Under the pieces are notes generated by a model. It did not search any database. It saw nothing but the letters and a program-made list of their open reading frames with translations, and was not told where the DNA came from. The position numbers were made by a program, and so were the translations under genes. A stretch of DNA of 64,000 bases from Negativicoccus massiliensis (GTDB taxonomy: Bacteria; Bacillota; Negativicutes; Veillonellales; Negativicoccaceae), in NCBI GenBank assembly GCA_900155405.1, contig LT700188.1, forward strand, positions 1 through 64,000. Direction: 5' to 3'. Below are positions 1 through 64,000 of the stretch, piece after piece (the first letter of the stretch is position 1; each line of letters begins with the position of its first letter).

Positions 1-1188
1 ATGGCAAAAGCACATTTTGAACGCAGCAAACCGCACGTTAATATCGGTACCATCGGTCACGTTGACCATGGTAAAACGACCCTGACCGCAGCGATTACGA
101 AAGTTCTCGCGGAAAGCGGCCAAGCGGAATTCCAGGACTACAACCAGATCGACAAAGCGCCGGAAGAACGCGAACGCGGCATTACCATCAACACCTCGCA
201 CGTAGAATACGAAACCGAGAACCGTCACTACGCTCACGTAGACTGCCCGGGTCACGCTGACTATGTTAAAAACATGATCACCGGCGCCGCGCAGATGGAC
301 GGCGCGATCCTCGTAGTATCGGCCGCGGACGGCCCGATGCCGCAGACGCGTGAACACATCCTCTTGGCTCGCCAGGTAGGCGTACCGGCCATGGTCGTAT
401 TCTTGAACAAAGCCGACCAGGTCGACGATCCGGAACTCTTGGAACTCGTTGAAATGGAAGTCCGTGAACTGCTCTCGAGCTACGACTTCCCGGGCGACGA
501 CATTCCGGTCGTAGTCGGTTCCGCGCTGAAAGCCTTGCAGGGCGATGCGGAAGCGGAAGAAAAAATCAAAGAACTCATGGCGCAGGTAGATGCGTACATT
601 CCGACCCCGCAACGTGACACGGACAAACCGTTCATCATGCCGGTCGAAGACATCTTCACCATCACCGGACGCGGTACGGTAGCTACCGGCCGTGTAGAAC
701 GCGGTGAAGTCAAAGTCGGTGACACCGTAGAAATCGTCGGCATGCAGGACAAACCGACCAGCACGGTAGTAACGGGCGTAGAAATGTTCCGCAAGATCTT
801 GGATCAGGCGGTCGCCGGCGACAACATCGGCGCGCTGTTGCGCGGTATTGAACGTACGGACATCGAACGCGGTCAGGTACTGGCGAAACCGGGCACCATT
901 CATCCGCACACGAAATTCACGGCGGAAGTATACGTATTGACGAAAGAAGAAGGCGGCCGTCACACCCCGTTCTTTAACGGATATCGTCCGCAATTCTACT
1001 TCCGTACCACGGACGTAACGGGCAACATTGAACTGCCGGAAGGCACAGAAATGTGCATGCCGGGCGACAACGTCACGATGAAAATTGAACTGATCACGCC
1101 GATCGCGATCGAAGAAGGTTTGCGTTTCGCGATTCGCGAAGGCGGTCACACCGTCGGTGCGGGCGTTGTCAGCGCGATTGAAAAATAA
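1..1188 (+). CDS. tuf: Elongation factor Tu
   Basis: GTPase that delivers aminoacyl-tRNA to the ribosomal A site. The 395-residue product has the usual bacterial length. It carries the P-loop GHVDHGKT near residues 19-26, the DCPGHADY switch II and the NKAD guanine-recognition motif, followed by the two beta-barrel domains that contact tRNA. The window opens exactly on its ATG, so no ribosome binding site or upstream gene (normally fusA) is visible. It precedes the S10 operon on the same strand, the classical str-S10 order. Confidence 0.97.
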
Positions 1189-1205
1189 GTTTACAAGAGC
1201 AGGCG

Positions 1206-1331
1206 AAAGAGCGGTTGAGGTAACCGCTCTCTTGCCGGCCCAACTGAGAAGTAGGAGGTGGCCCGCCTGTGGCGGGGAAATTCCTATGGAGTTAGCCCAT
1301 TCATAGAAATGGACGCTGGGAGGAAACAGTT
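1206..1331 (+). promoter_or_regulatory. Structured leader between tuf and rpsJ
   Basis: The tuf-rpsJ gap holds two hairpins. One has perfect 9-bp arms (1208-1216 with 1222-1230, AGAGCGGTT/AACCGCTCT); a smaller GC-rich one pairs CCCGCC with GGCGGG (1262-1276). A possible third pairs CTATG with CATAG before the rpsJ ribosome binding site GGGAGGA. There is no U-run, so a simple terminator is unlikely. S10 operons are often controlled in the leader (by L4 in E. coli), so an attenuator or leader role is plausible but unproven. Confidence 0.3.
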
Positions 1332-1643
1332 ATGTCGAAAGAACAGAAAATTCGTATTCGCTTGAAAGCCTACGATCACAAAGCATTGGATCAGAGCGCC
1401 GCGAAAATTGTCGAAGCCGCTCATCGTACCGGTGCGATCGTTTCGGGGCCGATTCCGTTGCCGACGGAAAAAGCGATCTATACTATTTTGCGTTCGCCGC
1501 ACGTTAATAAAGACAGCCGCGAACAATTCGAGATGCGCACACATAAGCGCCTGATCGATATTTTGGAACCGTCGAGCAAAACGGCGGACGCGTTGATGCG
1601 GTTGGAACTGCCGGCCGGCGTCAATATTGAAATCAAATTATAA
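1332..1643 (+). CDS. rpsJ: 30S ribosomal protein S10
   Basis: Small-subunit head protein that also acts as NusE in transcription antitermination. At 103 residues it has the standard length, with the conserved core [14 protein letters not shown] at the N-terminus and the family signature near [11 protein letters not shown]. An AGGAGGAAAC-type ribosome binding site precedes the ATG. It is the first gene of the S10 block, with rplC 14 nt downstream. Confidence 0.97.
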
Positions 1644-1657
1644 AAGGAGGTGCGAAC

Positions 1658-2299
1658 ATGTCGAAAGCTATTTTGGGAAAAAAGTTAGGAATGACGCAAG
1701 TCTTCACTGAAGCAGGACAGCTCGTTCCGGTGACCGTTGTCGAAGCGACACCGAGCGTTGTTGTACGCGTAAAAACGGATGAAACCGATGGCTACCAGGC
1801 GATTCAGCTGGGCTACGGCGACATCAAGGAAAAACATTTGACCAAACCGATGCAGGGTCAGTTTGACAAAGCGGGCGTTACCCCGGTCAAATATCTCCGT
1901 GAACTGCGTTTACAAGAAGCAGGCGATTACACGGTCGGCCAAACTCTGGCGGCGGATATATTCGCAGCGGGAGAACTGGTGGACGTGATTGGTACCAGCA
2001 AAGGCAAAGGCTTCGCTGGCGGCATCAAACGCCATAACTTTTCGCGTGGACCGGAATCTCACGGCTCCAAATCGCACCGCGAACCGGGTTCTATGGGAGC
2101 CATGACATCCGGTGGCGGCGGTATTGTATTAAAAGGTAAAAAACTCCCGGGACAAATGGGCGGTATTCAAACGACTGTGCAGCGTCTGGAAGTGGTCCGT
2201 GTGGACACCGATCGCAATATCATCCTGATCAAAGGCGGTATCCCCGGAGCCAAGGGAAGTTTAGTTATGGTTCGCAGCACAGTGAAACCGAACAAATAA
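1658..2299 (+). CDS. rplC: 50S ribosomal protein L3
   Basis: Primary 23S rRNA binder near the peptidyl-transferase centre. The 213 residues start [16 protein letters not shown], the typical L3 opening, and include the long basic loop rich in Gly/His/Ser (about residues 125-160) that reaches towards the catalytic centre. AAAGGAGGTG gives a strong ribosome binding site. Second gene of the S10 block. Confidence 0.97.
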
Positions 2300-2320
2300 G
2301 TCGGAAGGGAGGATATATAA

Positions 2321-2944
2321 ATGCCGAAAGTAACACTCTATGAAATGACCGGCGCGAAAGCCGGCGAAATAGAATTGCAGGACAGCGTATTTGCTGTGGA
2401 TTACAACGAAGCGGTAATCCATGCGGCGATCGTACGCCAGCAGGCGAATGAACGCTTAGGTACGCACGCGACAAAAACGCGCGGCATGGTTCGCGGCGGC
2501 GGTAAAAAACCGTGGCGTCAAAAAGGAACCGGCCGGGCACGTGTAGGTAGCATCCGTTCCCCGTTGTGGGTCGGCGGCGGTACCATCTTCGGACCGCAAC
2601 CGCGCAGCTATGTGAAAGCGATGCCGCGAAAACAAAGACGGTTGGCGATCAAATCTGCGTTGAGCTACAAAATCGCTAACGATGACGTATTTGTTATCAA
2701 TCAGATCGAATTAGCGCAGCCGAAAACAAAAGAAGTATTGAACCTGCTCAATAACTTTGAAATCGGCAACGATAAAGCGCTCATCATTACGGAGGGGGAC
2801 GCCATTTTAGAACGTTGCGCACGCAACATTCAAGGCGTCAAGGCGATGCCTGTCACCGCACTCAATATCTATGATATCGTGCATTACACTAAACTCTTCA
2901 TCACCGAGGGCGCTGTCAAACAGCTCGAGGAGGTGCTGGCATAA
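2321..2944 (+). CDS. rplD: 50S ribosomal protein L4
   Basis: Large-subunit protein lining the exit tunnel. The 207 residues include the conserved extended loop, with [20 protein letters not shown]-like sequence around residues 50-70 that contacts 23S rRNA and the macrolide site. Its TAA stop shares one base with the rplW ATG, indicating translational coupling. In some bacteria L4 autoregulates the S10 operon. Confidence 0.97.
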
Positions 2945-3228
2945 TGGATGCACGCGATATTTTAATCAAACCGATTGTTACGGAAAAATCTACGGCATTA
3001 ATGGCGGAAGGTAAATACACCTTCAAAGTGCCTCTCAATGCCAACAAATACCAGATCCGTGATGCAGTCGAAGAAATCTTCAATGTGAAAGTCGCCGCGG
3101 TAAGCACCATGCGCATGGAAGGCAAGAAAAAACGCATGGGCCGTTTCGAAGGTAAGCGCAGCGATTGGAAAAAAGCAATCGTCACGCTTAAAGAAGGCGA
3201 AACGATCGAATTGTTCGAAGGCGTGTAA
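2944..3228 (+). CDS. rplW: 50S ribosomal protein L23
   Basis: Tunnel-exit protein that docks trigger factor and SRP. 94 residues, beginning [17 protein letters not shown] with the family's IxxPxxTEKS motif. It overlaps the end of rplD by one base and lacks its own strong ribosome binding site, so it is probably translated by re-initiation. Confidence 0.96.
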
Positions 3229-3253
3229 GCGTCTGATTTAAGGAGGCACTATA

Positions 3254-4081
3254 ATGGCTTACAAATCATTCAAACCGTACACCCCCGGGCGTCGGTTTAT
3301 GACCGTATCGGCCTTCGACGGAGTCACCAAAGCGGAACCGGAAAAATCGCTTCTGGCGCCGGTGACCAGAAAAGGCGGCCGAAACAATACGGGAAAAATG
3401 ACCGTTCGCCATCAGGGCGGCGGCCATAAACGTCGGTATCGTTTGATTGACTTCAAACGCACGAAAGACAATGTACCGGCAAAAGTTGCGGCGATCGAAT
3501 ACGATCCGAACCGCACCTGCTTCATCGCTCTGTTGAACTATGCGGACGGTGAAAAACGTTACATCTTGGCGCCGCAGGGCTTGAAAGTCGGCGACATGGT
3601 GGAAAGCGGACCGGAATCCGATATTAAAGTGGGCAACGCATTGCCGTTGGTGAATATCCCGATCGGTACCCAGGTCCATAATGTGGAACTGAAAATCGGC
3701 AAAGGCGGCCAAATGGTCCGCAGCGCCGGCGCCTCGGCTCAGCTGATGGCGAAAGAAGGTAAATACGCGTTGTTGCGTCTGCCGAGCGGCGAAGTTCGTC
3801 GTGTCTTGGTAAACTGCCGCGCGACCGTCGGTGTCGTAGGCAATGCCGAACACGAAAACATCACCATCGGTAAAGCCGGCCGTAATCGTTGGTTGGGCAA
3901 ACGCCCGGCAAACCGCGGCGTTGTCATGAACCCGAACGACCATCCGCATGGCGGTGGTGAAGGTAAGTCCCCGGTCGGACGTAAACGTCCGGTTACTCCG
4001 TGGGGTAAGCCGGCTTACGGCGTGAAGACGCGTAATAAGAAAAAAGCATCCAATCGGATGATCGTCAATCGACGCAAGTAA
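3254..4081 (+). CDS. rplB: 50S ribosomal protein L2
   Basis: One of the most conserved ribosomal proteins, needed for subunit association and peptidyl transfer. 275 residues, as expected. The C-terminal signature around [17 protein letters not shown] (about residues 224-240) includes the His essential in the family. The ribosome binding site is AAGGAGGC. Confidence 0.97.
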
Positions 4082-4102
4082 TGGAAGGAAGGGGAAACAA
4101 GA

Positions 4103-4384
4103 GTGTCCAGATCAATTAAAAAAGGACCGTTTGTTGCGGATCACTTGGAAAAGAAGATCGCTGCACTGAACGCTTCTGATGAGAAAAAAGTAGTCAAAAC
4201 TTGGTCCCGGGCTTCGACCATCTTGCCGGACTTTGTCGGTCACACGATCGCTGTCTATGACGGCCGTAAACACGTGCCGGTATATATTACGGAAGATATG
4301 GTCGGCCATAAGCTCGGTGAATTTGCACCGACCCGTTTGTTCCGCGGTCACAACAAGAGCGACAAAGCGACGGAATTGCAATAA
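4103..4384 (+). CDS. rpsS: 30S ribosomal protein S19
   Basis: Small-subunit head protein forming a bridge with S13. 93 residues, beginning [15 protein letters not shown] and ending in a basic tail. GTG is used as the start codon, preceded by GGAAGGGG. Sits between rplB and rplV as in the standard S10 order. Confidence 0.96.
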
Positions 4385-4394
4385 GGAGGAGAAA

Positions 4395-4730
4395 ATGGAA
4401 GTAAGAGCATTTACCAACAACATCCGCATTTCGCCTCGTAAAGTACGTATTGTCGTTGACCTGATTCGCGGTAAAAACTGCGGTGAAGCATTGGCAATTC
4501 TTGCGCACACGCCGAAACGCGCCTCGAAGGTGGTTGAAAAAACCCTGCGCAGCGCGATGGCAAATGCAGAAAACAATCATGACTTAAATGTAGATAAACT
4601 GTATGTATCGACAGCCTTTGTCGATGCCGGTCCGACTCTGAAACGGATTCACCCGCGCAGCCGGGGGCAGGCATTCAGCATTTTCAAACGCACGAGTCAA
4701 TTGACCGTGAAAGTATCCGAAAGAGAATAA
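4395..4730 (+). CDS. rplV: 50S ribosomal protein L22
   Basis: Exit-tunnel protein with an extended beta-hairpin. The open frame extends far upstream into rpsS, but the ATG at 4395, directly behind AAGGAGGAGA, gives the normal 111-residue protein starting [16 protein letters not shown]. The hairpin and conserved end ([11 protein letters not shown], basic) are present. Confidence 0.96.
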
Positions 4731-4744
4731 AGGAGGGAAATGGT

Positions 4745-5539
4745 GTGGGTCAGAAAGTAAATCCCCATGGAATGCGTGTTGGCATCATCAAAGATTGGGA
4801 TACCAAATGGTATGCCGAAAAAGATTATGCAAAGCTTTTGATTGAAGACACGAAGATTCGTCGCTTCCTGAAGAAGCATCTCTTCATCGCAGGCATCTCG
4901 CGCATCGAAATCGAACGCACATTAAAGCGCATTAAATTAACGATCTATACGGCAAAACCGGGCATGGTCATTGGCCGCGGCGGCGCCGGTATCGAAGACA
5001 TCAAAAAAGCCATGACTCGTTTTACGACGCAGGAAGTGGATGTCAATATTAAAGAAGTTAAAAGTGCGGAATTGGACGCAACCTTGGTTGCGGAAAACAT
5101 CGCTTCTCAGCTGGAACGTCGTATTGCGTTCCGCCGTGCGATGAAACAGGCAGTCGGCCGTACCATGCGGTTCGGCGCCCAAGGTATCAAGGTTCTTTTG
5201 AGCGGCCGTTTGGGCGGCGCGGAAATTGCCCGTTCGGAAGGCTACCATGAAGGATCGATTCCACTGCACACATTACGTGCCAACATCGACTACGGTGTAG
5301 CGACGGCACAGACCACCTACGGTGCGATCGGTGTCAAAGTATGGATTTATAAAGGCGAAATCATGCCGGGCGAAATGGTCAACAAAGACGAAAACGTACG
5401 TGAGAACCGTGGCGGTAAAGAACGTCGCGCGGGCGATCGTCGTAACAACCGTCGAGGCCATCGCGGCGGCCGCAACGAACGCGGCGAACGTCGTGACAAC
5501 GATCGGCAACCGAACAACGCAGAAAGGAGCGAAGCCTAA
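4745..5539 (+). CDS. rpsC: 30S ribosomal protein S3 with long Arg/Gly/Asn-rich tail
   Basis: mRNA-entry-channel protein with a KH domain (GRGGAGIE about residues 78-85) and the S3 C-terminal domain. GTG start giving [14 protein letters not shown]. At 264 residues it is clearly longer than the roughly 218-230 typical of Firmicutes. The extra 45-50 residues form a low-complexity tail rich in Arg, Gly, Asn and Asp with several RGG-like steps. The last base is shared with the rplP ATG. Confidence 0.96.
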
Positions 5540-5970
5540 TGCTAATCCCGAAGCGTGTAAAATATCGTAAGCAATTTCGCGGTCGTATGAAAGGCAGAGC
5601 GAACCGCGGTAATACAGTATCCCACGGCGAATTTGGCTTAGTTGCCCTGGAACCGGCTTGGATTACCAACCGACAAATCGAAGCGGCTCGTATCGCGATG
5701 ACGCGCTACATTAAACGTGGCGGCCAAGTGTGGATCAAAATTTTCCCGGATAAGCCGGTTTCCAAGAAACCTGCCGAAACTCGTATGGGTAAAGGTAAAG
5801 GCGCTCCGGAATATTGGGTTTCCGTTGTCCGCCCGGGCCGTGTGATGTTTGAAATGGCAGGCGTCACCCCGGAAATCGCTAAAGAAGCGATGCGTTTGGC
5901 CTCGCACAAACTTCCGATCAAAACGAAGTTTGTCGTCAAGGGCGAAGAAGAAGTGGCAGGTGACAACTAA
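5539..5970 (+). CDS. rplP: 50S ribosomal protein L16
   Basis: Protein near the A site and L7/L12 stalk base. 143 residues, with the family opening [16 protein letters not shown] and a conserved central motif [10 protein letters not shown]. One-base overlaps with rpsC upstream and rpmC downstream point to coupled translation. Confidence 0.97.
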
Positions 5971-6170
5971 TGAAGGTACAAGAAATTCGGAATTTGTCCG
6001 CCGAGGAAATGAACGAAAAAATCGCCGGTCTGAAGGAAGAATTATTCAACCTCCGTTTTCAGCATGCGACCGGCCAGTTGGAAAATCCGATGCGTTTGCG
6101 TGAAGTAAAGAAAACCATTGCCCGGATTAAAACCGTGCAGCGGGAAGCAGAATTGAAAGCGCAAGCGTAA
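5970..6170 (+). CDS. rpmC: 50S ribosomal protein L29
   Basis: Small two-helix protein at the tunnel exit. 66 residues with the [20 protein letters not shown] signature (residues about 20-39). Overlaps the rplP stop by one base. Confidence 0.96.
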
Positions 6171-6187
6171 ATCGTAAAGGAGGAACC

Positions 6188-6448
6188 GTGGTGGAAGAAA
6201 GAAACGTACGCAAATCGCGTGTCGGCAAAGTCGTCAGTGACAAAATGGACAAAACCGTTGTTGTTGCTGTAGACCGTAAAGTGCCGCACAAAAAATACAA
6301 TAAGCCGCTCACTTCGACGAAGCGGTATAAAGCGCACGACGAAAACAACGAATGTAAAATCGGTGATACCGTGCGCATCGTTGAAACGCGCCCGATTTCG
6401 AAAGATAAATGCTGGCGTGTAACGAAGATTATTGCCCGTGCCGAATAA
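6188..6448 (+). CDS. rpsQ: 30S ribosomal protein S17
   Basis: Primary 16S rRNA binder with an OB fold. 86 residues with [12 protein letters not shown] and [14 protein letters not shown] motifs. Two adjacent GTG codons (6188 and 6191) follow AAAGGAGG; spacing does not decide between them, so the N-terminus is uncertain by one residue. Confidence 0.95.
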
Positions 6449-6472
6449 TTCGGTAGAAAGAGGAGGAACACG

Positions 6473-6841
6473 ATGATACAGCAAGAAACTCGCTTAAACG
6501 TGGCTGATAACACGGGCGCCAAAGACATCTTGTGCATCAAGGTGCTGGGAGGATCATTCCGGCGCTACGCGAATATCGGTGATGTAATCGTTGCTTCGGT
6601 AAAAGATGCATCACCCGGTGGCGTTGTCAAGAAAGGTGAAGTAGTTAAGGCCGTAGTCGTTCGTACGAAGAAAGGTTTACGTCGCAACGATGGCTCCTAC
6701 ATTCGCTTTGACGAAAATGCAGCCGTTATTATTAAAGATGATAAGAGCCCGCGCGGGACTCGTATTTTTGGACCGGTAGCTCGTGAGCTTCGTGATAAGA
6801 ACTTCATGAAGATTATTTCGCTCGCACCGGAAGTACTGTAA
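6473..6841 (+). CDS. rplN: 50S ribosomal protein L14
   Basis: Interface protein forming an intersubunit bridge. Exactly 122 residues, the invariant family length, starting [25 protein letters not shown] ribosome binding site. First gene of the spc-type segment. Confidence 0.97.
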
Positions 6842-6853
6842 GGAGGTGCGGAT

Positions 6854-7189
6854 ATGAGCAAACGTAAACTGCAAGTCAAAACCGGTGATACCGTCATGAT
6901 CATTGCCGGCAAAGACAAAGGCAAAACGGGTAAGATCATTGCCGCACAGCCGGCCAAAGACCGCGTCATTGTGGAAGGTCTGAACCAAGTCAAACGGCAC
7001 ACCAAGCCGAGCCAGGCTAATCCGCAAGGAGGCATTATCACGAAAGAAGCACCGATTCATGTCTCCAACGTCATGGTCATCGACCCGAAGACCAAAGAAC
7101 CGAGCCGCATCAAAAAAGTACAGCAAAAAGACGGTAGCTACGTTCGTGCGACCGTTAAAAGCGACTCGATTATCGACAACGTAAAATAA
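6854..7189 (+). CDS. rplX: 50S ribosomal protein L24
   Basis: Assembly initiator with a KOW motif near the N-terminus ([18 protein letters not shown], about residues 11-28). 111 residues, normal. AAGGAGGTG ribosome binding site, 12 nt after rplN. Confidence 0.96.
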
Positions 7190-7210
7190 TACGAAAGGAG
7201 GACGAATTCG

Positions 7211-7750
7211 GTGTCTCGTTTAAAAGATCTCTACAATTCCCAGATCAAAAATGATCTGCGTGAAAAATTTAACTATAAAAACGTAATGGAAATTCCGAAA
7301 TTGGAAAAAATCGTCATCAACATTGGTGTCGGTGAAGCCGTTACGAATTCCAAAGCACTAGATGCCGCGGTGAACGACCTGACGGCGATTGCCGGTCAGA
7401 AACCGATCATCACGCGCGCGAAAAAATCCATTGCGAACTTCAAAATTCGTGAAAACATGCCGATCGGCTGCAAAGTTACGCTGCGCGGCGAAAAAATGTA
7501 CGAATTCCTGGATAAACTGATCAATATTGCGATTCCTCGCGTCCGCGACTTTCGTGGCGTGCGCGCGACCAGCTTTGACGGTCGCGGCAACTACAGCTTG
7601 GGCATCAAGGAACAATTGATTTTCCCGGAAATCGACTACGATAAAATTGACCAGGTACGCGGCATGGACATCATCATGGTGACCAGCGCGAAGACAGACG
7701 AAGAAGCGCGTGAACTTTTGCGTGCCTTCGGTATGCCGTTTAAAAAATAA
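7211..7750 (+). CDS. rplE: 50S ribosomal protein L5
   Basis: 5S rRNA binder of the central protuberance. 179 residues from a GTG start behind AAAGGAGG; the family motifs for 5S binding ([10 protein letters not shown] and [21 protein letters not shown]) are visible. Followed by a long-form rpsN rather than the short zinc form common in Firmicutes. Confidence 0.97.
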
Positions 7751-7768
7751 GACAAAGGAGGAAGTATA

Positions 7769-8038
7769 ATGGCGAAAAAGTCAATGATTGAACGTGAAAA
7801 GAAACGCCGTAAAATGGTGGAAAAATACGCGGCAAAACGCGCCGAATTGAAAGCTAAAGGCGATTATGCAGCGTTGAGCAAACTCCCCAAGGATGCTTCC
7901 CCTACACGCTTGCACAATCGATGCCTTCTGACCGGACGTCCGCATGGTTACATGCGTAAGTTCGGCGTAAGTCGAATCGTTTTCCGCGATTTGGCGTATG
8001 AAGGTGAAATCCCTGGCGTGAAAAAAGCCAGCTGGTAA
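7769..8038 (+). CDS. rpsN: 30S ribosomal protein S14, zinc-independent form
   Basis: Small-subunit head protein. 89 residues, with the S14 core [19 protein letters not shown] near residues 51-69. It lacks the two CxxC pairs of the 61-residue zinc-binding S14 that usually occupies this position in Firmicutes, so it belongs to the C-minus class. AAAGGAGGAAG ribosome binding site. Confidence 0.96.
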
Positions 8039-8067
8039 CGATTGTCCGTGGGAGGAGGTAAAATAAC

Positions 8068-8466
8068 ATGGGAATGACCGATCCGATTGCGGATATGTTA
8101 ACGCGCATTCGCAACGCCAATTCGGCGCTGCACGCGAAAGTGGATATGCCCGCTTCGAAAAAGAAAGCTGCTATACTGGACATTCTGGCCCAAGAAGGCT
8201 ACATCCACGGATATGAAACTGTGGAAGAAGAAGGCCATCCGGTATTGCGCGTCACATTAAAATATGGCGCGAATAAAGAAAAAGTAATCACGGGATTGAA
8301 ACGTATTTCGAAACCCGGTTTGAAAGTTTATGCGAAGAAGGACGAATTACCCCGCGTTCTCGGTGGTTTGGGAGTCGCGGTAATTTCGACGTCCAAAGGC
8401 GTAATGAGCGATCGTAAAGCCCGTCAGGCTGGTCTTGGCGGCGAAGTTATCGCTTACGTCTGGTAA
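8068..8466 (+). CDS. rpsH: 30S ribosomal protein S8
   Basis: 16S central-domain binder. 132 residues with the [14 protein letters not shown] opening and the C-terminal signature [13 protein letters not shown]. Strong GGAGGAGG ribosome binding site. In E. coli S8 is the spc operon autoregulator; nothing here proves that for this organism. Confidence 0.97.
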
Positions 8467-8481
8467 GTGAGGAGGTAACGC

Positions 8482-9021
8482 ATGTCACGTATTGGGAATC
8501 AATCGATTGCCATTCCGAGCGGAGTGGACATCACCTTGGACGGACATACCCTCACTGTAAAAGGACCGAAGGGTACGTTGTCCCACCAACTGCCGGAATC
8601 GATGCAGGTGGAAGTCGCGGCGGATGAAGTCAAAGTTACGCGTCCGTCGGATGACAAAGAACATAAATCGTTGCACGGTCTGACCCGTTCGCTGATCAAC
8701 AACATGGTGATCGGTGTTACGGAAGGTTACTCGAAGACGCTTGAGATCGTTGGCGTCGGCTATCGTGCCGCGGTGAAAGGTAAAAACTTGAACTTGACAC
8801 TCGGTTTCTCGCACCCTGTGGTAATGGAACCGCCGGCGGGTATCGAATTTGAGACCCCGGAACCGACGAAAATCATCGTCAAAGGTGCGGATAAAGAAGT
8901 CGTCGGCCAGGTCGCTGCGGAAATTCGCGACTGGCGTAAACCGGAGCCGTATAAAGGTAAAGGTGTTCGCTACGAAGGTGAACACGTACGTCGTAAAGCC
9001 GGCAAGACCGGTGCGAAATAG
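8482..9021 (+). CDS. rplF: 50S ribosomal protein L6
   Basis: Protein near the factor-binding site. 179 residues, opening [15 protein letters not shown] and ending in the conserved [24 protein letters not shown] region. Ribosome binding site GAGGAGG. Confidence 0.97.
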
Positions 9022-9041
9022 TTCGGAAGGGAGTGGACAAG

Positions 9042-9407
9042 TTGCGTAACAATTTACGAAATAAAGCACGTCAACGCCGTCACGCTCGTTTGCGTCGGCA
9101 TATTGCCGGCACGGCCGAATGTCCTCGCTTGAATGTCTATCGCAGCCTTGCTAACATTTACGCGCAGATTATTGATGATGCCAAAGGGACTACTTTGGTA
9201 GCGGCAAGCTCTCTGGATGCGGAAGTGAAAGAAGTTCATGCCTACGGCGGTAACGTCGAAGCGGCGAAAGCGGTTGGTGAATTGATTGCCAAACGCGCGC
9301 AGGAAAAAGGCGTGAAAGAAGTAGTCTTTGACCGCGGCGGCCAGATTTATCACGGCCGTATTGCGGCGTTAGCAGAAGGCGCCCGTGAGGGCGGTTTGAC
9401 ATTCTAA
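9042..9407 (+). CDS. rplR: 50S ribosomal protein L18
   Basis: 5S rRNA-binding protein. The best start is TTG at 9042: the GGAAGGGAG ribosome binding site (about 9025-9033) is 8 nt upstream, whereas the GTG at 9033 lies inside that site. This gives 121 residues with [23 protein letters not shown] and a typical C-terminus [17 protein letters not shown]. Start-site confidence is moderate, gene identity high. Confidence 0.94.
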
Positions 9408-9426
9408 GCAAAGGAGGAAACGGTAG

Positions 9427-9927
9427 ATGGCAAGATTTGAAAAGAAAGAATCGGATCTGCAAGAGAAGGTCGTCTTTATCAATCGCGTAGCGAAAGTCGT
9501 TAAAGGCGGTACCCGTTTTTCCTTCAGCGCTCTCGTCGTTGTAGGCGACGGTAAAGGTAACGTTGGCGCGGGCATGGGGAAAGCGAAAGAAGTTCCCGAA
9601 GCGATCCGCAAAGGCGTAGCAGATGCGAAGAAAAATATGGTTGCAGTTCACTTGAAAAACGGTACGATCCCGTATGCCGTTACAGGCATTTGCGGTGCGG
9701 GCCGCGTTTTCTTGAAACCGGCGGCAGAAGGTACCGGCGTTATCGCCGGCGGTCCTGTGCGTGTGGTTTTGGAACTCGCCGGGGTACGAAACATTTTAAC
9801 GAAATCGATTGGTTCGGCTAACCCGATGAACATGGTCAAAGCGACTGTCAACGGCTTGCTCGAGCTCAAACGCGCGGAAGATATTGCGGCGTTGCGCGGC
9901 AAATCCGTCGAAGAGTTGTATAGCTGA
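9427..9927 (+). CDS. rpsE: 30S ribosomal protein S5
   Basis: Decoding-fidelity protein. 166 residues with the double-stranded-RNA-binding-like S5 domain ([15 protein letters not shown], about residues 38-52) and the C-terminal S5 fold. AAAGGAGG ribosome binding site. Confidence 0.97.
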
Positions 9928-9938
9928 GGAGGCGGATG

Positions 9939-10124
9939 ATGGCTAAGAAAGTTCAGATTCAATTGAAGAAAAGTCTGATCGGTTCGAACCAGACGCAGCG
10001 ACAGACAGTCAAAGCTTTGGGACTGAAGAAGACGAATTCGGTCGTCACCCAGGAATTGACACCGCAAATTGAAGGAATGATTCACCGAGTACGTCACTTG
10101 GTGGAAGTTACAGACGCAGAATAA
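9939..10124 (+). CDS. rpmD: 50S ribosomal protein L30
   Basis: Small large-subunit protein of 61 residues starting [16 protein letters not shown]. Tandem ATG codons exist at 9936 and 9939; AGGAGG at 9927-9932 is only 3 nt from the first and 6 nt from the second, so the second is chosen. Confidence 0.94.
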
Positions 10125-10136
10125 GGAGGTGCAAGC

Positions 10137-10576
10137 ATGAAACTTCATGAACTGAGCCCCAACGAGGGTTCTCGCAAAGCACGTCGCCGTGTTGGTCGCG
10201 GTATCGGAAGCGGCATGGGCAAAACCTCCACGCGTGGTACGAAAGGTCTTTACTCGCGTTCGGGCGGCGGTGTTCGTCCGGGCTTTGAAGGCGGCCAGAT
10301 GCCGTTGTATCGTCGGTTGCCGAAGCGCGGTTTTACGAATATTCACGCCAAAGACTATGCGGAAGTGAATGTGAGCCAACTCAATCGGTTTGACGCGGGC
10401 GACGTTGTCGATCCGGTCAGCTTGATTGAAAAAGGCATCCTGAAAAATGTACGCGATGGAGTACGTATCCTCGGTAACGGCGAACTGGAAAAAGCGGTTA
10501 CTGTCAAAGCGCACGGTTTTACAAAGACGGCGCAGGAAAAAATCGAAGCAGCCGGCGGTAAAGTCGAGGTGCTCTG

Positions 10577-10577
<1 letters not shown>
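10137..10577 (+). CDS. rplO: 50S ribosomal protein L15
   Basis: Late-assembly protein. 146 residues with the Gly/Arg-rich N-terminal extension ([21 protein letters not shown] region, residues about 17-37). Its TGA overlaps the secY ATG by one base, coupling it to translocon synthesis. Confidence 0.97.
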
Positions 10578-13254
<2,677 letters not shown>

Positions 13255-13258
<4 letters not shown>

Positions 13259-13575
13259 CCGAAATCAGACCGCTCTCTCCCGGCACTATCGTTGAGGCGA
13301 CTGCCGGACGCGAACGGGGACAATGGTTCGTGGTACTGCGTTGTCATGATGCCTCGTATGTGGAGCTTGCCGACGGACGCAAACGTCCGGTTGCACAGCC
13401 CAAAACAAAGAATCGTCGACATGTGCGCATACGCGTCGCCGCCGATTCGGATGCGGCCTATCGCCGCACGCATCCTCATTCGCCGTGGCGGGATGAAGAA
13501 ATCCGCGCCGCGATTACCCAAGCAAAAGCTGCACTGCAAAAAGGAGGCTTTGATGAGCAAGGAAGATGTCATTGA
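13255..13575 (+). CDS. KOW-domain RNA-binding protein (L14e-like)
   Basis: 106 residues. The N-terminal half (about residues 8-60) resembles the KOW domain of archaeal/eukaryotic L14e-type proteins: [21 protein letters not shown], then a conserved turn with DGRKRPV. Genes of this type sit between map and infA in many Clostridia and Negativicutes. Function is unknown; RNA or ribosome binding is inferred from domain and position. It overlaps map by 4 nt and infA by 23 nt. Confidence 0.85.
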
Positions 13576-13771
13576 AGTAGAGGGTAAAGTCGTTGAAGCG
13601 TTACCGAACGCCATGTTCAAAGTGAAGCTTGAAAACAGCCACATTGTTCTGGCGCATGTATCCGGTAAAATGCGGATGAATTTTATCCGTATCCTTCCGG
13701 GTGACCGAGTCACTTTGGAATTGACTCCGTACGATTTAAATCGGGGCCGGATCACCTATCGCTTCAAGTAA
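13553..13771 (+). CDS. infA: Translation initiation factor IF-1
   Basis: OB-fold factor that occupies the A site during initiation. The ATG at 13553, 5 nt after AAGGAGG, gives the standard 72 residues [20 protein letters not shown]... ending GRITYRFK. The frame is open much further upstream, but that part is antisense-like and overlaps map. The start lies inside the KOW gene. Confidence 0.96.
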
Positions 13772-13794
13772 GACCCTGTTAAAGGAGGTTCAAC

Positions 13795-13908
13795 ATGAAA
13801 GTCAGACCGTCCGTAAAAAAGGTTTGCGATAAATGCAAAATCATTAAACGCAAAGGCCGTGTCATGGTCATTTGCGACAACCCGAAACATAAACAACGTC
13901 AAGGATAA
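13795..13908 (+). CDS. rpmJ: 50S ribosomal protein L36
   Basis: The smallest ribosomal protein, 37 residues from [15 protein letters not shown] to HKQRQG. The zinc-ribbon ligands CDKC and C-x4-H (VICDNPKH) are present, so it is the zinc-binding form, in contrast to the zinc-free S14 of the same operon. AAAGGAGG ribosome binding site. Confidence 0.96.
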
Positions 13909-13928
13909 GAATAGGAGGTGGAGAGTAG

Positions 13929-14294
13929 ATGGCACGTATAGCCGGTGTAGACTTACCCCGTGATAAGCGCGTTGAGATTGGCTTAACCTATATTTATGGT
14001 ATCGGCCTCACTCTTTCCAAAAAGGTATTGGAAAAGACCGGTGTAAATCCGGATACGCGGGTCCGCGACCTCACTGAAGATGAAGTTGCGAAACTGCGTG
14101 AAGCTTTGGACGAATATAAAGTAGAAGGCGATCTGCGTCGTGAAGAATCGCTTAATATTAAACGTTTAGTGGAAATCAATTCGTATCGTGGTCGCCGTCA
14201 CCGTGCAGGATTGCCGGTCAACGGTCAACGCACGAAAACGAATGCCCGTACACGCAAAGGTCCGAAGAAGACCATTGCCGGTAAAAAGAAATAA
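13929..14294 (+). CDS. rpsM: 30S ribosomal protein S13
   Basis: Head protein contacting P-site tRNA and L5. 121 residues, opening [14 protein letters not shown] with the C-terminal signature [19 protein letters not shown] and a basic tail. AGGAGGTG ribosome binding site. Confidence 0.97.
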
Positions 14295-14316
14295 GAAGTA
14301 AAGGAGGGGACTTAAG

Positions 14317-14700
14317 TTGGCTAAAGCAAGAACCAAACGTAAAGAAAAGAAACACGTAGAGTCGGGGGCTGCACACATCCGCTCGACCTTCAATAACACG
14401 ATCGTAACGATTACCGATACGAACGGCAACACCCTTTCCTGGGCTTCTGCCGGCGGATTAGGTTTCCGCGGATCTCGTAAAAGCACTCCCTTTGCTGCGC
14501 AAATGGCCGCTGAACAGGCAGCTAAAGCAGCGATGGAACAGGGCTTGCGGGAAGTAGAAGTATATGTAAAGGGTCCGGGATCCGGCCGTGAAGCCGCGAT
14601 CCGTGCGCTGCAAGCAGCGGGCCTTGATGTCAATATGATTAAGGACGTAACACCGATTCCCCATAACGGTTGCCGCCCCCCGAAACGCAGACGTGTTTAA
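14317..14700 (+). CDS. rpsK: 30S ribosomal protein S11
   Basis: Platform protein near the E site. 127 residues from a TTG start (14317) behind AAAGGAGGGG, with [16 protein letters not shown] and the C-terminal [13 protein letters not shown]. No rpsD follows before rpoA, unlike in E. coli or many Clostridia, so S4 must be encoded elsewhere. Confidence 0.97.
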
Positions 14701-14746
14701 GCGTCGCTTTTGGGTGGTGTCAGTTGTATAGGAGGAGGTTTACCGC

Positions 14747-15727
14747 ATGATAGAAGATAAGAATTTTGACATCGAAACAGTCGAACTGTCGGCTGACGAA
14801 CGGTACGGTAAATTTGTTTGTGAACCGCTGGATCGCGGTTACGGCATTACCTTGGGTAACAGCTTGCGGCGCGTTTTGCTGTCCTCATTGGACGGCGTCG
14901 CCATTACCTCCATTAAAATCGATGGCGTATTGCACGAATTCTCCACCATCCCCGGTGTCCGGGAAGACGTGACCGATATCATCCTGAACCTCAAAAAAGT
15001 GTGCTTCAAAGCACACAGCGAAGCGGAATTTCCGTTAGAAGTCCGGGTCGATATAGAAAAAGAAGGCCAATTCACGGCCGGCGACATCGCCGTTCCGTCG
15101 GAATTGGAAATCTTGAACAGCGATCTGCACATTGCCACGCTTGACAACGATGCTCACGTGGTAATGACCCTTACGATTGATCGCGGCCACGGCTATGTGC
15201 CGGCGACGAAGAACAAGAGCGAAGATGATGCGATTGGCGTCATCCCGATCGATTCGATTTTCTCGCCGATTTTGCGGGCGAACTACAAAGTAGAAGACAC
15301 CCGCGTCGGCAACGAACTCGACTACGATAAAATGACATTGGAACTGACCACCGACGGCTCGATCGGAGCCAAGGACGCCGTAGCGAAAGCAGCGACCATC
15401 CTGGTCATGTACCTGCGTCATTTCCAAAACATCGCGACCGACCGTGACCTCATCGCTGTCAGCACGAACTTCGACAACGAAGAGGAGACGGCGACGGAAC
15501 CAGAAATTGATTTCGAATCGATCCGTATTGAAGAATTGGAACTTTCCGTTCGGGCCTTCAACTGCCTGAAACGCGCCAACATCAATACGCTTGCGGACTT
15601 GCTCAAAAAGACCGAAGATGACTTAACGAAAGTGCGCAACTTGGGTAAAAAATCGATTGAAGAAATCAAAGAACGCCTGGCCGAATATGACGGTCACGGT
15701 TTGACCTTGAAACAAAAGGACGAATAG
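14747..15727 (+). CDS. rpoA: RNA polymerase subunit alpha
   Basis: 326 residues. The N-terminal dimerisation domain (residues about 1-230, with GYGITLGNSLRRVLLSSL) is joined by an acidic linker to the C-terminal domain (about 250-315), whose NCLKRANINTLADLL and GKKSIEEI segments bind UP elements and activators. GGAGGAGG ribosome binding site. Confidence 0.97.
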   Translation: MIEDKNFDIETVELSADERYGKFVCEPLDRGYGITLGNSLRRVLLSSLDGVAITSIKIDGVLHEFSTIPGVREDVTDIILNLKKVCFKAHSEAEFPLEVRVDIEKEGQFTAGDIAVPSELEILNSDLHIATLDNDAHVVMTLTIDRGHGYVPATKNKSEDDAIGVIPIDSIFSPILRANYKVEDTRVGNELDYDKMTLELTTDGSIGAKDAVAKAATILVMYLRHFQNIATDRDLIAVSTNFDNEEETATEPEIDFESIRIEELELSVRAFNCLKRANINTLADLLKKTEDDLTKVRNLGKKSIEEIKERLAEYDGHGLTLKQKDE

Positions 15728-15739
15728 AGGAGGAAAAAA

Positions 15740-16078
15740 ATGGCCTACAGCAAGTTGGGACGCAATACCGCAGCACGTAAAGCGTTGTTGCGCAACATGG
15801 TGACCTCCCTGCTCCAGCATGAACGCATTGAAACGACGGAAACGAAAGCAAAAGAACTGCGGCGCGTAGCGGATCAGATGATTACGCTCGGCAAACGTGG
15901 TGATTTACATGCTCGTCGTCAAGCTTTGGCTTTCATCATGGATGAAGGGATTGTATCCAAACTGTTCGGCGAAATTGCTGAAAAGTACGCTGACCGTGAA
16001 GGCGGTTACACACGCGTGCTGAAAATCGGCCCCCGCAAAGGGGACGCCGCTCCGATGGCAATCATCGAGTTGGTATAA
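15740..16078 (+). CDS. rplQ: 50S ribosomal protein L17
   Basis: 112 residues, opening [20 protein letters not shown] and containing [14 protein letters not shown]. It is the last gene of the ribosomal block; a strong hairpin terminator starts 4 nt after its stop. Confidence 0.97.
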
Positions 16079-16081
16079 TGC

Positions 16082-16113
16082 AAAAAAGATCGTGCGCATG
16101 CACGATCTTTTTT
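16082..16113 (+). terminator. Rho-independent terminator of the ribosomal operon
   Basis: Perfect stem AAAGATCGTGC / GCACGATCTTT around a GCAT loop, followed by a U-run. A weaker GCGC-stem with eight T's lies at about 16147-16170 and may back it up. Confidence 0.9.
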
Positions 16114-16203
16114 ATTACCGCCTTACATTGTATTCGGCATCCTAAACGCGCGCGGTAAGCGCTTTTTTTTGTCAGAACTCGGTACAGAGAAAACAAAAAA
16201 ATG

Positions 16204-16232
16204 TTGGCGCTGCGGCGGCGTTATGGTATACT
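16204..16232 (+). promoter_or_regulatory. Promoter of the tRNA-Arg gene
   Basis: -35 TTGGCG (16204-16209) and -10 TATACT (16227-16232) are separated by exactly 17 nt and lie 12 nt before the tRNA. This is a good sigma-70-type match. Confidence 0.75.
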
Positions 16233-16243
16233 ATTTTAGTAAT

Positions 16244-16318
16244 GCGCCTATAGCTCAGGGGATAGAGCACCGGTCTCCGGAACCGGGTGCGCAGGTTCGA
16301 TTCCTGCTAGGCGCACCA
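16244..16318 (+). tRNA. tRNA-Arg (anticodon CCG)
   Basis: 75 nt including an encoded CCA end. The acceptor arms GCGCCTA / TAGGCGC pair, and the anticodon stem CCGGT/ACCGG encloses the loop CTCCGGA with anticodon CCG (decodes CGG). The T-loop TTCGATT is present. The 3' part from 16275 on is duplicated at 51218, which marks this gene as the integration site of the mobile elements to its right. Confidence 0.95.
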
Positions 16319-16325
16319 GCATAAT

Positions 16326-16360
16326 AAAGGCTTCTCGAAAATTCGAGAAGCCTTTTTTTC
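16326..16360 (+). terminator. Terminator after tRNA-Arg
   Basis: Stem AAGGCTTCTCG / CGAGAAGCCTT with an AAAATT loop and seven T's. It is part of the duplicated att segment, so integration preserves tRNA termination. Confidence 0.85.
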
Positions 16361-16365
16361 ATGTT

Positions 16366-16386
16366 TGAGCCCAATTTTGAGCCCAA
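16366..16386. promoter_or_regulatory. Integrase arm-type sites (left)
   Basis: Two direct copies of TGAGCCCAA spaced 12 bp apart (16366-16374, 16378-16386). The same pair stands at the right ends (46722/46734 and 51061/51073), with a single copy at 56253. Paired short direct repeats flanking both att cores are typical of arm sites bound by the integrase N-terminal domain. Confidence 0.55.
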
Positions 16387-16449
16387 TTGGATTTGAATTA
16401 TTGGAAAAGGTACGTACATAGGAAGCCTTTTCTTCTTAAAAATCATTCT

Positions 16450-17655
16450 TCAAGTATCGTTTGGAGCGATAATCGAATCAAGCGCAGTTACGGCAACACC
16501 TTGATTGGCCAGCGTTAAATGTGAATAGGTGTCTAAGGTCATGTCAATGCTGGCATGACCTAACCTTTCTTGAACGATTTTGGGGTTTATTCCGGCTAAT
16601 AATAGTAGTGTTGCATGAGTATGCCGTAAGTCATGAAAGCGAATATGACGAATGATTTTGGCATCTTTTAAAAGTTTTTGGAATTTTCTTGAACTGTAGT
16701 GCCTTTTGTTATAGCCGCGTCCAAATAGACCGCCTATGATCCAATCACAATTCTCATAAAGATTTCCTACATTTTCTCTGTATGAGAGTTGCATTTTTTT
16801 GTGCTGCTTTAATGCATGAACTAAGTTAGCTCCGATTTGTATTTTTCGTCCGTATCCTGTTTTAGGGCTTGTTATGGATTGACCCTTTACATCTGATTTA
16901 GATCTTTGCACAGATAGAAAGGATGTGTGAACATTAAAATCACCCCATTTCAATGCCATGATTTCACCAAGACGCATTCCTGTATAAACAGCAATCATAA
17001 CGCCTATGTAGAGATCGGCGGCACCCATCCAATCTCCTATGTTAGCAGAAGCTTTAGCCTTCTCTACTTGGTCTTTCGCGACATCCAAAAGCCTTTGGAC
17101 TTCCAACTCTGATAGGGGATGGATTTCTTTCTTTTCTACCTTTGGAGGCATAGTAAGCTTTGCAGGATTTGAGTTAGTAAGTCCTAATTTTATCGCCATG
17201 TCAATACAAGATGTCAAATAGCGTCTTTGATTACGCACTGTTACAGGTGCTAAACCTTGTTTTTTGCGACCACCGCTAAATAATTGTTGCTGGAAAAACT
17301 GTTGTAGTGCAGTGGGATTTAGTTTGTTAAGGCGGATTCCTTTAAACGCTTTGCTAACCGGATCTAAACAACATGCATATTTTTCCAGAGTGGAAGGCCT
17401 TACTGAGTTTTTCATGTAAACATCCAACCATATTCGGATCCAATCATCCAGCATGGGATTGATATCGGCACTTTTATTTGAGCTTTCGTAAAAACTTAGC
17501 CATTCACGACCTTTTTTTCGCGCATCGGCAGCTTTCGAAGCATAGAAAGCTTTTCTGCGAGTGTTTCCGTCTTTATCTTTGTAAGAAATTCGGTACTGGT
17601 AACGATTGCTAGCAGCTAAATAACGAATGGAGCCTTCGCCATTACCGCGTGCCAT
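16450..17655 (-). CDS. int: Tyrosine-type site-specific integrase (Tn916/phage family)
   Basis: 401 residues. An AP2/arm-binding-like N-terminus (about 1-60) is followed by a SAM-like core-binding domain (about 65-165) and the catalytic domain. The catalytic set is visible: R228 (TGMRLGE), H341-x-x-R344 (HDLRHTHA), H367 (LGHAS) and nucleophile Y377 (LDTYSHL). The gene reads towards the tRNA, so its 3' end lies beside attL. A C-terminal duplicate remains at 51393-51730. Confidence 0.95.
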   Translation of the reverse strand: MARGNGEGSIRYLAASNRYQYRISYKDKDGNTRRKAFYASKAADARKKGREWLSFYESSNKSADINPMLDDWIRIWLDVYMKNSVRPSTLEKYACCLDPVSKAFKGIRLNKLNPTALQQFFQQQLFSGGRKKQGLAPVTVRNQRRYLTSCIDMAIKLGLTNSNPAKLTMPPKVEKKEIHPLSELEVQRLLDVAKDQVEKAKASANIGDWMGAADLYIGVMIAVYTGMRLGEIMALKWGDFNVHTSFLSVQRSKSDVKGQSITSPKTGYGRKIQIGANLVHALKQHKKMQLSYRENVGNLYENCDWIIGGLFGRGYNKRHYSSRKFQKLLKDAKIIRHIRFHDLRHTHATLLLLAGINPKIVQERLGHASIDMTLDTYSHLTLANQGVAVTALDSIIAPNDT

Positions 17656-17690
17656 ACTTTATTCTCCTTTCATTGTAATAGCATCAAATT

Positions 17691-18443
17691 TTATTCTCTT
17701 TGGTTATGTTGCTCCAGCGTTTCTACATAGGTCATCTGGTTGTCAGGATCAAACCAATATTTAGCATCTCCCTTATAAAGGCTATGGATCATACTGACCT
17801 GTGTATGTAGCCCCTGTAATTCGTTCTTCATTTTGTAGTTTAGGGAAAGTTGGAATAAAAGCAATATGGTGAGAATAGCGACGACAAGCTTTTTCCCAAA
17901 ACTCCAAAACCTAAGCTTTTCACGACCATACGTAAGTAGCACTTCCAAGCGAGTTGCAGTTACATCTAAGCGTTCGCATAGGCCTTTGCTATAAGTTCTT
18001 CCTGCATCATCAAGGTGTGAAAAAAGTTCTTCCAACGTCTTTTTTGTGCGGGCATCCGCAGCGTCTGCAGAGTTAGCGATTCTTTCTTCCAGTGTTTTTA
18101 ATGCCTCAATCACAGGTGCGATTTGTCTTTCGTTTTTTTCATCGGATTGACGTATGATTGCTTTCAATGAGCGCATTAATTTATTTTGCTCAACCATCGT
18201 GTCACAAATATCTGCGCCAAAATTGAGAGAGTCCGTTTTTAATTGTAGATTTTTGTTTCTTAAGGAATATAGGCGTTCAGCTATTTCTTCAGCTTCAGAT
18301 AAGGTTTGTTCAGGCGGCATTACATTCTTTTTTGCTCTTGATGACGAACCGCCTAATCCAATTCCGCGACGATTTCGCTTGCGGATAATCTCTAATTTTT
18401 TTTCGTTGTTGTTTTCATTGTTGTTATTGTCCATTAAGTTCAT
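17691..18443 (-). CDS. Coiled-coil membrane protein of the mobilisation operon
   Basis: 250 residues with no family I recognise. The N-terminus is Asn-rich and basic, the middle (about 50-165) is predicted coiled coil with Leu/Glu/Ala heptads, a single transmembrane segment lies near residues 188-205, and a short C-terminal tail follows. It starts 6 nt after the relaxase stop on the same strand. Analogous MbeB/MbeD-like or relaxase-associated membrane proteins occur in mobilisable plasmids; a role in linking the relaxosome to the membrane is inference. Confidence 0.6.
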   Translation of the reverse strand: MNLMDNNNNENNNEKKLEIIRKRNRRGIGLGGSSSRAKKNVMPPEQTLSEAEEIAERLYSLRNKNLQLKTDSLNFGADICDTMVEQNKLMRSLKAIIRQSDEKNERQIAPVIEALKTLEERIANSADAADARTKKTLEELFSHLDDAGRTYSKGLCERLDVTATRLEVLLTYGREKLRFWSFGKKLVVAILTILLLFQLSLNYKMKNELQGLHTQVSMIHSLYKGDAKYWFDPDNQMTYVETLEQHNQRE

Positions 18444-18449
18444 ATGTCA

Positions 18450-19370
18450 TTACCTCCCAAGCTCTATAGAGCGATTTCTTTTCAAAATTTTTATAGTTTG
18501 CTTTTCTAAAGATTTAGAACGATCAAGTACTAAATCTTCATTGTTTGACTGCTCAACATGTTTATCTTTGTTTGCTTTAAATGCTTTTTCCATAGATTCT
18601 TTCGATTCTAATTGCTTTAATGTAAAGGTCTTCGCTAGATTTGCACTTCGCACTTTGCGCGATGGATTATCCATATCACAAAAAGTGACATGTTTACGAT
18701 TATCATCCCATTTGCACAACACTCCTTTTTCGTTGCAGTTCAAAATAAAATCCATTTTACTGTCAGCTGCATTTAAAGATTCATATACACGTTTCGCTAT
18801 GTCAGCTTTCCAAGATTTACCTTGCTCGATTAATTTGTACTCTACGATATTGTGTGTAATCACCTGACCTTCCTTTTGACTGCGTTTTCCTACTTCCAAC
18901 GTATTATCAAGCTCTAAACTGTGGCATATATTTTGCACTTTGTTCATGATTTCATGCATCCCTTTACGCCCGGCTATTTGGAGCTTTTTGCCTGTTTCTA
19001 AATTAACTGAATTTACAATCATGTGTACGTGCAGATGATCCGTATCATTGTGCATTCCCAACCAAATTTGATGATTAGGGAAGGTTCCTTTTGCGACCTC
19101 AATGGCCTTATCAAATAACTCTTCTCTGGTAAAACGTTTTTCTTCTTCCGGAGAATATGCCAATACCATGTGATGCGCTTCACGGCCTCCGGATTTATGA
19201 TGGATATCACGGATATAGGCAAAGTCTTCAATTGCATCTTGATAGTACGGGCTGCATTCTATACCTTCAGAAAATAAGACGCGCGGCCGGGTGCTATCTT
19301 TTTCATATTGAACATACTTTATAGATCCGCTTGCGCTACCGGATCCTTTGCCTGCGCTAATAGCTGCCAT
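18450..19370 (-). CDS. Relaxase / mobilisation nuclease (MOBP-like)
   Basis: 306 residues. Nicks one strand at oriT and carries it into the recipient. The metal-binding histidine motif HNDTDHLHVH (residues 107-116) and an upstream YVQYEKD segment that can supply the catalytic Tyr are visible. The C-terminal half is basic. Its start overlaps the MobC-like gene by 52 nt. The element has a relaxase but no type IV secretion genes here, so it would be mobilisable rather than self-transmissible. Confidence 0.85.
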   Translation of the reverse strand: MAAISAGKGSGSASGSIKYVQYEKDSTRPRVLFSEGIECSPYYQDAIEDFAYIRDIHHKSGGREAHHMVLAYSPEEEKRFTREELFDKAIEVAKGTFPNHQIWLGMHNDTDHLHVHMIVNSVNLETGKKLQIAGRKGMHEIMNKVQNICHSLELDNTLEVGKRSQKEGQVITHNIVEYKLIEQGKSWKADIAKRVYESLNAADSKMDFILNCNEKGVLCKWDDNRKHVTFCDMDNPSRKVRSANLAKTFTLKQLESKESMEKAFKANKDKHVEQSNNEDLVLDRSKSLEKQTIKILKRNRSIELGR

Positions 19371-19654
19371 AAGCTTTTCAACTCCTGCTCATACTCGGCA
19401 CTTAGAATAGGGTTTGAGTAATTGTGCTTAATCATCCAGTGGCGAATTGTATTGTAGTGTCTTTGCAGACCCAATAGCGGTCGCAATATGGCTTGCGTAT
19501 CCATTTCATTGATAATTATTTTGCCGTTTAAAACGGCGTAGATAACGAATGTGGAAACGTTCATTCCGGCGATACAAGCCAACTCATTTATGATTAGCCA
19601 TTCTTCCTCTGTAAGTCGTATATAGAGCCGGTGCGTTTTCTTCGGTTTGCTCAT
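19319..19654 (-). CDS. MobC-like relaxosome accessory protein
   Basis: 111 residues starting MSKPKKTHRLYIRLTEEEW. The N-terminal RLTEEEW..I..LA..AGMNVSTFVIYAVL pattern is that of ribbon-helix-helix MobC proteins, which bind oriT and assist the relaxase. A longer frame from TTG at 19708 would run into the palindrome, so the ATG at 19654 is preferred, although no strong ribosome binding site is visible. Confidence 0.75.
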   Translation of the reverse strand: MSKPKKTHRLYIRLTEEEWLIINELACIAGMNVSTFVIYAVLNGKIIINEMDTQAILRPLLGLQRHYNTIRHWMIKHNYSNPILSAEYEQELKSLWQLLAQAKDPVAQADL

Positions 19655-19701
19655 TTTGATTTGCTTCAAGGGGTGCAGGGGATTCCCTGCCCGTCGGAGA
19701 C

Positions 19702-19756
19702 GAACCAAGCTACTTTACGTACAATACATGTTTTGTACGTACAAGTAGTATGGTTC
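19702..19756. other. 55-bp imperfect palindrome, candidate oriT
   Basis: Nested inverted repeats: GAACCA/TGGTTC at the edges, CTACTT/AAGTAG inside and TACGTACAA/TTGTACGTA next to an 8-nt centre (19725-19732). It lies directly upstream of mobC and the relaxase gene, where mobilisable elements usually carry oriT. It could instead be, or also contain, the operator for the mob operon. No nick site can be assigned. Confidence 0.5.
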
Positions 19757-19768
19757 GTACCGTAGAAG

Positions 19769-19972
19769 CTAGATCTCCTTTCCATTTGCAAGTTGGGCGA
19801 ATAACTTTTCCAGCTCGGGAATAGTTGTTAGCCCATACTTGTTTTCTAAAAACTCGCCAATCTTGCTTCTACGGGCTTGGATTCTCTCTTGCTCTAAAGC
19901 AAGGAGTGAATCCAACTCTGCTTTTCTTTTTTCTATTTTTTCCTTCAGTGCCGAATCACTTATTTTTCTCAT
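19769..19972 (-). CDS. Small coiled-coil protein, unknown
   Basis: 67 residues, highly charged and helical (Lys/Glu/Leu heptads), resembling small accessory proteins found between primase and mob genes. Its 5' end overlaps the primase 3' end by 17 nt, so it belongs to the same transcript. No enzymatic motif. Confidence 0.55.
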   Translation of the reverse strand: MRKISDSALKEKIEKRKAELDSLLALEQERIQARRSKIGEFLENKYGLTTIPELEKLFAQLANGKEI

Positions 19973-20954
19973 GTTGACCTCCGAATTTATTTTTAATATT
20001 GTTTATGGCTTTCTTCAGTGCATTGGGAGCGGTAACCAAAAGATCATTTATATCTTTTATTTTTACCGTGGCGGGGGAGATGCAAAAGCTCCAAAAGTCT
20101 AAAGGCCGTTTCCATTTTTCAATGTCACAATAATCGAAAGCAGCCATCTTAGCGTTTATACCTGCGTTATCTGTATCTAACGCTAAGATGATTTTGGGGT
20201 TTATTTTATAGATCTTTTTTAACCACTTGTCTAATTTTTGAGCACCTCCAATCGCCCAAACATTGGGATAACCAACTTGGATTAAGGATAGGGCATCGAT
20301 TTCACCCTCGGTTACTATTATTGGCAAATGGGGATCCATATTATGCGTGTACAAACATTCACTTAAACCGCGTGATCGTTTGTACTTTGGACTTTGCGAA
20401 TCTATTGGGGTTAGATATCGCAGGATAAATCCGGAATCATCAATCGGTATGACCAAGGCGTTTTGCGTAGGGTGATAGGTAAGGTGATAGGCATTCACGG
20501 TATCCTTTTCGATCCCTCGTGCTTGCCAATGTTTATAGCCTTGTGCTTGATTACATTGATGCAGGAAGGCTGTTCGTTGCGCATCATTTAAGCGACGAGG
20601 GATTTTGGCATTTGATAACTTTCGCTTTGAAAGGGGAGTAGCGTTATCCGGGAAAGTAGCATCCACCCAGTTATTTAAAAAGTTGTATTGATTGCGATGT
20701 CCGCAAATATGATCCAAGTAAAATACCGCATTATAAATATCGATTGTGCCTACGCAGCCTTGGGCATGACATGTCAGCCTAGGGCTACCATCATCGCCAA
20801 CAAAGTAGTGCATGGAGGGATGATTATCTTCATGCTTTCCTACAAAGCAGCGCATCATATCGTTCCTAAAAATCTTTATGCCTTTGGATGCCAAATAATC
20901 CAATAGATAAAGTTTTAGCTCTTCTTTTCGTCCTTTCGTATATGCTCGTGTCAT
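19956..20954 (-). CDS. CHC2/TOPRIM primase of the element
   Basis: 332 residues. The N-terminal zinc-binding motif is of CHC2 type (C36, H41, C62, C67). The TOPRIM core follows with IIVTEGEIDALSL and ALDTDNAG carrying the acidic metal ligands. Such DnaG-like primases prime complementary-strand synthesis in replicating or conjugating elements. The ATG at 20954 has AGGAGG 6 nt upstream and is chosen over a longer frame. Iteron-like repeats lie just upstream. Confidence 0.85.
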   Translation of the reverse strand: MTRAYTKGRKEELKLYLLDYLASKGIKIFRNDMMRCFVGKHEDNHPSMHYFVGDDGSPRLTCHAQGCVGTIDIYNAVFYLDHICGHRNQYNFLNNWVDATFPDNATPLSKRKLSNAKIPRRLNDAQRTAFLHQCNQAQGYKHWQARGIEKDTVNAYHLTYHPTQNALVIPIDDSGFILRYLTPIDSQSPKYKRSRGLSECLYTHNMDPHLPIIVTEGEIDALSLIQVGYPNVWAIGGAQKLDKWLKKIYKINPKIILALDTDNAGINAKMAAFDYCDIEKWKRPLDFWSFCISPATVKIKDINDLLVTAPNALKKAINNIKNKFGGQHEKNK

Positions 20955-21003
20955 ATGCTTCCTCCTGTATAGCATTTACAAATTACATTTATTATTTAAT
21001 TTT

Positions 21004-21140
21004 CTCAGGTTTTTCTCAGGTATTCTCAGGTACTTCTCAGGTACTCTCAGGTGTTCTTAGGGAATCCCAGGTTTCTTTTTAGCTAGCCTGAGGTACTCTC
21101 AGGTGTTCGCAGGGATTTTTTTCTGCCCTGAGGTAAACTA
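21004..21140. repeat. Iteron-like CTCAGGT array
   Basis: CTCAGGT starts at 21004, 21015, 21025, 21036 and 21046, i.e. every 10-11 bp, placing all copies on the same helix face. Degenerate or inverted copies continue (CCCAGGT 21066, CCTGAGG 21087, CTCAGGT 21098, CCTGAGG 21128). It sits between the primase and the repressor. An initiator-binding origin is the likeliest reading, but no RepA-type initiator is present, so operators for another protein remain possible. Confidence 0.55.
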
Positions 21141-21178
21141 AGGTAAGAAAAAAAGGGTACACTACTCCCTTGGAGTTG

Positions 21179-21313
21179 GCATACCCAAAAAAATGGGTAT
21201 GCAAGAGAGGATCCCTTGCATACCACATGCGTTTGCATATATAATAAATATGCAAGGGATTGGCCTGTCAGCTAAATTTCTTGCCGCCTATTTCAGTTGC
21301 CGCTGAAATAGGC
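21179..21313. repeat. Cluster of inverted repeats beside the iterons
   Basis: Three perfect palindromic structures. GCATACCCA/TGGGTATGC (21179-21202) has an A6 loop. ATCCCTTGCATA/TATGCAAGGGAT (12-bp arms, 21211-21222 and 21249-21260) brackets an AT-rich core. GCCTATTTCAG/CTGAAATAGGC (21286-21313) is followed by a T-rich stretch on the plus strand. Together with the iterons they suggest a replication or single-strand origin; the last may also act as a terminator. Confidence 0.45.
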
Positions 21314-21323
21314 TTCTTTATTT

Positions 21324-21515
21324 TTAAGCATACATATCCTCCATTTTCTGCGCATCAACAAGCACTCGACGACCTACTCTAATAGTAGGAAGCTTACCTT
21401 CGCGAGCTAATCGATAGAGAGCAGCTTCGGTAACACGGCCGCAAAAGAACTGTTCTGCGGCCTCTGAAATAGTGATATACACCTTTTCAGAGAAATAATC
21501 GTTTTTTTTCATCAT
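21324..21515 (-). CDS. xis: Excisionase-like MerR/HTH_17 DNA-binding protein
   Basis: 63 residues. The pattern YITISEAAEQFF...ALYRLAREGKLPTIRVGRRVLVD is the winged helix-turn-helix of excisionase-family proteins, which bend att DNA and steer the integrase to excision. AGGAGG lies 5-8 nt before two in-frame ATG codons (21515, 21512). Unusually, it is separated from int by the whole mob/primase operon. Confidence 0.75.
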   Translation of the reverse strand: MMKKNDYFSEKVYITISEAAEQFFCGRVTEAALYRLAREGKLPTIRVGRRVLVDAQKMEDMYA

Positions 21516-21624
21516 CAACACCTCCTAGTAAAATAAATGGTATAATCAAATTGAAACTTGACTTATCATTGATTTTTTTGTCAGCATATGTTGTGCAAAT
21601 AAACACATTTGCCTACATAGTTGA

Positions 21625-21686
21625 AGTAAACTTGATTTCCTGTTGTCTATTTTCAATCGACTTACGTTTACTGCATAGATTATAGT
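21625..21686. promoter_or_regulatory. Putative operator/promoter of the repressor gene
   Basis: AGTAAAC (21625-21631) and its inverse GTTTACT (21666-21672) flank a weak -35 (TCGACT) with a -10 TATAGT at 21681-21686. The arrangement between two divergent regulators resembles a phage-type immunity switch. Assignment is tentative. Confidence 0.3.
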
Positions 21687-21718
21687 CCTTATTTAGATAT
21701 ATTGCAAGGAGGAATTTT

Positions 21719-22642
21719 ATGATGTATTCCAAATTTCATTTGAACTTACGAAGATTGCGCCATGATTATGGTCTTACGCAAGAAGAGTTCGGGGAAATAC
21801 TTAATTTAACAAAATCGCAAATTTCGCTCTATGAAAAGGGTATATCCCGTCCCAATACAGATTTATTGACTAGGATTGCGCAATACTTTAATGTTCCGCT
21901 GACACAACTTATTGAGACATCTATCAGACATGATTTTTATTTCCGTGAGGTCGTTACGGGAAGAAATATAACTATTCAGCTTCCAGCAGAAAAGGGAGTA
22001 GAAAACTTAATCGGCGTTCCGGGGCTTATTAAGATTCCGGAGCAGGCGGATCTTAGAGATATTCACTCTCACAATCGTGATCTTCTTAAATATGCAAATT
22101 TTATGCTTTTATATCCGAAAGAAAAAGAAGATAGTGCTATAGCCTCCTTTTTCTGTGAGCATTTTAATGGATTAGGTCGTCAAAATATAGAAAACTTATT
22201 TAGGTATAATGATTGGATGGAACCCATAATGCCAATTACTTATGACGGGTACCCTCTTTTATATCAATTACTTTGGGTCAACAGAAAAGGCTCATGGCTA
22301 AATTCAACTATAGCGAAGCCTGCCACTAACGCAAATATTTTGGCATTAGCGTTACCACAAAATAATGAAATTATCCGACTATATATACGGTCTGAAAAAT
22401 ATGGCTGCAAATTACATGCAACACGTTGTGATGGTTTAGAAGATCTGATCCTAGATTGGATAGTAAAAAATAAAGAAGAACGCCAAGCCATCGCACGAGA
22501 GTATTGTTTGCAAATTATGAAAACAGAAACTGAAGCGGAAGATTTAGGTGAGGAGGGTGGCATTGGAAATGACGATTCTGACGAGCAGGATGATTTAATG
22601 CCATTCATTAAAAAAAGAGGCATTGAGCGATGGATAGATTAG
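21719..22642 (+). CDS. XRE-family repressor of the element (CI-like)
   Basis: 307 residues. The N-terminal HTH (residues about 8-62, LRRLRHDYGLTQEEFGEIL..TKSQISLYEKG) is followed by an unrecognised C-terminal domain of about 230 residues ending in an acidic tail. No LexA/CI Ser-Lys protease dyad is evident. AAGGAGG lies 6 nt before the ATG. It is divergent from the excisionase-like gene, suggesting control of excision and mobilisation. Confidence 0.75.
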   Translation: MMYSKFHLNLRRLRHDYGLTQEEFGEILNLTKSQISLYEKGISRPNTDLLTRIAQYFNVPLTQLIETSIRHDFYFREVVTGRNITIQLPAEKGVENLIGVPGLIKIPEQADLRDIHSHNRDLLKYANFMLLYPKEKEDSAIASFFCEHFNGLGRQNIENLFRYNDWMEPIMPITYDGYPLLYQLLWVNRKGSWLNSTIAKPATNANILALALPQNNEIIRLYIRSEKYGCKLHATRCDGLEDLILDWIVKNKEERQAIAREYCLQIMKTETEAEDLGEEGGIGNDDSDEQDDLMPFIKKRGIERWID

Positions 22643-22664
22643 GAGAGCACATTAGGAGATTTAT

Positions 22665-22802
22665 ATGGATAAGCGGCAGTTAGCATCGACGATTTGGAAC
22701 TCAGCAGATCAAATGCGGTCCAAGCCCAAAATAGAAGGAAATGAATATAAAAGAACAAACAAAAGGCTTAACCGAATTAGAAAAGTTAGAATATCTACAT
22801 AA
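22665..22802 (+). pseudogene. 5' remnant of a type I modification gene (hsdM)
   Basis: The first about 27 codons read MDKRQLASTIWNSADQMRSK...IEGNEYK, the hallmark N-terminus of HsdM, with a two-residue insertion (PK), followed by unrelated codons and a stop. A ribosome-binding-like AGGAG is still upstream. The matching hsdR 3' end lies at 27264, so the intervening R-M island has replaced the body of a type I locus. Confidence 0.8.
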
Positions 22803-23127
22803 TTTCATTACTGACAATATAAATTATGACAAGGAGCATAGGTCAAGATCAGCATTAGCTGCTACCATTACTCATAAAGGAACTTGCACTGCCTTAGCCC
22901 AATTATTCCTAATTTTAGGAAAAGCCATCGGATTAAAGGTCGGTTGTATCAACAGCAAGATATTAAAACAGAGGTGGAATTATGTCATCATTGGAAACAC
23001 CACTTATTACATTGATGAAACCTTCAATGTGACAAATAATAAATCTAAAAAGCTATTCTTTCAAACAACGCGAATCCATTTAGAAAAAGCACCCGACCAA
23101 GAAATTGTAGTGCCTCATATTAAGTAA
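22741..23127 (+). CDS. Short transglutaminase-like protein
   Basis: 128 residues. HKGTCTALAQLFLILGKAIG (Cys near residue 49) resembles the catalytic Cys helix of transglutaminase-like folds, and YYIDETF may supply the Asp. The expected His before the WN pair is replaced (QRWNYV), so activity is doubtful. No signal peptide; the N-terminus abuts the hsdM remnant and may be truncated. A strong terminator follows. Confidence 0.5.
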   Translation: MNIKEQTKGLTELEKLEYLHNFITDNINYDKEHRSRSALAATITHKGTCTALAQLFLILGKAIGLKVGCINSKILKQRWNYVIIGNTTYYIDETFNVTNNKSKKLFFQTTRIHLEKAPDQEIVVPHIK

Positions 23128-23128
23128 A

Positions 23129-23163
23129 AGAAACCCCAGATCTTATTCTGGGGTTTCTTTTAC
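23129..23163 (+). terminator. Rho-independent terminator
   Basis: Stem AGAAACCCCAGA / TCTGGGGTTTCT with a short loop and T-rich tail, immediately after the transglutaminase-like gene. Confidence 0.85.
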
Positions 23164-23242
23164 GAATAACATAAAGTTATGTAACTTATTGTATGTAGAC
23201 TTATTGAATGAACTATTTTATTCTAGAGATAGGAGTGCAAAT

Positions 23243-23494
23243 ATGGATATTAGAAAAATTTTTGCTAGCAATGTTAGAAAATATAGGTTAAAAAAGGAAT
23301 TATCTCAAGAGCAATTAGCTCATATAACAGGTCTTCATAGGACCTATATAAGCGATATTGAGCGTTGTATACGAAGTATATCTTTAGATAATATACAAAA
23401 AATTGCAAATGGGTTAGATGTTCCAATTTATAAGTTATTTATTTCTGAGGCGTGTGATATTAAATGGGCAGGAGAAAACCATACAGTAAGGTAA
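23243..23494 (+). CDS. XRE/controller-like regulator of the R-M island
   Basis: 83 residues, nearly all HTH: FASNVRKYRLKKELSQEQLAHITGLHRTYISDIE. Size and position (overlapping the nuclease gene by 31 nt, AGGAG 7 nt before the ATG) match restriction controller (C) proteins, which delay nuclease expression until methylation is established. Confidence 0.75.
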   Translation: MDIRKIFASNVRKYRLKKELSQEQLAHITGLHRTYISDIERCIRSISLDNIQKIANGLDVPIYKLFISEACDIKWAGENHTVR

Positions 23495-24480
23495 ACAAGA
23501 AAAACGAAATTAGAGCCGAGCATGTAAGAGGTATGGGAGATGTTGTTTGGCGACAATTTCAATGCTTGAATCCTGAATGTACTGAAATAATTACAGTACC
23601 TGATGATTCTATAGTTGATGATTTTGAAATTACATGCCCTAAGTGCGGTTATAAATTAATTGATGGCGATTCTACCAAGTTTTATGATTATACAATGGAT
23701 GTAAAAGATCCTGAAACAGGAGAAGTAAACACTGTGTCAGAGGGGGAATTTATAATTTCTCATAGAGAGTATCTAGAATCTGCACAAAAGGTTAAGTATT
23801 GTTTAGTATGTAATACCATAAAACCATTAGATTATTTTGATAAACATTCTGCGAGAAAGTCAGGCCGACAAGGTGAGTGCAGAATGTGCAAGCAAATTTA
23901 CAACTCTATTAAAAATGGTACTAGGCTTACAGACCAGCACCGAGAATCAGCTCAGAGAAGAAGGCTTTTATTAGATGTGGCTGGAAATAGCAAAATAGAT
24001 AGTGCTAAAGTTGAAGAAAGATTTGAGCATAGATGTTTTAATTGCAACAAGGATTTGTCTGGAGTTACTGATGCAAGGGAAAAGCCACTAGATCATACCT
24101 TACCTGTTTATTACTTATATCCAATATCTACTGAAAATGCTACTTTGCTATGTAGGGATTGTAATGGAAGTAAGTCTGGAGCATGGCCATCAGATTTTTA
24201 TCCAGATCAAAAACTTAGAAAACTTTCCTTGGTTACAGGGATTGAGTATTCACTACTTAAGGGAGAGCCAAAGTACAATCAAGTGGCCTTAGATTGGCTA
24301 TCTGAAAAAGGAAATGTTGATGGGCTAATAGTTAAATACTCAGCTTATATGCCAGAGGTAATAGCTTTAAGAAATAGAATTCTCAAAGCTACAGAAATTG
24401 ATTTCTTTAGCTACTCAGAGAAAATATCTAAAGTATGGATTGATAAAGCAAATGAATTACTAAAAAAAACCAATGATTGA
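23464..24480 (+). CDS. HNH restriction endonuclease (predicted)
   Basis: 338 residues. Zinc ribbons: C34/C39/C58/C61 and C113/C116/C139/C142. An HNH core near 191-238 has CFNC, LDHT (H211 as the general base candidate), ENATLLCRDCN and a GSKSG tail. It overlaps the controller-like HTH gene and converges on two DNA methyltransferases, so a type II (possibly type IIS) nuclease is the natural reading. The cut site cannot be inferred. Confidence 0.75.
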   Translation: MGRRKPYSKVNKKNEIRAEHVRGMGDVVWRQFQCLNPECTEIITVPDDSIVDDFEITCPKCGYKLIDGDSTKFYDYTMDVKDPETGEVNTVSEGEFIISHREYLESAQKVKYCLVCNTIKPLDYFDKHSARKSGRQGECRMCKQIYNSIKNGTRLTDQHRESAQRRRLLLDVAGNSKIDSAKVEERFEHRCFNCNKDLSGVTDAREKPLDHTLPVYYLYPISTENATLLCRDCNGSKSGAWPSDFYPDQKLRKLSLVTGIEYSLLKGEPKYNQVALDWLSEKGNVDGLIVKYSAYMPEVIALRNRILKATEIDFFSYSEKISKVWIDKANELLKKTND

Positions 24481-24499
24481 TAAGGGCATTGGTTTTTTT
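24466..24499. terminator. Bidirectional terminator between nuclease and methyltransferase
   Basis: AACCAATG / CATTGGTT stem with T-runs on both strands. It overlaps the nuclease stop and separates the convergent genes. Confidence 0.75.
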
Positions 24500-24502
24500 G
24501 CT

Positions 24503-25657
24503 TTATACATTATTTTTTTTTATTAAAAACAAATATTGGTGGTCTGAAGTGCCTCCCTTGTCTTTTATTCCGTGCTTTTCAAGATGAGAGACGGATTCGC
24601 TGCCTAAATAAATAACATCAAACCATGGTCGACATAGTTTTGATAATTCTTCACCCATATTCACTTTAGAGGTCTTTCCTAAATGAAGTATCATCTTACC
24701 GCCATCTTTTAAAAGTGCGTGGCCAACATTAAAGAAATTTTTATAGACATCCAGGGTGCTTCTTTGTTTTATTTCTAAGAATCGATCATTCACATTTTGA
24801 AAATCAGATCTTTCCCATCCAGATAGCCATAATCTCAACCAATTTTGAGAATAGAATTTAATTGAATTAGAAAATGGAGGTGATGTAATTATGGCATTAA
24901 CGCTATCTTTTGGAATAACTGATAAAAGATCATTGTAGTCTAAGTTATAAGTGGATCCGATAACAAAATTCTCTCTTTCATAATCTAGGTATTTATCAGA
25001 CTTATTATAAGATAAATATACCTTGTTTCTTATATGCTCAATTACGTTCTTATACAAGTATGCACCTTTTGGCGCGTATGGAGTTAATGGATGTGAATTT
25101 CTGGATAAAGCATAGGGCCTATTTCCGTGTAATATATGAGCGAAACACGAAAATATAAAAGCATCTACATTGCCTTTAGTTTCTAAACTTTTAAAATATT
25201 CTCTAACTATTAAAATCTCTTTCAAGGTGTCTTCGTGGTAATAGTCTTTTATTTTACCATTTAGTCCAAAATCTATATCAGCGTCGAACTGTTTAAATTT
25301 ATTGTCGGTAATAAAGCTCTCTAGTTCCACTAATTTCTTTTCTACATCTTCTATATTAGGTGGATTTAGCTTAGCTGTGGTAACAGTATAGGCTAGTTCG
25401 CTTAAATCATTTCCAATAGAGTTTCTTCCTTGTAAAGAGGCTTCAAAAGGAATGGTTCCAACACCACAAAGTGGATCCAGCACAAGATCACCGGGCTTTG
25501 TAAATTCTTTTATTAATATAGCTGCAATTGCTGGTTTAAGCTTCCCGTGGTAAGAGCATAAAGAATGCCAAGGGTGTCCCCAGTTTCTCTTTGAGTAAGG
25601 TTGTTCTTTATATTTTGGATTTTTCAAAAAGGAACTAGCATTTGATTTATAACTCAT
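24503..25657 (-). CDS. DNA amino-methyltransferase (TSPPF)
   Basis: 384 residues. AdoMet-binding motif I-like DPLCGVG at residues 61-67 and catalytic motif IV TSPPF at 258-262, typical of N4-cytosine or N6-adenine methyltransferases. It starts within the last 11 nt of the other methyltransferase gene, so the two are translationally coupled. Two enzymes for one nuclease suggests an asymmetric target, each strand being methylated by one enzyme (inference). Confidence 0.85.
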   Translation of the reverse strand: MSYKSNASSFLKNPKYKEQPYSKRNWGHPWHSLCSYHGKLKPAIAAILIKEFTKPGDLVLDPLCGVGTIPFEASLQGRNSIGNDLSELAYTVTTAKLNPPNIEDVEKKLVELESFITDNKFKQFDADIDFGLNGKIKDYYHEDTLKEILIVREYFKSLETKGNVDAFIFSCFAHILHGNRPYALSRNSHPLTPYAPKGAYLYKNVIEHIRNKVYLSYNKSDKYLDYERENFVIGSTYNLDYNDLLSVIPKDSVNAIITSPPFSNSIKFYSQNWLRLWLSGWERSDFQNVNDRFLEIKQRSTLDVYKNFFNVGHALLKDGGKMILHLGKTSKVNMGEELSKLCRPWFDVIYLGSESVSHLEKHGIKDKGGTSDHQYLFLIKKNNV

Positions 25658-27068
25658 GGACTTTTTCCTTTCTAGACTGAAACCTTAGTACTCTTTGAGT
25701 TAGAGAAAAGCCATTTTTAGAAGTTCTTGATCTCAAAATGGTTTCGTCGTACTTATCAAAACCAGCGTTATAAGCTAGTTTTTCAAGAATATCGTGAGTT
25801 GGTATGTGAACTCCAGCAAACTGAGAATCCCCAATATCTATTATCATTTTTCCTTTAGGCACTATGACACGATACATGGCTTTAAAGAAGTCGTTCATAT
25901 CATAAAAGTAATTTGATATCATTAGTGGTATTCGCCTATCATAGGCAACTGGCAATAATTCTTCATAATATGTCTTAACATCGTCGAGGATAATGTCAGT
26001 GATATTATCGCTTGTTACACCATTAATTCCTGCAACTATTCCTTTGGCATGCATTTGGGCTAATTCGCTTTCATAGTTAATAAAATCTAGAAGCTTTAAT
26101 TCAAGTTTGGTGTTCCTGAAATAGTTAGTTCCGTTTAGATAAGGAGGCGATGTAATTACAGCGTCAACTAGATTTTTTTCCTTAATTTCTCTAGCATCAT
26201 CGCACAACTTAGTTACGGGAACAATAGTTTTGCTGCTATAAATCTCTATATCTTCTATCATGTTTTCTATTTTATTTGATATAGAGATAATGAAGTTATT
26301 ACTACTTTTTTGTATTTCCTTGCCTTTAGCAAATCTTAAATCTCCACGTCTAACCATTTTTGAGGTATCCACAGCAACCGAGGCTAGTGCTACCATCATT
26401 ATATTCCTAATGTCCTTGTCTTCAATCTGGCTAACTAGGTTTTTGTATAGAATAATGTTTTGAAGATTGGAGTTTTCAAAATATTTTTCAAATCCTTGAA
26501 AGTCAACACTTTTATCATATAATTTGTTATTTTTTATTATTGTAATTACTTCATTGTAGTGTTTATTTAATAAAGGCAATTTATTATTGGATAAAACACT
26601 TGCTACAGTGTTAATCTTCCCTTCTGCTATAAAAGACATAGCTGGGTTAACTTCAGTATAATAAGACCTTATGCCTCTTGAGCATGCAACTAACATTGTT
26701 GTTCCTGATCCACCAAATGGATCTAAAATGGAACTTATGTCTCCAAGTAAATCCAATTCATTCTTAACAAATGATTTAGAATAGCCTTCTATGTAAGAAA
26801 ACCACCTATGAATTGCCTCACCTTTGTTAAGTTGGAATGTTCCAACTTTCTTATTTTTTTTATAAGAGTCAATATTGTGCTCAACAATTTCTTCAATATC
26901 GCAGTTAAAGTATGAACATAACTTATCTAATGTATCCATACTAACATTTTTATCTTTACTGAGATTTGATAGAGTTGTAGGAGATAATGAAAGCTCAGAA
27001 ACCAAATCTGTTTTTTTCATACCATTATCAATTAGTTTTTTCCAAAGTCTAGAATAATTAAAACCCAT
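25647..27068 (-). CDS. DNA amino-methyltransferase with N-terminal HTH
   Basis: 473 residues. Residues about 1-65 form an XRE-type helix-turn-helix (KKTDLVSELSLSPTTLSNLSK), followed by a methyltransferase with DPFGGSGTT at 116-124 and TSPPY at 306-310. The start at 27068 has AAGGA 9 nt upstream; a longer start at 27077 would abut that site. The HTH fusion and the perfect inverted repeat over its promoter suggest autoregulation. The same HTH type occurs as a separate gene at 47501. Confidence 0.85.
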   Translation of the reverse strand: MGFNYSRLWKKLIDNGMKKTDLVSELSLSPTTLSNLSKDKNVSMDTLDKLCSYFNCDIEEIVEHNIDSYKKNKKVGTFQLNKGEAIHRWFSYIEGYSKSFVKNELDLLGDISSILDPFGGSGTTMLVACSRGIRSYYTEVNPAMSFIAEGKINTVASVLSNNKLPLLNKHYNEVITIIKNNKLYDKSVDFQGFEKYFENSNLQNIILYKNLVSQIEDKDIRNIMMVALASVAVDTSKMVRRGDLRFAKGKEIQKSSNNFIISISNKIENMIEDIEIYSSKTIVPVTKLCDDAREIKEKNLVDAVITSPPYLNGTNYFRNTKLELKLLDFINYESELAQMHAKGIVAGINGVTSDNITDIILDDVKTYYEELLPVAYDRRIPLMISNYFYDMNDFFKAMYRVIVPKGKMIIDIGDSQFAGVHIPTHDILEKLAYNAGFDKYDETILRSRTSKNGFSLTQRVLRFQSRKEKVHEL

Positions 27069-27081
27069 ATCACACATCCTT

Positions 27082-27129
27082 ATTACTGTTTTATATAAGT
27101 ATTATACATAAAACAGTAATTCTTTTCAA
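27082..27129 (-). promoter_or_regulatory. Methyltransferase promoter overlapped by a perfect 13-bp inverted repeat
   Basis: On the minus strand TTGAAA (27124-27129) and TATAAT (27101-27106) are separated by exactly 17 nt. The arms ATTACTGTTTTAT (27082-27094) and ATAAAACAGTAAT (27108-27120) flank the -10 box. A dimeric HTH bound here would block the promoter. Confidence 0.75.
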
Positions 27130-27263
27130 TTCTAAAAAGAAAATAAGGATAAAAACAAAGCAATATGATAACGAACATAATGTATCAACCTAACACTCGA
27201 CAATAATTATTATGATAGACTTCAACAGAAAAATTAAGGAAAGAACTGCATAGTTCATTTTCC

Positions 27264-27860
27264 ATGCTTTCCCAAGAAAGACAAAAACTTGCGGGGAGCC
27301 TGCTTTACGGCATTCAGACTGGCAAGATTGATCTGGATCCAAATAAAACTTTTAACGATTATATCAATGAGATGCTTGGTAAACTTGAAAACAGAAAAAT
27401 AAAAAGAGTCGTTAAAAATCTTGGTTGCTCTGAAGAGCTTTTACGAGAGCTATTCCGGAAAGGAGTTACTGAGACTAATATTTCTGAATATGGAGTCTTC
27501 GATGAATTGAAAGAAAGCTGTGATCGAGAGAAGTCACGGGAATTTTTCGAGGCAGAACATGGAGAAAGCTATTCTGATAGTTATCTGTCTATGTACATAG
27601 ATAAATATTTGCGGTATTTTCTTTTGCATAACGGAGAGGATCAGTTTGTTGAAATAGACCATGAAGAAGTCCTCAATGAGGAATATAAAACGAAAGAGTA
27701 CAAGCAAATCGATGTTATTCTGACTGAGGAAGACATAAAGGATACAAAAATTGTAACTACGGTTCCCACTGCGCAACTAAGCGTATGGTATAAAGAAGGC
27801 GGTGCCTTGGCATCGATCATTGAGAGCGATGCGTTTGCTTATGTTGATGGTCATTTATGA
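27264..27860 (+). pseudogene. 3' remnant of type I restriction gene hsdR, fused to a second reading frame
   Basis: The first about 110 codons read like the HsdR C-terminal region: LLYGIQTGKIDLDPNKTFNDYI, IKRVVKNLGCSEELLRELF, then FDELKESCDREKSREFFE and DKYLRYFLL. No ATPase or nuclease domain remains. The last about 75 codons are not HsdR-like and run in frame, across a single TGA, into the next entry. With the hsdM start at 22665 it brackets the newer R-M system. Confidence 0.65.
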
Positions 27861-27878
27861 CTGAATAAAGATACTTAC

Positions 27879-28481
27879 TTGGAAAAGAAAGCATCCGGTG
27901 TCCTTGCGCTAACGGATTATGCGAAAGAACATGGAGAAGAGTGTTTCTTAAAGTTTATTACAGACGAAGATGGAAAGCTTAAATATGTGACTTTACCGTC
28001 CGCTCTGGGATCTAAATCGTTTAACTGTCATGACCATATACCGGAAGAGCTATTGGTCCAATACGGCTTAGTAAATGAGATGTCCGGTGAAATGTTAAAA
28101 GCTATAAATAATCTTGCGTTTGGAGAAGCACTACAAAAATTAATGAGTAAACAAGTATGCAACTATTCATTTAGGCTTTTAGAAAATACCACGGAGTTAA
28201 GCAAGTTAACTATTAGCAACATGAGGAGAGGTGTAAACTTAAACAAGCTCAATGTAATATCGGCTTGCTTGGGAGTCCATCTGCCGTCACGAGTATCTAA
28301 AAAAATGCTGGAATTAGCGGGGATTACTCTTGATGTGGATTTGCCGGGGAAAGAAGGAGTGGAGAATGCCACTTACGATATGCTGCTTCATCTTAAATGG
28401 GCAACTGATTATGACGATATTATAGAAGAGCTGGCATCGCAAAATTTAAATCACCTTTTAAGCAAGCCAAAATCAAATTAA
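27879..28481 (+). pseudogene. HTH-type accessory protein interrupted by in-frame TGA
   Basis: 200 codons from a TTG, in the same frame as the preceding open frame and separated only by TGA at 27858-27860 and five codons. The central SKLTISNMRRGVNLNKLNVISACLGVHLPSRVSKKMLELAG segment resembles the HTH part of large XRE-like proteins in Firmicute mobile elements. There is no good ribosome binding site for an independent start, so a nonsense mutation in one longer gene is likely; recoding cannot be excluded. Confidence 0.5.
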
Positions 28482-28496
28482 ACAGCATGCATCAAC

Positions 28497-28531
28497 AAAA
28501 GGGATCGGATTGCAATCCGATCCCTTTTAAA
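28497..28531 (+). terminator. Rho-independent terminator
   Basis: AAAAGGGATCGGATT / AATCCGATCCCTTTT, a perfect 15-bp stem with a two-base loop. Confidence 0.85.
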
Positions 28532-28571
28532 TTGGGTAATAAACTTTCGATAAAGAGTCTCATCAAAGTCT

Positions 28572-28676
28572 ACTTTTTTATGCCTATAAAAATAATAAGG
28601 ATTGTAGTATTATAAATGTATAAATTCCTTTATTAGTACGTCATACAAAAAAGCAATAGATTATTATGACGGAAAG
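28572..28676 (+). repeat. Shared leader with CGTCATA/TATGACG operator, copy 1
   Basis: About 105 bp nearly identical to 50083-50187, which precedes a different gene. It ends with the inverted repeat CGTCATA (28639-28645) / TATGACG (28665-28671). The bases between the arms differ between the copies while the arms are conserved, as expected for an operator. It lies directly upstream of the Fic gene ribosome binding site. Confidence 0.6.
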
Positions 28677-28684
28677 GAAATAAA

Positions 28685-29491
28685 ATGAAAAATATTATTT
28701 TGGATCGTCTGCGAGATGAAAAGAATTCCGGTATTTCCGGCGGATTGTACGAATACACTAAAGTTTGGCTGACATATACTTCCAATACGATTGAGGGCAG
28801 CACGGTCAGCTTGGAGGATACCCACGCTATTTTAACCACCGGACGATTGAACGGCAAAGACTATCCGAAACTGAATGACGCGATTCAAACGCGTAATCAC
28901 GGCATAGCATTCGATTACATACTGGATATCGCGGAGCAAACGCTCACGGAAGAACAGATAAAGCATTTTCACCACCTGCTGTTTTGGGGAACAGAGGAAG
29001 CGATGAAAACTTGGTTCGCCGTCGGTGAATATAAAAAAGAAGCCAATCGGATCGGCCTGCTGACCGAAACATCTTCGCCGGAAGAAACGCCGGAGCATAT
29101 GAAAACATGGTTGCATGACTGTCAGAGTGAAAAGAATCCGCAACTGAAAGAAATCGCTCTGGCGCATTACGGTTTTGAAACCATTCATCCGTTTCAAGAC
29201 GGCAACGGTCGTGTCGGTCGCTTGCTTATGTTCAAAGAATGTTTGCACCACAACATCCCGCCGCTTATTATTACCCCGGAAATAAAACCGTGGTATATGA
29301 CCGCGCTCAATGAGTGTCGGCAAGGATTATATAATCGTTTATTTGAAACTTGTGGCAAAGCGCAAGACGATTATCAGTTGATTTGCGCTCAATTCATAAA
29401 AGAGTATTCTTTACCAAAGGAATTAGAAAAATATCTATCGACTAGCAAAATCACAATTACCAAATCCATTGATAGAGGCTTAGAGCGATGA
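28685..29491 (+). CDS. Fic-domain AMP-transferase-like toxin (N-terminal inhibitory helix)
   Basis: 268 residues. The Fic core motif HPFQDGNGRVGR spans residues 168-179 with the catalytic His first. SNTIEG at 33-38 fits the (S/T)xxxE(G/N) inhibitory motif that makes class II Fic proteins self-limiting. Fic proteins transfer AMP or related groups to target hydroxyls. It is followed by a resolvase gene with an ATGA overlap; the leader carries a probable operator. Confidence 0.85.
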   Translation: MKNIILDRLRDEKNSGISGGLYEYTKVWLTYTSNTIEGSTVSLEDTHAILTTGRLNGKDYPKLNDAIQTRNHGIAFDYILDIAEQTLTEEQIKHFHHLLFWGTEEAMKTWFAVGEYKKEANRIGLLTETSSPEETPEHMKTWLHDCQSEKNPQLKEIALAHYGFETIHPFQDGNGRVGRLLMFKECLHHNIPPLIITPEIKPWYMTALNECRQGLYNRLFETCGKAQDDYQLICAQFIKEYSLPKELEKYLSTSKITITKSIDRGLER

Positions 29492-30114
29492 AAACTTTCG
29501 GCTATGTACGAGTTTCGACAAGAGAGCAAAATCCGAAACGGCAAATTGATGAATTAAAGAAATATGTATCCGATGAACGTGATATTATTGTTGATCGGAT
29601 TAACGGTAAAGTTGGAGATCGTCCCGGACTGGATTTATTAAAGCGGCTGTTGCGCCCCGGCGATGAATTATATATTCATGAGCTGGATCGACTAGGACGA
29701 AATAAAAAAATCATCAAAGACCAACTACTTTATTTTAGAGAGAAAGAAATAACGGTTCGAGTACTTGATGTTCCGACTACTTTAATTGATTTTTCTAATT
29801 ATGGAGAATTAGGAAAATCAATTATGGATATGGTCAATAATCTGTTGATTGAGGTTTTATCTACTCTTGCGGAAACAGAAATGTTGCGCACTAAAAAAAG
29901 ACAAGCTGAAGGCATTGCCGCAGCGCGCGCCAGAGGTATAAGGCTAGGCCGCCCGAAAAAAGTATTACCGCCGGAATTTTTTCCAATATATGATCGGTGG
30001 GTAAAGAAAGAAATAACAGCAGTAGAAGCGTTTCACACCTTAGGTATTTCAAAAGATACCTTTTACCGTTGGGTCAGACAACATAAAGGAGAGGTGCAAA
30101 ATGGAGTTGGATGA
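29488..30114 (+). CDS. Serine recombinase (resolvase/invertase family)
   Basis: 208 residues. The N-terminal catalytic domain starts GYVRVSTREQNPKRQ with the nucleophile Ser in RVST, followed by ELDRLGRN and the E-helix. The C-terminal HTH (about 160-200, AVEAFHTLGISKDTFYRWV) binds res sites. It starts in the Fic stop codon, an unusual coupling of a toxin-like gene with a recombinase. Confidence 0.9.
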   Translation: MKTFGYVRVSTREQNPKRQIDELKKYVSDERDIIVDRINGKVGDRPGLDLLKRLLRPGDELYIHELDRLGRNKKIIKDQLLYFREKEITVRVLDVPTTLIDFSNYGELGKSIMDMVNNLLIEVLSTLAETEMLRTKKRQAEGIAAARARGIRLGRPKKVLPPEFFPIYDRWVKKEITAVEAFHTLGISKDTFYRWVRQHKGEVQNGVG

Positions 30115-30292
30115 AAGAACATTACCGATGGACTTACAACAAGATATTCAAAATTGGTTAGATCATCAAGACGATGAAAGAAATTGGGATGTTTATCATA
30201 ATGAGCTTTACGGCACGATTAATATGTACCAACACGCGTATGTAATCAGTGAAGAAGTCGCCGACTATTTACGCAAGAAATATTTAGAATGA
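30101..30292 (+). CDS. Small acidic protein, unknown
   Basis: 63 residues, acidic, starting inside the resolvase 3' end (14-nt overlap) with AAGGAGAGG upstream. No motif I recognise. Size, charge and position between Fic/resolvase and an MNT gene would fit an antitoxin, but that is inference. Confidence 0.55.
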   Translation: MELDERTLPMDLQQDIQNWLDHQDDERNWDVYHNELYGTINMYQHAYVISEEVADYLRKKYLE

Positions 30293-30316
30293 AACAAATG
30301 AAAAGGAGGTAGAACG

Positions 30317-30688
30317 ATGAGAACGTTAAGTCTATCTGAAATAAAAGAACGGATTATTCCCGTTTGCGAAAAGTACGATATACCGGAAGTATATATTTTC
30401 GGATCGTATGCCGACGGAACGGCCCGACCGGACAGTGATGTTGATTTAATTATTGATAGCACAAACGTACAAGGATATTTGCATTTAATTAAAATAAGAA
30501 ATTCAATGGAGGAACAGCTGGGGAAAAAAGTAGATATTGTTACGTTAAATGCATTGCGAGAACATGCGGACAAAATATTCAGTCAGGAGGTCTCCAAATT
30601 GGCAAAACCGATTTTCAAAAAGGAAGAAGATTGCGCAGGAAAAGCATTTGACGATGCGCGACATGTTCATGAGCCGGATCGGCCATGA
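30317..30688 (+). CDS. MNT-type nucleotidyltransferase
   Basis: 123 residues. FGSYADGTARPDSDVDLII (about residues 35-53) is the minimal nucleotidyltransferase signature GSxxxG...DxD. MNT proteins usually pair with HEPN RNases as antitoxins that AMPylate the toxin. No HEPN gene follows here; the C-terminal about 20 residues look foreign, so a partner may have been lost. Confidence 0.8.
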   Translation: MRTLSLSEIKERIIPVCEKYDIPEVYIFGSYADGTARPDSDVDLIIDSTNVQGYLHLIKIRNSMEEQLGKKVDIVTLNALREHADKIFSQEVSKLAKPIFKKEEDCAGKAFDDARHVHEPDRP

Positions 30689-30790
30689 TGAAATAAGCAT
30701 CAACGTAAAGGCGCGAGCGGAAAAGCGACAGTGATCTTTTCATCACGCCGCATACATACGCGAATATTTCGGTGCAAAGGAGGGGCGCAG

Positions 30791-31069
30791 ATGTTTCGAG
30801 CCTATATTCGAGAAGATATTGTTTTACCCGAACGGAAATCAAAAGAAATTCAAGAACGGGTGGATACGCTGGAACGCTTGTATATCGAATTGCAATCCAT
30901 GGATCCGCGCGCGCCGGAATACGCAAGAATGATAGAAGAGTTTGAAGACGCCAATGAATGGCTGGATATCGCCGCGAAGCTCGACGATAAAGTCGATCGC
31001 CAAGCGTATGCCGGATATTGTTTCCGTTACTATGTGGGGGTTGTGGAAGATGACGATCAAGATGAATGA
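30791..31069 (+). CDS. Small partner protein of the HipA-like kinase, copy 1
   Basis: 92 residues, acidic and helical, opening MFRAYIREDIVLPERKS. AAAGGAGGGG precedes the ATG. It overlaps the kinase gene by 20 nt. A homologue with the same opening (MLKAYIREAYPIPQN) precedes the truncated kinase at 50485, so the pair is a conserved two-gene unit. An antitoxin-like role is inferred from this. Confidence 0.6.
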   Translation: MFRAYIREDIVLPERKSKEIQERVDTLERLYIELQSMDPRAPEYARMIEEFEDANEWLDIAAKLDDKVDRQAYAGYCFRYYVGVVEDDDQDE

Positions 31070-32024
31070 TTTTACTGAAAATAAAACGATTCCCCCGCGT
31101 ACTTACGGGGGCAAAACAGGAGCAAAGTTATGCGTTTTACATCATGATGAAATATGGTTTTTAAAATTTCCGCAAACGTTATCCCGGCAAGACGCCGTAT
31201 TGTCGTATCCCACCATGCCCGTTTCGGAGTTTTTAGGATCGCAAATATATAAAAGCATTGGCATTGATACGCATGATACCGAATTGGGGATATATAAAGA
31301 TCGGTCCGTCGTTGCTTGCAAAGACTTTATCCCATCGGGTAGTAAGTTTTATGAATTTAAGGGCTTATTTAATGCCTTGCCGGCGATCAAGTCGTTACAG
31401 TCCACGCGATTTGGAAATGCGCCATCATTGCATAAGGTAGAAATATCTGACATTTTTGAGGAGATCGAAATTACCTTTGCGCCATCAACGCAAGAAAAAA
31501 TGAAGGAACGCTTTTGGGATATGTTTGTAGTTGACTGTTTTATCAACAACAAAGACCGTAATACCGGGAATTGGGGATATTTTATGAATTTGACCGGGGA
31601 ATTTGTAGGATTAGCTCCGGTGTACGATAACGGCAGTTCGTTTTTCCCGAAAGTCGATCCGCGAAAATGCGGTGAAAAAGAATTTTTTGACAGGAGTATT
31701 CGGAAAGGAAAAACTTCTTTTTTCTACCACGGAAAAGCAGTCGACAGCGTTTCGGTCATGAGGAAAGCCCCCTATCCGTTTCAAGAAGAGGCGCTTAACT
31801 CGGGTTTGCAAAAAGCTATTTTGAAAATAACGCCCCGATTATCCGCCAATATGGACGCATTTCAAAATTTGATTTCAGATATACCTTTAGATTTCAAAGG
31901 CGTTCCGATTATCTCGGAATCTCGAAAAGAGTTTTATCAAAACTTTTTATCGAAACGGCTGGAGCTTGTTTTGGAGCCGGCGTGGAAACGGGTCATGGAG
32001 ATCGCGCAAGACGAGAATGCTTGA
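31050..32024 (+). CDS. HipA/CtkA-like protein kinase
   Basis: 324 residues. Features of the HipA/CtkA atypical kinase fold: TYGGKTGAKLC (about 18-28, phosphate-binding loop), ATP-lysine candidate K39 in WFLKF, catalytic loop NNKDRNTGN with D169 and N174, and metal-binding DNG at 193-195 (VYDNGSSF). HipA phosphorylates glutamyl-tRNA synthetase; CtkA is a secreted kinase. The target here is unknown. The start at 31050 matches the paralogue at 50485. Confidence 0.75.
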   Translation: MTIKMNDFTENKTIPPRTYGGKTGAKLCVLHHDEIWFLKFPQTLSRQDAVLSYPTMPVSEFLGSQIYKSIGIDTHDTELGIYKDRSVVACKDFIPSGSKFYEFKGLFNALPAIKSLQSTRFGNAPSLHKVEISDIFEEIEITFAPSTQEKMKERFWDMFVVDCFINNKDRNTGNWGYFMNLTGEFVGLAPVYDNGSSFFPKVDPRKCGEKEFFDRSIRKGKTSFFYHGKAVDSVSVMRKAPYPFQEEALNSGLQKAILKITPRLSANMDAFQNLISDIPLDFKGVPIISESRKEFYQNFLSKRLELVLEPAWKRVMEIAQDENA

Positions 32025-32175
32025 TTTCAAGAGCTTAAAAAACTTGCTCGGCTCCGATTTATGCCGGCGGCGTTTCTCTGTATCCTCGTTTCCGCTTTTT
32101 TCGGAGGCGCTTTTGGTTATCAAATTTTTGCCGATTTCCCGTTATCATCGCTGCTCGATATGGTGTTTGATTGGT

Positions 32176-32304
32176 TTGACTAAAAGGGTCTTCGTGCTAA
32201 AATAAGGGTGCAGGATGACTGCCAGAGAGGGCGCGAGCAAGGTCGCGCATGCAAGAAAAATCTACGGAGCAGCAAAAAGGACGGGGTGCACCCCGTCCTT
32301 TTTG
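32176..32304 (+). ncRNA. Candidate small RNA, copy 1 (antisense to peptide toxin)
   Basis: Promoter TTGACT (32176-32181), 16 nt, TAAAAT (32198-32203); the RNA would end at the GC-rich hairpin AAAAGGACGGGG/CCCCGTCCTTTT with T's (about 32274-32304). The interval 32214-32249 is antisense-homologous to the small peptide gene at 34826 (29 of 36 positions). Two further promoter-hairpin units of the same design lie at 34616 and 34722. Confidence 0.45.
32210..32256 (-). pseudogene. Decayed copy of the 27-codon membrane peptide gene
   Basis: The minus strand encodes ATLLAPSLAVI, identical to the peptide at 34826-34909. All seven base differences in this stretch are synonymous. Both the start and the C-terminal codons have been lost (an upstream TAG, and a different tail). 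Confidence 0.45.
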
Positions 32305-32406
32305 CTTGCATATTTTGTTATTAATGATGGTTTCCGAACCGGCGGGATTACATTTTTGCGCGTTACAGAGTATGGCACGGATTTTATCGGGAACTTGACT
32401 TCCGCT

Positions 32407-33216
32407 TCACTTTTCTAAAAAAGAACGTATTTCCGTGACGGTTGCTTCATTAATTTCAGAAACTTCTTTTTGCTGTTCCGCTGCCAGCATCTTACGAATA
32501 AATGCTTGTTGCTGATGCAAATCCTGCGTTTCCGCTTTCGTCAACGGTCGTGACCATTCGTGATCGATGGCGGCCGTGATTTCGTCCGGATTGTTTTGGG
32601 AACGGGAAAGTTCGCCGGCGCGATTGCATACGACGATTTCGTTGAAACATTTCGTTCTCGCCAAATAGATAAGATTTCCTTTTAACAGAGAAACGACTAA
32701 ATCATGGTGTTTTTTGTCCACGGTACGGGCATTGTCTTGCTGCAATCCTTGAAACAGTCTTGTCATGGTACCGGTGAAGCTGACTTCCGGCTTCATTGCC
32801 ATGACATACAAATCGACTTCATATCCGTTCGCGCGCAAACGGTTCGCGGTTCGCTCGGGCACTTCCGTTGTCCGCAGCGTTCCTTCAATCAGCAAGTTGT
32901 ATTTTTCTTTTGCCAGCCGCTCAATTAATGCTTCCGTGATCGCGCCCGACCATTGGGCGGTGTGTTTCGGGTGATCCGATCCGTATTCTCTTTGAATTTC
33001 CGTGTAATGCGGATGCGAATCGCGAAACTCGTCAGTATTCAGAAATATAAAGTTATTATCTTTACGATTTACGAGTTTCACAATGCTGCTTTTGCCGCTC
33101 CCGGGTTGCCCGCCGGTGAGAATGGCGCGCGGGTGGACTGACGGCGTTTTGCTCCGGGTGAGTTGGTCATGATAGTATTCAATCTGTTGATTGAGTTCAA
33201 ATTTTGTGTAATTCAT
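32407..33216 (-). CDS. Zeta-toxin family kinase
   Basis: 269 residues. Zeta toxins phosphorylate UDP-N-acetylglucosamine and block cell-wall synthesis. The Walker A GGQPGSGKS spans 35-43, FLNTDEFRDSHPHY supplies the substrate-side Asp, and ALIERLAKEKYNLLIEGTLR follows as in the family. It overlaps the upstream small gene by 20 nt, within the three-gene fic / small protein / zeta operon. Confidence 0.9.
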   Translation of the reverse strand: MNYTKFELNQQIEYYHDQLTRSKTPSVHPRAILTGGQPGSGKSSIVKLVNRKDNNFIFLNTDEFRDSHPHYTEIQREYGSDHPKHTAQWSGAITEALIERLAKEKYNLLIEGTLRTTEVPERTANRLRANGYEVDLYVMAMKPEVSFTGTMTRLFQGLQQDNARTVDKKHHDLVVSLLKGNLIYLARTKCFNEIVVCNRAGELSRSQNNPDEITAAIDHEWSRPLTKAETQDLHQQQAFIRKMLAAEQQKEVSEINEATVTEIRSFLEK

Positions 33217-33478
33217 AAAGTTTATCCAAAATCTCTAACACTAAGCTTGCTTGAAATTTGATTTTCAACAGTTCTTCCAAGCTGTCCGTATGTAATGCCG
33301 TTTCACGATAGCCTTGAATTTTTTCAACAAATAATAGCAGATCATCGGGGATCGGCTTGTTTTTTTGTATCCAGTTTCGCCCGCAAAATCCGGTTACTGC
33401 GGCGATCAGCTCCACCACGACCTCACGTTCAAAAATCATCATCGACGGGCTCAGTTCAACTTTATATTCGTCCATCAT
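33197..33478 (-). CDS. Small protein between Fic and zeta, putative antitoxin
   Basis: 93 residues, helical, no recognised domain. Its ATG overlaps the Fic stop (ATGA) and its 3' end overlaps zeta by 20 nt, so all three are coupled. Position before zeta suggests an epsilon-like antitoxin, but no sequence likeness to epsilon or PezA is apparent to me. Confidence 0.6.
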   Translation of the reverse strand: MMDEYKVELSPSMMIFEREVVVELIAAVTGFCGRNWIQKNKPIPDDLLLFVEKIQGYRETALHTDSLEELLKIKFQASLVLEILDKLYELHKI

Positions 33479-34272
33479 ATTCCCCTTTCCGGAGTGCGCT
33501 CTTGTTGGACGCCCTTCTCGGCGGCCATTATATCTCGCATTTCCTGCTCATAATTTTTTCGGATGTCATACAGTAATGGAAACTCCGCGTTAAAATTTTT
33601 TTGCGCCGATTGAAACACTTCTGCCAATGGCTCAATGCTTTTTCCCACACGAGATAACTGCAAGGCGTTTCGATAAGCTTGCGCGCTTTCGCTATGAATG
33701 CAAATCGGATCTTGGTTGCATGCCAAGCATTGTTTGAGCAGTAAAAACCGACCGATGCGACCGTTGCCGTCTTGAAACGGATGAATGGTTTCAAATTCCA
33801 GATGAAACTCCGCCATATCTTGCAATGTCATTTGGCGTTCATTGTATTTTCTCAATAAATATTCCATTTTTTCCGGCACTTCATGCGGCTGCGCAACCGC
33901 GATGCGTTTGCCGGACGGTCCAATAATGACGTTGGGGATTTTTTTGAATACGCCGGCGAAACCGTGCTCGTCGTCAGTTGTATATTGCTTTAACAGTTGA
34001 TGATATTCTCTTAACTTAAATACGGTAAGAGGACTTTGATAGTCTTCCACAATATAATCGAATAAAGCCAGTGAATTTTTAGTTTCCGCAACATCATTCC
34101 ATGAATGATCACCACTGACGAAATTCTCTTTCAGCAGCGTTATTATTTCCGGCAGAGAAAAAGTGCTTCCCTCAATTTTATTGGTATGATACAGAAATTT
34201 CACTTTGAAATCGTCATATATGCCGTTGGAAGTGTTTTCCAGTACCTGCAATGTGCTCGCGATATCCAACAT
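33475..34272 (-). CDS. Fic-domain protein (class II), operon with zeta
   Basis: 265 residues from the ATG at 34272 (AAAGGA 9 nt upstream; ATG at 34278 is only 3 nt away). The inhibitory motif TNKIEG lies at 30-35 and the catalytic HPFQDGNGRIGR at 164-175. A C-terminal half copy (about 120 codons, few changes) sits at 62419-62788. A distinct Fic paralogue is at 28685. Confidence 0.85.
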   Translation of the reverse strand: MLDIASTLQVLENTSNGIYDDFKVKFLYHTNKIEGSTFSLPEIITLLKENFVSGDHSWNDVAETKNSLALFDYIVEDYQSPLTVFKLREYHQLLKQYTTDDEHGFAGVFKKIPNVIIGPSGKRIAVAQPHEVPEKMEYLLRKYNERQMTLQDMAEFHLEFETIHPFQDGNGRIGRFLLLKQCLACNQDPICIHSESAQAYRNALQLSRVGKSIEPLAEVFQSAQKNFNAEFPLLYDIRKNYEQEMRDIMAAEKGVQQERTPERGI

Positions 34273-34443
34273 TGCCATGTTCCTTTCTGCGTGTCCATGC
34301 ATCTTGTCAAGGCGGAAAATGAACTATTGCTGTTCGTATTCCTATTATACTATACGCATGCGGTTGCAGGCTTTCAGTCGTTGCCGCTTCGATCTGCAAC
34401 GACGCGCGTCGCTCGCGCTCGAGGATCGGAAAACTGTATATTG

Positions 34444-34614
34444 ATGTGTTCCGTCTTCCGTGTGGAGTGTGACAAGAAAAAACTGCTGCGCTGGATCAGT
34501 GCGAACGGATTACTGATTGAGTTTGCGGCCAAAGAACTGCAAAGAGATCCGGAAGTAATTAAAGCGGCTGTGGCACAAAATCCGGAAGCTATGCTGCTAT
34601 TAGCTAAGAAGTAA
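34444..34614 (+). CDS. DUF4116-like fragment
   Basis: 56 residues. WISANGLLIEFAAKELQRDPEVIKAAVAQNP matches the helical repeat of DUF4116-type proteins (pattern N-G-L-x-A-x-x-L-x-x-D-x-E-V-x-x-A-A-V-x-x-N-P). Only one repeat is present and there is no clear ribosome binding site, so it may be a remnant. Confidence 0.4.
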   Translation: MCSVFRVECDKKKLLRWISANGLLIEFAAKELQRDPEVIKAAVAQNPEAMLLLAKK

Positions 34615-34615
34615 C

Positions 34616-34714
34616 TTGACTGCTAGTTATTTCGTGCTAAAATAAAGGTAGTAAGAAATCAAAAAGCACAAAGTAAGTGTTCAAAAAAGGGACGGTTGCC
34701 GCCGTCCCTTTTCC
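34616..34714 (+). ncRNA. Candidate small RNA, copy 2
   Basis: TTGACT (34616-34621), 16-nt spacer, TAAAAT (34638-34643), then about 40-60 nt ending in hairpin GGGACGG/CCGTCCC with flanking A/T runs (34683-34714). The promoter segment TTTCGTGCTAAAATAA-like is shared with copy 1. The first base of the -35 lies just after the DUF4116-like stop. Confidence 0.4.
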
Positions 34715-34721
34715 CTTATGC

Positions 34722-34822
34722 TTGACTAAAAAAGAAGTGGGTTTTATAATGAAATCAGTAAGAACACGATGAATTGCAAAACGGAGACACGAAAAGGGCG
34801 GGGTGCGACCCGCCCTTTTCCC
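34722..34822 (+). ncRNA. Candidate small RNA, copy 3, converging on the peptide gene
   Basis: Consensus-like promoter TTGACT (34722-34727), 17 nt, TATAAT (34745-34750). The terminator hairpin AAAAGGGCGGG/CCCGCCCTTTT (34792-34822) stops 3 nt before the 3' end of the minus-strand peptide gene, so sense and antisense transcripts would share the hairpin. This is the geometry of type I toxin-antitoxin loci. Confidence 0.45.
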
Positions 34823-34825
34823 TTG

Positions 34826-34909
34826 CTACTTTCGTCGCTCTAACAGCCACGCTAAGATGACTGCTAGTGACGGGGCGAGTAAGGTTGCCCATCCGATGAA
34901 TTGCTCCAC
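34826..34909 (-). CDS. 27-residue hydrophobic peptide, type I toxin-like
   Basis: GTG start, with AGGAGG 8 nt upstream. The sequence MEQFIGWATLLAPSLAVILAW followed by LLERRK gives one transmembrane helix with a basic C-terminus, like TxpA/Fst-type or holin-like toxins. It converges on a predicted small RNA. The conserved core ATLLAPSLAVI also survives at 32214-32249 with only synonymous changes. Toxicity is inferred. Confidence 0.6.
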   Translation of the reverse strand: MEQFIGWATLLAPSLAVILAWLLERRK

Positions 34910-35038
34910 GGAGATCACCTCCTTTCGGAGCAATTTTTATTTTAGCAAACTTTTGCCGAATCTAAAAAATAACTTTACAATCTTAAATATACATCTTGTC
35001 ATTCTTAAATGCTGGAATGTTAAGATATTTAAGCAAAC

Positions 35039-35066
35039 AAAAAAGGACGGGGCATCCGTCCTTTAA
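35039..35066 (-). terminator. Terminator downstream of the lipoprotein-like gene
   Basis: AAAGGACGG/CCGTCCTTT stem (35042-35050 with 35056-35064); on the minus strand it is followed by a T-run. Confidence 0.65.
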
Positions 35067-35077
35067 AATGCATGGTT

Positions 35078-35296
35078 TTATTCAAAAAGATGTTGGTATT
35101 GCTTTATTTCTGAATCGCTGAGTTTGTTATAAATATATTCTTTGTTATTTAAGCTATCTACTTTTAAGACTATTGCTCCCGTAGGTTGATTATTTGAACC
35201 TACGCTTAAATATGTTCCCGACACATCCGGCGTACTGCTGCAACCGGCAATAAAGAAGGCCATACAATGATTTAAACTTTGACAGAAAAGATACAT
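35078..35296 (-). CDS. Small lipoprotein-like protein, possibly degraded
   Basis: From the ATG at 35296, 72 residues. AFFIAGCSS fits a lipobox with the lipidated Cys near residue 19, and a short polar domain with DVSGTYLSVG follows. The signal region is unusually polar (Cys, Gln, Asn, His) and there is no ribosome binding site, so the 5' end may be damaged. Confidence 0.4.
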   Translation of the reverse strand: MYLFCQSLNHCMAFFIAGCSSTPDVSGTYLSVGSNNQPTGAIVLKVDSLNNKEYIYNKLSDSEIKQYQHLFE

Positions 35297-35385
35297 CTTG
35301 TCGCTTTTCGCGTAGCTTCTTGACAAATGAACATGTTAATAATATAATAACGATAAATTTAACAATTATTCATGAAGAGGGAACC

Positions 35386-37080
35386 ATGAACTATAGGAAC
35401 AAAAAAAGAAAGATGGCGAAAGCTGTGTGCGGAAGGGTAGTAATATTTGCGATTGCTTTTGCGTGCACATATCTCTTTGGCGGGGATATCGCAGTTGCCA
35501 GCTCTTTCAATCTTGCCGAGCAGCAGTTCAAAGCAGAACAAATTCATCAGCGTCAAGTTGATTCGTTGGCAACGCGGCCCTTGCAGCAGGAAACGGCAGT
35601 ACCTTTTGTGACGGAAGAAGTCACGAACGGTACTGCCGTTTTTGTGCGCAATATTATTTTGGAAGGCGCGCAGGGGTTCTATGTAAATCTAAAACCGATT
35701 CTTGAAAAATATACAAATCGTCGACTTACCATGGTGGATATACGGCAGTTAGTCACGGAACTGCAACAGGAAGCGGTGCGAGAAGGACGTCTGACAGGAC
35801 GGTTCTTTATTCCGGAACAGTCGGTCGGCACAGGAACATTGCGACTGGTATACATTCCGGGGAAAATTCGTTCCTTTGCATACGCGCCGGGAAGCGTTAA
35901 AGGAAATTGGCGTACGGCATTTCCCTCACGGCCAGGCGATGTATTGGACTTGCGCATGCTGGAACAGGGGGCGGATCAAATTCGGCGTGTACCGGGTCAG
36001 CAAGTACAATTGAAAATTCAGCCGGTAAAGGGAACGGATACAAGCGATGTTGTATTGTACTTTACCCGTCCGAAGCCTCTTGCATTTGCTTTTGTGGTGA
36101 ATAACCAAGGTAACGATGCCTCTGGTAAGTATCGGGGACGCTTGCATGTGACATGGGCAAACCCGCTGCGTCTAAATGATGTACTTTCCGTACAGATCGG
36201 TCGCGAAGAACCGCATGCAGGACGATACCAAAACTATCGGCAGACGGGGTGGAGCTATACATTGCCTTACGGTAAATACAGATTCGGCTATCGAGAGTCT
36301 CGTTTGCAAACGGTGCGCCCGATAGCGGCACACTTGGGGACATACCCGTATCGTAATCGAGCGCGAACGCAGCTCCTTGAAACAGAACGTCTGTGGTGGC
36401 GTAATCAGCGTGAAAAAATGACCGTGCTGGCAAGTGTAGAGCGATATCGCGGACGGAATTATATCGGCGCATCCGAATTGCGTGTACAGCGTACGGATAG
36501 AACCTCGCTTCGTTTAGGATTGGACTATAATCGATACTATTCGGACGGTCAAATTAACGTATTGGCTGCAGTTAGTAAAGGGGTCCCGTGGTGGCGAGAT
36601 CGTGTCGTGAAAGAGTATCCCGGTGGGCCGAATATCGACGCATGGGTCGGCAATGCAGATATATCCTATACGCGATCATTGAAATGGCAAGGTCTGCCTG
36701 TCAAATATCGAGTTCTATGGCACGGACAATGGGCGAAAAGCCGACTTCTCGGACATGATGAAATCTCTATCGGTGGCTTATATACCGTTCGCGGATTCAG
36801 CGGCGCCAATGTATTGGCAGGCAGTAGCGGTTGGCATTGCCAGCAGGAATGGACAAGTAAAATCGGCAGGTGGCAACCTTTTGTTGGGGTCGATATAGGC
36901 GCAGTTTATCAAAAGGGAGAACCAACCCCAGGACATGTACTGATGGGAGCAGCTGTCGGAGTTAAAATTAGCGGCGACCGTTGTTTCGGTACCGTTACTT
37001 TTTCTACACCTCTGATCCGTCCTCATTCATGGACGGGAAATAGGCGGATAGTAGATGTGGAGTTAGGGTATCGATGGTAA
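35386..37080 (+). CDS. TpsB/FhaC-type outer-membrane transporter
   Basis: 564 residues. Exports the partner exoprotein across the outer membrane. Signal peptide to about residue 33 (cut after VAS), then POTRA domains (ILEKYTNRRLTMVDIRQLV), and a C-terminal 16-strand barrel carrying the loop-6 motif VRGF in TVRGFSG. The next gene downstream is its substrate, 75 nt away, the standard B-A order of TPS systems. Its presence requires an outer membrane, supporting a diderm host. Confidence 0.92.
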   Translation: MNYRNKKRKMAKAVCGRVVIFAIAFACTYLFGGDIAVASSFNLAEQQFKAEQIHQRQVDSLATRPLQQETAVPFVTEEVTNGTAVFVRNIILEGAQGFYVNLKPILEKYTNRRLTMVDIRQLVTELQQEAVREGRLTGRFFIPEQSVGTGTLRLVYIPGKIRSFAYAPGSVKGNWRTAFPSRPGDVLDLRMLEQGADQIRRVPGQQVQLKIQPVKGTDTSDVVLYFTRPKPLAFAFVVNNQGNDASGKYRGRLHVTWANPLRLNDVLSVQIGREEPHAGRYQNYRQTGWSYTLPYGKYRFGYRESRLQTVRPIAAHLGTYPYRNRARTQLLETERLWWRNQREKMTVLASVERYRGRNYIGASELRVQRTDRTSLRLGLDYNRYYSDGQINVLAAVSKGVPWWRDRVVKEYPGGPNIDAWVGNADISYTRSLKWQGLPVKYRVLWHGQWAKSRLLGHDEISIGGLYTVRGFSGANVLAGSSGWHCQQEWTSKIGRWQPFVGVDIGAVYQKGEPTPGHVLMGAAVGVKISGDRCFGTVTFSTPLIRPHSWTGNRRIVDVELGYRW

Positions 37081-37155
37081 AAATGATATCGTCAGACAAA
37101 CACGCAACAGAGAAAGGGGAAACAGGGAATGCGTATTGATATAAGGAGGCTACCT

Positions 37156-40100
37156 ATGCGTATGCAAAAACAGAAAAAACAAATACTCAAGCGGCTAATA
37201 TTGGGTGCGTTGTCGGGATATCTGCTAGGTTGGGGTGGGGCAGGAGTAGTTGCGAACGAAGCGGTAATAGTGAATATACAGGCACCGAATCAGGACGGCA
37301 TATCGGTCAATCAATACAGCGGTTTTACAGTCGGCGAACAGGGAATGGTACTGAATAACGCTACGGAACAGACCGACACGCAGTTGGCAGGCCAAATTGA
37401 AGCGAATCCGAATTTAACCGATGCTGCTGAACTGATAGTGAATGAAGTTATGGGAAAAACTCGTTCAGCATTGTACGGAGCTGTTGAAGTAGCAGGGACG
37501 CGTGCAGATATCATCATTGCTAATCCGAACGGTATTGACGTAAACGGAGCCCGGTTTATCAATGCCGGTGAAGTATCATTGTGGGCGGGACGCCCGAACT
37601 ATGTAGAGGGGAAACTGCAAAGAGGGCAGGTTCATGCGAGTGGAGATATTGCCATTTATAAGAAAGGACTGCAAATAGAGCCAGGGAAATTGGCATTGGT
37701 CGCGAACCGTATCACTGTGGATGGTGACGTGCGAGCAAAAGATATATACGTAGTAACAGGGGAGGGGGAACTTTCGCTTGGCAAACAGCGACAAACCTTT
37801 TCTGACAAGCCGGGTACAAGCCGCAAGGTGGTTGACGTATCCGCTTATGGCGGCATGTATGCCGATACGATTTATATTGAAACGGAATCACTCGGTACCG
37901 GAATTCATAGTGATGGCACTTTGCAAGGGGCGGAGCAAGTGGTGTTACAAGCCAACGGCGATATTACTTTACGAGGGAAAACGGTATCGAAAGATTTACA
38001 AATCAACGCAGCAAAAGAAGTGGAACTTGCGCCGGACACACAGGTATCAGTGCATACCCAACAAAAGCATCAGGCGATACCCGAGCCGATAATAGAATCG
38101 GAGGAAGCCGAAAGTGAAACTGTTATAGAGGAACAGGATTCTCTTCCTGCACAAGAAATTCGCATTGCAAAAGCAACGAACGGTGCTGTCGTTATGGACG
38201 TGCTCGCACCTGATTCGCAAGGTGTGTCCATCAATCGCTTAGCAGATTTTACCGTAGATAAGTCGGGGTTGGTACTGAACAACACATTAACTGAAACTGC
38301 CACCATTACTGCAGGAACGATTCAACGTAATCGTAATTACGGAAAGCATGTGGCTCAACTTATTGTGGCGGAAGTAACAGGAAAAGACGAAAGTACATTG
38401 CAGGGCAATTTGGAAATAGCCGGTGCGAGAGCGTCATTTCTTCTCGCCAATCCGAACGGTATTACTCTTGACGGCGCGCAATTGACAAATATGGATTATG
38501 CCTCTTTGGTAACGGGCGCGCTACCGCATGATATCTCCTATGCGAAGGAACTCTATATTCGGCCGCAAGGAACACTGGCAGTTGTCGGCAACGGCCTATA
38601 CGGAAATGGTGTCCAGTATACTAACTTGGTTGGCAATGAAATGAAGATTTGGTCGAGCGTCAATGGAGATATTGGCGGACTTAATATGACTGGCTGGGGT
38701 CAACCGGCAACAATTACTGTTATGCAGGCACGACCGACAGGGTTGCCCAATCCCACGCCGCCCGAGTCCGAGGTAACACCGACACCGTCGCCTGTGCCTC
38801 TACCAGCGCATACCGTTCGTATCGAAACTGCTGCCAATGGAGCGCAAGTCATGGATATCCTTGCACCGGATCAATACGGTGTATCGCTGAATCAATTAGA
38901 ACGTTTTAATGTATTGCGCAGTGGCTTAGTGTTGAACAATTCATTGGGAACAGTGACTACTGAAGTGGCCGGCACAATTCACAAGAACAGCAACTTTGCC
39001 GATCGGACCGCAGGTTTGATTGTGGGTGAAGTGACAGGAGATCGGCGCAGCCTTATCAACGGCACGTTGGAAGTAGGCGGAGATAAAGCAAGCGTCCTTA
39101 TTGCCAACCCGAACGGCATTACGTTGGACGGAGCAAAGGTATTGCATTCCGATCGTGTGACGTTTCATGCAGGCACTATACAATGGCAAGACGGCCAGCC
39201 GCAACTCAGCAGTCGCAATCAGACCATCGATATCGCATCGCTGGACACTCGTCATATCGGCCAGACAAATATCATAGGAGGTATTTTACGTGTACAGGGA
39301 AGCGTGCAGGGAGAGAATCTGAACTTCTTTACCGGCGCAGGTACCGTCAATGCTGCCGGTGGCAAAATAAGCGCCGCTGCAACGGCAAATAAGGAGCAAA
39401 CACTATCGACTGTCACGTCGGCAGGACATATTCAGGCGCAGGGGATCACTTGGCAGTCCGCCGACGCTGACGCATCGTTGCTGCTTGAAGGAAATCTGCA
39501 AGCGGCTCGTACTTTGCGCATCCGCTTGCAAGGAGATATCGAACAGAACGGTGTTATTAACGGATTGGGACTTACTGAAATCAGCACCGATCGAAATGCG
39601 CTGAATCGAGGTGCAATTAAAGGAGGACGCGTTCTTCTTACCGCGACCGACCTGATTAACGAAGGCGGTATACTGGGTGGGACGCTTGATCTTCGCGCTA
39701 AGCGTTTAGAAAATGCAGCCGGCGAAAAGAAAGTGAATCCGAAAATCGCGGAATGGGACGAAAAAATCAAGGCAAAAGAGCGGGAAATTGCCGAATTAAA
39801 TAAGGAATTAGACTATTTTAACCGCAATAATCGGGACGAAGCGGAGGATTACGAGCAAGAACGAGACAATGCAGAAGAAGAATTGGCCACTTTGCGTACA
39901 GAGCAGGCGGCGTTTGCACCGTACGTATACAGTGGGCGTGTCGGTGGCGTTATTTACGGCGTAGGAGGCGTACGGATTCGTAGCCAGTACCTGTACAATC
40001 GGGAACGAGCCGTTATTGCGGGTGACGGCAATGTGCATTTGGAGGGTATAGATACAAAATCGGAACAAGAACCCTCGTACGCCGAACTCATTCACAACAA

Positions 40101-43100
40101 CGGTGGCGATATTCGCAGTGCTGGCGATCTATACATAGCGGCACGGAAAATAAAAAATACCAATGCGGATCTGCAACTTCGCACAGTGGAAGGAAAATGG
40201 GAAAAAGACCCCGACAGGATTGAAATCGAAGCGGAAGGAACCGAATACAATCACCTGATCGCAACGAAAAATAAATTTAGAAATTTGAATGGACGCCACT
40301 CTTATGACTACTTTCCGCATCCGGATAAATACGGAAAATATGTAGCAGTCAACGATGTTACTATCAGCGATTATTTCAGCGATGAACCGGATGAAAAGGA
40401 TTTCGACATTGAAGAAGAGTGGGATGCCGAATATAATGACTGGCGGTCTGCTCAAAACGAAATGAATGGGTTGCTGAGGGAACTGGGAATACCTCTTGCG
40501 CATGTGAAAGAGCAAAGTGAAACGGAACTCAAACAGCAGATCGCAGATAAAATTAAAGAAAAGTTTGGCAAGACATTGGATGAATACAATGCCATGGTTC
40601 GCGAATACAATACACTGGAAACCTTCCGCACTTACTGGGAAATCCATTCCGCGCAAAAGAATATTCACACGGAACTGGTGTCCGCGAGTCCCGGCAGCGT
40701 CATTGCCGACCGGAACATACGCTTATTCGGTGAACTCACCAATCAGGATAGCCGGATAATTGCGGGGGAGCAAATCCGAATCGATGGCACATGGAAAAAC
40801 ATCGCTGCAGCAGTAGAAAAGAAACGGCTGCATAAAGGAGAAATCAGCCATAGCTCACCGGAACAACATTGGCATCACTTTCACAATAAAACCGAACGTC
40901 GCTGGACTCTGTACCAGCCATATCAGGAACCGGACGAAACCGTGGCATATTATTTGCCGACCGTGACTTACTATACTTCGGCTGCGACGGGAAGTGGAGC
41001 ATTGGCATTGACACCGTCACAGAAAAACGGTGGGAAAGAGGGAAGCTATCGGCTAGAAGAAGAAACGCATTGGCGCAATGGGAAAAAGGAAAATGACGTG
41101 GTCATTACCCTTCATAAGGAAAATGACATACAGGAAAAAACCGCTTCATCACTTATTTCCGCCAAAGAAATCATCGCGCAAAGTAACACTGGCAGCTATA
41201 ACGAAGGAACAGTTCTCGCGCATGCTATAGCGTTGCAGGGAAGTGACCTTAATAACCGTGGCCGTATCGAAGCCGATGACGTGACACTGAAATTGGAAGA
41301 CGCCTTCACCCATACTGGAGATTTGATCGTGGCAAAGAAACTCGCGGCTGAGGCGGGAACGATCCGAATGACGGCACCGGACATCTTGGCACAGGAGCCG
41401 AGTCATCACGATTACGCTCGGCGCGGCGTTGTTGTCACAGAAAAAGACGGTCTGCTATATTTGCATGCTGATCGCAACGTCTATATCCAAAACCGGCAAA
41501 TCTCCCATAGCGGGCCCAACGGCACGCTTGTCATCGACGCAGGCGGAGATATCCTATTGGACGCACAAACCTATGAATACACTGTCGGTACTACCCAAAC
41601 GGCAGATAACGTTCGGCATATCACCACTGAAAGCGGCAGCATCGTCGAAGCGGAAGGCGACATCACCCTGCAGGCGGAAGGCGACATCAAAATCAAAGCG
41701 GGAGCCGTTCGCAGCGCCCAAGGTAGCCTACGGCTGCTCGCTGATCAGGATATTGAAATTACCACTGGCCATACCCGCATGGACTCGTCTTACTATTGGC
41801 GTCACCGAAACGGCGGCATCGGTAGCAAACGCGGACATTTCAACCAACAGGAAACGGGCCAGATTAAAGACCCGATTTCCACTGAGCTGTTGGGTAACAA
41901 CATTCTTCTTGCTGCAAAACGGGATATCAGTTTGCTCTCGTCCAATAGTATTGACCGAGGAAATACACGTTTCAAAGCGGGACGAGATATTACCTCGGCC
42001 GTTGACACTGCATTGCAAAAGACCGAATATACCAAAACCTTTGAAGGAAGTGGGATCAGCTTCGGCAAAGGCTTATTCGGTATACGGATAGGGAAATGGA
42101 GCGAAGTCCATAACAGCAGCGAAACAGAAGAAACGCCCGTACCCACTCGTATTACCTCCGTCGGTGGCACTGTTGACCTCGACGCGGAAGGGAAAGTACA
42201 TGCCACTGCTACATACATATACGGCAAAGATGGAGTCACCATCAGCGGCGCGTCAGTTGCTCTTGACGGAGCTTATGCAAAACGCACCTATAGTCAAACC
42301 GACGCGTATTCTTTCAAAGGCTTGCAAATTGGTTTGGGCGGAACAACCGTCAGCTATCTCAACAATGCCTATGTATTTGGCCAAAACGCACTCCGCGCCC
42401 GGGATAATCGGCTGAAGATCCTCGAAGGAGTCGAAACCAAAAGCGAATTCGACAAAGCATGGAGCGACTACTTCGATAACACAACGAGTAATAATAAAAT
42501 AACGCTATCTGTTGCGCTCGTTTCCGACAAGACGAAACAAACCTATGACAACGTTGTCGTCCGATCCGTAGGCGGCAGCGTCGCAAGCGAAGGCGACATC
42601 GTCATTCGTGCCAAAGACATCCAAAACGGCGAAATCAAACTTATCGGCCAAACCCTGAGCGGAAAGGACATCCGGTTGGAAACCTATCATCTGGATATGG
42701 CCTCGGGAGATAACCACAGCACCACCGAAACAGGCAGTCACGACAGCCATGCGGAAATAGGCGCGGACTTCGGTAAGGCTGGCTATATCGCGCCTAAAAT
42801 CGGCTATGCGGCAAGCCAGAATGAAACCGAAGAAACGGAAACCTATTATACCCCGACACGAATCAACGGGGATAAAATAAGCATCACTGCCGGAGGAAAT
42901 ATGAATATACAGGGAAGTACCCTGCTCGGAGAACAGGTTGACATCGCCGTCGGAGGAGACCTTACCATTACCTCCGACAGTGCAAGCTACACCTACCGCA
43001 GCAAAAATGCCGCCATCGGTATGAACGTCGGTTTAAAAAGTGGGCAAGGCGGCATCGATGGCAGTCATGCCAATGCCAACAAAGGAAAAGTGGACTATCG

Positions 43101-44574
43101 GTTGAACACCGTCCGGGAACAGGCGGGAATCTTTGCAGGAGCCGGCGGGATAAACATCACCGTCGGTGGAAAAACTACCCTTACGGGCGCACTCATCGAC
43201 AGTAAAGCGGACAAAACCAAGAACAATATCACGACGAACGAACTCGAACTGAAGAACCTCACGAACAAAGAAATACTGAACAGCACAGGCGCAGGCATCG
43301 ACTGGAGCGATGGGGACGGCACGGCGCAAAACGAACAAGGACTCACCCCGCACATCCCGATCGCAAGCAACGGCAGCCGCACAAGCACCACCTATGCGGC
43401 CATCGTCGACGGAAAACTCCACATCACGGGAGACAAAGACTTTAACACAGATGATGTAAACCGAAACACGCAAGATACACTTAATGCCCTGGAGAATACA
43501 CTTGACCTGCAAGCGATCGAAGAAAAGAAACGCCTGAGTGAACTCTTTGCAAAACATGCCAACGAAGCAGTACATAAGATCAGCGACAAGAATCACTGGC
43601 AAGACGGCAGTGCGGAGAAAGTACTGCTCCACGCCGTCGTGGGCGGCATCACGGCAAAAATCGGCGGAGATAACTACGCGGCGGGAGCCTGGAGCGGCGC
43701 AGTGAACGAAGTCATTAACGGCGAGATCGCGAAATACGAAGCCACCCACGGCAAGATCGACCCCGCCCTGCATCAGTGGCTCAGCGCCACCGTAGGTGTC
43801 ATCGTCGCCCACGCCACAGGACAGACACTTCAAACAGGAGCCGCCGAAGCGGTGTATGGAACGAAGTGGAATCTGCAGTACAAAGATCTGACAGAGGAAA
43901 GTAAATTGGTGCGACAAGCTCTTTTTGAAGAAATCGCCGCTTTATATGCTAACGAGTCGGGAAAAGATAATACATTGTCTTTTGAGGACTTAGATTTAGT
44001 TGAAAAAGGCATGTATTTCGCGGTTAAGGGTATTCAATCTATACCGCTTGGTGAAGGGGTATTCAGTGCCGTGTATATTTTGAAAGGACAAACAAACGGG
44101 TTTTCAGAAAATGATATTGAAGCAACTATACATATTCCCTACGAGAAAAACGGAGTAAAAAAGAATTTGGATTTTATTACTTTTAGTAATAAATCTTTAA
44201 TTTACCAAGATTTACAGAAATACGCGCCGAAGTTTTTGAAGGAAAATTTAAGCAATATAAGGCTTACAAAGAAACAAGTTACGGAAAATTTAACGCAAAA
44301 AAGTGGTGGAATATTTATCAATGATACCAAAGATCATAAGTATGCAATTAACGGAGCGCAAGTGATTGTAACTAGTCAAATTGTAGAGCGTAACGGCCAA
44401 CAAAAATATTCATTTCTGATCACTTTTATGGATTTGATAGACTACAATAAAAACGTAGATGGAATGAATAAGGTAGGAGCTGCCTTAGGTGTGGAACCGA
44501 TTGCTTGGAAAGTATCTATTCCGATTGAAATGACAAAAGAGGAATTGGAATCTGCTGGAACATTGAGACCGTAG
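37156..44574 (+). CDS. Filamentous haemagglutinin / CdiA-like TPS exoprotein with three TPS domains
   Basis: 2472 residues from the ATG at 37156 (AGGAGG 6 nt upstream). Signal peptide to about residue 33. Three TPS-type domains each contain NPNG (residues 123, 432 and 651): about 34-200, 338-500 and 556-720, joined by an acidic and a Pro/Thr-rich linker. A coiled coil (about 859-918) follows, then a region rich in Tyr/His/Asp and long haemagglutinin repeats. A pre-toxin segment (HAVVGGITAKIGGDNYAAG) ends near YGTKWN at 2234. The last about 230 residues are AT-rich in DNA and probably a swappable toxin. No VENN motif. Confidence 0.9.
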   Translation: MRMQKQKKQILKRLILGALSGYLLGWGGAGVVANEAVIVNIQAPNQDGISVNQYSGFTVGEQGMVLNNATEQTDTQLAGQIEANPNLTDAAELIVNEVMGKTRSALYGAVEVAGTRADIIIANPNGIDVNGARFINAGEVSLWAGRPNYVEGKLQRGQVHASGDIAIYKKGLQIEPGKLALVANRITVDGDVRAKDIYVVTGEGELSLGKQRQTFSDKPGTSRKVVDVSAYGGMYADTIYIETESLGTGIHSDGTLQGAEQVVLQANGDITLRGKTVSKDLQINAAKEVELAPDTQVSVHTQQKHQAIPEPIIESEEAESETVIEEQDSLPAQEIRIAKATNGAVVMDVLAPDSQGVSINRLADFTVDKSGLVLNNTLTETATITAGTIQRNRNYGKHVAQLIVAEVTGKDESTLQGNLEIAGARASFLLANPNGITLDGAQLTNMDYASLVTGALPHDISYAKELYIRPQGTLAVVGNGLYGNGVQYTNLVGNEMKIWSSVNGDIGGLNMTGWGQPATITVMQARPTGLPNPTPPESEVTPTPSPVPLPAHTVRIETAANGAQVMDILAPDQYGVSLNQLERFNVLRSGLVLNNSLGTVTTEVAGTIHKNSNFADRTAGLIVGEVTGDRRSLINGTLEVGGDKASVLIANPNGITLDGAKVLHSDRVTFHAGTIQWQDGQPQLSSRNQTIDIASLDTRHIGQTNIIGGILRVQGSVQGENLNFFTGAGTVNAAGGKISAAATANKEQTLSTVTSAGHIQAQGITWQSADADASLLLEGNLQAARTLRIRLQGDIEQNGVINGLGLTEISTDRNALNRGAIKGGRVLLTATDLINEGGILGGTLDLRAKRLENAAGEKKVNPKIAEWDEKIKAKEREIAELNKELDYFNRNNRDEAEDYEQERDNAEEELATLRTEQAAFAPYVYSGRVGGVIYGVGGVRIRSQYLYNRERAVIAGDGNVHLEGIDTKSEQEPSYAELIHNNGGDIRSAGDLYIAARKIKNTNADLQLRTVEGKWEKDPDRIEIEAEGTEYNHLIATKNKFRNLNGRHSYDYFPHPDKYGKYVAVNDVTISDYFSDEPDEKDFDIEEEWDAEYNDWRSAQNEMNGLLRELGIPLAHVKEQSETELKQQIADKIKEKFGKTLDEYNAMVREYNTLETFRTYWEIHSAQKNIHTELVSASPGSVIADRNIRLFGELTNQDSRIIAGEQIRIDGTWKNIAAAVEKKRLHKGEISHSSPEQHWHHFHNKTERRWTLYQPYQEPDETVAYYLPTVTYYTSAATGSGALALTPSQKNGGKEGSYRLEEETHWRNGKKENDVVITLHKENDIQEKTASSLISAKEIIAQSNTGSYNEGTVLAHAIALQGSDLNNRGRIEADDVTLKLEDAFTHTGDLIVAKKLAAEAGTIRMTAPDILAQEPSHHDYARRGVVVTEKDGLLYLHADRNVYIQNRQISHSGPNGTLVIDAGGDILLDAQTYEYTVGTTQTADNVRHITTESGSIVEAEGDITLQAEGDIKIKAGAVRSAQGSLRLLADQDIEITTGHTRMDSSYYWRHRNGGIGSKRGHFNQQETGQIKDPISTELLGNNILLAAKRDISLLSSNSIDRGNTRFKAGRDITSAVDTALQKTEYTKTFEGSGISFGKGLFGIRIGKWSEVHNSSETEETPVPTRITSVGGTVDLDAEGKVHATATYIYGKDGVTISGASVALDGAYAKRTYSQTDAYSFKGLQIGLGGTTVSYLNNAYVFGQNALRARDNRLKILEGVETKSEFDKAWSDYFDNTTSNNKITLSVALVSDKTKQTYDNVVVRSVGGSVASEGDIVIRAKDIQNGEIKLIGQTLSGKDIRLETYHLDMASGDNHSTTETGSHDSHAEIGADFGKAGYIAPKIGYAASQNETEETETYYTPTRINGDKISITAGGNMNIQGSTLLGEQVDIAVGGDLTITSDSASYTYRSKNAAIGMNVGLKSGQGGIDGSHANANKGKVDYRLNTVREQAGIFAGAGGINITVGGKTTLTGALIDSKADKTKNNITTNELELKNLTNKEILNSTGAGIDWSDGDGTAQNEQGLTPHIPIASNGSRTSTTYAAIVDGKLHITGDKDFNTDDVNRNTQDTLNALENTLDLQAIEEKKRLSELFAKHANEAVHKISDKNHWQDGSAEKVLLHAVVGGITAKIGGDNYAAGAWSGAVNEVINGEIAKYEATHGKIDPALHQWLSATVGVIVAHATGQTLQTGAAEAVYGTKWNLQYKDLTEESKLVRQALFEEIAALYANESGKDNTLSFEDLDLVEKGMYFAVKGIQSIPLGEGVFSAVYILKGQTNGFSENDIEATIHIPYEKNGVKKNLDFITFSNKSLIYQDLQKYAPKFLKENLSNIRLTKKQVTENLTQKSGGIFINDTKDHKYAINGAQVIVTSQIVERNGQQKYSFLITFMDLIDYNKNVDGMNKVGAALGVEPIAWKVSIPIEMTKEELESAGTLRP

Positions 44575-44583
44575 GATTTGATT

Positions 44584-45138
44584 ATGATTACGATGAATAG
44601 GGTTATACGAATATTGCTGATAGCGGTTTCATTTATGTTGATAATGTATGTGTCATCTTGGTTGAGCATACAAGCTCGGCATGGCGCGATGAGCAATGAA
44701 GAAAATTTCATAATTATGCTTGCAATAGGATTAGGGTGGTTAGTGGCATTTCACTTTTTGGCATTTTCCAAAACACGGGGAAATAGAAAATATCGGCTTT
44801 ATTCTTCTGTTTTTCTCTGGCTAATTATCATGATTGTGTATTGGGTAGCCATAACAATAGAGTCCTCATGGCTTTTATTTATGCACGGACTGGCAATAGT
44901 ATCGGTAATAATGTATTTATTTATTACTTCCGAATACGAACGTTTTTGGCAAATTCATGAATTAAGCAATTGGGAAGATGCATTTATCGCAAATTTATGT
45001 TTCTTTGGCTTCTTTTTATTAGTATCCGCATGGTGGGGCGGAATACTGGAGCCGTATTTAAAACGTTTTTTTGAGAAAAGGATATTAAAAAAGCAAAAAC
45101 AAAGAACTTTGACAGACGCTGATCGAGACAATCGTTGA
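44584..45138 (+). CDS. Polytopic membrane protein, candidate immunity protein
   Basis: 184 residues with about five hydrophobic helices and a basic C-terminal tail. It starts 10 nt after the exoprotein stop, the position of cdiI in contact-inhibition loci, and shares its low GC. Integral-membrane immunity proteins are known for CDI toxins that act at the inner membrane. No family recognised. Confidence 0.6.
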   Translation: MITMNRVIRILLIAVSFMLIMYVSSWLSIQARHGAMSNEENFIIMLAIGLGWLVAFHFLAFSKTRGNRKYRLYSSVFLWLIIMIVYWVAITIESSWLLFMHGLAIVSVIMYLFITSEYERFWQIHELSNWEDAFIANLCFFGFFLLVSAWWGGILEPYLKRFFEKRILKKQKQRTLTDADRDNR

Positions 45139-45188
45139 AACATGTATTATAACCTCGCGTGCTGACGAAGCTCATACCGATGCGTAAA

Positions 45189-45224
45189 TAAAAAGACCTT
45201 AGATTGATTTCTAAGGTCTTTTTT
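45189..45224 (+). terminator. Rho-independent terminator
   Basis: AAAAGACCTTAG / CTAAGGTCTTTTTT with a short loop, closing the exoprotein/immunity unit. Confidence 0.75.
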
Positions 45225-45263
45225 ATGCGCGCAAACTCCGCGGAAAATATAAATCGGCATGCG

Positions 45264-45593
45264 AATGTATTTATTTCCCCCCAAATTCCCCCCCATATTG
45301 TATGATGGGGTAAATAGCACTATCAAATAAGGATGTCGCCGGCGGCGCAAACGTTACGGCTTTTGCGCATGGCGATTTCCCCTTACGAAGTGAATAATAT
45401 TTTGAAAGAAGACTATCGAAAATATCACGGAACCGGCTTGGTTTCGAGGATAGGAGAGTGATCGGTATGAGATTACTTACTCGCAGTGTAATTAAGCGGA
45501 TATGCTTAGGCCTTATTGTCATACTCATGGGATTAGGCGTATGGAAATGCGTCCACATGTATCATGTAAAACAGTACAAATATAGCGGAACGA
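45264..45593 (+). repeat. Duplicated module, copy 1 (toxin-tail remnant plus gene start)
   Basis: Nearly identical and collinear to 63204-63533 (offset 17940). It contains a short frame at 45332-45460 ending KYHGTGLVSRIGE, which could be the last codons of a lost toxin gene, followed by the shared first about 43 codons of the membrane-anchored gene. Both copies diverge sharply after SGTII. Confidence 0.7.
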
Positions 45594-46462
45594 TTATTTC
45601 TGCGAATTCTACTATTGAAGAAGGAGAAGACGAAGATTGTTCTACGTTTACATTTATGAATCCAAACGATTTTAGAGACTATGTGCGGATAACAACGAAT
45701 GATAAAACTTTTGTATCGGCACCGTCATTAGGGAAAAACGGAACTTTATTTATAGCAACTAAAGACAGTGATAACAATTTGTACTTGACAAAGTATGATG
45801 CGGACTCGAAAAAAGACTCAATAAAAATAGGGAAAGCAGGTCGCGTCGGTTTATATAAAGCAGAAAGAGGACATTTAGTATGGCAAAAGTTAGAGGACAA
45901 GACCACACTTTTTCATTGGATAGATGAAAAAAAGCAAGTACAAACATCAAGTGTTAAAGATGAAATATCGAAAAGATTATTTGCAGGGGATCATTTTATT
46001 GGTTGGGTAAATGAAAAAAATGATGTGTTCTACACTTCCGGAGAAAAAATCCATATAGATGGGTTTGATGTAGGAGTCCTGAATGAGTCGCAATTTTTAG
46101 TCCCGCGAAAAGACGGCACCTATATTCTGGACAGAAAAGGACGAGTGGTTTCTAAATACAGTGATCATCCATATTGGGTATCGGCAGCGGGAGAAGATAT
46201 AAGTATTCTTTGCATGTATCCGAGGGGCTCCGGAGGGTATTACCCGTTTTTTGATGATGAATGGACAATAAAAGACTGGATTCGTACCGACTATCGACAA
46301 TGTTATGTTCCGTTTCTGTATAATCGAAAGTTGGACGATGTGGTTAACTTACCTGAAAAAATTGAAGGAAGATGGCAGGCTTATTTTCGTTATCAAGATA
46401 TTGAATACAACAGAGAGAATTTGGAAAAATTAAAAGAGTTAATCGAAAACGATAAAATGTGA
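45467..46462 (+). CDS. Membrane-anchored protein with mosaic ectodomain, copy 1
   Basis: 331 residues from the ATG at 45467 (AGGAGAG 8 nt upstream). One transmembrane anchor at about 12-31, then a beta-rich soluble part with repeated Trp/Tyr/Asp turns that might be a propeller. No family recognised. A paralogue at 63407 shares the first about 43 residues and the VN-KNDVFYTSGEKIHIDG block almost identically but differs between them. Placement after an exoprotein tail remnant suggests an orphan immunity-type gene. Confidence 0.6.
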   Translation: MRLLTRSVIKRICLGLIVILMGLGVWKCVHMYHVKQYKYSGTIISANSTIEEGEDEDCSTFTFMNPNDFRDYVRITTNDKTFVSAPSLGKNGTLFIATKDSDNNLYLTKYDADSKKDSIKIGKAGRVGLYKAERGHLVWQKLEDKTTLFHWIDEKKQVQTSSVKDEISKRLFAGDHFIGWVNEKNDVFYTSGEKIHIDGFDVGVLNESQFLVPRKDGTYILDRKGRVVSKYSDHPYWVSAAGEDISILCMYPRGSGGYYPFFDDEWTIKDWIRTDYRQCYVPFLYNRKLDDVVNLPEKIEGRWQAYFRYQDIEYNRENLEKLKELIENDKM

Positions 46463-46480
46463 AATGAGTAAACTGATATC

Positions 46481-46607
46481 CACCGCAAGAGGAAACATAA
46501 GCATACAGAGAAGCCCTTGCTCGGACAACAAACAGATCTCATCGTCAAAGCCGTACACAAAAGTAGCGATGTTAACGGCCGGGAAGAAGGTAGCATAAGC
46601 ATTGATG
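46481..46607 (+). pseudogene. Haemagglutinin-repeat fragment, copy A
   Basis: DNA resembling codons of the large exoprotein near 42895 (GNMNIQGSTLLGEQVDI): a GGAAACATAAGCATACAG start, then CTCGGACAACAA and a CATCGTCAAAG stretch. Frames are broken. Like copies B (50801) and C (55978) it directly precedes a terminator and an element right end. Confidence 0.6.
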
Positions 46608-46885
46608 AAAGGACCAGATTTACAAATCTGGTCTTTTTTTTAAGTTTCTTGTTGAATAGACAAATAGGAAAAATTTATCAAAAATGGTATCTATGAGATG
46701 GCTGATAAAGAAAAAAGTTATTGAGCCCAATTTTGAGCCCAATAACTTTATTAACTCTATAAATTTAGCAATAATAGGCCAAGTTTATCAAAGCAGAAAT
46801 TCAGACAAAACGCTTATTTATGGCTCTTTGTGGTAAATTAGTAAACTTAGAAAAAGTAACAAAAACCATGATTTAAAACTCCGGA
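46608..46885. repeat. Element right-end module, copy A (terminator, arm sites, att core)
   Basis: Contains the terminator stem ACCAGATTT/AAATCTGGT (46613-46632) with T8, the arm-site pair TGAGCCCAA (46722, 46734) and the att heptamer CTCCGGA (46879-46885). The matching module at 50932-51224 has the same order and runs into the tRNA 3' half. Here the core is instead joined to an ssb-like gene, suggesting integration at, or recombination with, a secondary site. Confidence 0.7.
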
Positions 46886-47361
46886 TTGAGGATTTAAGGG
46901 AACAGGGGCAGATAAAAGACCTGCCTTATGTTCAGGAAGAAAAGGATAATCTTATCAATATTGTAGGAAATATTGTTGGAGAGGTCGATGTAGTAGAAAG
47001 GGAAAATAAGAACGGAGAAGCCTTTAAGGTAGCGAATTTCTCCGTAATAACTAAAGATGATGAAGGAAACAGGGTGTATCACAACTGTTCTGCTTATGGA
47101 GAAAAGAGTGATATTCCAAAGGATTTTAAGCAGGGAGATTTTGTTAAGCTCTTTGGACAAATTAGAACCTCCATTGATGATAACGGCAAGGAGCATAACA
47201 ATATCAGAATACTTTTTTCAAAGCTACTAAAGGCAAAGGAACAGATGAGAGGACAAGAAGAAAAGAAAGAATCTGTACTTGGAGCTATTAAGAAATATCA
47301 GGCTGAAGATAAGGAAAAGCCAAAAGAAAAGAAAGAAGTAACCAAAGAAGCTGAGAGATAA
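46861..47361 (+). pseudogene. Single-stranded DNA-binding protein, 5'-truncated
   Basis: The frame reads LPYVQEEKDNLINIVGNIVGEVDVV...EAFKVANFSVITKD...YHNCSAYGEKSDIPKDFKQGDFVKLFGQI, an OB-fold SSB of the kind carried by Tn916/Tn1549-like conjugative elements, with a Lys/Glu-rich tail. The 5' end is cut at the att core, so no native start remains (GTG at 47074 would give only the C-terminal part). A second, decayed C-terminus lies at 56478. Confidence 0.6.
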
Positions 47362-47368
47362 ATTTATG

Positions 47369-47405
47369 GTCGGTGTGGTCTTGGGACTGCACCGACTCTT
47401 TTTTA
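47369..47405 (+). terminator. Rho-independent terminator
   Basis: GTCGGTG/CACCGAC stem followed by TCTTTTTT, after the SSB fragment. It separates that fragment from the defence operon. Confidence 0.7.
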
Positions 47406-47500
47406 TTTGTGTGAGTTCGATTAAAGAGAATATATTCATGAAAAAAGTACATTTTATGGTATAATATAATAAATATGGTTTTCTTGAATGGAGGATAAGA

Positions 47501-47719
47501 ATGAGGGTTTTTAGTTATAAAAGATTGTTCAAAAAACTCATTGATTTAGATATGACAAATAATGAATTGATGGAAAAGGCAAAAGTGAGTAAAAGTACAT
47601 TTTACAAAATGAAGAACGGGCAGAATGTAACTACAGATGTTTTGCTTAGGATTTGTAACGCTTTAGACTGTAATATTGAAGATATTATAGAAATTAATGA
47701 CATTAAGGAGGTCAAATAA
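47501..47719 (+). CDS. XRE-family regulator of the TIR/caspase operon
   Basis: 72 residues, one Cro-like HTH: FKKLIDLDMTNNELMEKAKVSKSTFYKMKNG. TGGAGGA precedes the ATG and TATAAT lies at 47460-47465. It ends 2 nt before the TIR gene, so it is the first gene of the operon and probably its autorepressor. It resembles the N-terminal HTH of the methyltransferase at 25647. Confidence 0.75.
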   Translation: MRVFSYKRLFKKLIDLDMTNNELMEKAKVSKSTFYKMKNGQNVTTDVLLRICNALDCNIEDIIEINDIKEVK

Positions 47720-47721
47720 TT

Positions 47722-48099
47722 ATGAAAAGAATTTTTATTAGTTTTGCAATTGAAGATGAACGGTTAAGAGATTTTTTAAAAGGACAAGGGAAAAATGAAA
47801 ATAGCCCATTTGAATTTGTGGATATGTCAGTTAAAAAACCGTGGGATTCACAGTGGAAAACAAATTGTAGAACAAGAATAAAAGGCTGTGACGGTGTGAT
47901 ATCAATAGTTACAAAGAATACCAAAAATGCAGATGGACAAATTTGGGAAATGAAGTGTGCAAAAGATGAAAACATTCCAATCGTTGGAATATATGGAAAT
48001 GATAGTCACTCTGGGGTTACTATTCCAAGTGAATGCGGATATATTAGATTAATGGACTGGACATGGTCAAATATTTCAAAGTGGATTGATAATATATAA
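47722..48099 (+). CDS. ThsB-like TIR protein
   Basis: 125 residues. The compact TIR-like fold of the MTH538/ThsB type opens KRIFISFAIEDERLRDFL; WDSQWKTNCRTRIKGCDGVISIVTKNT follows, and IWEMKCA carries the probable catalytic Glu (E76). ThsB proteins make cyclic ADP-ribose-type signals from NAD after sensing phage. It is followed at 18 nt by a caspase-like gene, which would be the signal-activated effector. Confidence 0.75.
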   Translation: MKRIFISFAIEDERLRDFLKGQGKNENSPFEFVDMSVKKPWDSQWKTNCRTRIKGCDGVISIVTKNTKNADGQIWEMKCAKDENIPIVGIYGNDSHSGVTIPSECGYIRLMDWTWSNISKWIDNI

Positions 48100-48117
48100 A
48101 AAAGGAGATGTTTTGAG

Positions 48118-49095
48118 ATGAGTAGAAAAGCACTCGTTGTTGGTATTGATGATTATCAGGGTTGCCCTTTAAATGGATGTGTAAATGATGCAAAAGAAAT
48201 AAAAAACTTACTTGAAACAAATGGAGATGGTTCTCCTAATTTTGAAGTTAAGTTTGCTCCAAATATAAAGACAAAGGATGAGCTTTTGGAATTGTTAAAT
48301 GCTCTTTTTTGTGAAGGTGATTCGGATATATCGTTGTTCTATTTTTCAGGTCATGGAACAGATGAAGTTACAGGAAAAATAGTTACACCTGATTTTAAAG
48401 GCAGAGATATGGGAGTATCAATGTCAGATATTTTGGCTTTATTAAAACAGTCAAAAAGTAAAAATAAAGTTGTTATATTGGATTGCTGTTTTTCTGGTAA
48501 ATTTGGAGAGTTGGGAGTAATTTCATCAAATGAAACAGTATTAGGCGAAGGCGTGACAATTATGACTGCCAGCAGTAGAGATCAATATGCTGTAGAAGAT
48601 GGAATTACTGGTCATGGAGTATTTACTGAATTGTTAATTCAGGGATTATTGGGTGGTGCAGCTGATGTTGGTGGGAATATTACACCCGCAAGTTTATATT
48701 CATTTGTTGATCAATCTCTGGGAGCATGGGAACAAAGACCTCTTTTTAAAACAAATATATCCAGATTTCTTCCTATTAGAAAAATAAAACCTAAAGTTCC
48801 TATTGAAGTTTTAAGGAAATTAAGTGATTATTTTCAAAATCCTGATAGTGAATATCCTTTAGATCCATCTTTTGAATTTACTAATAATCCGGAGTATCAA
48901 ATTGAAATTAAAGAACCATATGCAAAAGATGTAAATATTAGTAAGTTTAAAGAATTACAATTGTATGAAAGTGTCGGTTTAATTGAACCAGTAGATGAGG
49001 AACATATGTATTTTGCAGCAATGAATAGTAAGTCATGTAGGTTGACTCCCTTAGGATTGCATTATTGGAAATTGTCAAAAGATAAAAGATTCTAG
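48118..49095 (+). CDS. Caspase-like (C14) protease effector
   Basis: 325 residues. The caspase/metacaspase core carries the His-Cys dyad: H79 in YFSGHGTD and C124 in LDCCFSG. ALVVGIDDYQGCPLNGCVNDA is the usual N-terminal strand. The C-terminal about 100 residues (ESVGLIEP...SCRLTPLGLHYWKLSK) look like a winged helix. There are no transmembrane segments. In the TIR context it is probably a proenzyme activated by a nucleotide signal, killing or arresting the infected cell. Confidence 0.8.
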   Translation: MSRKALVVGIDDYQGCPLNGCVNDAKEIKNLLETNGDGSPNFEVKFAPNIKTKDELLELLNALFCEGDSDISLFYFSGHGTDEVTGKIVTPDFKGRDMGVSMSDILALLKQSKSKNKVVILDCCFSGKFGELGVISSNETVLGEGVTIMTASSRDQYAVEDGITGHGVFTELLIQGLLGGAADVGGNITPASLYSFVDQSLGAWEQRPLFKTNISRFLPIRKIKPKVPIEVLRKLSDYFQNPDSEYPLDPSFEFTNNPEYQIEIKEPYAKDVNISKFKELQLYESVGLIEPVDEEHMYFAAMNSKSCRLTPLGLHYWKLSKDKRF

Positions 49096-49104
49096 GAGGT
49101 ATAT

Positions 49105-49683
49105 ATGATTTTAACAAATGAATTTTTAAGAAAAGAATCTATAAAAAGAGACATTAATAATGCATCGGAAACAAGGATTTTAAATGAAAATTATGCAGTT
49201 TTTTCCAAAAAAGAATCATATGACTTGTTTATATCGCATAGTTTTTTGGATAAAAAACTGATATTAACGCTAATTGATTTATTTAATAATGCAGGTTATT
49301 CAGTATATGTAGATTGGATAAATGATAAAAATTTAGATAGAAATAATGTATCGCCTAAAACGGCTAAAGTTATTAAAAATAGGATATCTGATTGTAAAGG
49401 CTTATCTTATATCGCTACTGGAAATATCATTAATTCCAAATGGTGTCCATGGGAGTTGGGCTTAGCAGATGGTATGCTAAATGGGAGATCATGTATATTA
49501 CCAGTAATGGAAGAAACGGGTACATTTAAAGGTCTCGAATATTTAGGGATTTATCCATACATAGAATATGAAAAGATAAGTGGTAAAAATACTTATGAGT
49601 TTTGGGTTATAGATCAAGGCGATAGTAGTAGATATGCATCTCTTAGGAGCTGGTTAAATGGATCCACATTAGAAAAACATTAA
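49105..49683 (+). CDS. Second TIR-domain protein of the operon
   Basis: 192 residues, distinct from the first TIR. A 35-residue helical lead precedes YDLFISHSFLDKKLILTLIDLF (box 1), VYVDWINDKNLDR, and SKWCPWELGLADG with the probable catalytic Glu at 117. Starts 9 nt after the caspase gene behind AGGAGG. It could be a second sensor or an NADase effector; canonical Thoeris needs only one TIR, though loci with several ThsB proteins are known. Confidence 0.8.
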   Translation: MILTNEFLRKESIKRDINNASETRILNENYAVFSKKESYDLFISHSFLDKKLILTLIDLFNNAGYSVYVDWINDKNLDRNNVSPKTAKVIKNRISDCKGLSYIATGNIINSKWCPWELGLADGMLNGRSCILPVMEETGTFKGLEYLGIYPYIEYEKISGKNTYEFWVIDQGDSSRYASLRSWLNGSTLEKH

Positions 49684-49700
49684 AAATAATAAGGAGATGC

Positions 49701-50087
49701 CTATCTTTCCATCTCCTTACCCATGTAAATTCCATAGTTCTTTCGTATTTGATAAAGCTCGTCCATAGTAGATTTGGTAGAAGAATATTCTTGCATAAGG
49801 GTATTCTTTTTTTCTTGCAATTTATCAAGTTTATCTAAAATATCCTTTGAATTTGGGAGCTTAGAATAGGATTTTTAAGCTCTGAAAGAGAATTTTCATA
49901 TAGAGTAATGTGAACCTTGTACTCTTCAAAAAATGCCTTGTCAGACGGATTAGCCTTATATTTCTTGTAGCACGCTCTGTATTTTTTAACGGTATGAACT
50001 TGATCCATAGTTGCAGAAAGCTTCTGTATTTCTATATCAATAACCTTTATTTTATCCTGTAAATTTTGTCTTTCATCGGCTAACTTT
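49701..50087 (-). pseudogene. Relaxase C-terminal remnant, frameshifted
   Basis: On the minus strand, ATMDQVHTVKKYRACYKKYK...DKAFFEEYKVHITLYENSLSELK then, after a one-base shift in the A-run near 49872-49876, SYSKLPNSKDILDKL and finally MQEYSSTKSTMDELYQIRKNYG ending YMGKEMER. This is the C-terminus of relaxases of Tn1549-type conjugative elements, supporting origin of the AT-rich cargo from such an element. Confidence 0.65.
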
Positions 50088-50187
50088 TTTATGCCTATAC
50101 AAATAATAAGGATTGTAGCATTATAAATGTAGAAATTAGTTTATTAGTACGTCATACAAAAAAGCGGTGGATATTATGACGAAAGGA
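50083..50187 (+). repeat. Shared leader with CGTCATA/TATGACG operator, copy 2
   Basis: Near-identical to 28572-28676. The arms CGTCATA (50150-50156) and TATGACG (50175-50181) are conserved while the bases between them differ. It stands upstream of the kinase-partner gene here but upstream of fic in copy 1. Confidence 0.6.
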
Positions 50188-50199
50188 GAAATATTTACT

Positions 50200-50475
50200 A
50201 TGTTAAAAGCATATATCAGAGAAGCCTATCCCATCCCTCAAAATTTATCGGGAGAAATAAAGGAATATGTTGAGCGGCTGGAAGAATTATATGTCATTCT
50301 AAACAATATGAGTGACAAAATGAGTGATGAAATGGGTGACGAAGATCCCGAATACATGTCCTTACTTTGGGAATATGAAGATAAACAACAATGGCTGGGC
50401 ATAATGGCGAAAACCAAGGAAGGCATATCGCAAGAGGATTTTGATGCTTTATATTTCAGATACTATATTAGTTAA
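50200..50475 (+). CDS. Small partner protein of the HipA-like kinase, copy 2
   Basis: 91 residues, opening MLKAYIREAYPIPQN and ending FDALYFRYYIS, homologous to 30791-31069 (FRYYVG near its end). Contains a short Met/Ser/Asp repeat (SDKMSDEMGDE). The ATG at 50200 matches the start of the first copy; a longer frame begins within the operator region. Confidence 0.6.
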   Translation: MLKAYIREAYPIPQNLSGEIKEYVERLEELYVILNNMSDKMSDEMGDEDPEYMSLLWEYEDKQQWLGIMAKTKEGISQEDFDALYFRYYIS

Positions 50476-50484
50476 GGAGAAACA

Positions 50485-50775
50485 ATGATTTATTCTTTCA
50501 ATGACATTAATACTATTCCTGGGCATACCTATGGCGGCCTTTCTGGCAGTAAATTAGCATTTGAACGAAATAATGAAGTTTGGTTTTTAAAATTTCCTCA
50601 AAACATACGAGATCAAAACCCACAATTATCTTATTCATTTTCTCCTATTTCAGAATATATTGGATCTCATATTTATCAGTTTTTAGGTGTTCCAACGCAT
50701 GAAACTGAATTAGGAGTTTACCATGATAAAGTTGTTGTTGCGTGCAAGGATTTTAATCAAAAATATAGTTTGTAA
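50485..50775 (+). pseudogene. Truncated HipA/CtkA-like kinase
   Basis: 96 codons homologous to the first about 95 residues of the kinase at 31050 (TYGGLSGSKLAFERNNEVWFLKFPQ, then THETELGVY and VVACKDF). It stops before the catalytic loop and the DNG motif, so it cannot be active. The downstream DNA is a haemagglutinin fragment and an element end, showing that recombination removed the 3' part. Confidence 0.8.
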
Positions 50776-50800
50776 AATCTCAATGTATACCAATGCAGGT

Positions 50801-50926
50801 ATCACTGAAGAAAAAATGAATATGCAGGGAAGTGACTTTCTCGGACAACAAGTCGATGTCATCGTCAAAGATGTACACAAAATCAGCGATGCTAACGACC
50901 GGGAAGAAGGCGTCATAGTAAGTTAA
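50801..50926 (+). pseudogene. Haemagglutinin-repeat fragment, copy B
   Basis: In-frame remnant reading ITEEKMNMQGSDFLGQQVDVIV, homologous to the exoprotein segment near 42885 (ITAGGNMNIQGSTLLGEQ). Ends in TAA and is followed at once by the right-end terminator. Confidence 0.6.
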
Positions 50927-50931
50927 GTATT

Positions 50932-51224
50932 GATAAAAAGACCAGATTTACAAATCTGGTCTTTTTTAGTTTTTGTTGAATAGACAGATGGAAACGATTT
51001 ATTAAAAACCGTATCTATAAAATGGCTGATAAATGGCTGGTCAAGAGTTAATAGAATTATTGAGCCCAATTTTGAGCCCAATAACTCTATTAACTCTATA
51101 AATTTAGCAACAATATGTCAACTTTATCAAAGCAGAAATTCAGACAAAGCGCTTATTTATGGCTCTTTGCGGCAAATTAGTAAACTTAGAAAAAATAACA
51201 AAAACCATGATTTAAAACTCCGGA
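50932..51224. repeat. Element right-end module, copy B (attR)
   Basis: Terminator stem ACCAGATTT/AAATCTGGT (50941-50960), arm sites TGAGCCCAA at 51061 and 51073, core CTCCGGA at 51218-51224. Homologous throughout to 46608-46885. Here the core continues into the tRNA-Arg 3' half, so this is the true right junction at the tRNA site. Confidence 0.8.
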
Positions 51225-51730
51225 ACCGGGTGCGCAGGTTCGATTCCTGCTAGGCGCACCAGCATAATAAAGGCCTCTCGAAAATTCGAGAAGCCTTTTT
51301 TTCATGTTTGAGCCCAATTTTGAGCCCAATTGGATTTGAATTATTGGAAAAGGTACGTACATATGAAGCCTTTTCTTGTTAAAAATCATTTTTCAAGTAT
51401 CGCTTGGAGCGATAATCGAATCAAGCGCAGTTACGGCAACACCTTGATTTGCCAGTGTTAAATGTGAATAGGTGTCTAAGGTCATGTCAATACTGGCATG
51501 ACCTAACCTTTCTTGAACGATTTTGGGGTTTATTCTGGCTAATAATAGTAGTGTTGCATGAGTATGCCTTAGGTCATGAAAGCGAATATGACGCATGATT
51601 TTGGCATCTTTTAAAAGTTTTTGGAATTTTCTTGAACTGTAGTGCCTTTTGTTATAGCCGTGTCCAAATAGACCGCCTATGATCCAATCACAATTCTCAT
51701 AAAGATTTCCTACGTTTTCTCTGTATGAGA
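51218..51730. repeat. Right copy of the 513-bp direct repeat (tRNA 3' half, terminator, int end)
   Basis: Collinear with 16275-16787. It starts at the anticodon loop and includes the tRNA 3' half, its terminator, arm sites and the last 110 or so integrase codons. Identity stops at 51730, where host-like DNA begins. It is not a functional tRNA because the 5' half is missing. Confidence 0.85.
51393..51730 (-). pseudogene. Integrase C-terminal remnant
   Basis: Encodes the last about 110 residues of an integrase almost identical to that at 16450, including HDLRHTHA, LGHAS and LDTYSHL. The N-terminal two-thirds are gone. It shows that a second, related element once occupied this site and was deleted. 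The frame stays open upstream into the amidohydrolase gene, but that extension is not homologous. Confidence 0.85.
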
Positions 51731-51834
51731 TCGGCGTATTGTCCATACTGTCGATTTGGTTCCTTGTCCCCGACAGTGCCGGCAAGCCGCAGGAAAAACA
51801 GTAATCACGAGTATTGACGGAAAGGAAGACAGTT

Positions 51835-53034
51835 ATGTTGACAGATAAGTTGATGCAAATGCTGGAAGCACGCAAGGATGAAATGATTCAAATTCGCCGG
51901 CATCTTCACGAACATCCGGAAGTATCGTTTGAAGAAGTGGAAACGGCGAAATACATTGCCGATTTTTACGCCGGAAAAGATGTCAAAATCGACAAAGAGA
52001 TCGCCGGCAAGCATGGTCTCGTGGTCACCATTAAAGGCGGTAAACCGGGCAAAACAATCGGTTTGCGTGCCGATTTCGATGCCTTGCCCGTACAGGAAGA
52101 AACGGGATTGCCCTTTGCCTCCAAAACGCCCGGCGTGATGCATGCCTGCGGGCATGACGGACATACCGCCTACCTGATGGTTTTGGCGGATTGTCTTATT
52201 CAGCTCAAAGACGAGCTCTGCGGTACCATCAAGATCATTCACCAAAATGTGGAAGAAATGGCGCCCGGCGGGGCAAAAGACATCGTCGCGTCCGGCGTAC
52301 TCGATGATCTGGATTATGTCTTTGCCATTCACTTCCTGCCGACAGGACCGGCGGGCGGTGTCGGCTGGCGCAAAGAATTCACCTTTACCGGTCGTTCCTA
52401 CATGAAACTCAAAATCACGGGAGCGGGCGGTCACGGCTCCTCACCGCATTTGGCCAATGACGCCATCGTGGCCGGGTCGTACTTCGTCACGCAGGCGCAG
52501 ACCGTCATCAGCCGTCGCTTGAGTCCGTTTGACGTCGGTGTCATTACCATCGGTTCGTTTGACGGCAAAGGACAGTTCAACATCATCAAGGAATCGGTCG
52601 AACTCGAAGGCGACATCCGCTGCATGTCGACCGGCGCACAAGAAATCGTGGAACGCGAACTGACCAACTTGGTGAAAGGATTGGAAGTCGGTTTCGGTGT
52701 GAAATGCGACTTCACCTATTACAATGATTATCCGCCGCTCTACAACGATCCCGAATTGACGGAACGGGCCGTGAAGATACTGGAAGCGGCACGGGATAAA
52801 GACGAACGGATCACCGACGTAAAAGAATTTCCGGCGCAAGCACCGTCGGAAGACTTCTCGTATTACACGAAAATCTGCCCCGGTTGCTACTTCTTCATCT
52901 CGGCGACTCCGAAAGGCGTCGACAAACCGGTCTACAATCACAACCCGAAATTAGACATCGACGAAGATGCTCTCTTGGTCGCCGCCAAAGCGGTCGGTTA
53001 TGTCGTGATGGGAATCGGACAGGAAGAAGAATAA
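51835..53034 (+). CDS. M20-family amidohydrolase / aminoacyl-peptidase
   Basis: 399 residues. Hydrolyses N-acyl amino acids or related amides with a bimetal centre. Ligand motifs: MHACGHDGHTAYLM, VEEMAPGGAKDIVASG, a central dimerisation domain (GAGGHGSSPH), and a C-terminal YNHNPKLD stretch. The exact substrate is unknown. Ribosome binding site AAAGGAAG; GC and codon use match the ribosomal block, so it is host DNA. Confidence 0.9.
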   Translation: MLTDKLMQMLEARKDEMIQIRRHLHEHPEVSFEEVETAKYIADFYAGKDVKIDKEIAGKHGLVVTIKGGKPGKTIGLRADFDALPVQEETGLPFASKTPGVMHACGHDGHTAYLMVLADCLIQLKDELCGTIKIIHQNVEEMAPGGAKDIVASGVLDDLDYVFAIHFLPTGPAGGVGWRKEFTFTGRSYMKLKITGAGGHGSSPHLANDAIVAGSYFVTQAQTVISRRLSPFDVGVITIGSFDGKGQFNIIKESVELEGDIRCMSTGAQEIVERELTNLVKGLEVGFGVKCDFTYYNDYPPLYNDPELTERAVKILEAARDKDERITDVKEFPAQAPSEDFSYYTKICPGCYFFISATPKGVDKPVYNHNPKLDIDEDALLVAAKAVGYVVMGIGQEEE

Positions 53035-53050
53035 CAAATACGGTTATACG

Positions 53051-53081
53051 AATGCCCTTGCCGAAGCAAGGGCATTTTTGT
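53051..53081 (+). terminator. Rho-independent terminator
   Basis: AATGCCCTTGC / GCAAGGGCATTTTTG stem-loop after the amidohydrolase gene. Confidence 0.85.
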
Positions 53082-53195
53082 ATTATCGCGCGAAGCCGTC
53101 ATACCGAACGCAGGGGGTTGCAATTTGTCGGGTGAGGATATATGATGACGATTAAGAATAGTAACTATATTTTTAACACATGAGGTGATGGCAAA

Positions 53196-55847
53196 ATGAA
53201 ACGGATCAGACGGGAACGACTGTTGGCGAGCCTTGTCGGCGCGGCGGTATTGGCGGGAAGCGTCGGGGTGACGGCACAGGCGGCGGAGACGCTGACGGAT
53301 GCGGAGATTTTACAGCTGCGGGCCATGCTGGCGGGAACGGAGACAAACCAACAGCAGGACACGGTGATTCTTGGACAGCGGGCGAAGGCATTGAAAGAGG
53401 CCGCTTCTGATCGAAACGGCAATACGGAAGTGACCTCCGACGGTGCAGTGTCGATAGGAACTGACAGCTCGGCGGCGGGCAATAAGAGTGTGGCAATCGG
53501 TGCGGATGCCAAGACGGGCTCACGGTATACCACGGTGGCTCTGAACGGTAGTGCAAACCAAGTGGTGGCGCTTGACAAAAATGCCGACGGTGCGGTGGCG
53601 ATCGGTAATTCGGCACATGCCTTTACCGCGGGAAGTGTTGCACTTGGACGTAACGCTAAGGCGGGAAAAAGCTACTTAACACCGATTGAGACGGTCGGTA
53701 TTGCGATCGGTGATGGTGCACAAGCATTGGCGGCTAATGATCGGTATACGCCGAGCGATGATGCGGGGATTGCGGTCGGCCGTAATGCGATTGTAAAAGG
53801 AAATTTATCCTTGGTAATCGGAACAGGTGCGTATGCGGAACAAGGAGGCAATATTCTCATCGGGGCGAATGCGAAAACCTACGCGTTGAAAGACAATTCC
53901 CAACAGGACACAGTCCATCCTCTCAGTTCCGTCGGTATCGGTACCAACGTGGAAATCCGAGGCCGCCAGTCATTGGCGTTGGGCAAGGAGGCCAGTGTCG
54001 GGCGAGGATTGTTATATGCGAATCCCGATTCAACCGGCGAGTATGATGAGTTCAACGGCGTGGTGTTGGGCTATAAAGCCAGCGCATTGCGCCCCGCCTC
54101 GGTCAGTCTCGGTGCGTTGAGCGGAACGGAACGACAAACGCGTTATTTGGATAAAGCAAATTGGACATTGGATGAATCCGTGAAGTACAAAAAAGATCAG
54201 ATCGTGATCGCGCCGTATAGCGATACGAAGCTTCGGTTTACGGATAGTCAGACATTGGGGCAGTCGTACTATGCATTGCATGAAGGATTTGGGCAGCAAT
54301 ATGTGTACGGGGTCGTCTCGGTCGGTGGTGCCGTAGACGGTACCATGTATGATCCGAACCTAAGGAAACATAAAAAGGTGAAAGTACCGTTTTTAAGGCA
54401 GATCATAAATCTCGCTGACGGTACGGAAGATACCGACGCGGTGAACTTGCGTCAGTTGAAAGGGCTCGCGAATGCGCCGATGAACTTCTACTTCGGTGGT
54501 TCTAAGGATAAGAACAATACCTACACGCCGGGGACGATAAACTGGAGCATGCCGCTCAATGAATTCCGTATGGATTTCGGCGACGGTTTGAAAGCGGAAC
54601 AAGTGACCGACCAAGACGGTAAGAAATACACACTCGTTACGCTCGATAAAGACAGCTTGAAAAATGATCCTGCCTTTAAGGGAGATAAAGGCGACCAGGG
54701 ACCGCAAGGACCTAAGGGCGAAGACGGTGCAGTAGGACCGCAAGGTCCGCAAGGTCCAGAAGGCCCGCAAGGCCCACAAGGTGATCAAGGCGAAAAAGGT
54801 GAAACTGGAGCAGTAGGACCGCAAGGACCGCAAGGACCTAAGGGTGAAGACGGTGCAGTAGGACCGCAAGGACCGCAAGGACCTAAGGGTGAAGACGGTG
54901 CAGTAGGACCGCAGGGACCGCAAGGACCTAAGGGCGATAATGGCGACAAGGGCGCAGACGGTAAGTCAGCCTACGAAGTTTGGAAAGATCACAAAGAAGC
55001 TGACGGCACTCAACCGAACAAGGACAAATCGGAAAAACAGTTCCTTGATTCCTTGAAAGGTAAAGACGGTGCGGACGGTGCCGGCGGTACGGACTTTACG
55101 GTGACGGCGGACGGCCCGAAAGCGGACTCCGAGTTTAAAGTAGATGCGGATCATGCGCAACTGAACATCGTCGGTGACAAGACGAATATCACCACGTCGA
55201 TTGAAGCTGACAACACCGTAAAAGTGGCGTTGAACAAAGACATCAAGGTGGACTCCGTGGAAGTCGGCGGTAAAGACGGCAAGCCGGGCGTGAAGATTGA
55301 CGGCGACGGCATCAACATGAACGGCAAGAAGATTGAAAACCTGGCACCGGGTACGGCGGCCAATGACGCGGCGACAGTCGGTCAGGTCAATGAAGTGCGG
55401 GATGAAAGCCGCGAAGGCAATGCGATGAATGCGGCGTTGGCGGCACTCAAGCCGCTCGATTTCGATCCGCTCCAACGTAGCCAAGTGATGGCAGGCGTGG
55501 GATATTACCGTGGCAAGCAGGCGGTAGCATTGGGGTTGTCGCACTACTCCAATGAAGATACGCTCGTGCATGCGGGCATCTCGTATGCGGGCAGCTCGGA
55601 ACTGATGGCCAATGCGGGGATCAGTTGGCGGTTCGGCAGCAAGGACGATCGCGAGTTGCGTCAGGCACGGAAGGAACGCTTACCGCAATATGCGGCGGGG
55701 CCGATGAGCTCGGTCTATGTACTGCAAGATGAGGTCGCCAGATTACAGGCGGTCAATGCGGAACGGGACAGCGTGATTGCGCGGCAGTCGGAACAGATTG
55801 CGGCGTTAGAAGAACAAATCCGTCGGATTACGGCACGTTTAGGCTGA
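53196..55847 (+). CDS. Trimeric autotransporter adhesin (YadA-like) with collagen-like stalk
   Basis: 883 residues. Signal peptide to about 30 (TAQAAE). The YadA-type head shows repeated [20 protein letters not shown] and SLALGKEA turns (about 85-300). A neck/stalk follows with [11 protein letters not shown], then collagen-like GPQGPKGED triplets (about 495-590) and a second stalk ([21 protein letters not shown]). The membrane anchor ends near WRFGSKDD, followed by an unusual C-terminal coiled coil of about 65 residues. Such tails beyond the anchor are seen in Negativicutes adhesins. Confidence 0.92.
54681..54954 (+). repeat. Collagen-like tandem repeat region
   Basis: Gly-x-y triplets encoded by 45-bp units ([15 protein letters not shown] per unit), three of them nearly perfect from about 54817. 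Because the units are nearly identical at DNA level, length variation by slippage or recombination is expected. Confidence 0.85.
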
Positions 55848-55861
55848 TCAGGCGGGAAAAT

Positions 55862-55896
55862 ACAAAAACGGAGTCCGAAAGGACTCCGTTTTTGTA
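55862..55896 (+). terminator. Rho-independent terminator
   Basis: ACAAAAACGGAGTCC / GGACTCCGTTTTTGT, a 15-bp stem with a GAAA loop, after the adhesin gene. Confidence 0.9.
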
Positions 55897-55977
55897 TGCG
55901 GATAACAGTATGAGCAGCGCTTATATCGATCGGTCGGGATAGACCGCCTGAAAGATTTCCCGCATGCCTTCCGCAGC

Positions 55978-56127
55978 ATGAGGAAACATAAGCATACATA
56001 AGCATACATAAGCATACAGGGAAGCACCTTGCCTGATCAACAAGTAGACATCGCCGGCAAAGTCGTACACAAAATCAGCGATGCTAGCGGCCGGGCAGAA
56101 GGCGGCATAGCAAGTGTTAGCAAGCAT
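55978..56127 (+). pseudogene. Haemagglutinin-repeat fragment, copy C, with 10-bp repeats
   Basis: Same fragment type as 46481 and 50801, degraded. The segment ACATAAGCAT is repeated about three times in tandem (55985-56018) where copy A has it once. It is followed by the right-end terminator. Confidence 0.55.
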
Positions 56128-56264
56128 TGAAAAAAGACCAGATTTGTAAATCTGGTCTTTTTTAAGTTCCTTGTTGAATTGACAAATAGGAAAGAAAAGA
56201 TTTATTAAAAACCGTATCTACAAAATGGCTGATCAAAAGTTAATAGAATTATTGAGCCCAATTT
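56128..56264. repeat. Element right-end module, copy C (truncated)
   Basis: Terminator stem ACCAGATTT/AAATCTGGT-like (56137-56156), homologous DNA up to the first arm site TGAGCCCAA (56253-56261), then a break into AT-rich foreign DNA. The att core is missing. Confidence 0.65.
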
Positions 56265-56732
56265 ATTTCAAATTCTTTGAAAAACACTATATATTATTCC
56301 CCCCCTTTTTCTTTTCCAAACGTCCGATATATCTCAAACCATTCAAAATACCATATTCTATTTTTTCTAATATCACTAAATCCACCTAATTATAGGACGT
56401 TTTCAAATTTTTAGTCCCGTCCCAGTCCCAGCACCGGAGAAATATTGTTTTAATATAATATCTCTTTTTATATTCTAAGCTCTTAAAAGTAAAAGAATAA
56501 GTAAAGAAAGTCAAGACAAGGATAAAAAGTCCATATTAGGGCAAATAAAAATCTTTAAGACAGATGAAAAAACTAAGTCAAATAAGAAAGAACATAGCAA
56601 AGGAACAGAGAGGTAAATATCGTCAGTCTTCGGGCGGTCTTTATTTTTTTGTTAATTTTTTATCAAATTTATACACACCTATACAAATATATATAAACTC
56701 ATAAAAGATAAAGGCGTATAAAAAAATTTATC
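56265..56732. other. AT-rich gap with a decayed ssb C-terminus
   Basis: No intact gene. At 56478-56614 a frame reads ESQDKDKKSILGQIKIF and ends EHSKGTER, matching the tail of the SSB at 47361 (KKESVLGAIKKYQ, TKEAER); the upstream codons are broken. A weak hairpin CAGTCTTCGGGCGGTC with T's follows at about 56622-56650. The rest shows homopolymer runs only. Confidence 0.5.
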
Positions 56733-57725
56733 TTAATTACAGCAATCGCATTTTAAATTGAGATGTTCGCAAGCTAGATTACGGACTTCACTAGGAAGTT
56801 TTCCCTTATATCTTTTGTAATAAATGGAAAATTTGCTATGGGATGTGTATCCGACAGATTCTGCAATTTCCTTTATAGGTAGTTCGGTATTTAAGAGAAG
56901 AGTTTCAGCTACATTCATTCTTTTTCTTTGGGTGTATTCTGTAATGCTTTGACCATATTTTTCTTTGAACAAATTTTTTAATTTTGTTCCGCTCATTCTT
57001 GAGATTTTTTCAAGGGTTTCTTGATTTACATTCATGGCGAAATGATCATCTAAGAATCTTGCTACATCTTCAAGTGCTTTATTATCATCAGACTCAATTT
57101 TATATTTCTTCCTATTTAAGTAGGTATCTATTACTATACTTATCCATTCATTTGCTTTGGCTTTAAAGAAAAAATCAGCGGCAGGAGCGTCCATCTTACA
57201 ATTTAATATTTCCATTGCCACTTTTTCTAAGGCCTTTGTAAGTATAATTTGATTCGTTTGAAGTAAGGTCGAATAAAAAGATTCTGGATCAATATTAATG
57301 GATGATAGGTGCTTTTCCAAAAGTTCTCTTTTAAAGCCTATAGAAACAGAAAGATAATATGAATTCTCGTGTAATAAAAACAGGAAGTCATCTCTTATAT
57401 TATCAAAATCAAGAGTGCATAAAGAGTTTGCAGTCAAAGTTTGATAAGGACTAAATTTCTCGCCATTTGCGCTGACGATGTAGCTTGAATAGATTGAAAC
57501 ATAGTCTGACATACTATAAGTACTATTTTGAATAACTTCTTCTCTGATATAAAAATCGTGGACATCAATAATGAAGCCATCTCCTTCATAAAACCAATAA
57601 AGCCCTTCTGCATGAGTTGAATTATTTTTGCTCCAACAAAATGTATGACCTGCACTTGAATACTTCTTATTGTTTTTACATTCATCTACCTTCATATAAT
57701 CTTTTACAAAATCATAGTAACTCAT
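56733..57725 (-). CDS. AraC-family regulator (YbtA-like position)
   Basis: 330 residues. The C-terminal about 95 residues hold two HTHs: NQETLEKISRMSGTKLKNLFKEKYGQSITEYTQRKRM and IKEIAESVGYTSHSKFSIYYKRYKG. The N-terminal part is a ligand/dimerisation domain. Start at 57725 with AAAGGGATAGG upstream. It is divergent from two ABC genes, as YbtA is from the yersiniabactin transport genes, so it probably activates them in response to a metal complex. Confidence 0.85.
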   Translation of the reverse strand: MSYYDFVKDYMKVDECKNNKKYSSAGHTFCWSKNNSTHAEGLYWFYEGDGFIIDVHDFYIREEVIQNSTYSMSDYVSIYSSYIVSANGEKFSPYQTLTANSLCTLDFDNIRDDFLFLLHENSYYLSVSIGFKRELLEKHLSSINIDPESFYSTLLQTNQIILTKALEKVAMEILNCKMDAPAADFFFKAKANEWISIVIDTYLNRKKYKIESDDNKALEDVARFLDDHFAMNVNQETLEKISRMSGTKLKNLFKEKYGQSITEYTQRKRMNVAETLLLNTELPIKEIAESVGYTSHSKFSIYYKRYKGKLPSEVRNLACEHLNLKCDCCN

Positions 57726-57820
57726 AATTCGCCTATCCCTTTTAGACAATATTCCAATTAGCCTTATTAATTCAAAACTATTGTATTAGTAATTATAACC
57801 GATGTATGATAAAAATGTAA

Positions 57821-57835
57821 TGATAGTTATTATCA
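57821..57835. promoter_or_regulatory. Fur-box-like site upstream of the ABC genes
   Basis: TGATAGTTATTATCA matches the 7-1-7 Fur consensus TGATAATNATTATCA at 13 of 14 defined positions. It lies 52 nt before the first ABC gene in the divergent promoter region. Confidence 0.65.
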
Positions 57836-57887
57836 ACAAAACAAATTTATATCTAAACGGGATATCAAAGAAAAGGGAGATAATATT

Positions 57888-59642
57888 ATGAAGATTTATA
57901 AAAAGCTATTTTCTTATGTACAAGACAAAAAATATCTTGGATTTTTCGCTATAATTTTTTCTGCTATATCTGCTGTACTTACAGTATATGGATACTATTT
58001 AATCTACAGATTTTTAGACAATTTAATTATCCATACAGATTTATCTGGAGCAGAAAATTTAGCAATAAAATCTGCTCTTATATTAACAGCAGGAGCAATA
58101 TTTTATTTTGCTTCAGGAGCTTTTTCCCATTTATTGGGATTTAGGCTTGAAACAAATTTAAGAAAAAGAGGAATTGATGGTTTAGAGAACGCAAGCTTTA
58201 GGTTCTTTGATTTAAATCCTTCTGGGAAAATTAGAAAGATCATAGATGATAATGCCGCACAAACACATCAGGTTGTAGCTCATATGATTCCTGATAGCTC
58301 TCAGGCAATAATTACACCCGTGCTTGTGCTTGTACTTGGCTTTATAGTAAGTATAAGGGTTGGCATCACTTTACTTGCTCTTACAATAATTGGCTGCTTA
58401 ATTTTAGGGGCAATGATGGGCGAGCAAAAATTTATGAAGATATACCAGGAAGCTCTATCTAAACTAAGTGCCGAGACCGTTGAATACGTTAGAGGAATGC
58501 AAGTTGTAAAAATATTTAGAGCAAATGTAGAGTCATTTAAAAGCTTTTATAAGGCGATAAAAGATTATTCAAAGTATGCTTATGATTATTCACTGTCTTG
58601 TAAAAAGCCTTATGTTTTGTATCAATGGTTATTCTTTGGATTAATTGCAATTTTAATTATACCTATAGTTTATTTTATGACTAGCTTAGGCAGCGCCAAG
58701 ATGATATTACTTGAGCTTATCATGATTTTATTTTTATCGGGAGTCCTCTTTGTTTCATTTATGAGAATGATGTGGTACTCCCTATACATCTCTCAAGGCA
58801 ATTATGCAGTAGATACCTTAGAGGCGCTTTACGAAGATATGCAAAAAGACAAATTGGTGCATGGTAATGTCAATAATTTCAAAAACTATAATATAGACTT
58901 TGAGAATGTTAGCTTTGCCTATGATGATAAAGCTGTCATTGAAAATTTATCCTTTAAATTAGAAGAAGGGAAGTCCTATGCACTGGTCGGTTCCTCCGGA
59001 TCAGGCAAATCAACAATAGCAAAACTTATATCAGGTTTTTACAATGTCAATGCAGGAAGTATAAAGATAGGCGGCATTCCGATAAGTGAATATTCCGACG
59101 AGGCATTAATCAAAGCTATTTCATTTGTTTTTCAAGATTCAAAGTTGTTTAAGAAGAGCATTTATGACAATGTAGCTTTGGCCAATAAAGATGCAACAAG
59201 AGATGATGTTATGAAAGCCTTAAAATTAGCAGGATGCGATTTGATATTGGACAAATTCTCGGATAGAGAAAATACAATCATAGGCTCAAAAGGAGTTTAT
59301 TTATCCGGGGGAGAAAAACAAAGAATTGCAATTGCCAGAGCAATTTTGAAGGATTCCAAAATTATTATTATGGATGAAGCATCAGCATCGATTGACCCGG
59401 ATAACGAGTTTGAATTGCAAAAAGCTTTCAAGAACCTTATGAAGGATAAAACAGTTATCATGATTGCTCATAGACTTTCTACAATTAAAGATGTAGATGA
59501 AATTCTTGTAATGGATAATGGAAAAATTATAGAAAGAGGTTCTGACAAAGAATTAATGTCAAGAGATACAAGGTATAAGAGACTGCAAGAGCTCTTTAAC
59601 AGTGCGAATGAATGGAGAGTTTTAAATGAAGGAGTTTTATAA
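57888..59642 (+). CDS. ABC half-transporter 1 (permease-ATPase, YbtP/Q-type)
   Basis: 584 residues. Six transmembrane helices in about 1-310, then an ATPase domain with Walker A GSSGSGKST (about 368-376), signature LSGGEKQR and Walker B IIIMDEASAS. It overlaps the second half-transporter gene by 17 nt, so the two probably form a heterodimer. The AraC neighbour and Fur-like site favour siderophore or metal import over drug export. Confidence 0.85.
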   Translation: MKIYKKLFSYVQDKKYLGFFAIIFSAISAVLTVYGYYLIYRFLDNLIIHTDLSGAENLAIKSALILTAGAIFYFASGAFSHLLGFRLETNLRKRGIDGLENASFRFFDLNPSGKIRKIIDDNAAQTHQVVAHMIPDSSQAIITPVLVLVLGFIVSIRVGITLLALTIIGCLILGAMMGEQKFMKIYQEALSKLSAETVEYVRGMQVVKIFRANVESFKSFYKAIKDYSKYAYDYSLSCKKPYVLYQWLFFGLIAILIIPIVYFMTSLGSAKMILLELIMILFLSGVLFVSFMRMMWYSLYISQGNYAVDTLEALYEDMQKDKLVHGNVNNFKNYNIDFENVSFAYDDKAVIENLSFKLEEGKSYALVGSSGSGKSTIAKLISGFYNVNAGSIKIGGIPISEYSDEALIKAISFVFQDSKLFKKSIYDNVALANKDATRDDVMKALKLAGCDLILDKFSDRENTIIGSKGVYLSGGEKQRIAIARAILKDSKIIIMDEASASIDPDNEFELQKAFKNLMKDKTVIMIAHRLSTIKDVDEILVMDNGKIIERGSDKELMSRDTRYKRLQELFNSANEWRVLNEGVL

Positions 59643-61347
59643 AAAAAGATTTGCTCTTACAGATAAAGGAGCGAAGAATTTAACTAAAGCAACACTGTCC
59701 TCATTTTTGGTTTATTGTATAACCATGCTTCCTGCCATATTACTAATGATTTTTGCGCAAGAAGTTTTGGAGAATATTGACAAAAGCAAGGGATTTTATC
59801 TAGCATTCTCGGTTTTGACTTTGATAGCAATGTATATTTTGCTTTCTATCGAATACGATAAATTATATAGCACAACATATCAAGAAAGTGCAGATTTAAG
59901 GGTAAGAACAGCAGAGAACTTATCAAAACTACCTCTATCATACTTTTCTAATCATGATATTTCCGATCTCTCACAAACAATTATGGCTGATATTGAAGGT
60001 ATAGAGCATGCAATGAGTCACGCAATACCAAAAGTGGGCGGCATGGCACTTTTCTTCCCACTAATATCCATCATGATGCTAGTAGGCAATGTCAAGATGG
60101 GTTTAGCTGTAATTATTCCAACGATTCTAAGTTTTATATTTATACCCTTATCTAAAAAACATTCAGTTAAGGGAGAGAAAAGATATTATGACGCCTTAAG
60201 AGAAAACTCTGAAAGTTTTCAAGAAAATATCGAAATGCAAATGGAGATTAAAGCCTATGGCTTGTCAGAGGAAATGAAAGAAAAGCTGTATGAAAAAATG
60301 GATAAAAGTGAAAAAGTCCACTTAAAGACAGAAATAGGACTTATTTTAACTATGTCTATATCTTCAATATTTAGCTTTATTTCCCTTGCTGTCGTAATAC
60401 TTGTTGGGGTAAATCTAATTATTAATAAAGAGATAAGTCCTCTCTACCTTATAGGATATTTACTAGCGGCTATGAAGATAAAAGACTCTCTAGATGCATC
60501 TAAAGAGGGCATGATGGAGATATTTTATTTAACGCCAAAGATTGAAAGACTTAAAGAAATTCAAAATCAAGAATTACAAGAGGGCGAAGACTATAATTTG
60601 AAAAAATTTGATATTGATCTAAAAGATGTTGAATTTTCTTACAATAAAGACGCAAAAGTTTTAAATGGAATAAATTTTAAAGCTAAGCAAGGAGAGGTAA
60701 CTGCTTTGGTGGGAGCAAGTGGATGCGGTAAAACAACTATCTTGAAACTCATATCAAGACTTTATGATTATGACGATGGACAAATCTTAATTGATGGCAA
60801 AGATATAAAAGAAATATCAACAGAATCTCTTTTTTATAAGGTCTCAATAGTTTTCCAAGATGTGGTTCTTTTTAATCAAAGCGTCATGGAAAATATTAGG
60901 ATTGGAAAGCAAGATGCAAGTGACGAAGAAGTTATAAAAGCAGCAGAGCTTGCCAATTGCACAGATTTTATAGAAAAAATGGATAAGGGTTTTGATACAG
61001 TTATCGGTGAAAACGGTGCTGAGCTATCAGGCGGAGAAAGACAAAGGTTATCTATAGCCAGAGCCTTCTTAAAAGATGCACCGATATTGATATTAGACGA
61101 AATTACAGCAAGCCTTGATGTTGACAACGAGAAAAAAATTCAAGAGTCATTAAGTAATTTAATTAAAGATAAGACAGTTGTCATTATTTCACACAGAATG
61201 AAGTCCATAGAAAATGCAGACAAGATAGTAGTTCTTGAAAACGGAAGAGTAGAAAGCCAAGGTGACCATGAAGAGCTTTTACAAAAATCAAAGGTTTACA
61301 AGAATTTAATAGTAAAGACAAAAATGGCAGAAGAATTTATTTATTAG
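59626..61347 (+). CDS. ABC half-transporter 2 (permease-ATPase, YbtP/Q-type)
   Basis: 573 residues with the same layout: transmembrane domain about 1-310, Walker A GASGCGKTT, signature LSGGERQR, Walker B ILILDEITAS. Starts inside the end of the first ABC gene behind GAAGGAG. Its DNA is about one-third GC, far below the host genes, indicating acquisition. Confidence 0.85.
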   Translation: MKEFYKKRFALTDKGAKNLTKATLSSFLVYCITMLPAILLMIFAQEVLENIDKSKGFYLAFSVLTLIAMYILLSIEYDKLYSTTYQESADLRVRTAENLSKLPLSYFSNHDISDLSQTIMADIEGIEHAMSHAIPKVGGMALFFPLISIMMLVGNVKMGLAVIIPTILSFIFIPLSKKHSVKGEKRYYDALRENSESFQENIEMQMEIKAYGLSEEMKEKLYEKMDKSEKVHLKTEIGLILTMSISSIFSFISLAVVILVGVNLIINKEISPLYLIGYLLAAMKIKDSLDASKEGMMEIFYLTPKIERLKEIQNQELQEGEDYNLKKFDIDLKDVEFSYNKDAKVLNGINFKAKQGEVTALVGASGCGKTTILKLISRLYDYDDGQILIDGKDIKEISTESLFYKVSIVFQDVVLFNQSVMENIRIGKQDASDEEVIKAAELANCTDFIEKMDKGFDTVIGENGAELSGGERQRLSIARAFLKDAPILILDEITASLDVDNEKKIQESLSNLIKDKTVVIISHRMKSIENADKIVVLENGRVESQGDHEELLQKSKVYKNLIVKTKMAEEFIY

Positions 61348-61511
61348 GAGGACAGAAGCAAAGACTTGCAATAGCATCTGTTATGTATAGGGACTCTCCT
61401 AGATACAAAAAACAAGACTTCCGAAAAGCAGAAGTCCAGAATTCCGAAAATCGGAAATCAAGAATTTCGATTTTCGGAATTCTGGCAAATATCAAGGCGG
61501 ATAGGATATAA
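61344..61511 (+). pseudogene. ABC-ATPase signature scrap and 18-bp hairpin
   Basis: Directly after the ABC stop, codons read LLGGQKQRLAIASVM, the signature of an ECF/CbiO-type ATPase, then become unrelated. A perfect 18-bp inverted repeat follows (CCAGAATTCCGAAAATCG at 61436-61453; its complement at 61468-61485) beside a smaller GACTTC/GAAGTC hairpin. The scrap is a recombination scar; the hairpin may terminate the ABC transcript or mark a lost mobile element. Confidence 0.5.
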
Positions 61512-61547
61512 AATTGAATAAATGTAAAATTTATGATAAAATGACAA

Positions 61548-61562
61548 TAATAATTGTTATCA
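61548..61562. promoter_or_regulatory. Second Fur-box-like site
   Basis: TAATAATTGTTATCA fits the 7-1-7 Fur consensus at 12 of 14 positions and overlaps the region just upstream of AGGAGA, the ribosome binding site of the methyltransferase gene. Confidence 0.5.
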
Positions 61563-61634
61563 ATAGGAGATAAAAATGTTAAAAAATTTTTTGAAAATGT
61601 AAAAAAACCTAAAAATAATTTCGGCGGTCGCTTC

Positions 61635-62186
61635 ATGGTGAAAGGAATGAACATTGGTCACGAAAAATTGGCTAAATGGGGCAGATCCTTTCTGAATATT
61701 AAAACCTCGGATGTAGTTTTAGATCTAGGATGTGGCGGTGGACGTAATGTTCAATACTTTTTAACAAAGGCTAAAAAAGTATATGGAATGGACTATTCTA
61801 AAACAAGTGTAGATATCGCAAGTTCAGTAAATAGCGAAGCTATAAGAGATGGCAGGTGTAAAATTATTGAAGCAGACGTGGCTAAGTTACCTTTTGAAGA
61901 TGAATCCATAAATATAGTAACTGCCTTTGAAACCATTTATTTTTGGAAGAATATAGAAGTACCTTTTAGGGAAATCCATCGTGTTTTAGTTAAGGACGGT
62001 CAGTTTCTAATATGCAACGAAGGAGCATATAGAGAACATAAAAATATAAAAAAATGGGCGGATATGCTAGATTTTGAAGTTTATTCTCCCGAATATCTCA
62101 CAGAAACATTGAATAAGATAGGATTTAAATGCGAATACCATCTGAACGAGAAAGAGCATCTAGTATTTTTAGCTAGAAAATTATAA
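61635..62186 (+). CDS. Class I SAM-dependent methyltransferase, probable 5' frameshift
   Basis: 183 residues from an internal ATG. The AdoMet motif VVLDLGCGGGRNVQYF, then the acidic ADVAKLPFEDESINIVTAFE are clear. Homologous-looking codons KKFFENVKKPKNNFGGRF continue upstream to 61578, but the ATG after AGGAGATAAAA (61576) is one base out of frame and leads to a stop after 8 codons. A one-base loss after the ATG would explain this; a sequencing error is the alternative. Confidence 0.7.
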   Translation: MVKGMNIGHEKLAKWGRSFLNIKTSDVVLDLGCGGGRNVQYFLTKAKKVYGMDYSKTSVDIASSVNSEAIRDGRCKIIEADVAKLPFEDESINIVTAFETIYFWKNIEVPFREIHRVLVKDGQFLICNEGAYREHKNIKKWADMLDFEVYSPEYLTETLNKIGFKCEYHLNEKEHLVFLARKL

Positions 62187-62221
62187 AAAATTTGTAAATA
62201 ATGAAAAAATAAATTTCTAGG

Positions 62222-62252
62222 AGAAGTAGAGCGAAAATCTACTTCTTTTTTT
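62222..62252 (+). terminator. Rho-independent terminator
   Basis: AGAAGTAG / CTACTTCT stem with a seven-T tail after the methyltransferase gene. Confidence 0.8.
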
Positions 62253-62268
62253 GCAAGGAGGATTAGAA

Positions 62269-62374
62269 TGGCAACAAACAAAAGATATTAGAAGCAAAAT
62301 GGTTGAGAAATGAATTCGGCAAAGACTACGAAGAATATTCAAAAAGTAAACAGAGTAATACCATGGGTTAGAAA
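62269..62374 (+). pseudogene. Isoprenylcysteine-methyltransferase-like C-terminal scrap
   Basis: Codons WLRNEFGKDYEEYSK are followed, after a one-base shift, by VNRVIPWVRNKK. This is the usual end of small membrane methyltransferases (ICMT/phospholipid type). No membrane helices remain. The start MATNKRY upstream has a good AAGGAGG but stops after seven codons. Confidence 0.4.
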
Positions 62375-62418
62375 TAAAAAACGAGACTGAAGATTGAGTG
62401 CCATTTTATATTTGTCGC

Positions 62419-62788
62419 TCATATTCCCCTTTCCGGAGTTCGCTCTTGTCTGCTTGTTTTCACAGATGCGATTATATCTCGCACTTCCTGCTCATAATTT
62501 TTTCGGATGTCATATAGCAAAGGAAATTCCACGTTGAAATTTTTTTGCGCCGATTGAAATACTTCTGCTAACGGTTCAATGTTTTTTTCCACACGAGATA
62601 ACTGCAAGGCGTTGCGATAGGCTTGCGCGCTTTCACTATGAATGCAAATCGGATCCCGGTTGCATGCCAAGCATTGTTTAAGCAGTAAAAAACGACCGAT
62701 GCGACCGTTTCCGTCTTGGAAAGGATGAATGGTTTCAAATTCCAGATGAAACTCCGCCATATCTTGCAATGTCATTTGGCGTTCATTG
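62419..62788 (-). pseudogene. Fic C-terminal half, duplicate of 33475
   Basis: About 122 codons from NERQMTLQDMAEFHLEF through HPFQDGNGRIGR to RTPERGI, nearly identical to the Fic at 33475-34272. The N-terminal half with the inhibitory helix is absent: the DNA switches to an esterase gene at 62788, exactly after GCGTTCATTG. The frame continues antisense to the esterase scrap, so a chimaeric product is theoretically possible but unlikely. Confidence 0.8.
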
Positions 62789-63096
62789 ACATAATAATTG
62801 AACCTACATATTTTAAAACGGCAAGGAAAATTACAAAAGGCGATAAAGATCTGCCTGAATATATGCTTGACGGAACGGTGGGAGATTTTACCGACTTTCC
62901 GAAAACATATTTTTATTACGGCGAAAATGAATGCCTCTATGCCTTTGCGGAGGAATTTAAAAAAGCAATGGAAAAATACAAAGCACCGTACGAAATCATT
63001 GTAGGCAAAGGAATGTGCCACTGCTATCCCTTGGCGAGATTTTTTAGGGAGGGCAGACAGGCCCAGGATGAAATTATTGAATTGTTAAAACAATAA
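62788..63096 (+). pseudogene. Alpha/beta-hydrolase (esterase) C-terminal fragment
   Basis: Reads PEYMLDGTVGDFTDFPKTYFYYGENECLYAFAEEFKKAM ... IIVGKGMCHCYPLARFF, the C-terminal third of an Aes-type hydrolase, with the Asp-side GENE loop and the terminal catalytic His in GMCHCYP. The nucleophile elbow is missing because the 5' part is replaced by the Fic fragment. Confidence 0.6.
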
Positions 63097-63109
63097 TTGA
63101 GGGCGGAAT

Positions 63110-63253
63110 ATGAGCTCCGAAGATTTACAAAAAGCATTATTAGGTTGGTCTGGCGGGTTTTCTGCCATCGGCGGCGTTGGAGGAAACATTTCTTTTGGTG
63201 AGCAATGTATTTATTTTCCCCCAAAACTCTCCCCATATTGTATGATGGGATAA
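63110..63253 (+). CDS. 47-codon frame, possibly a remnant
   Basis: MSSEDLQKALLGWSGGFSAIGGVGGNISFGEQ, Gly-rich, starting 13 nt after the esterase stop with GAGGGCGG upstream. The first about 30 codons look protein-like; the last 17 lie in the duplicated module and are probably fortuitous. No function assigned. Confidence 0.3.
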   Translation: MSSEDLQKALLGWSGGFSAIGGVGGNISFGEQCIYFPPKLSPYCMMG

Positions 63254-63533
63254 ATAGCACTATCAAATAAGGATGTCGCCGGCGGCACAAACGCTACGGC
63301 TTTTGCGCATGGTGGTTTCCCCTTCCGAAGTGAATAATATTTTGAAAGAAGATTATCGAAAATATCACGGAACCGGCTTGGTTTCGAGAATAGGATAGGG
63401 ATCGATATGAGATTACTTACTCGCAGTGTAATTAAGCGGATATGCTTAGGCCTTATTGTCATACTCATGGGATTAGGCGTATGGAAATGCGTCCACATGT
63501 ATCATGTAAGACAGTATAAATATAGTGGAACGA
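63204..63533 (+). repeat. Duplicated module, copy 2
   Basis: Collinear with 45264-45593. Carries the same short tail frame (63272-63397, ending GTGLVSRIG) and the conserved first codons of the membrane-anchored gene. Its two copies are 17.9 kb apart in direct orientation and could recombine. Confidence 0.7.
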
Positions 63534-64000
63534 TCATTGCTTATGATCCGACGGTAAGAGATCAATATTATTATTTTACATTTTTGAATCCGAATGATTT
63601 GGCAGATTATGTCAGAATAAAAATAAACAGGGGCGCATTGCTCACGGGACCGATATTCAATTACGACGGGGCACTAATTATGCTAACTAAAAATGACGAA
63701 AATGATTTATTTTTGGTTACGTGTAAAAATGCTGTGGAAAAACAGCAAATCAATATTGATGCATCCGACGACTTCGATTTGTACGAGACAGAAACAGGCT
63801 ACTTAGTGTGGCAGTATGTTGACGATAAAACATCATCATTTTATTGGCTCAACAGGAAAGGAATCATAGAGAAACAGATAACTGTTAAAGATGACATTAC
63901 TCGTGTGTTATCTGTAGATAATCACATTATTGGTTGGGTAAATAAAAAAAATGATGTGTTCTACACTTCCGGTGAAAAAATCCACATAGATGGATATACG
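63407..64000 (+). CDS. Membrane-anchored protein with mosaic ectodomain, copy 2 (partial)
   Basis: 198 codons to the window end. Residues 1-43 (MRLLTRSVIKRICLG, anchor, VHMYHVRQYKYSGTII) match the gene at 45467 almost exactly. The next about 130 residues diverge while keeping the layout (FLNPNDLADYVRI, GYLVWQYVDDKT, FYWLN). Identity returns at GWVNKKNDVFYTSGEKIHIDG. Probably the same fold with a different specificity segment; the function is not known. Confidence 0.6.
   Translation, partial: MRLLTRSVIKRICLGLIVILMGLGVWKCVHMYHVRQYKYSGTIIAYDPTVRDQYYYFTFLNPNDLADYVRIKINRGALLTGPIFNYDGALIMLTKNDENDLFLVTCKNAVEKQQINIDASDDFDLYETETGYLVWQYVDDKTSSFYWLNRKGIIEKQITVKDDITRVLSVDNHIIGWVNKKNDVFYTSGEKIHIDGYT

Follow-up and report, generated by a model that had tools for sequence, protein, structure and literature searches.

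Restriction-modification (R-M) systems must methylate before cutting. In the locus studied here, one methyltransferase carries a helix-turn-helix (HTH) domain of its own and a nuclease candidate has a separate controller gene, which raises the question of whether the two halves of a single R-M unit are held under separate control. The window, that is, the whole 64-kb stretch of DNA that was analysed, contains a four-gene type II R-M unit, in which C and R are encoded on the plus strand and M1 and M2 run convergently to them on the minus strand. The features of the unit are as follows.

23184..23209, plus strand: C-boxes, ACTTATTGTATGTAGACTTATTGAAT; the Vallitalea system L027 has the same 26-mer ahead of its C gene
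23243..23494, plus strand: C, 83-aa controller protein; its gene runs into the start of R
23464..24480, plus strand: R, candidate restriction endonuclease that has Cys pairs
24503..25657, minus strand: M2, the unit's second amino-methyltransferase, with TSPPF; overlaps M1 at the 3' end of the latter
25647..27068, minus strand: M1, 473 aa; HTH_26 in residues 1-65, linker in residues 66-73, amino-methyltransferase with TSPPY
26874..27068, minus strand: N-terminal Cro/C1-type HTH domain of M1; HTH_26 match, four model helices
27082..27120, no strand: perfect 13-bp inverted repeat with a 13-nt loop; proposed M1 operator
27101..27129, minus strand: predicted M1 promoter; -35 box TTGAAA at 27129-27124, 17-bp spacer, -10 box TATAAT at 27106-27101

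R was assigned as a candidate nuclease because of where it lies and because it is conserved with R genes in related systems. By eye it is HNH-like and it gave a weak match to PtuB in PADLOC (E 0.004); a Pfam search of R returned no family above cut-off. A perfect 17-bp hairpin at 23124-23163, between a transglutaminase-like gene and C, is probably a terminator that shields the C-boxes. Beside the unit, at 27264-28481 on the plus strand, two adjoining reading frames, separated by a stop at 27860, look like one broken gene, and positions 28685-34302 hold a dense toxin and mobility neighbourhood with two Fic-domain genes, a HipA-like gene, a zeta-toxin-like gene and, by eye, a serine-recombinase-like gene at 29488.

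The initial annotation had described M1 as an amino-methyltransferase with a fused N-terminal HTH, and Pfam searches bore this out. HTH_26 matched M1 residues 1-65 submitted alone (E 1.4e-18), and the same open frame contains a methyltransferase part with a TSPPY motif that matched N6_N4_Mtase (E 1.5e-8). The C5-cytosine family PF00145 was absent among the Pfam matches of M1; by its Pfam family and TSPPY motif, M1 is not of the C5 class. The TSPPY motif presumably points to N4-C methylation. Comparison of the M1 model with known folds, considered as a pointer to the methylated base, returned general SAM-methyltransferase matches only (Trm11/Trm14, Z ~15), which do not settle between N4-C and N6-A.

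M1 most likely starts at the ATG at 27068, because AAGGA lies 8 nt upstream and its HTH relatives open with MGFSY--LW, MSFSY--LW and similar residues. Its AlphaFold model, built from a 24-row alignment, has a mean pLDDT of 90, with four helices in residues 6-54 (83-93 for this block) and values below 50 in residues 66-73; as modelled, the HTH is probably a separate domain on a flexible tether. The methyltransferase core is kept in M1 homologues that have no HTH, so that the HTH is seemingly dispensable for methylation. Another part of this genome (G000:C1:1235528) encodes a stand-alone HTH that is 55% identical to that of M1 and lacks the palindrome upstream.

The inverted repeat at the M1 promoter

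The stretch singled out by the initial annotation, 27082-27129, comprises an inverted repeat and the -35 box of the predicted M1 promoter. The repeat was confirmed as perfect, its arms ATTACTGTTTTAT (27082-27094) and ATAAAACAGTAAT (27108-27120) being exact reverse complements on either side of a 13-nt loop. When the 152 bp upstream of M1 were dinucleotide-shuffled 5000 times, a perfect 13-bp arm never arose (19 of 5000 reached 11). When the palindrome is widened to 16-nt arms and a 7-nt loop, 15 of the 16 pairs match. The -10 box lies within the loop, the right arm between the -35 and -10 boxes, and the left arm between the ribosome-binding site and an inferred transcription start near 27095. 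With such a start, the left arm would fall in the first transcribed bases and a bound protein would cover both the -10 box and the start. TTGAAA-17-TATAAT matches 11 of 12 consensus bases and ties for first place among the 24 promoter-like sites between 22700 and 27400; shuffled versions of this region contain 21.6 such sites, hardly fewer than the real sequence, so the M1 promoter is plausible but unproven.

The palindrome site is single-copy in the 1.36-Mb genome (10-bp arms, 17-nt spacer, up to three mismatches), which argues against a host regulon. Among 398 genomes from this phylum, its exact pattern was found in one, the window's own; since a reversed control pattern was likewise found in one of 398, this rarity is no evidence of function and shows only that the site does not recur. 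The window has 58 single-arm matches to ATTACTGTTTTAT with up to three mismatches, where shuffles have 37.7 and none of 100 shuffles reached 58; the surplus was attributed to uneven base composition and not to extra sites. Seven stretches of viral contigs matched TTACTGTTTT-N10-30-AAAACAGTAA. They lay inside frames or beside unrelated genes, with no HTH or methyltransferase gene seen among the reading frames within 700 bp, and were treated as chance.

HTH domains and promoter repeats among relatives

A relative of M1 was present in 94 loci, made up of 80 genome loci (the best 80 of 150), 10 viral loci and four others (L006-L009); L007 and L015 are apparently the same stretch. M2 was found in 92 of these loci and R in 80, convergent with M2 in 78. 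C was detected beside R in 15 of the 94, by tblastn with two C queries that may miss distant C genes and in loci some of which end early. Single-protein scans of viral contigs and genome contigs with M1 gave no match.

Linkage of an HTH to M1 was seen in six of the 94 loci, as a fusion in two and as a separate gene just upstream in four. The HTH resembled that of the window in five, being fused in L024 and encoded by a small overlapping or adjacent upstream gene in L018, L030, L031 and L090; the M1 of L027 has a different fused HTH (HTH_3). No other kind of HTH gene was seen by eye upstream of M1 in 12 near loci without an HTH. Judged by these sequences, the HTH is an occasional addition to the M1 family. 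On a 39-row tree of M1 the HTH-linked members were scattered, a pattern suggestive of gain, loss or exchange on repeated occasions. HTH and C occur together in the window locus, L027 and L030; no C was found in the HTH-linked loci L018, L031, L090 and L024, and in L016, the tree sister of L018, C is present and no HTH was found. In the genome of L031, an Eco47II-type endonuclease is also accompanied by an m5C methyltransferase that carries HTH_26. With HTH_26 fused in both this enzyme and M1, the HTH family has been joined to R-M methyltransferases of two classes.

Many longer M1 proteins (for example those of L036, L043, L049, L055, L065, L081 and L089) share an N-terminal domain of 95-110 residues with the pattern FKTIYF-D...LTLAF...LSSHE-RE--G... 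It gave no Pfam match above cut-off in the eight proteins tried, and its reading as a ribbon-helix-helix was dropped, the match to RHH_5 in L038 being weak and sub-threshold (E 0.012). This domain may be another DNA-binding add-on.

For each locus, the best inverted repeat within 120 bp upstream of M1 was compared with 300 dinucleotide shuffles. Among the HTH-linked promoters, the repeat of the window was equalled in 0 of 300 shuffles, and L018, L031 and L030 gave p values of 0.023, 0.017 and 0.027; L090 (p 0.30), L024 (p 0.93) and L027 (p 0.46) did not stand out. The lowest p among 15 HTH-less promoters was 0.097 (L006 and 14 of the nearest, their starts taken as the farthest possible; L010 and L022, with ambiguous starts, were dropped). 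Repeats at p<0.03 were found at four of seven HTH-linked and none of 15 HTH-less promoters (Fisher p 0.005), a line that was set after the values had been seen and a count that is not independent, since L018 and L031 are close relatives. We take this contrast as support for a link between HTH and repeat, not as proof of it.

The repeat of L030 sits immediately upstream of the -35 box, outside the promoter core, and in L018, L031 and L090 the -35 to -10 stretch upstream of the HTH gene is, by eye, conserved beyond the hexamers. The sequence of the window palindrome is common to no relative examined and occurs only in the window's own loci. The nearest HTH relative is only 55% identical and lacks such a repeat upstream. 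The palindrome was absent from the nearest HTH relatives checked (L100 and L103-L107; 41-56% identical), two or three of which carry other palindromes by eye, such as TGTAGATATTCTACA. Searches for further HTH relatives for operator footprinting gave none confirmed among 36 stretches, none in 17 genomes and one in 398, which was already known.

The controller C and its boxes

The controller-like HTH gene that had been noted beside the nuclease proved to resemble known controllers closely. Its product matched C.BclI (E 7.3e-15), C.AhdI (4.6e-10) and further R-M controller entries, as well as Control_protein in PADLOC (E 1.7e-24), and on these matches C is a genuine controller protein. The C-boxes ACTTATTGTATGTAGACTTATTGAAT are identical in 26 of 26 bp to the upstream stretch in L027 (Vallitalea), while the two C proteins are only 65% identical. 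By eye, C-box-like repeats also precede C in several relatives, for example L071, L077, L080 and L040. C and R, which overlap, form one operon, and with its boxes the C-R half of the unit is classical. The C-box 24-mer had no match in viral contigs.

At the M1 promoter of the window, neither the C-box matrix (p 0.55) nor a C dimer consensus that reportedly comes from Esp1396I work (p 0.83) scored better than in mononucleotide shuffles. The ACTTAT in the palindrome loop was also scored as a C-box, and it was not above shuffles. When 91 M1 promoters were scanned, a C-operator was present in those of L071, L077 and L080, in each case unmatched by any of 200 mononucleotide shuffles; L026 reached p 0.01, which is about chance level for 91 tries, and no C was detected in that locus. 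With the C-box matrix, L077 (p 0.004) and L071 (p 0.024) stand out, and L080 less so (p 0.106). A C-operator on M1 is present in three of 13 C-bearing relatives without an HTH, all three close kin (Moraxellaceae), and the other 10 are without the site, so that its absence from the window locus is not unusual. Some relatives appear, by their sequences, to place M under C in the manner of Esp1396I, whereas the window locus, like most, appears not to. An example of such an Esp1396I-like operator, on the likely -35 box of the M promoter in the Acinetobacter and Alkanindiges loci L071, L077 and L080, is TGTTGACTATGGGTAACA. In L071 and L080 a second pair of R-like and C-like genes directly precedes the first, an arrangement that looks like a duplication of the nuclease half or its capture on two occasions.

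Split control, its alternatives and its precedents

The DNA itself shows which parts the unit has, where they lie, that C has its C-boxes and that none is detectable at M1. From these we infer a split control that we consider likely, in which M1 would repress its own M1-M2 operon while C would independently delay R. As M1 accumulates, two HTH domains, dimerising on the DNA, would bind the two palindrome arms around the -10 box, and M1 bound there would exclude RNA polymerase and keep expression of the M1-M2 operon low and steady. On entry into a host that lacks M1, the promoter would be open and methylation would come first; C would slowly build up on the C-boxes and then switch on C-R, so that the nuclease is delayed, and C would not act on the M1 promoter of the window locus. 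Of the two independent timing circuits originally proposed, the independence stands at the sequence level, with C-boxes at C and none at M1, whereas timing is too strong a word for the M1 loop: the C circuit would be a timer, and the M1 loop a homeostat capping the level of methyltransferase. In favour of M1 autorepression, the gene that encodes the HTH is the one whose -10 box the palindrome spans; against it, the arms lie 26 bp apart from centre to centre, wider than in the usual Cro-type operator.

Within split control, the M1 HTH might repress only when its own sites are methylated, as is reported for EcoRII, likewise a fused-repressor methyltransferase, in the available part of PMC12707154. 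We regard this sub-case as improbable, and because it is nested in the preferred reading the two estimates overlap. A similarly small chance is given to a two-register unit, in which the M1 HTH would sense methylation status, with unmethylated targets titrating M1, and C would separately arm the nuclease; M1 would then return to its own promoter only once the genome was fully protected. If so, the family would have repeatedly swapped control of M among C, as in Acinetobacter and Alkanindiges, an HTH gene next door, as in Lachnospiraceae bacterium A2 and others, and a fused HTH, as in the window, Sanguibacter and Vallitalea.

The palindrome could also be the operator of another regulator, either C or a host repressor, the M1 HTH having some other role such as target binding. 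Such a reading draws on the fact that the M1 HTH is so far a predicted binder of the palindrome, and on an arm spacing that is odd for a Cro-type dimer. It is made unlikely by the M1 promoter having no C-box above shuffles, by the lack of a second genomic copy of the site with up to three mismatches, and by the HTH-less homologues, whose intact methyltransferase core suggests that the HTH is not needed for methylation.

The window contains 13 perfect repeats of at least 12 bp (loops up to 20), about one per 5 kb, whereas eight block shuffles of it gave none or one each. That the repeat is chance or an insertion leftover with no regulatory role is very doubtful: this abundance, the AT-rich region upstream of M1 (24% GC) and the broken-looking frame (stop at 27860) on the other side of the palindrome favour it, but the local shuffles, the position on the joint-best promoter of the region and the appearance of most of the 12 other repeats, which by eye resemble terminators as the M1 palindrome does not, all stand against it.

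The relatives include systems with only C, with only an HTH, with both and with neither detected; in this natural series, what each loop adds to safe host transfer could be measured within one enzyme family.

Methyltransferases with a fused repressor HTH are an accepted class in the available parts of PMC12707154 and PMC3874152, and include M.SsoII, M.Ecl18kI, M.EcoRII, M.MspI, M.ScrFIA and M1.LlaJI (PMC3978073; PMC12707154); the fused cases named in the accessible text of PMC3978073 are all C5 (m5C) enzymes. Like M.SsoII, M1 has an N-terminal HTH region, a flexible linker and a binding site in its own promoter, the latter two being predicted in the case of M1 (PMC3978073), and M.NlaX is an HTH-less natural relative of M.SsoII, comparable to the HTH-less M1 proteins described here. 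M1 differs from the m5C repressors in being of the amino (N4/N6) type, in having a second methyltransferase in its operon and in the presence of a C protein. Its proposed operator spans 39 bp with an arm spacing of 26 bp, against 15 bp in all for the SsoII site (PMC3978073). In L123 (Lachnospiraceae bacterium A2, 1939-4067), HTH_26 is likewise fused N-terminally to an R-M methyltransferase, but this enzyme is of the C5 class (PF00145, E 7.5e-82) with an Eco47II-type nuclease gene directly after it, and its upstream region offers no more than AAAACA-ca-TGTTTT close to the likely promoter and a repeat with 8-bp arms further up.

On the nuclease side, C resembles C.BclI, C.AhdI and C.Esp1396I in being a small XRE controller upstream of R and overlapping it, with GACT-type C-boxes upstream of C (PMC3758141, in part). 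C proteins that act also at the M gene are known, C.Esp1396I binding an operator at the methyltransferase gene (PMC3758141); in contrast, no C operator at the M gene was detected in the window, and three Acinetobacter and Alkanindiges relatives have one. Fusions of C with the endonuclease are also known (PMC3850674, in part).

Fused methyltransferase repressors and C proteins are thus each known, and the combination of an amino-methyltransferase, a fused HTH and a separate C seems an unusual pairing. Neither an HTH-fused amino-methyltransferase nor a C protein together with a fused methyltransferase repressor was found in the titles and abstract openings searched, a set with subscription journals mostly outside it. 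Control by a C protein, by methyltransferase activity and by methyltransferase binding to a regulatory site are listed as separate modes of R-M transcriptional control in the available text of PMC3978073, and the present unit appears to join two of these three.
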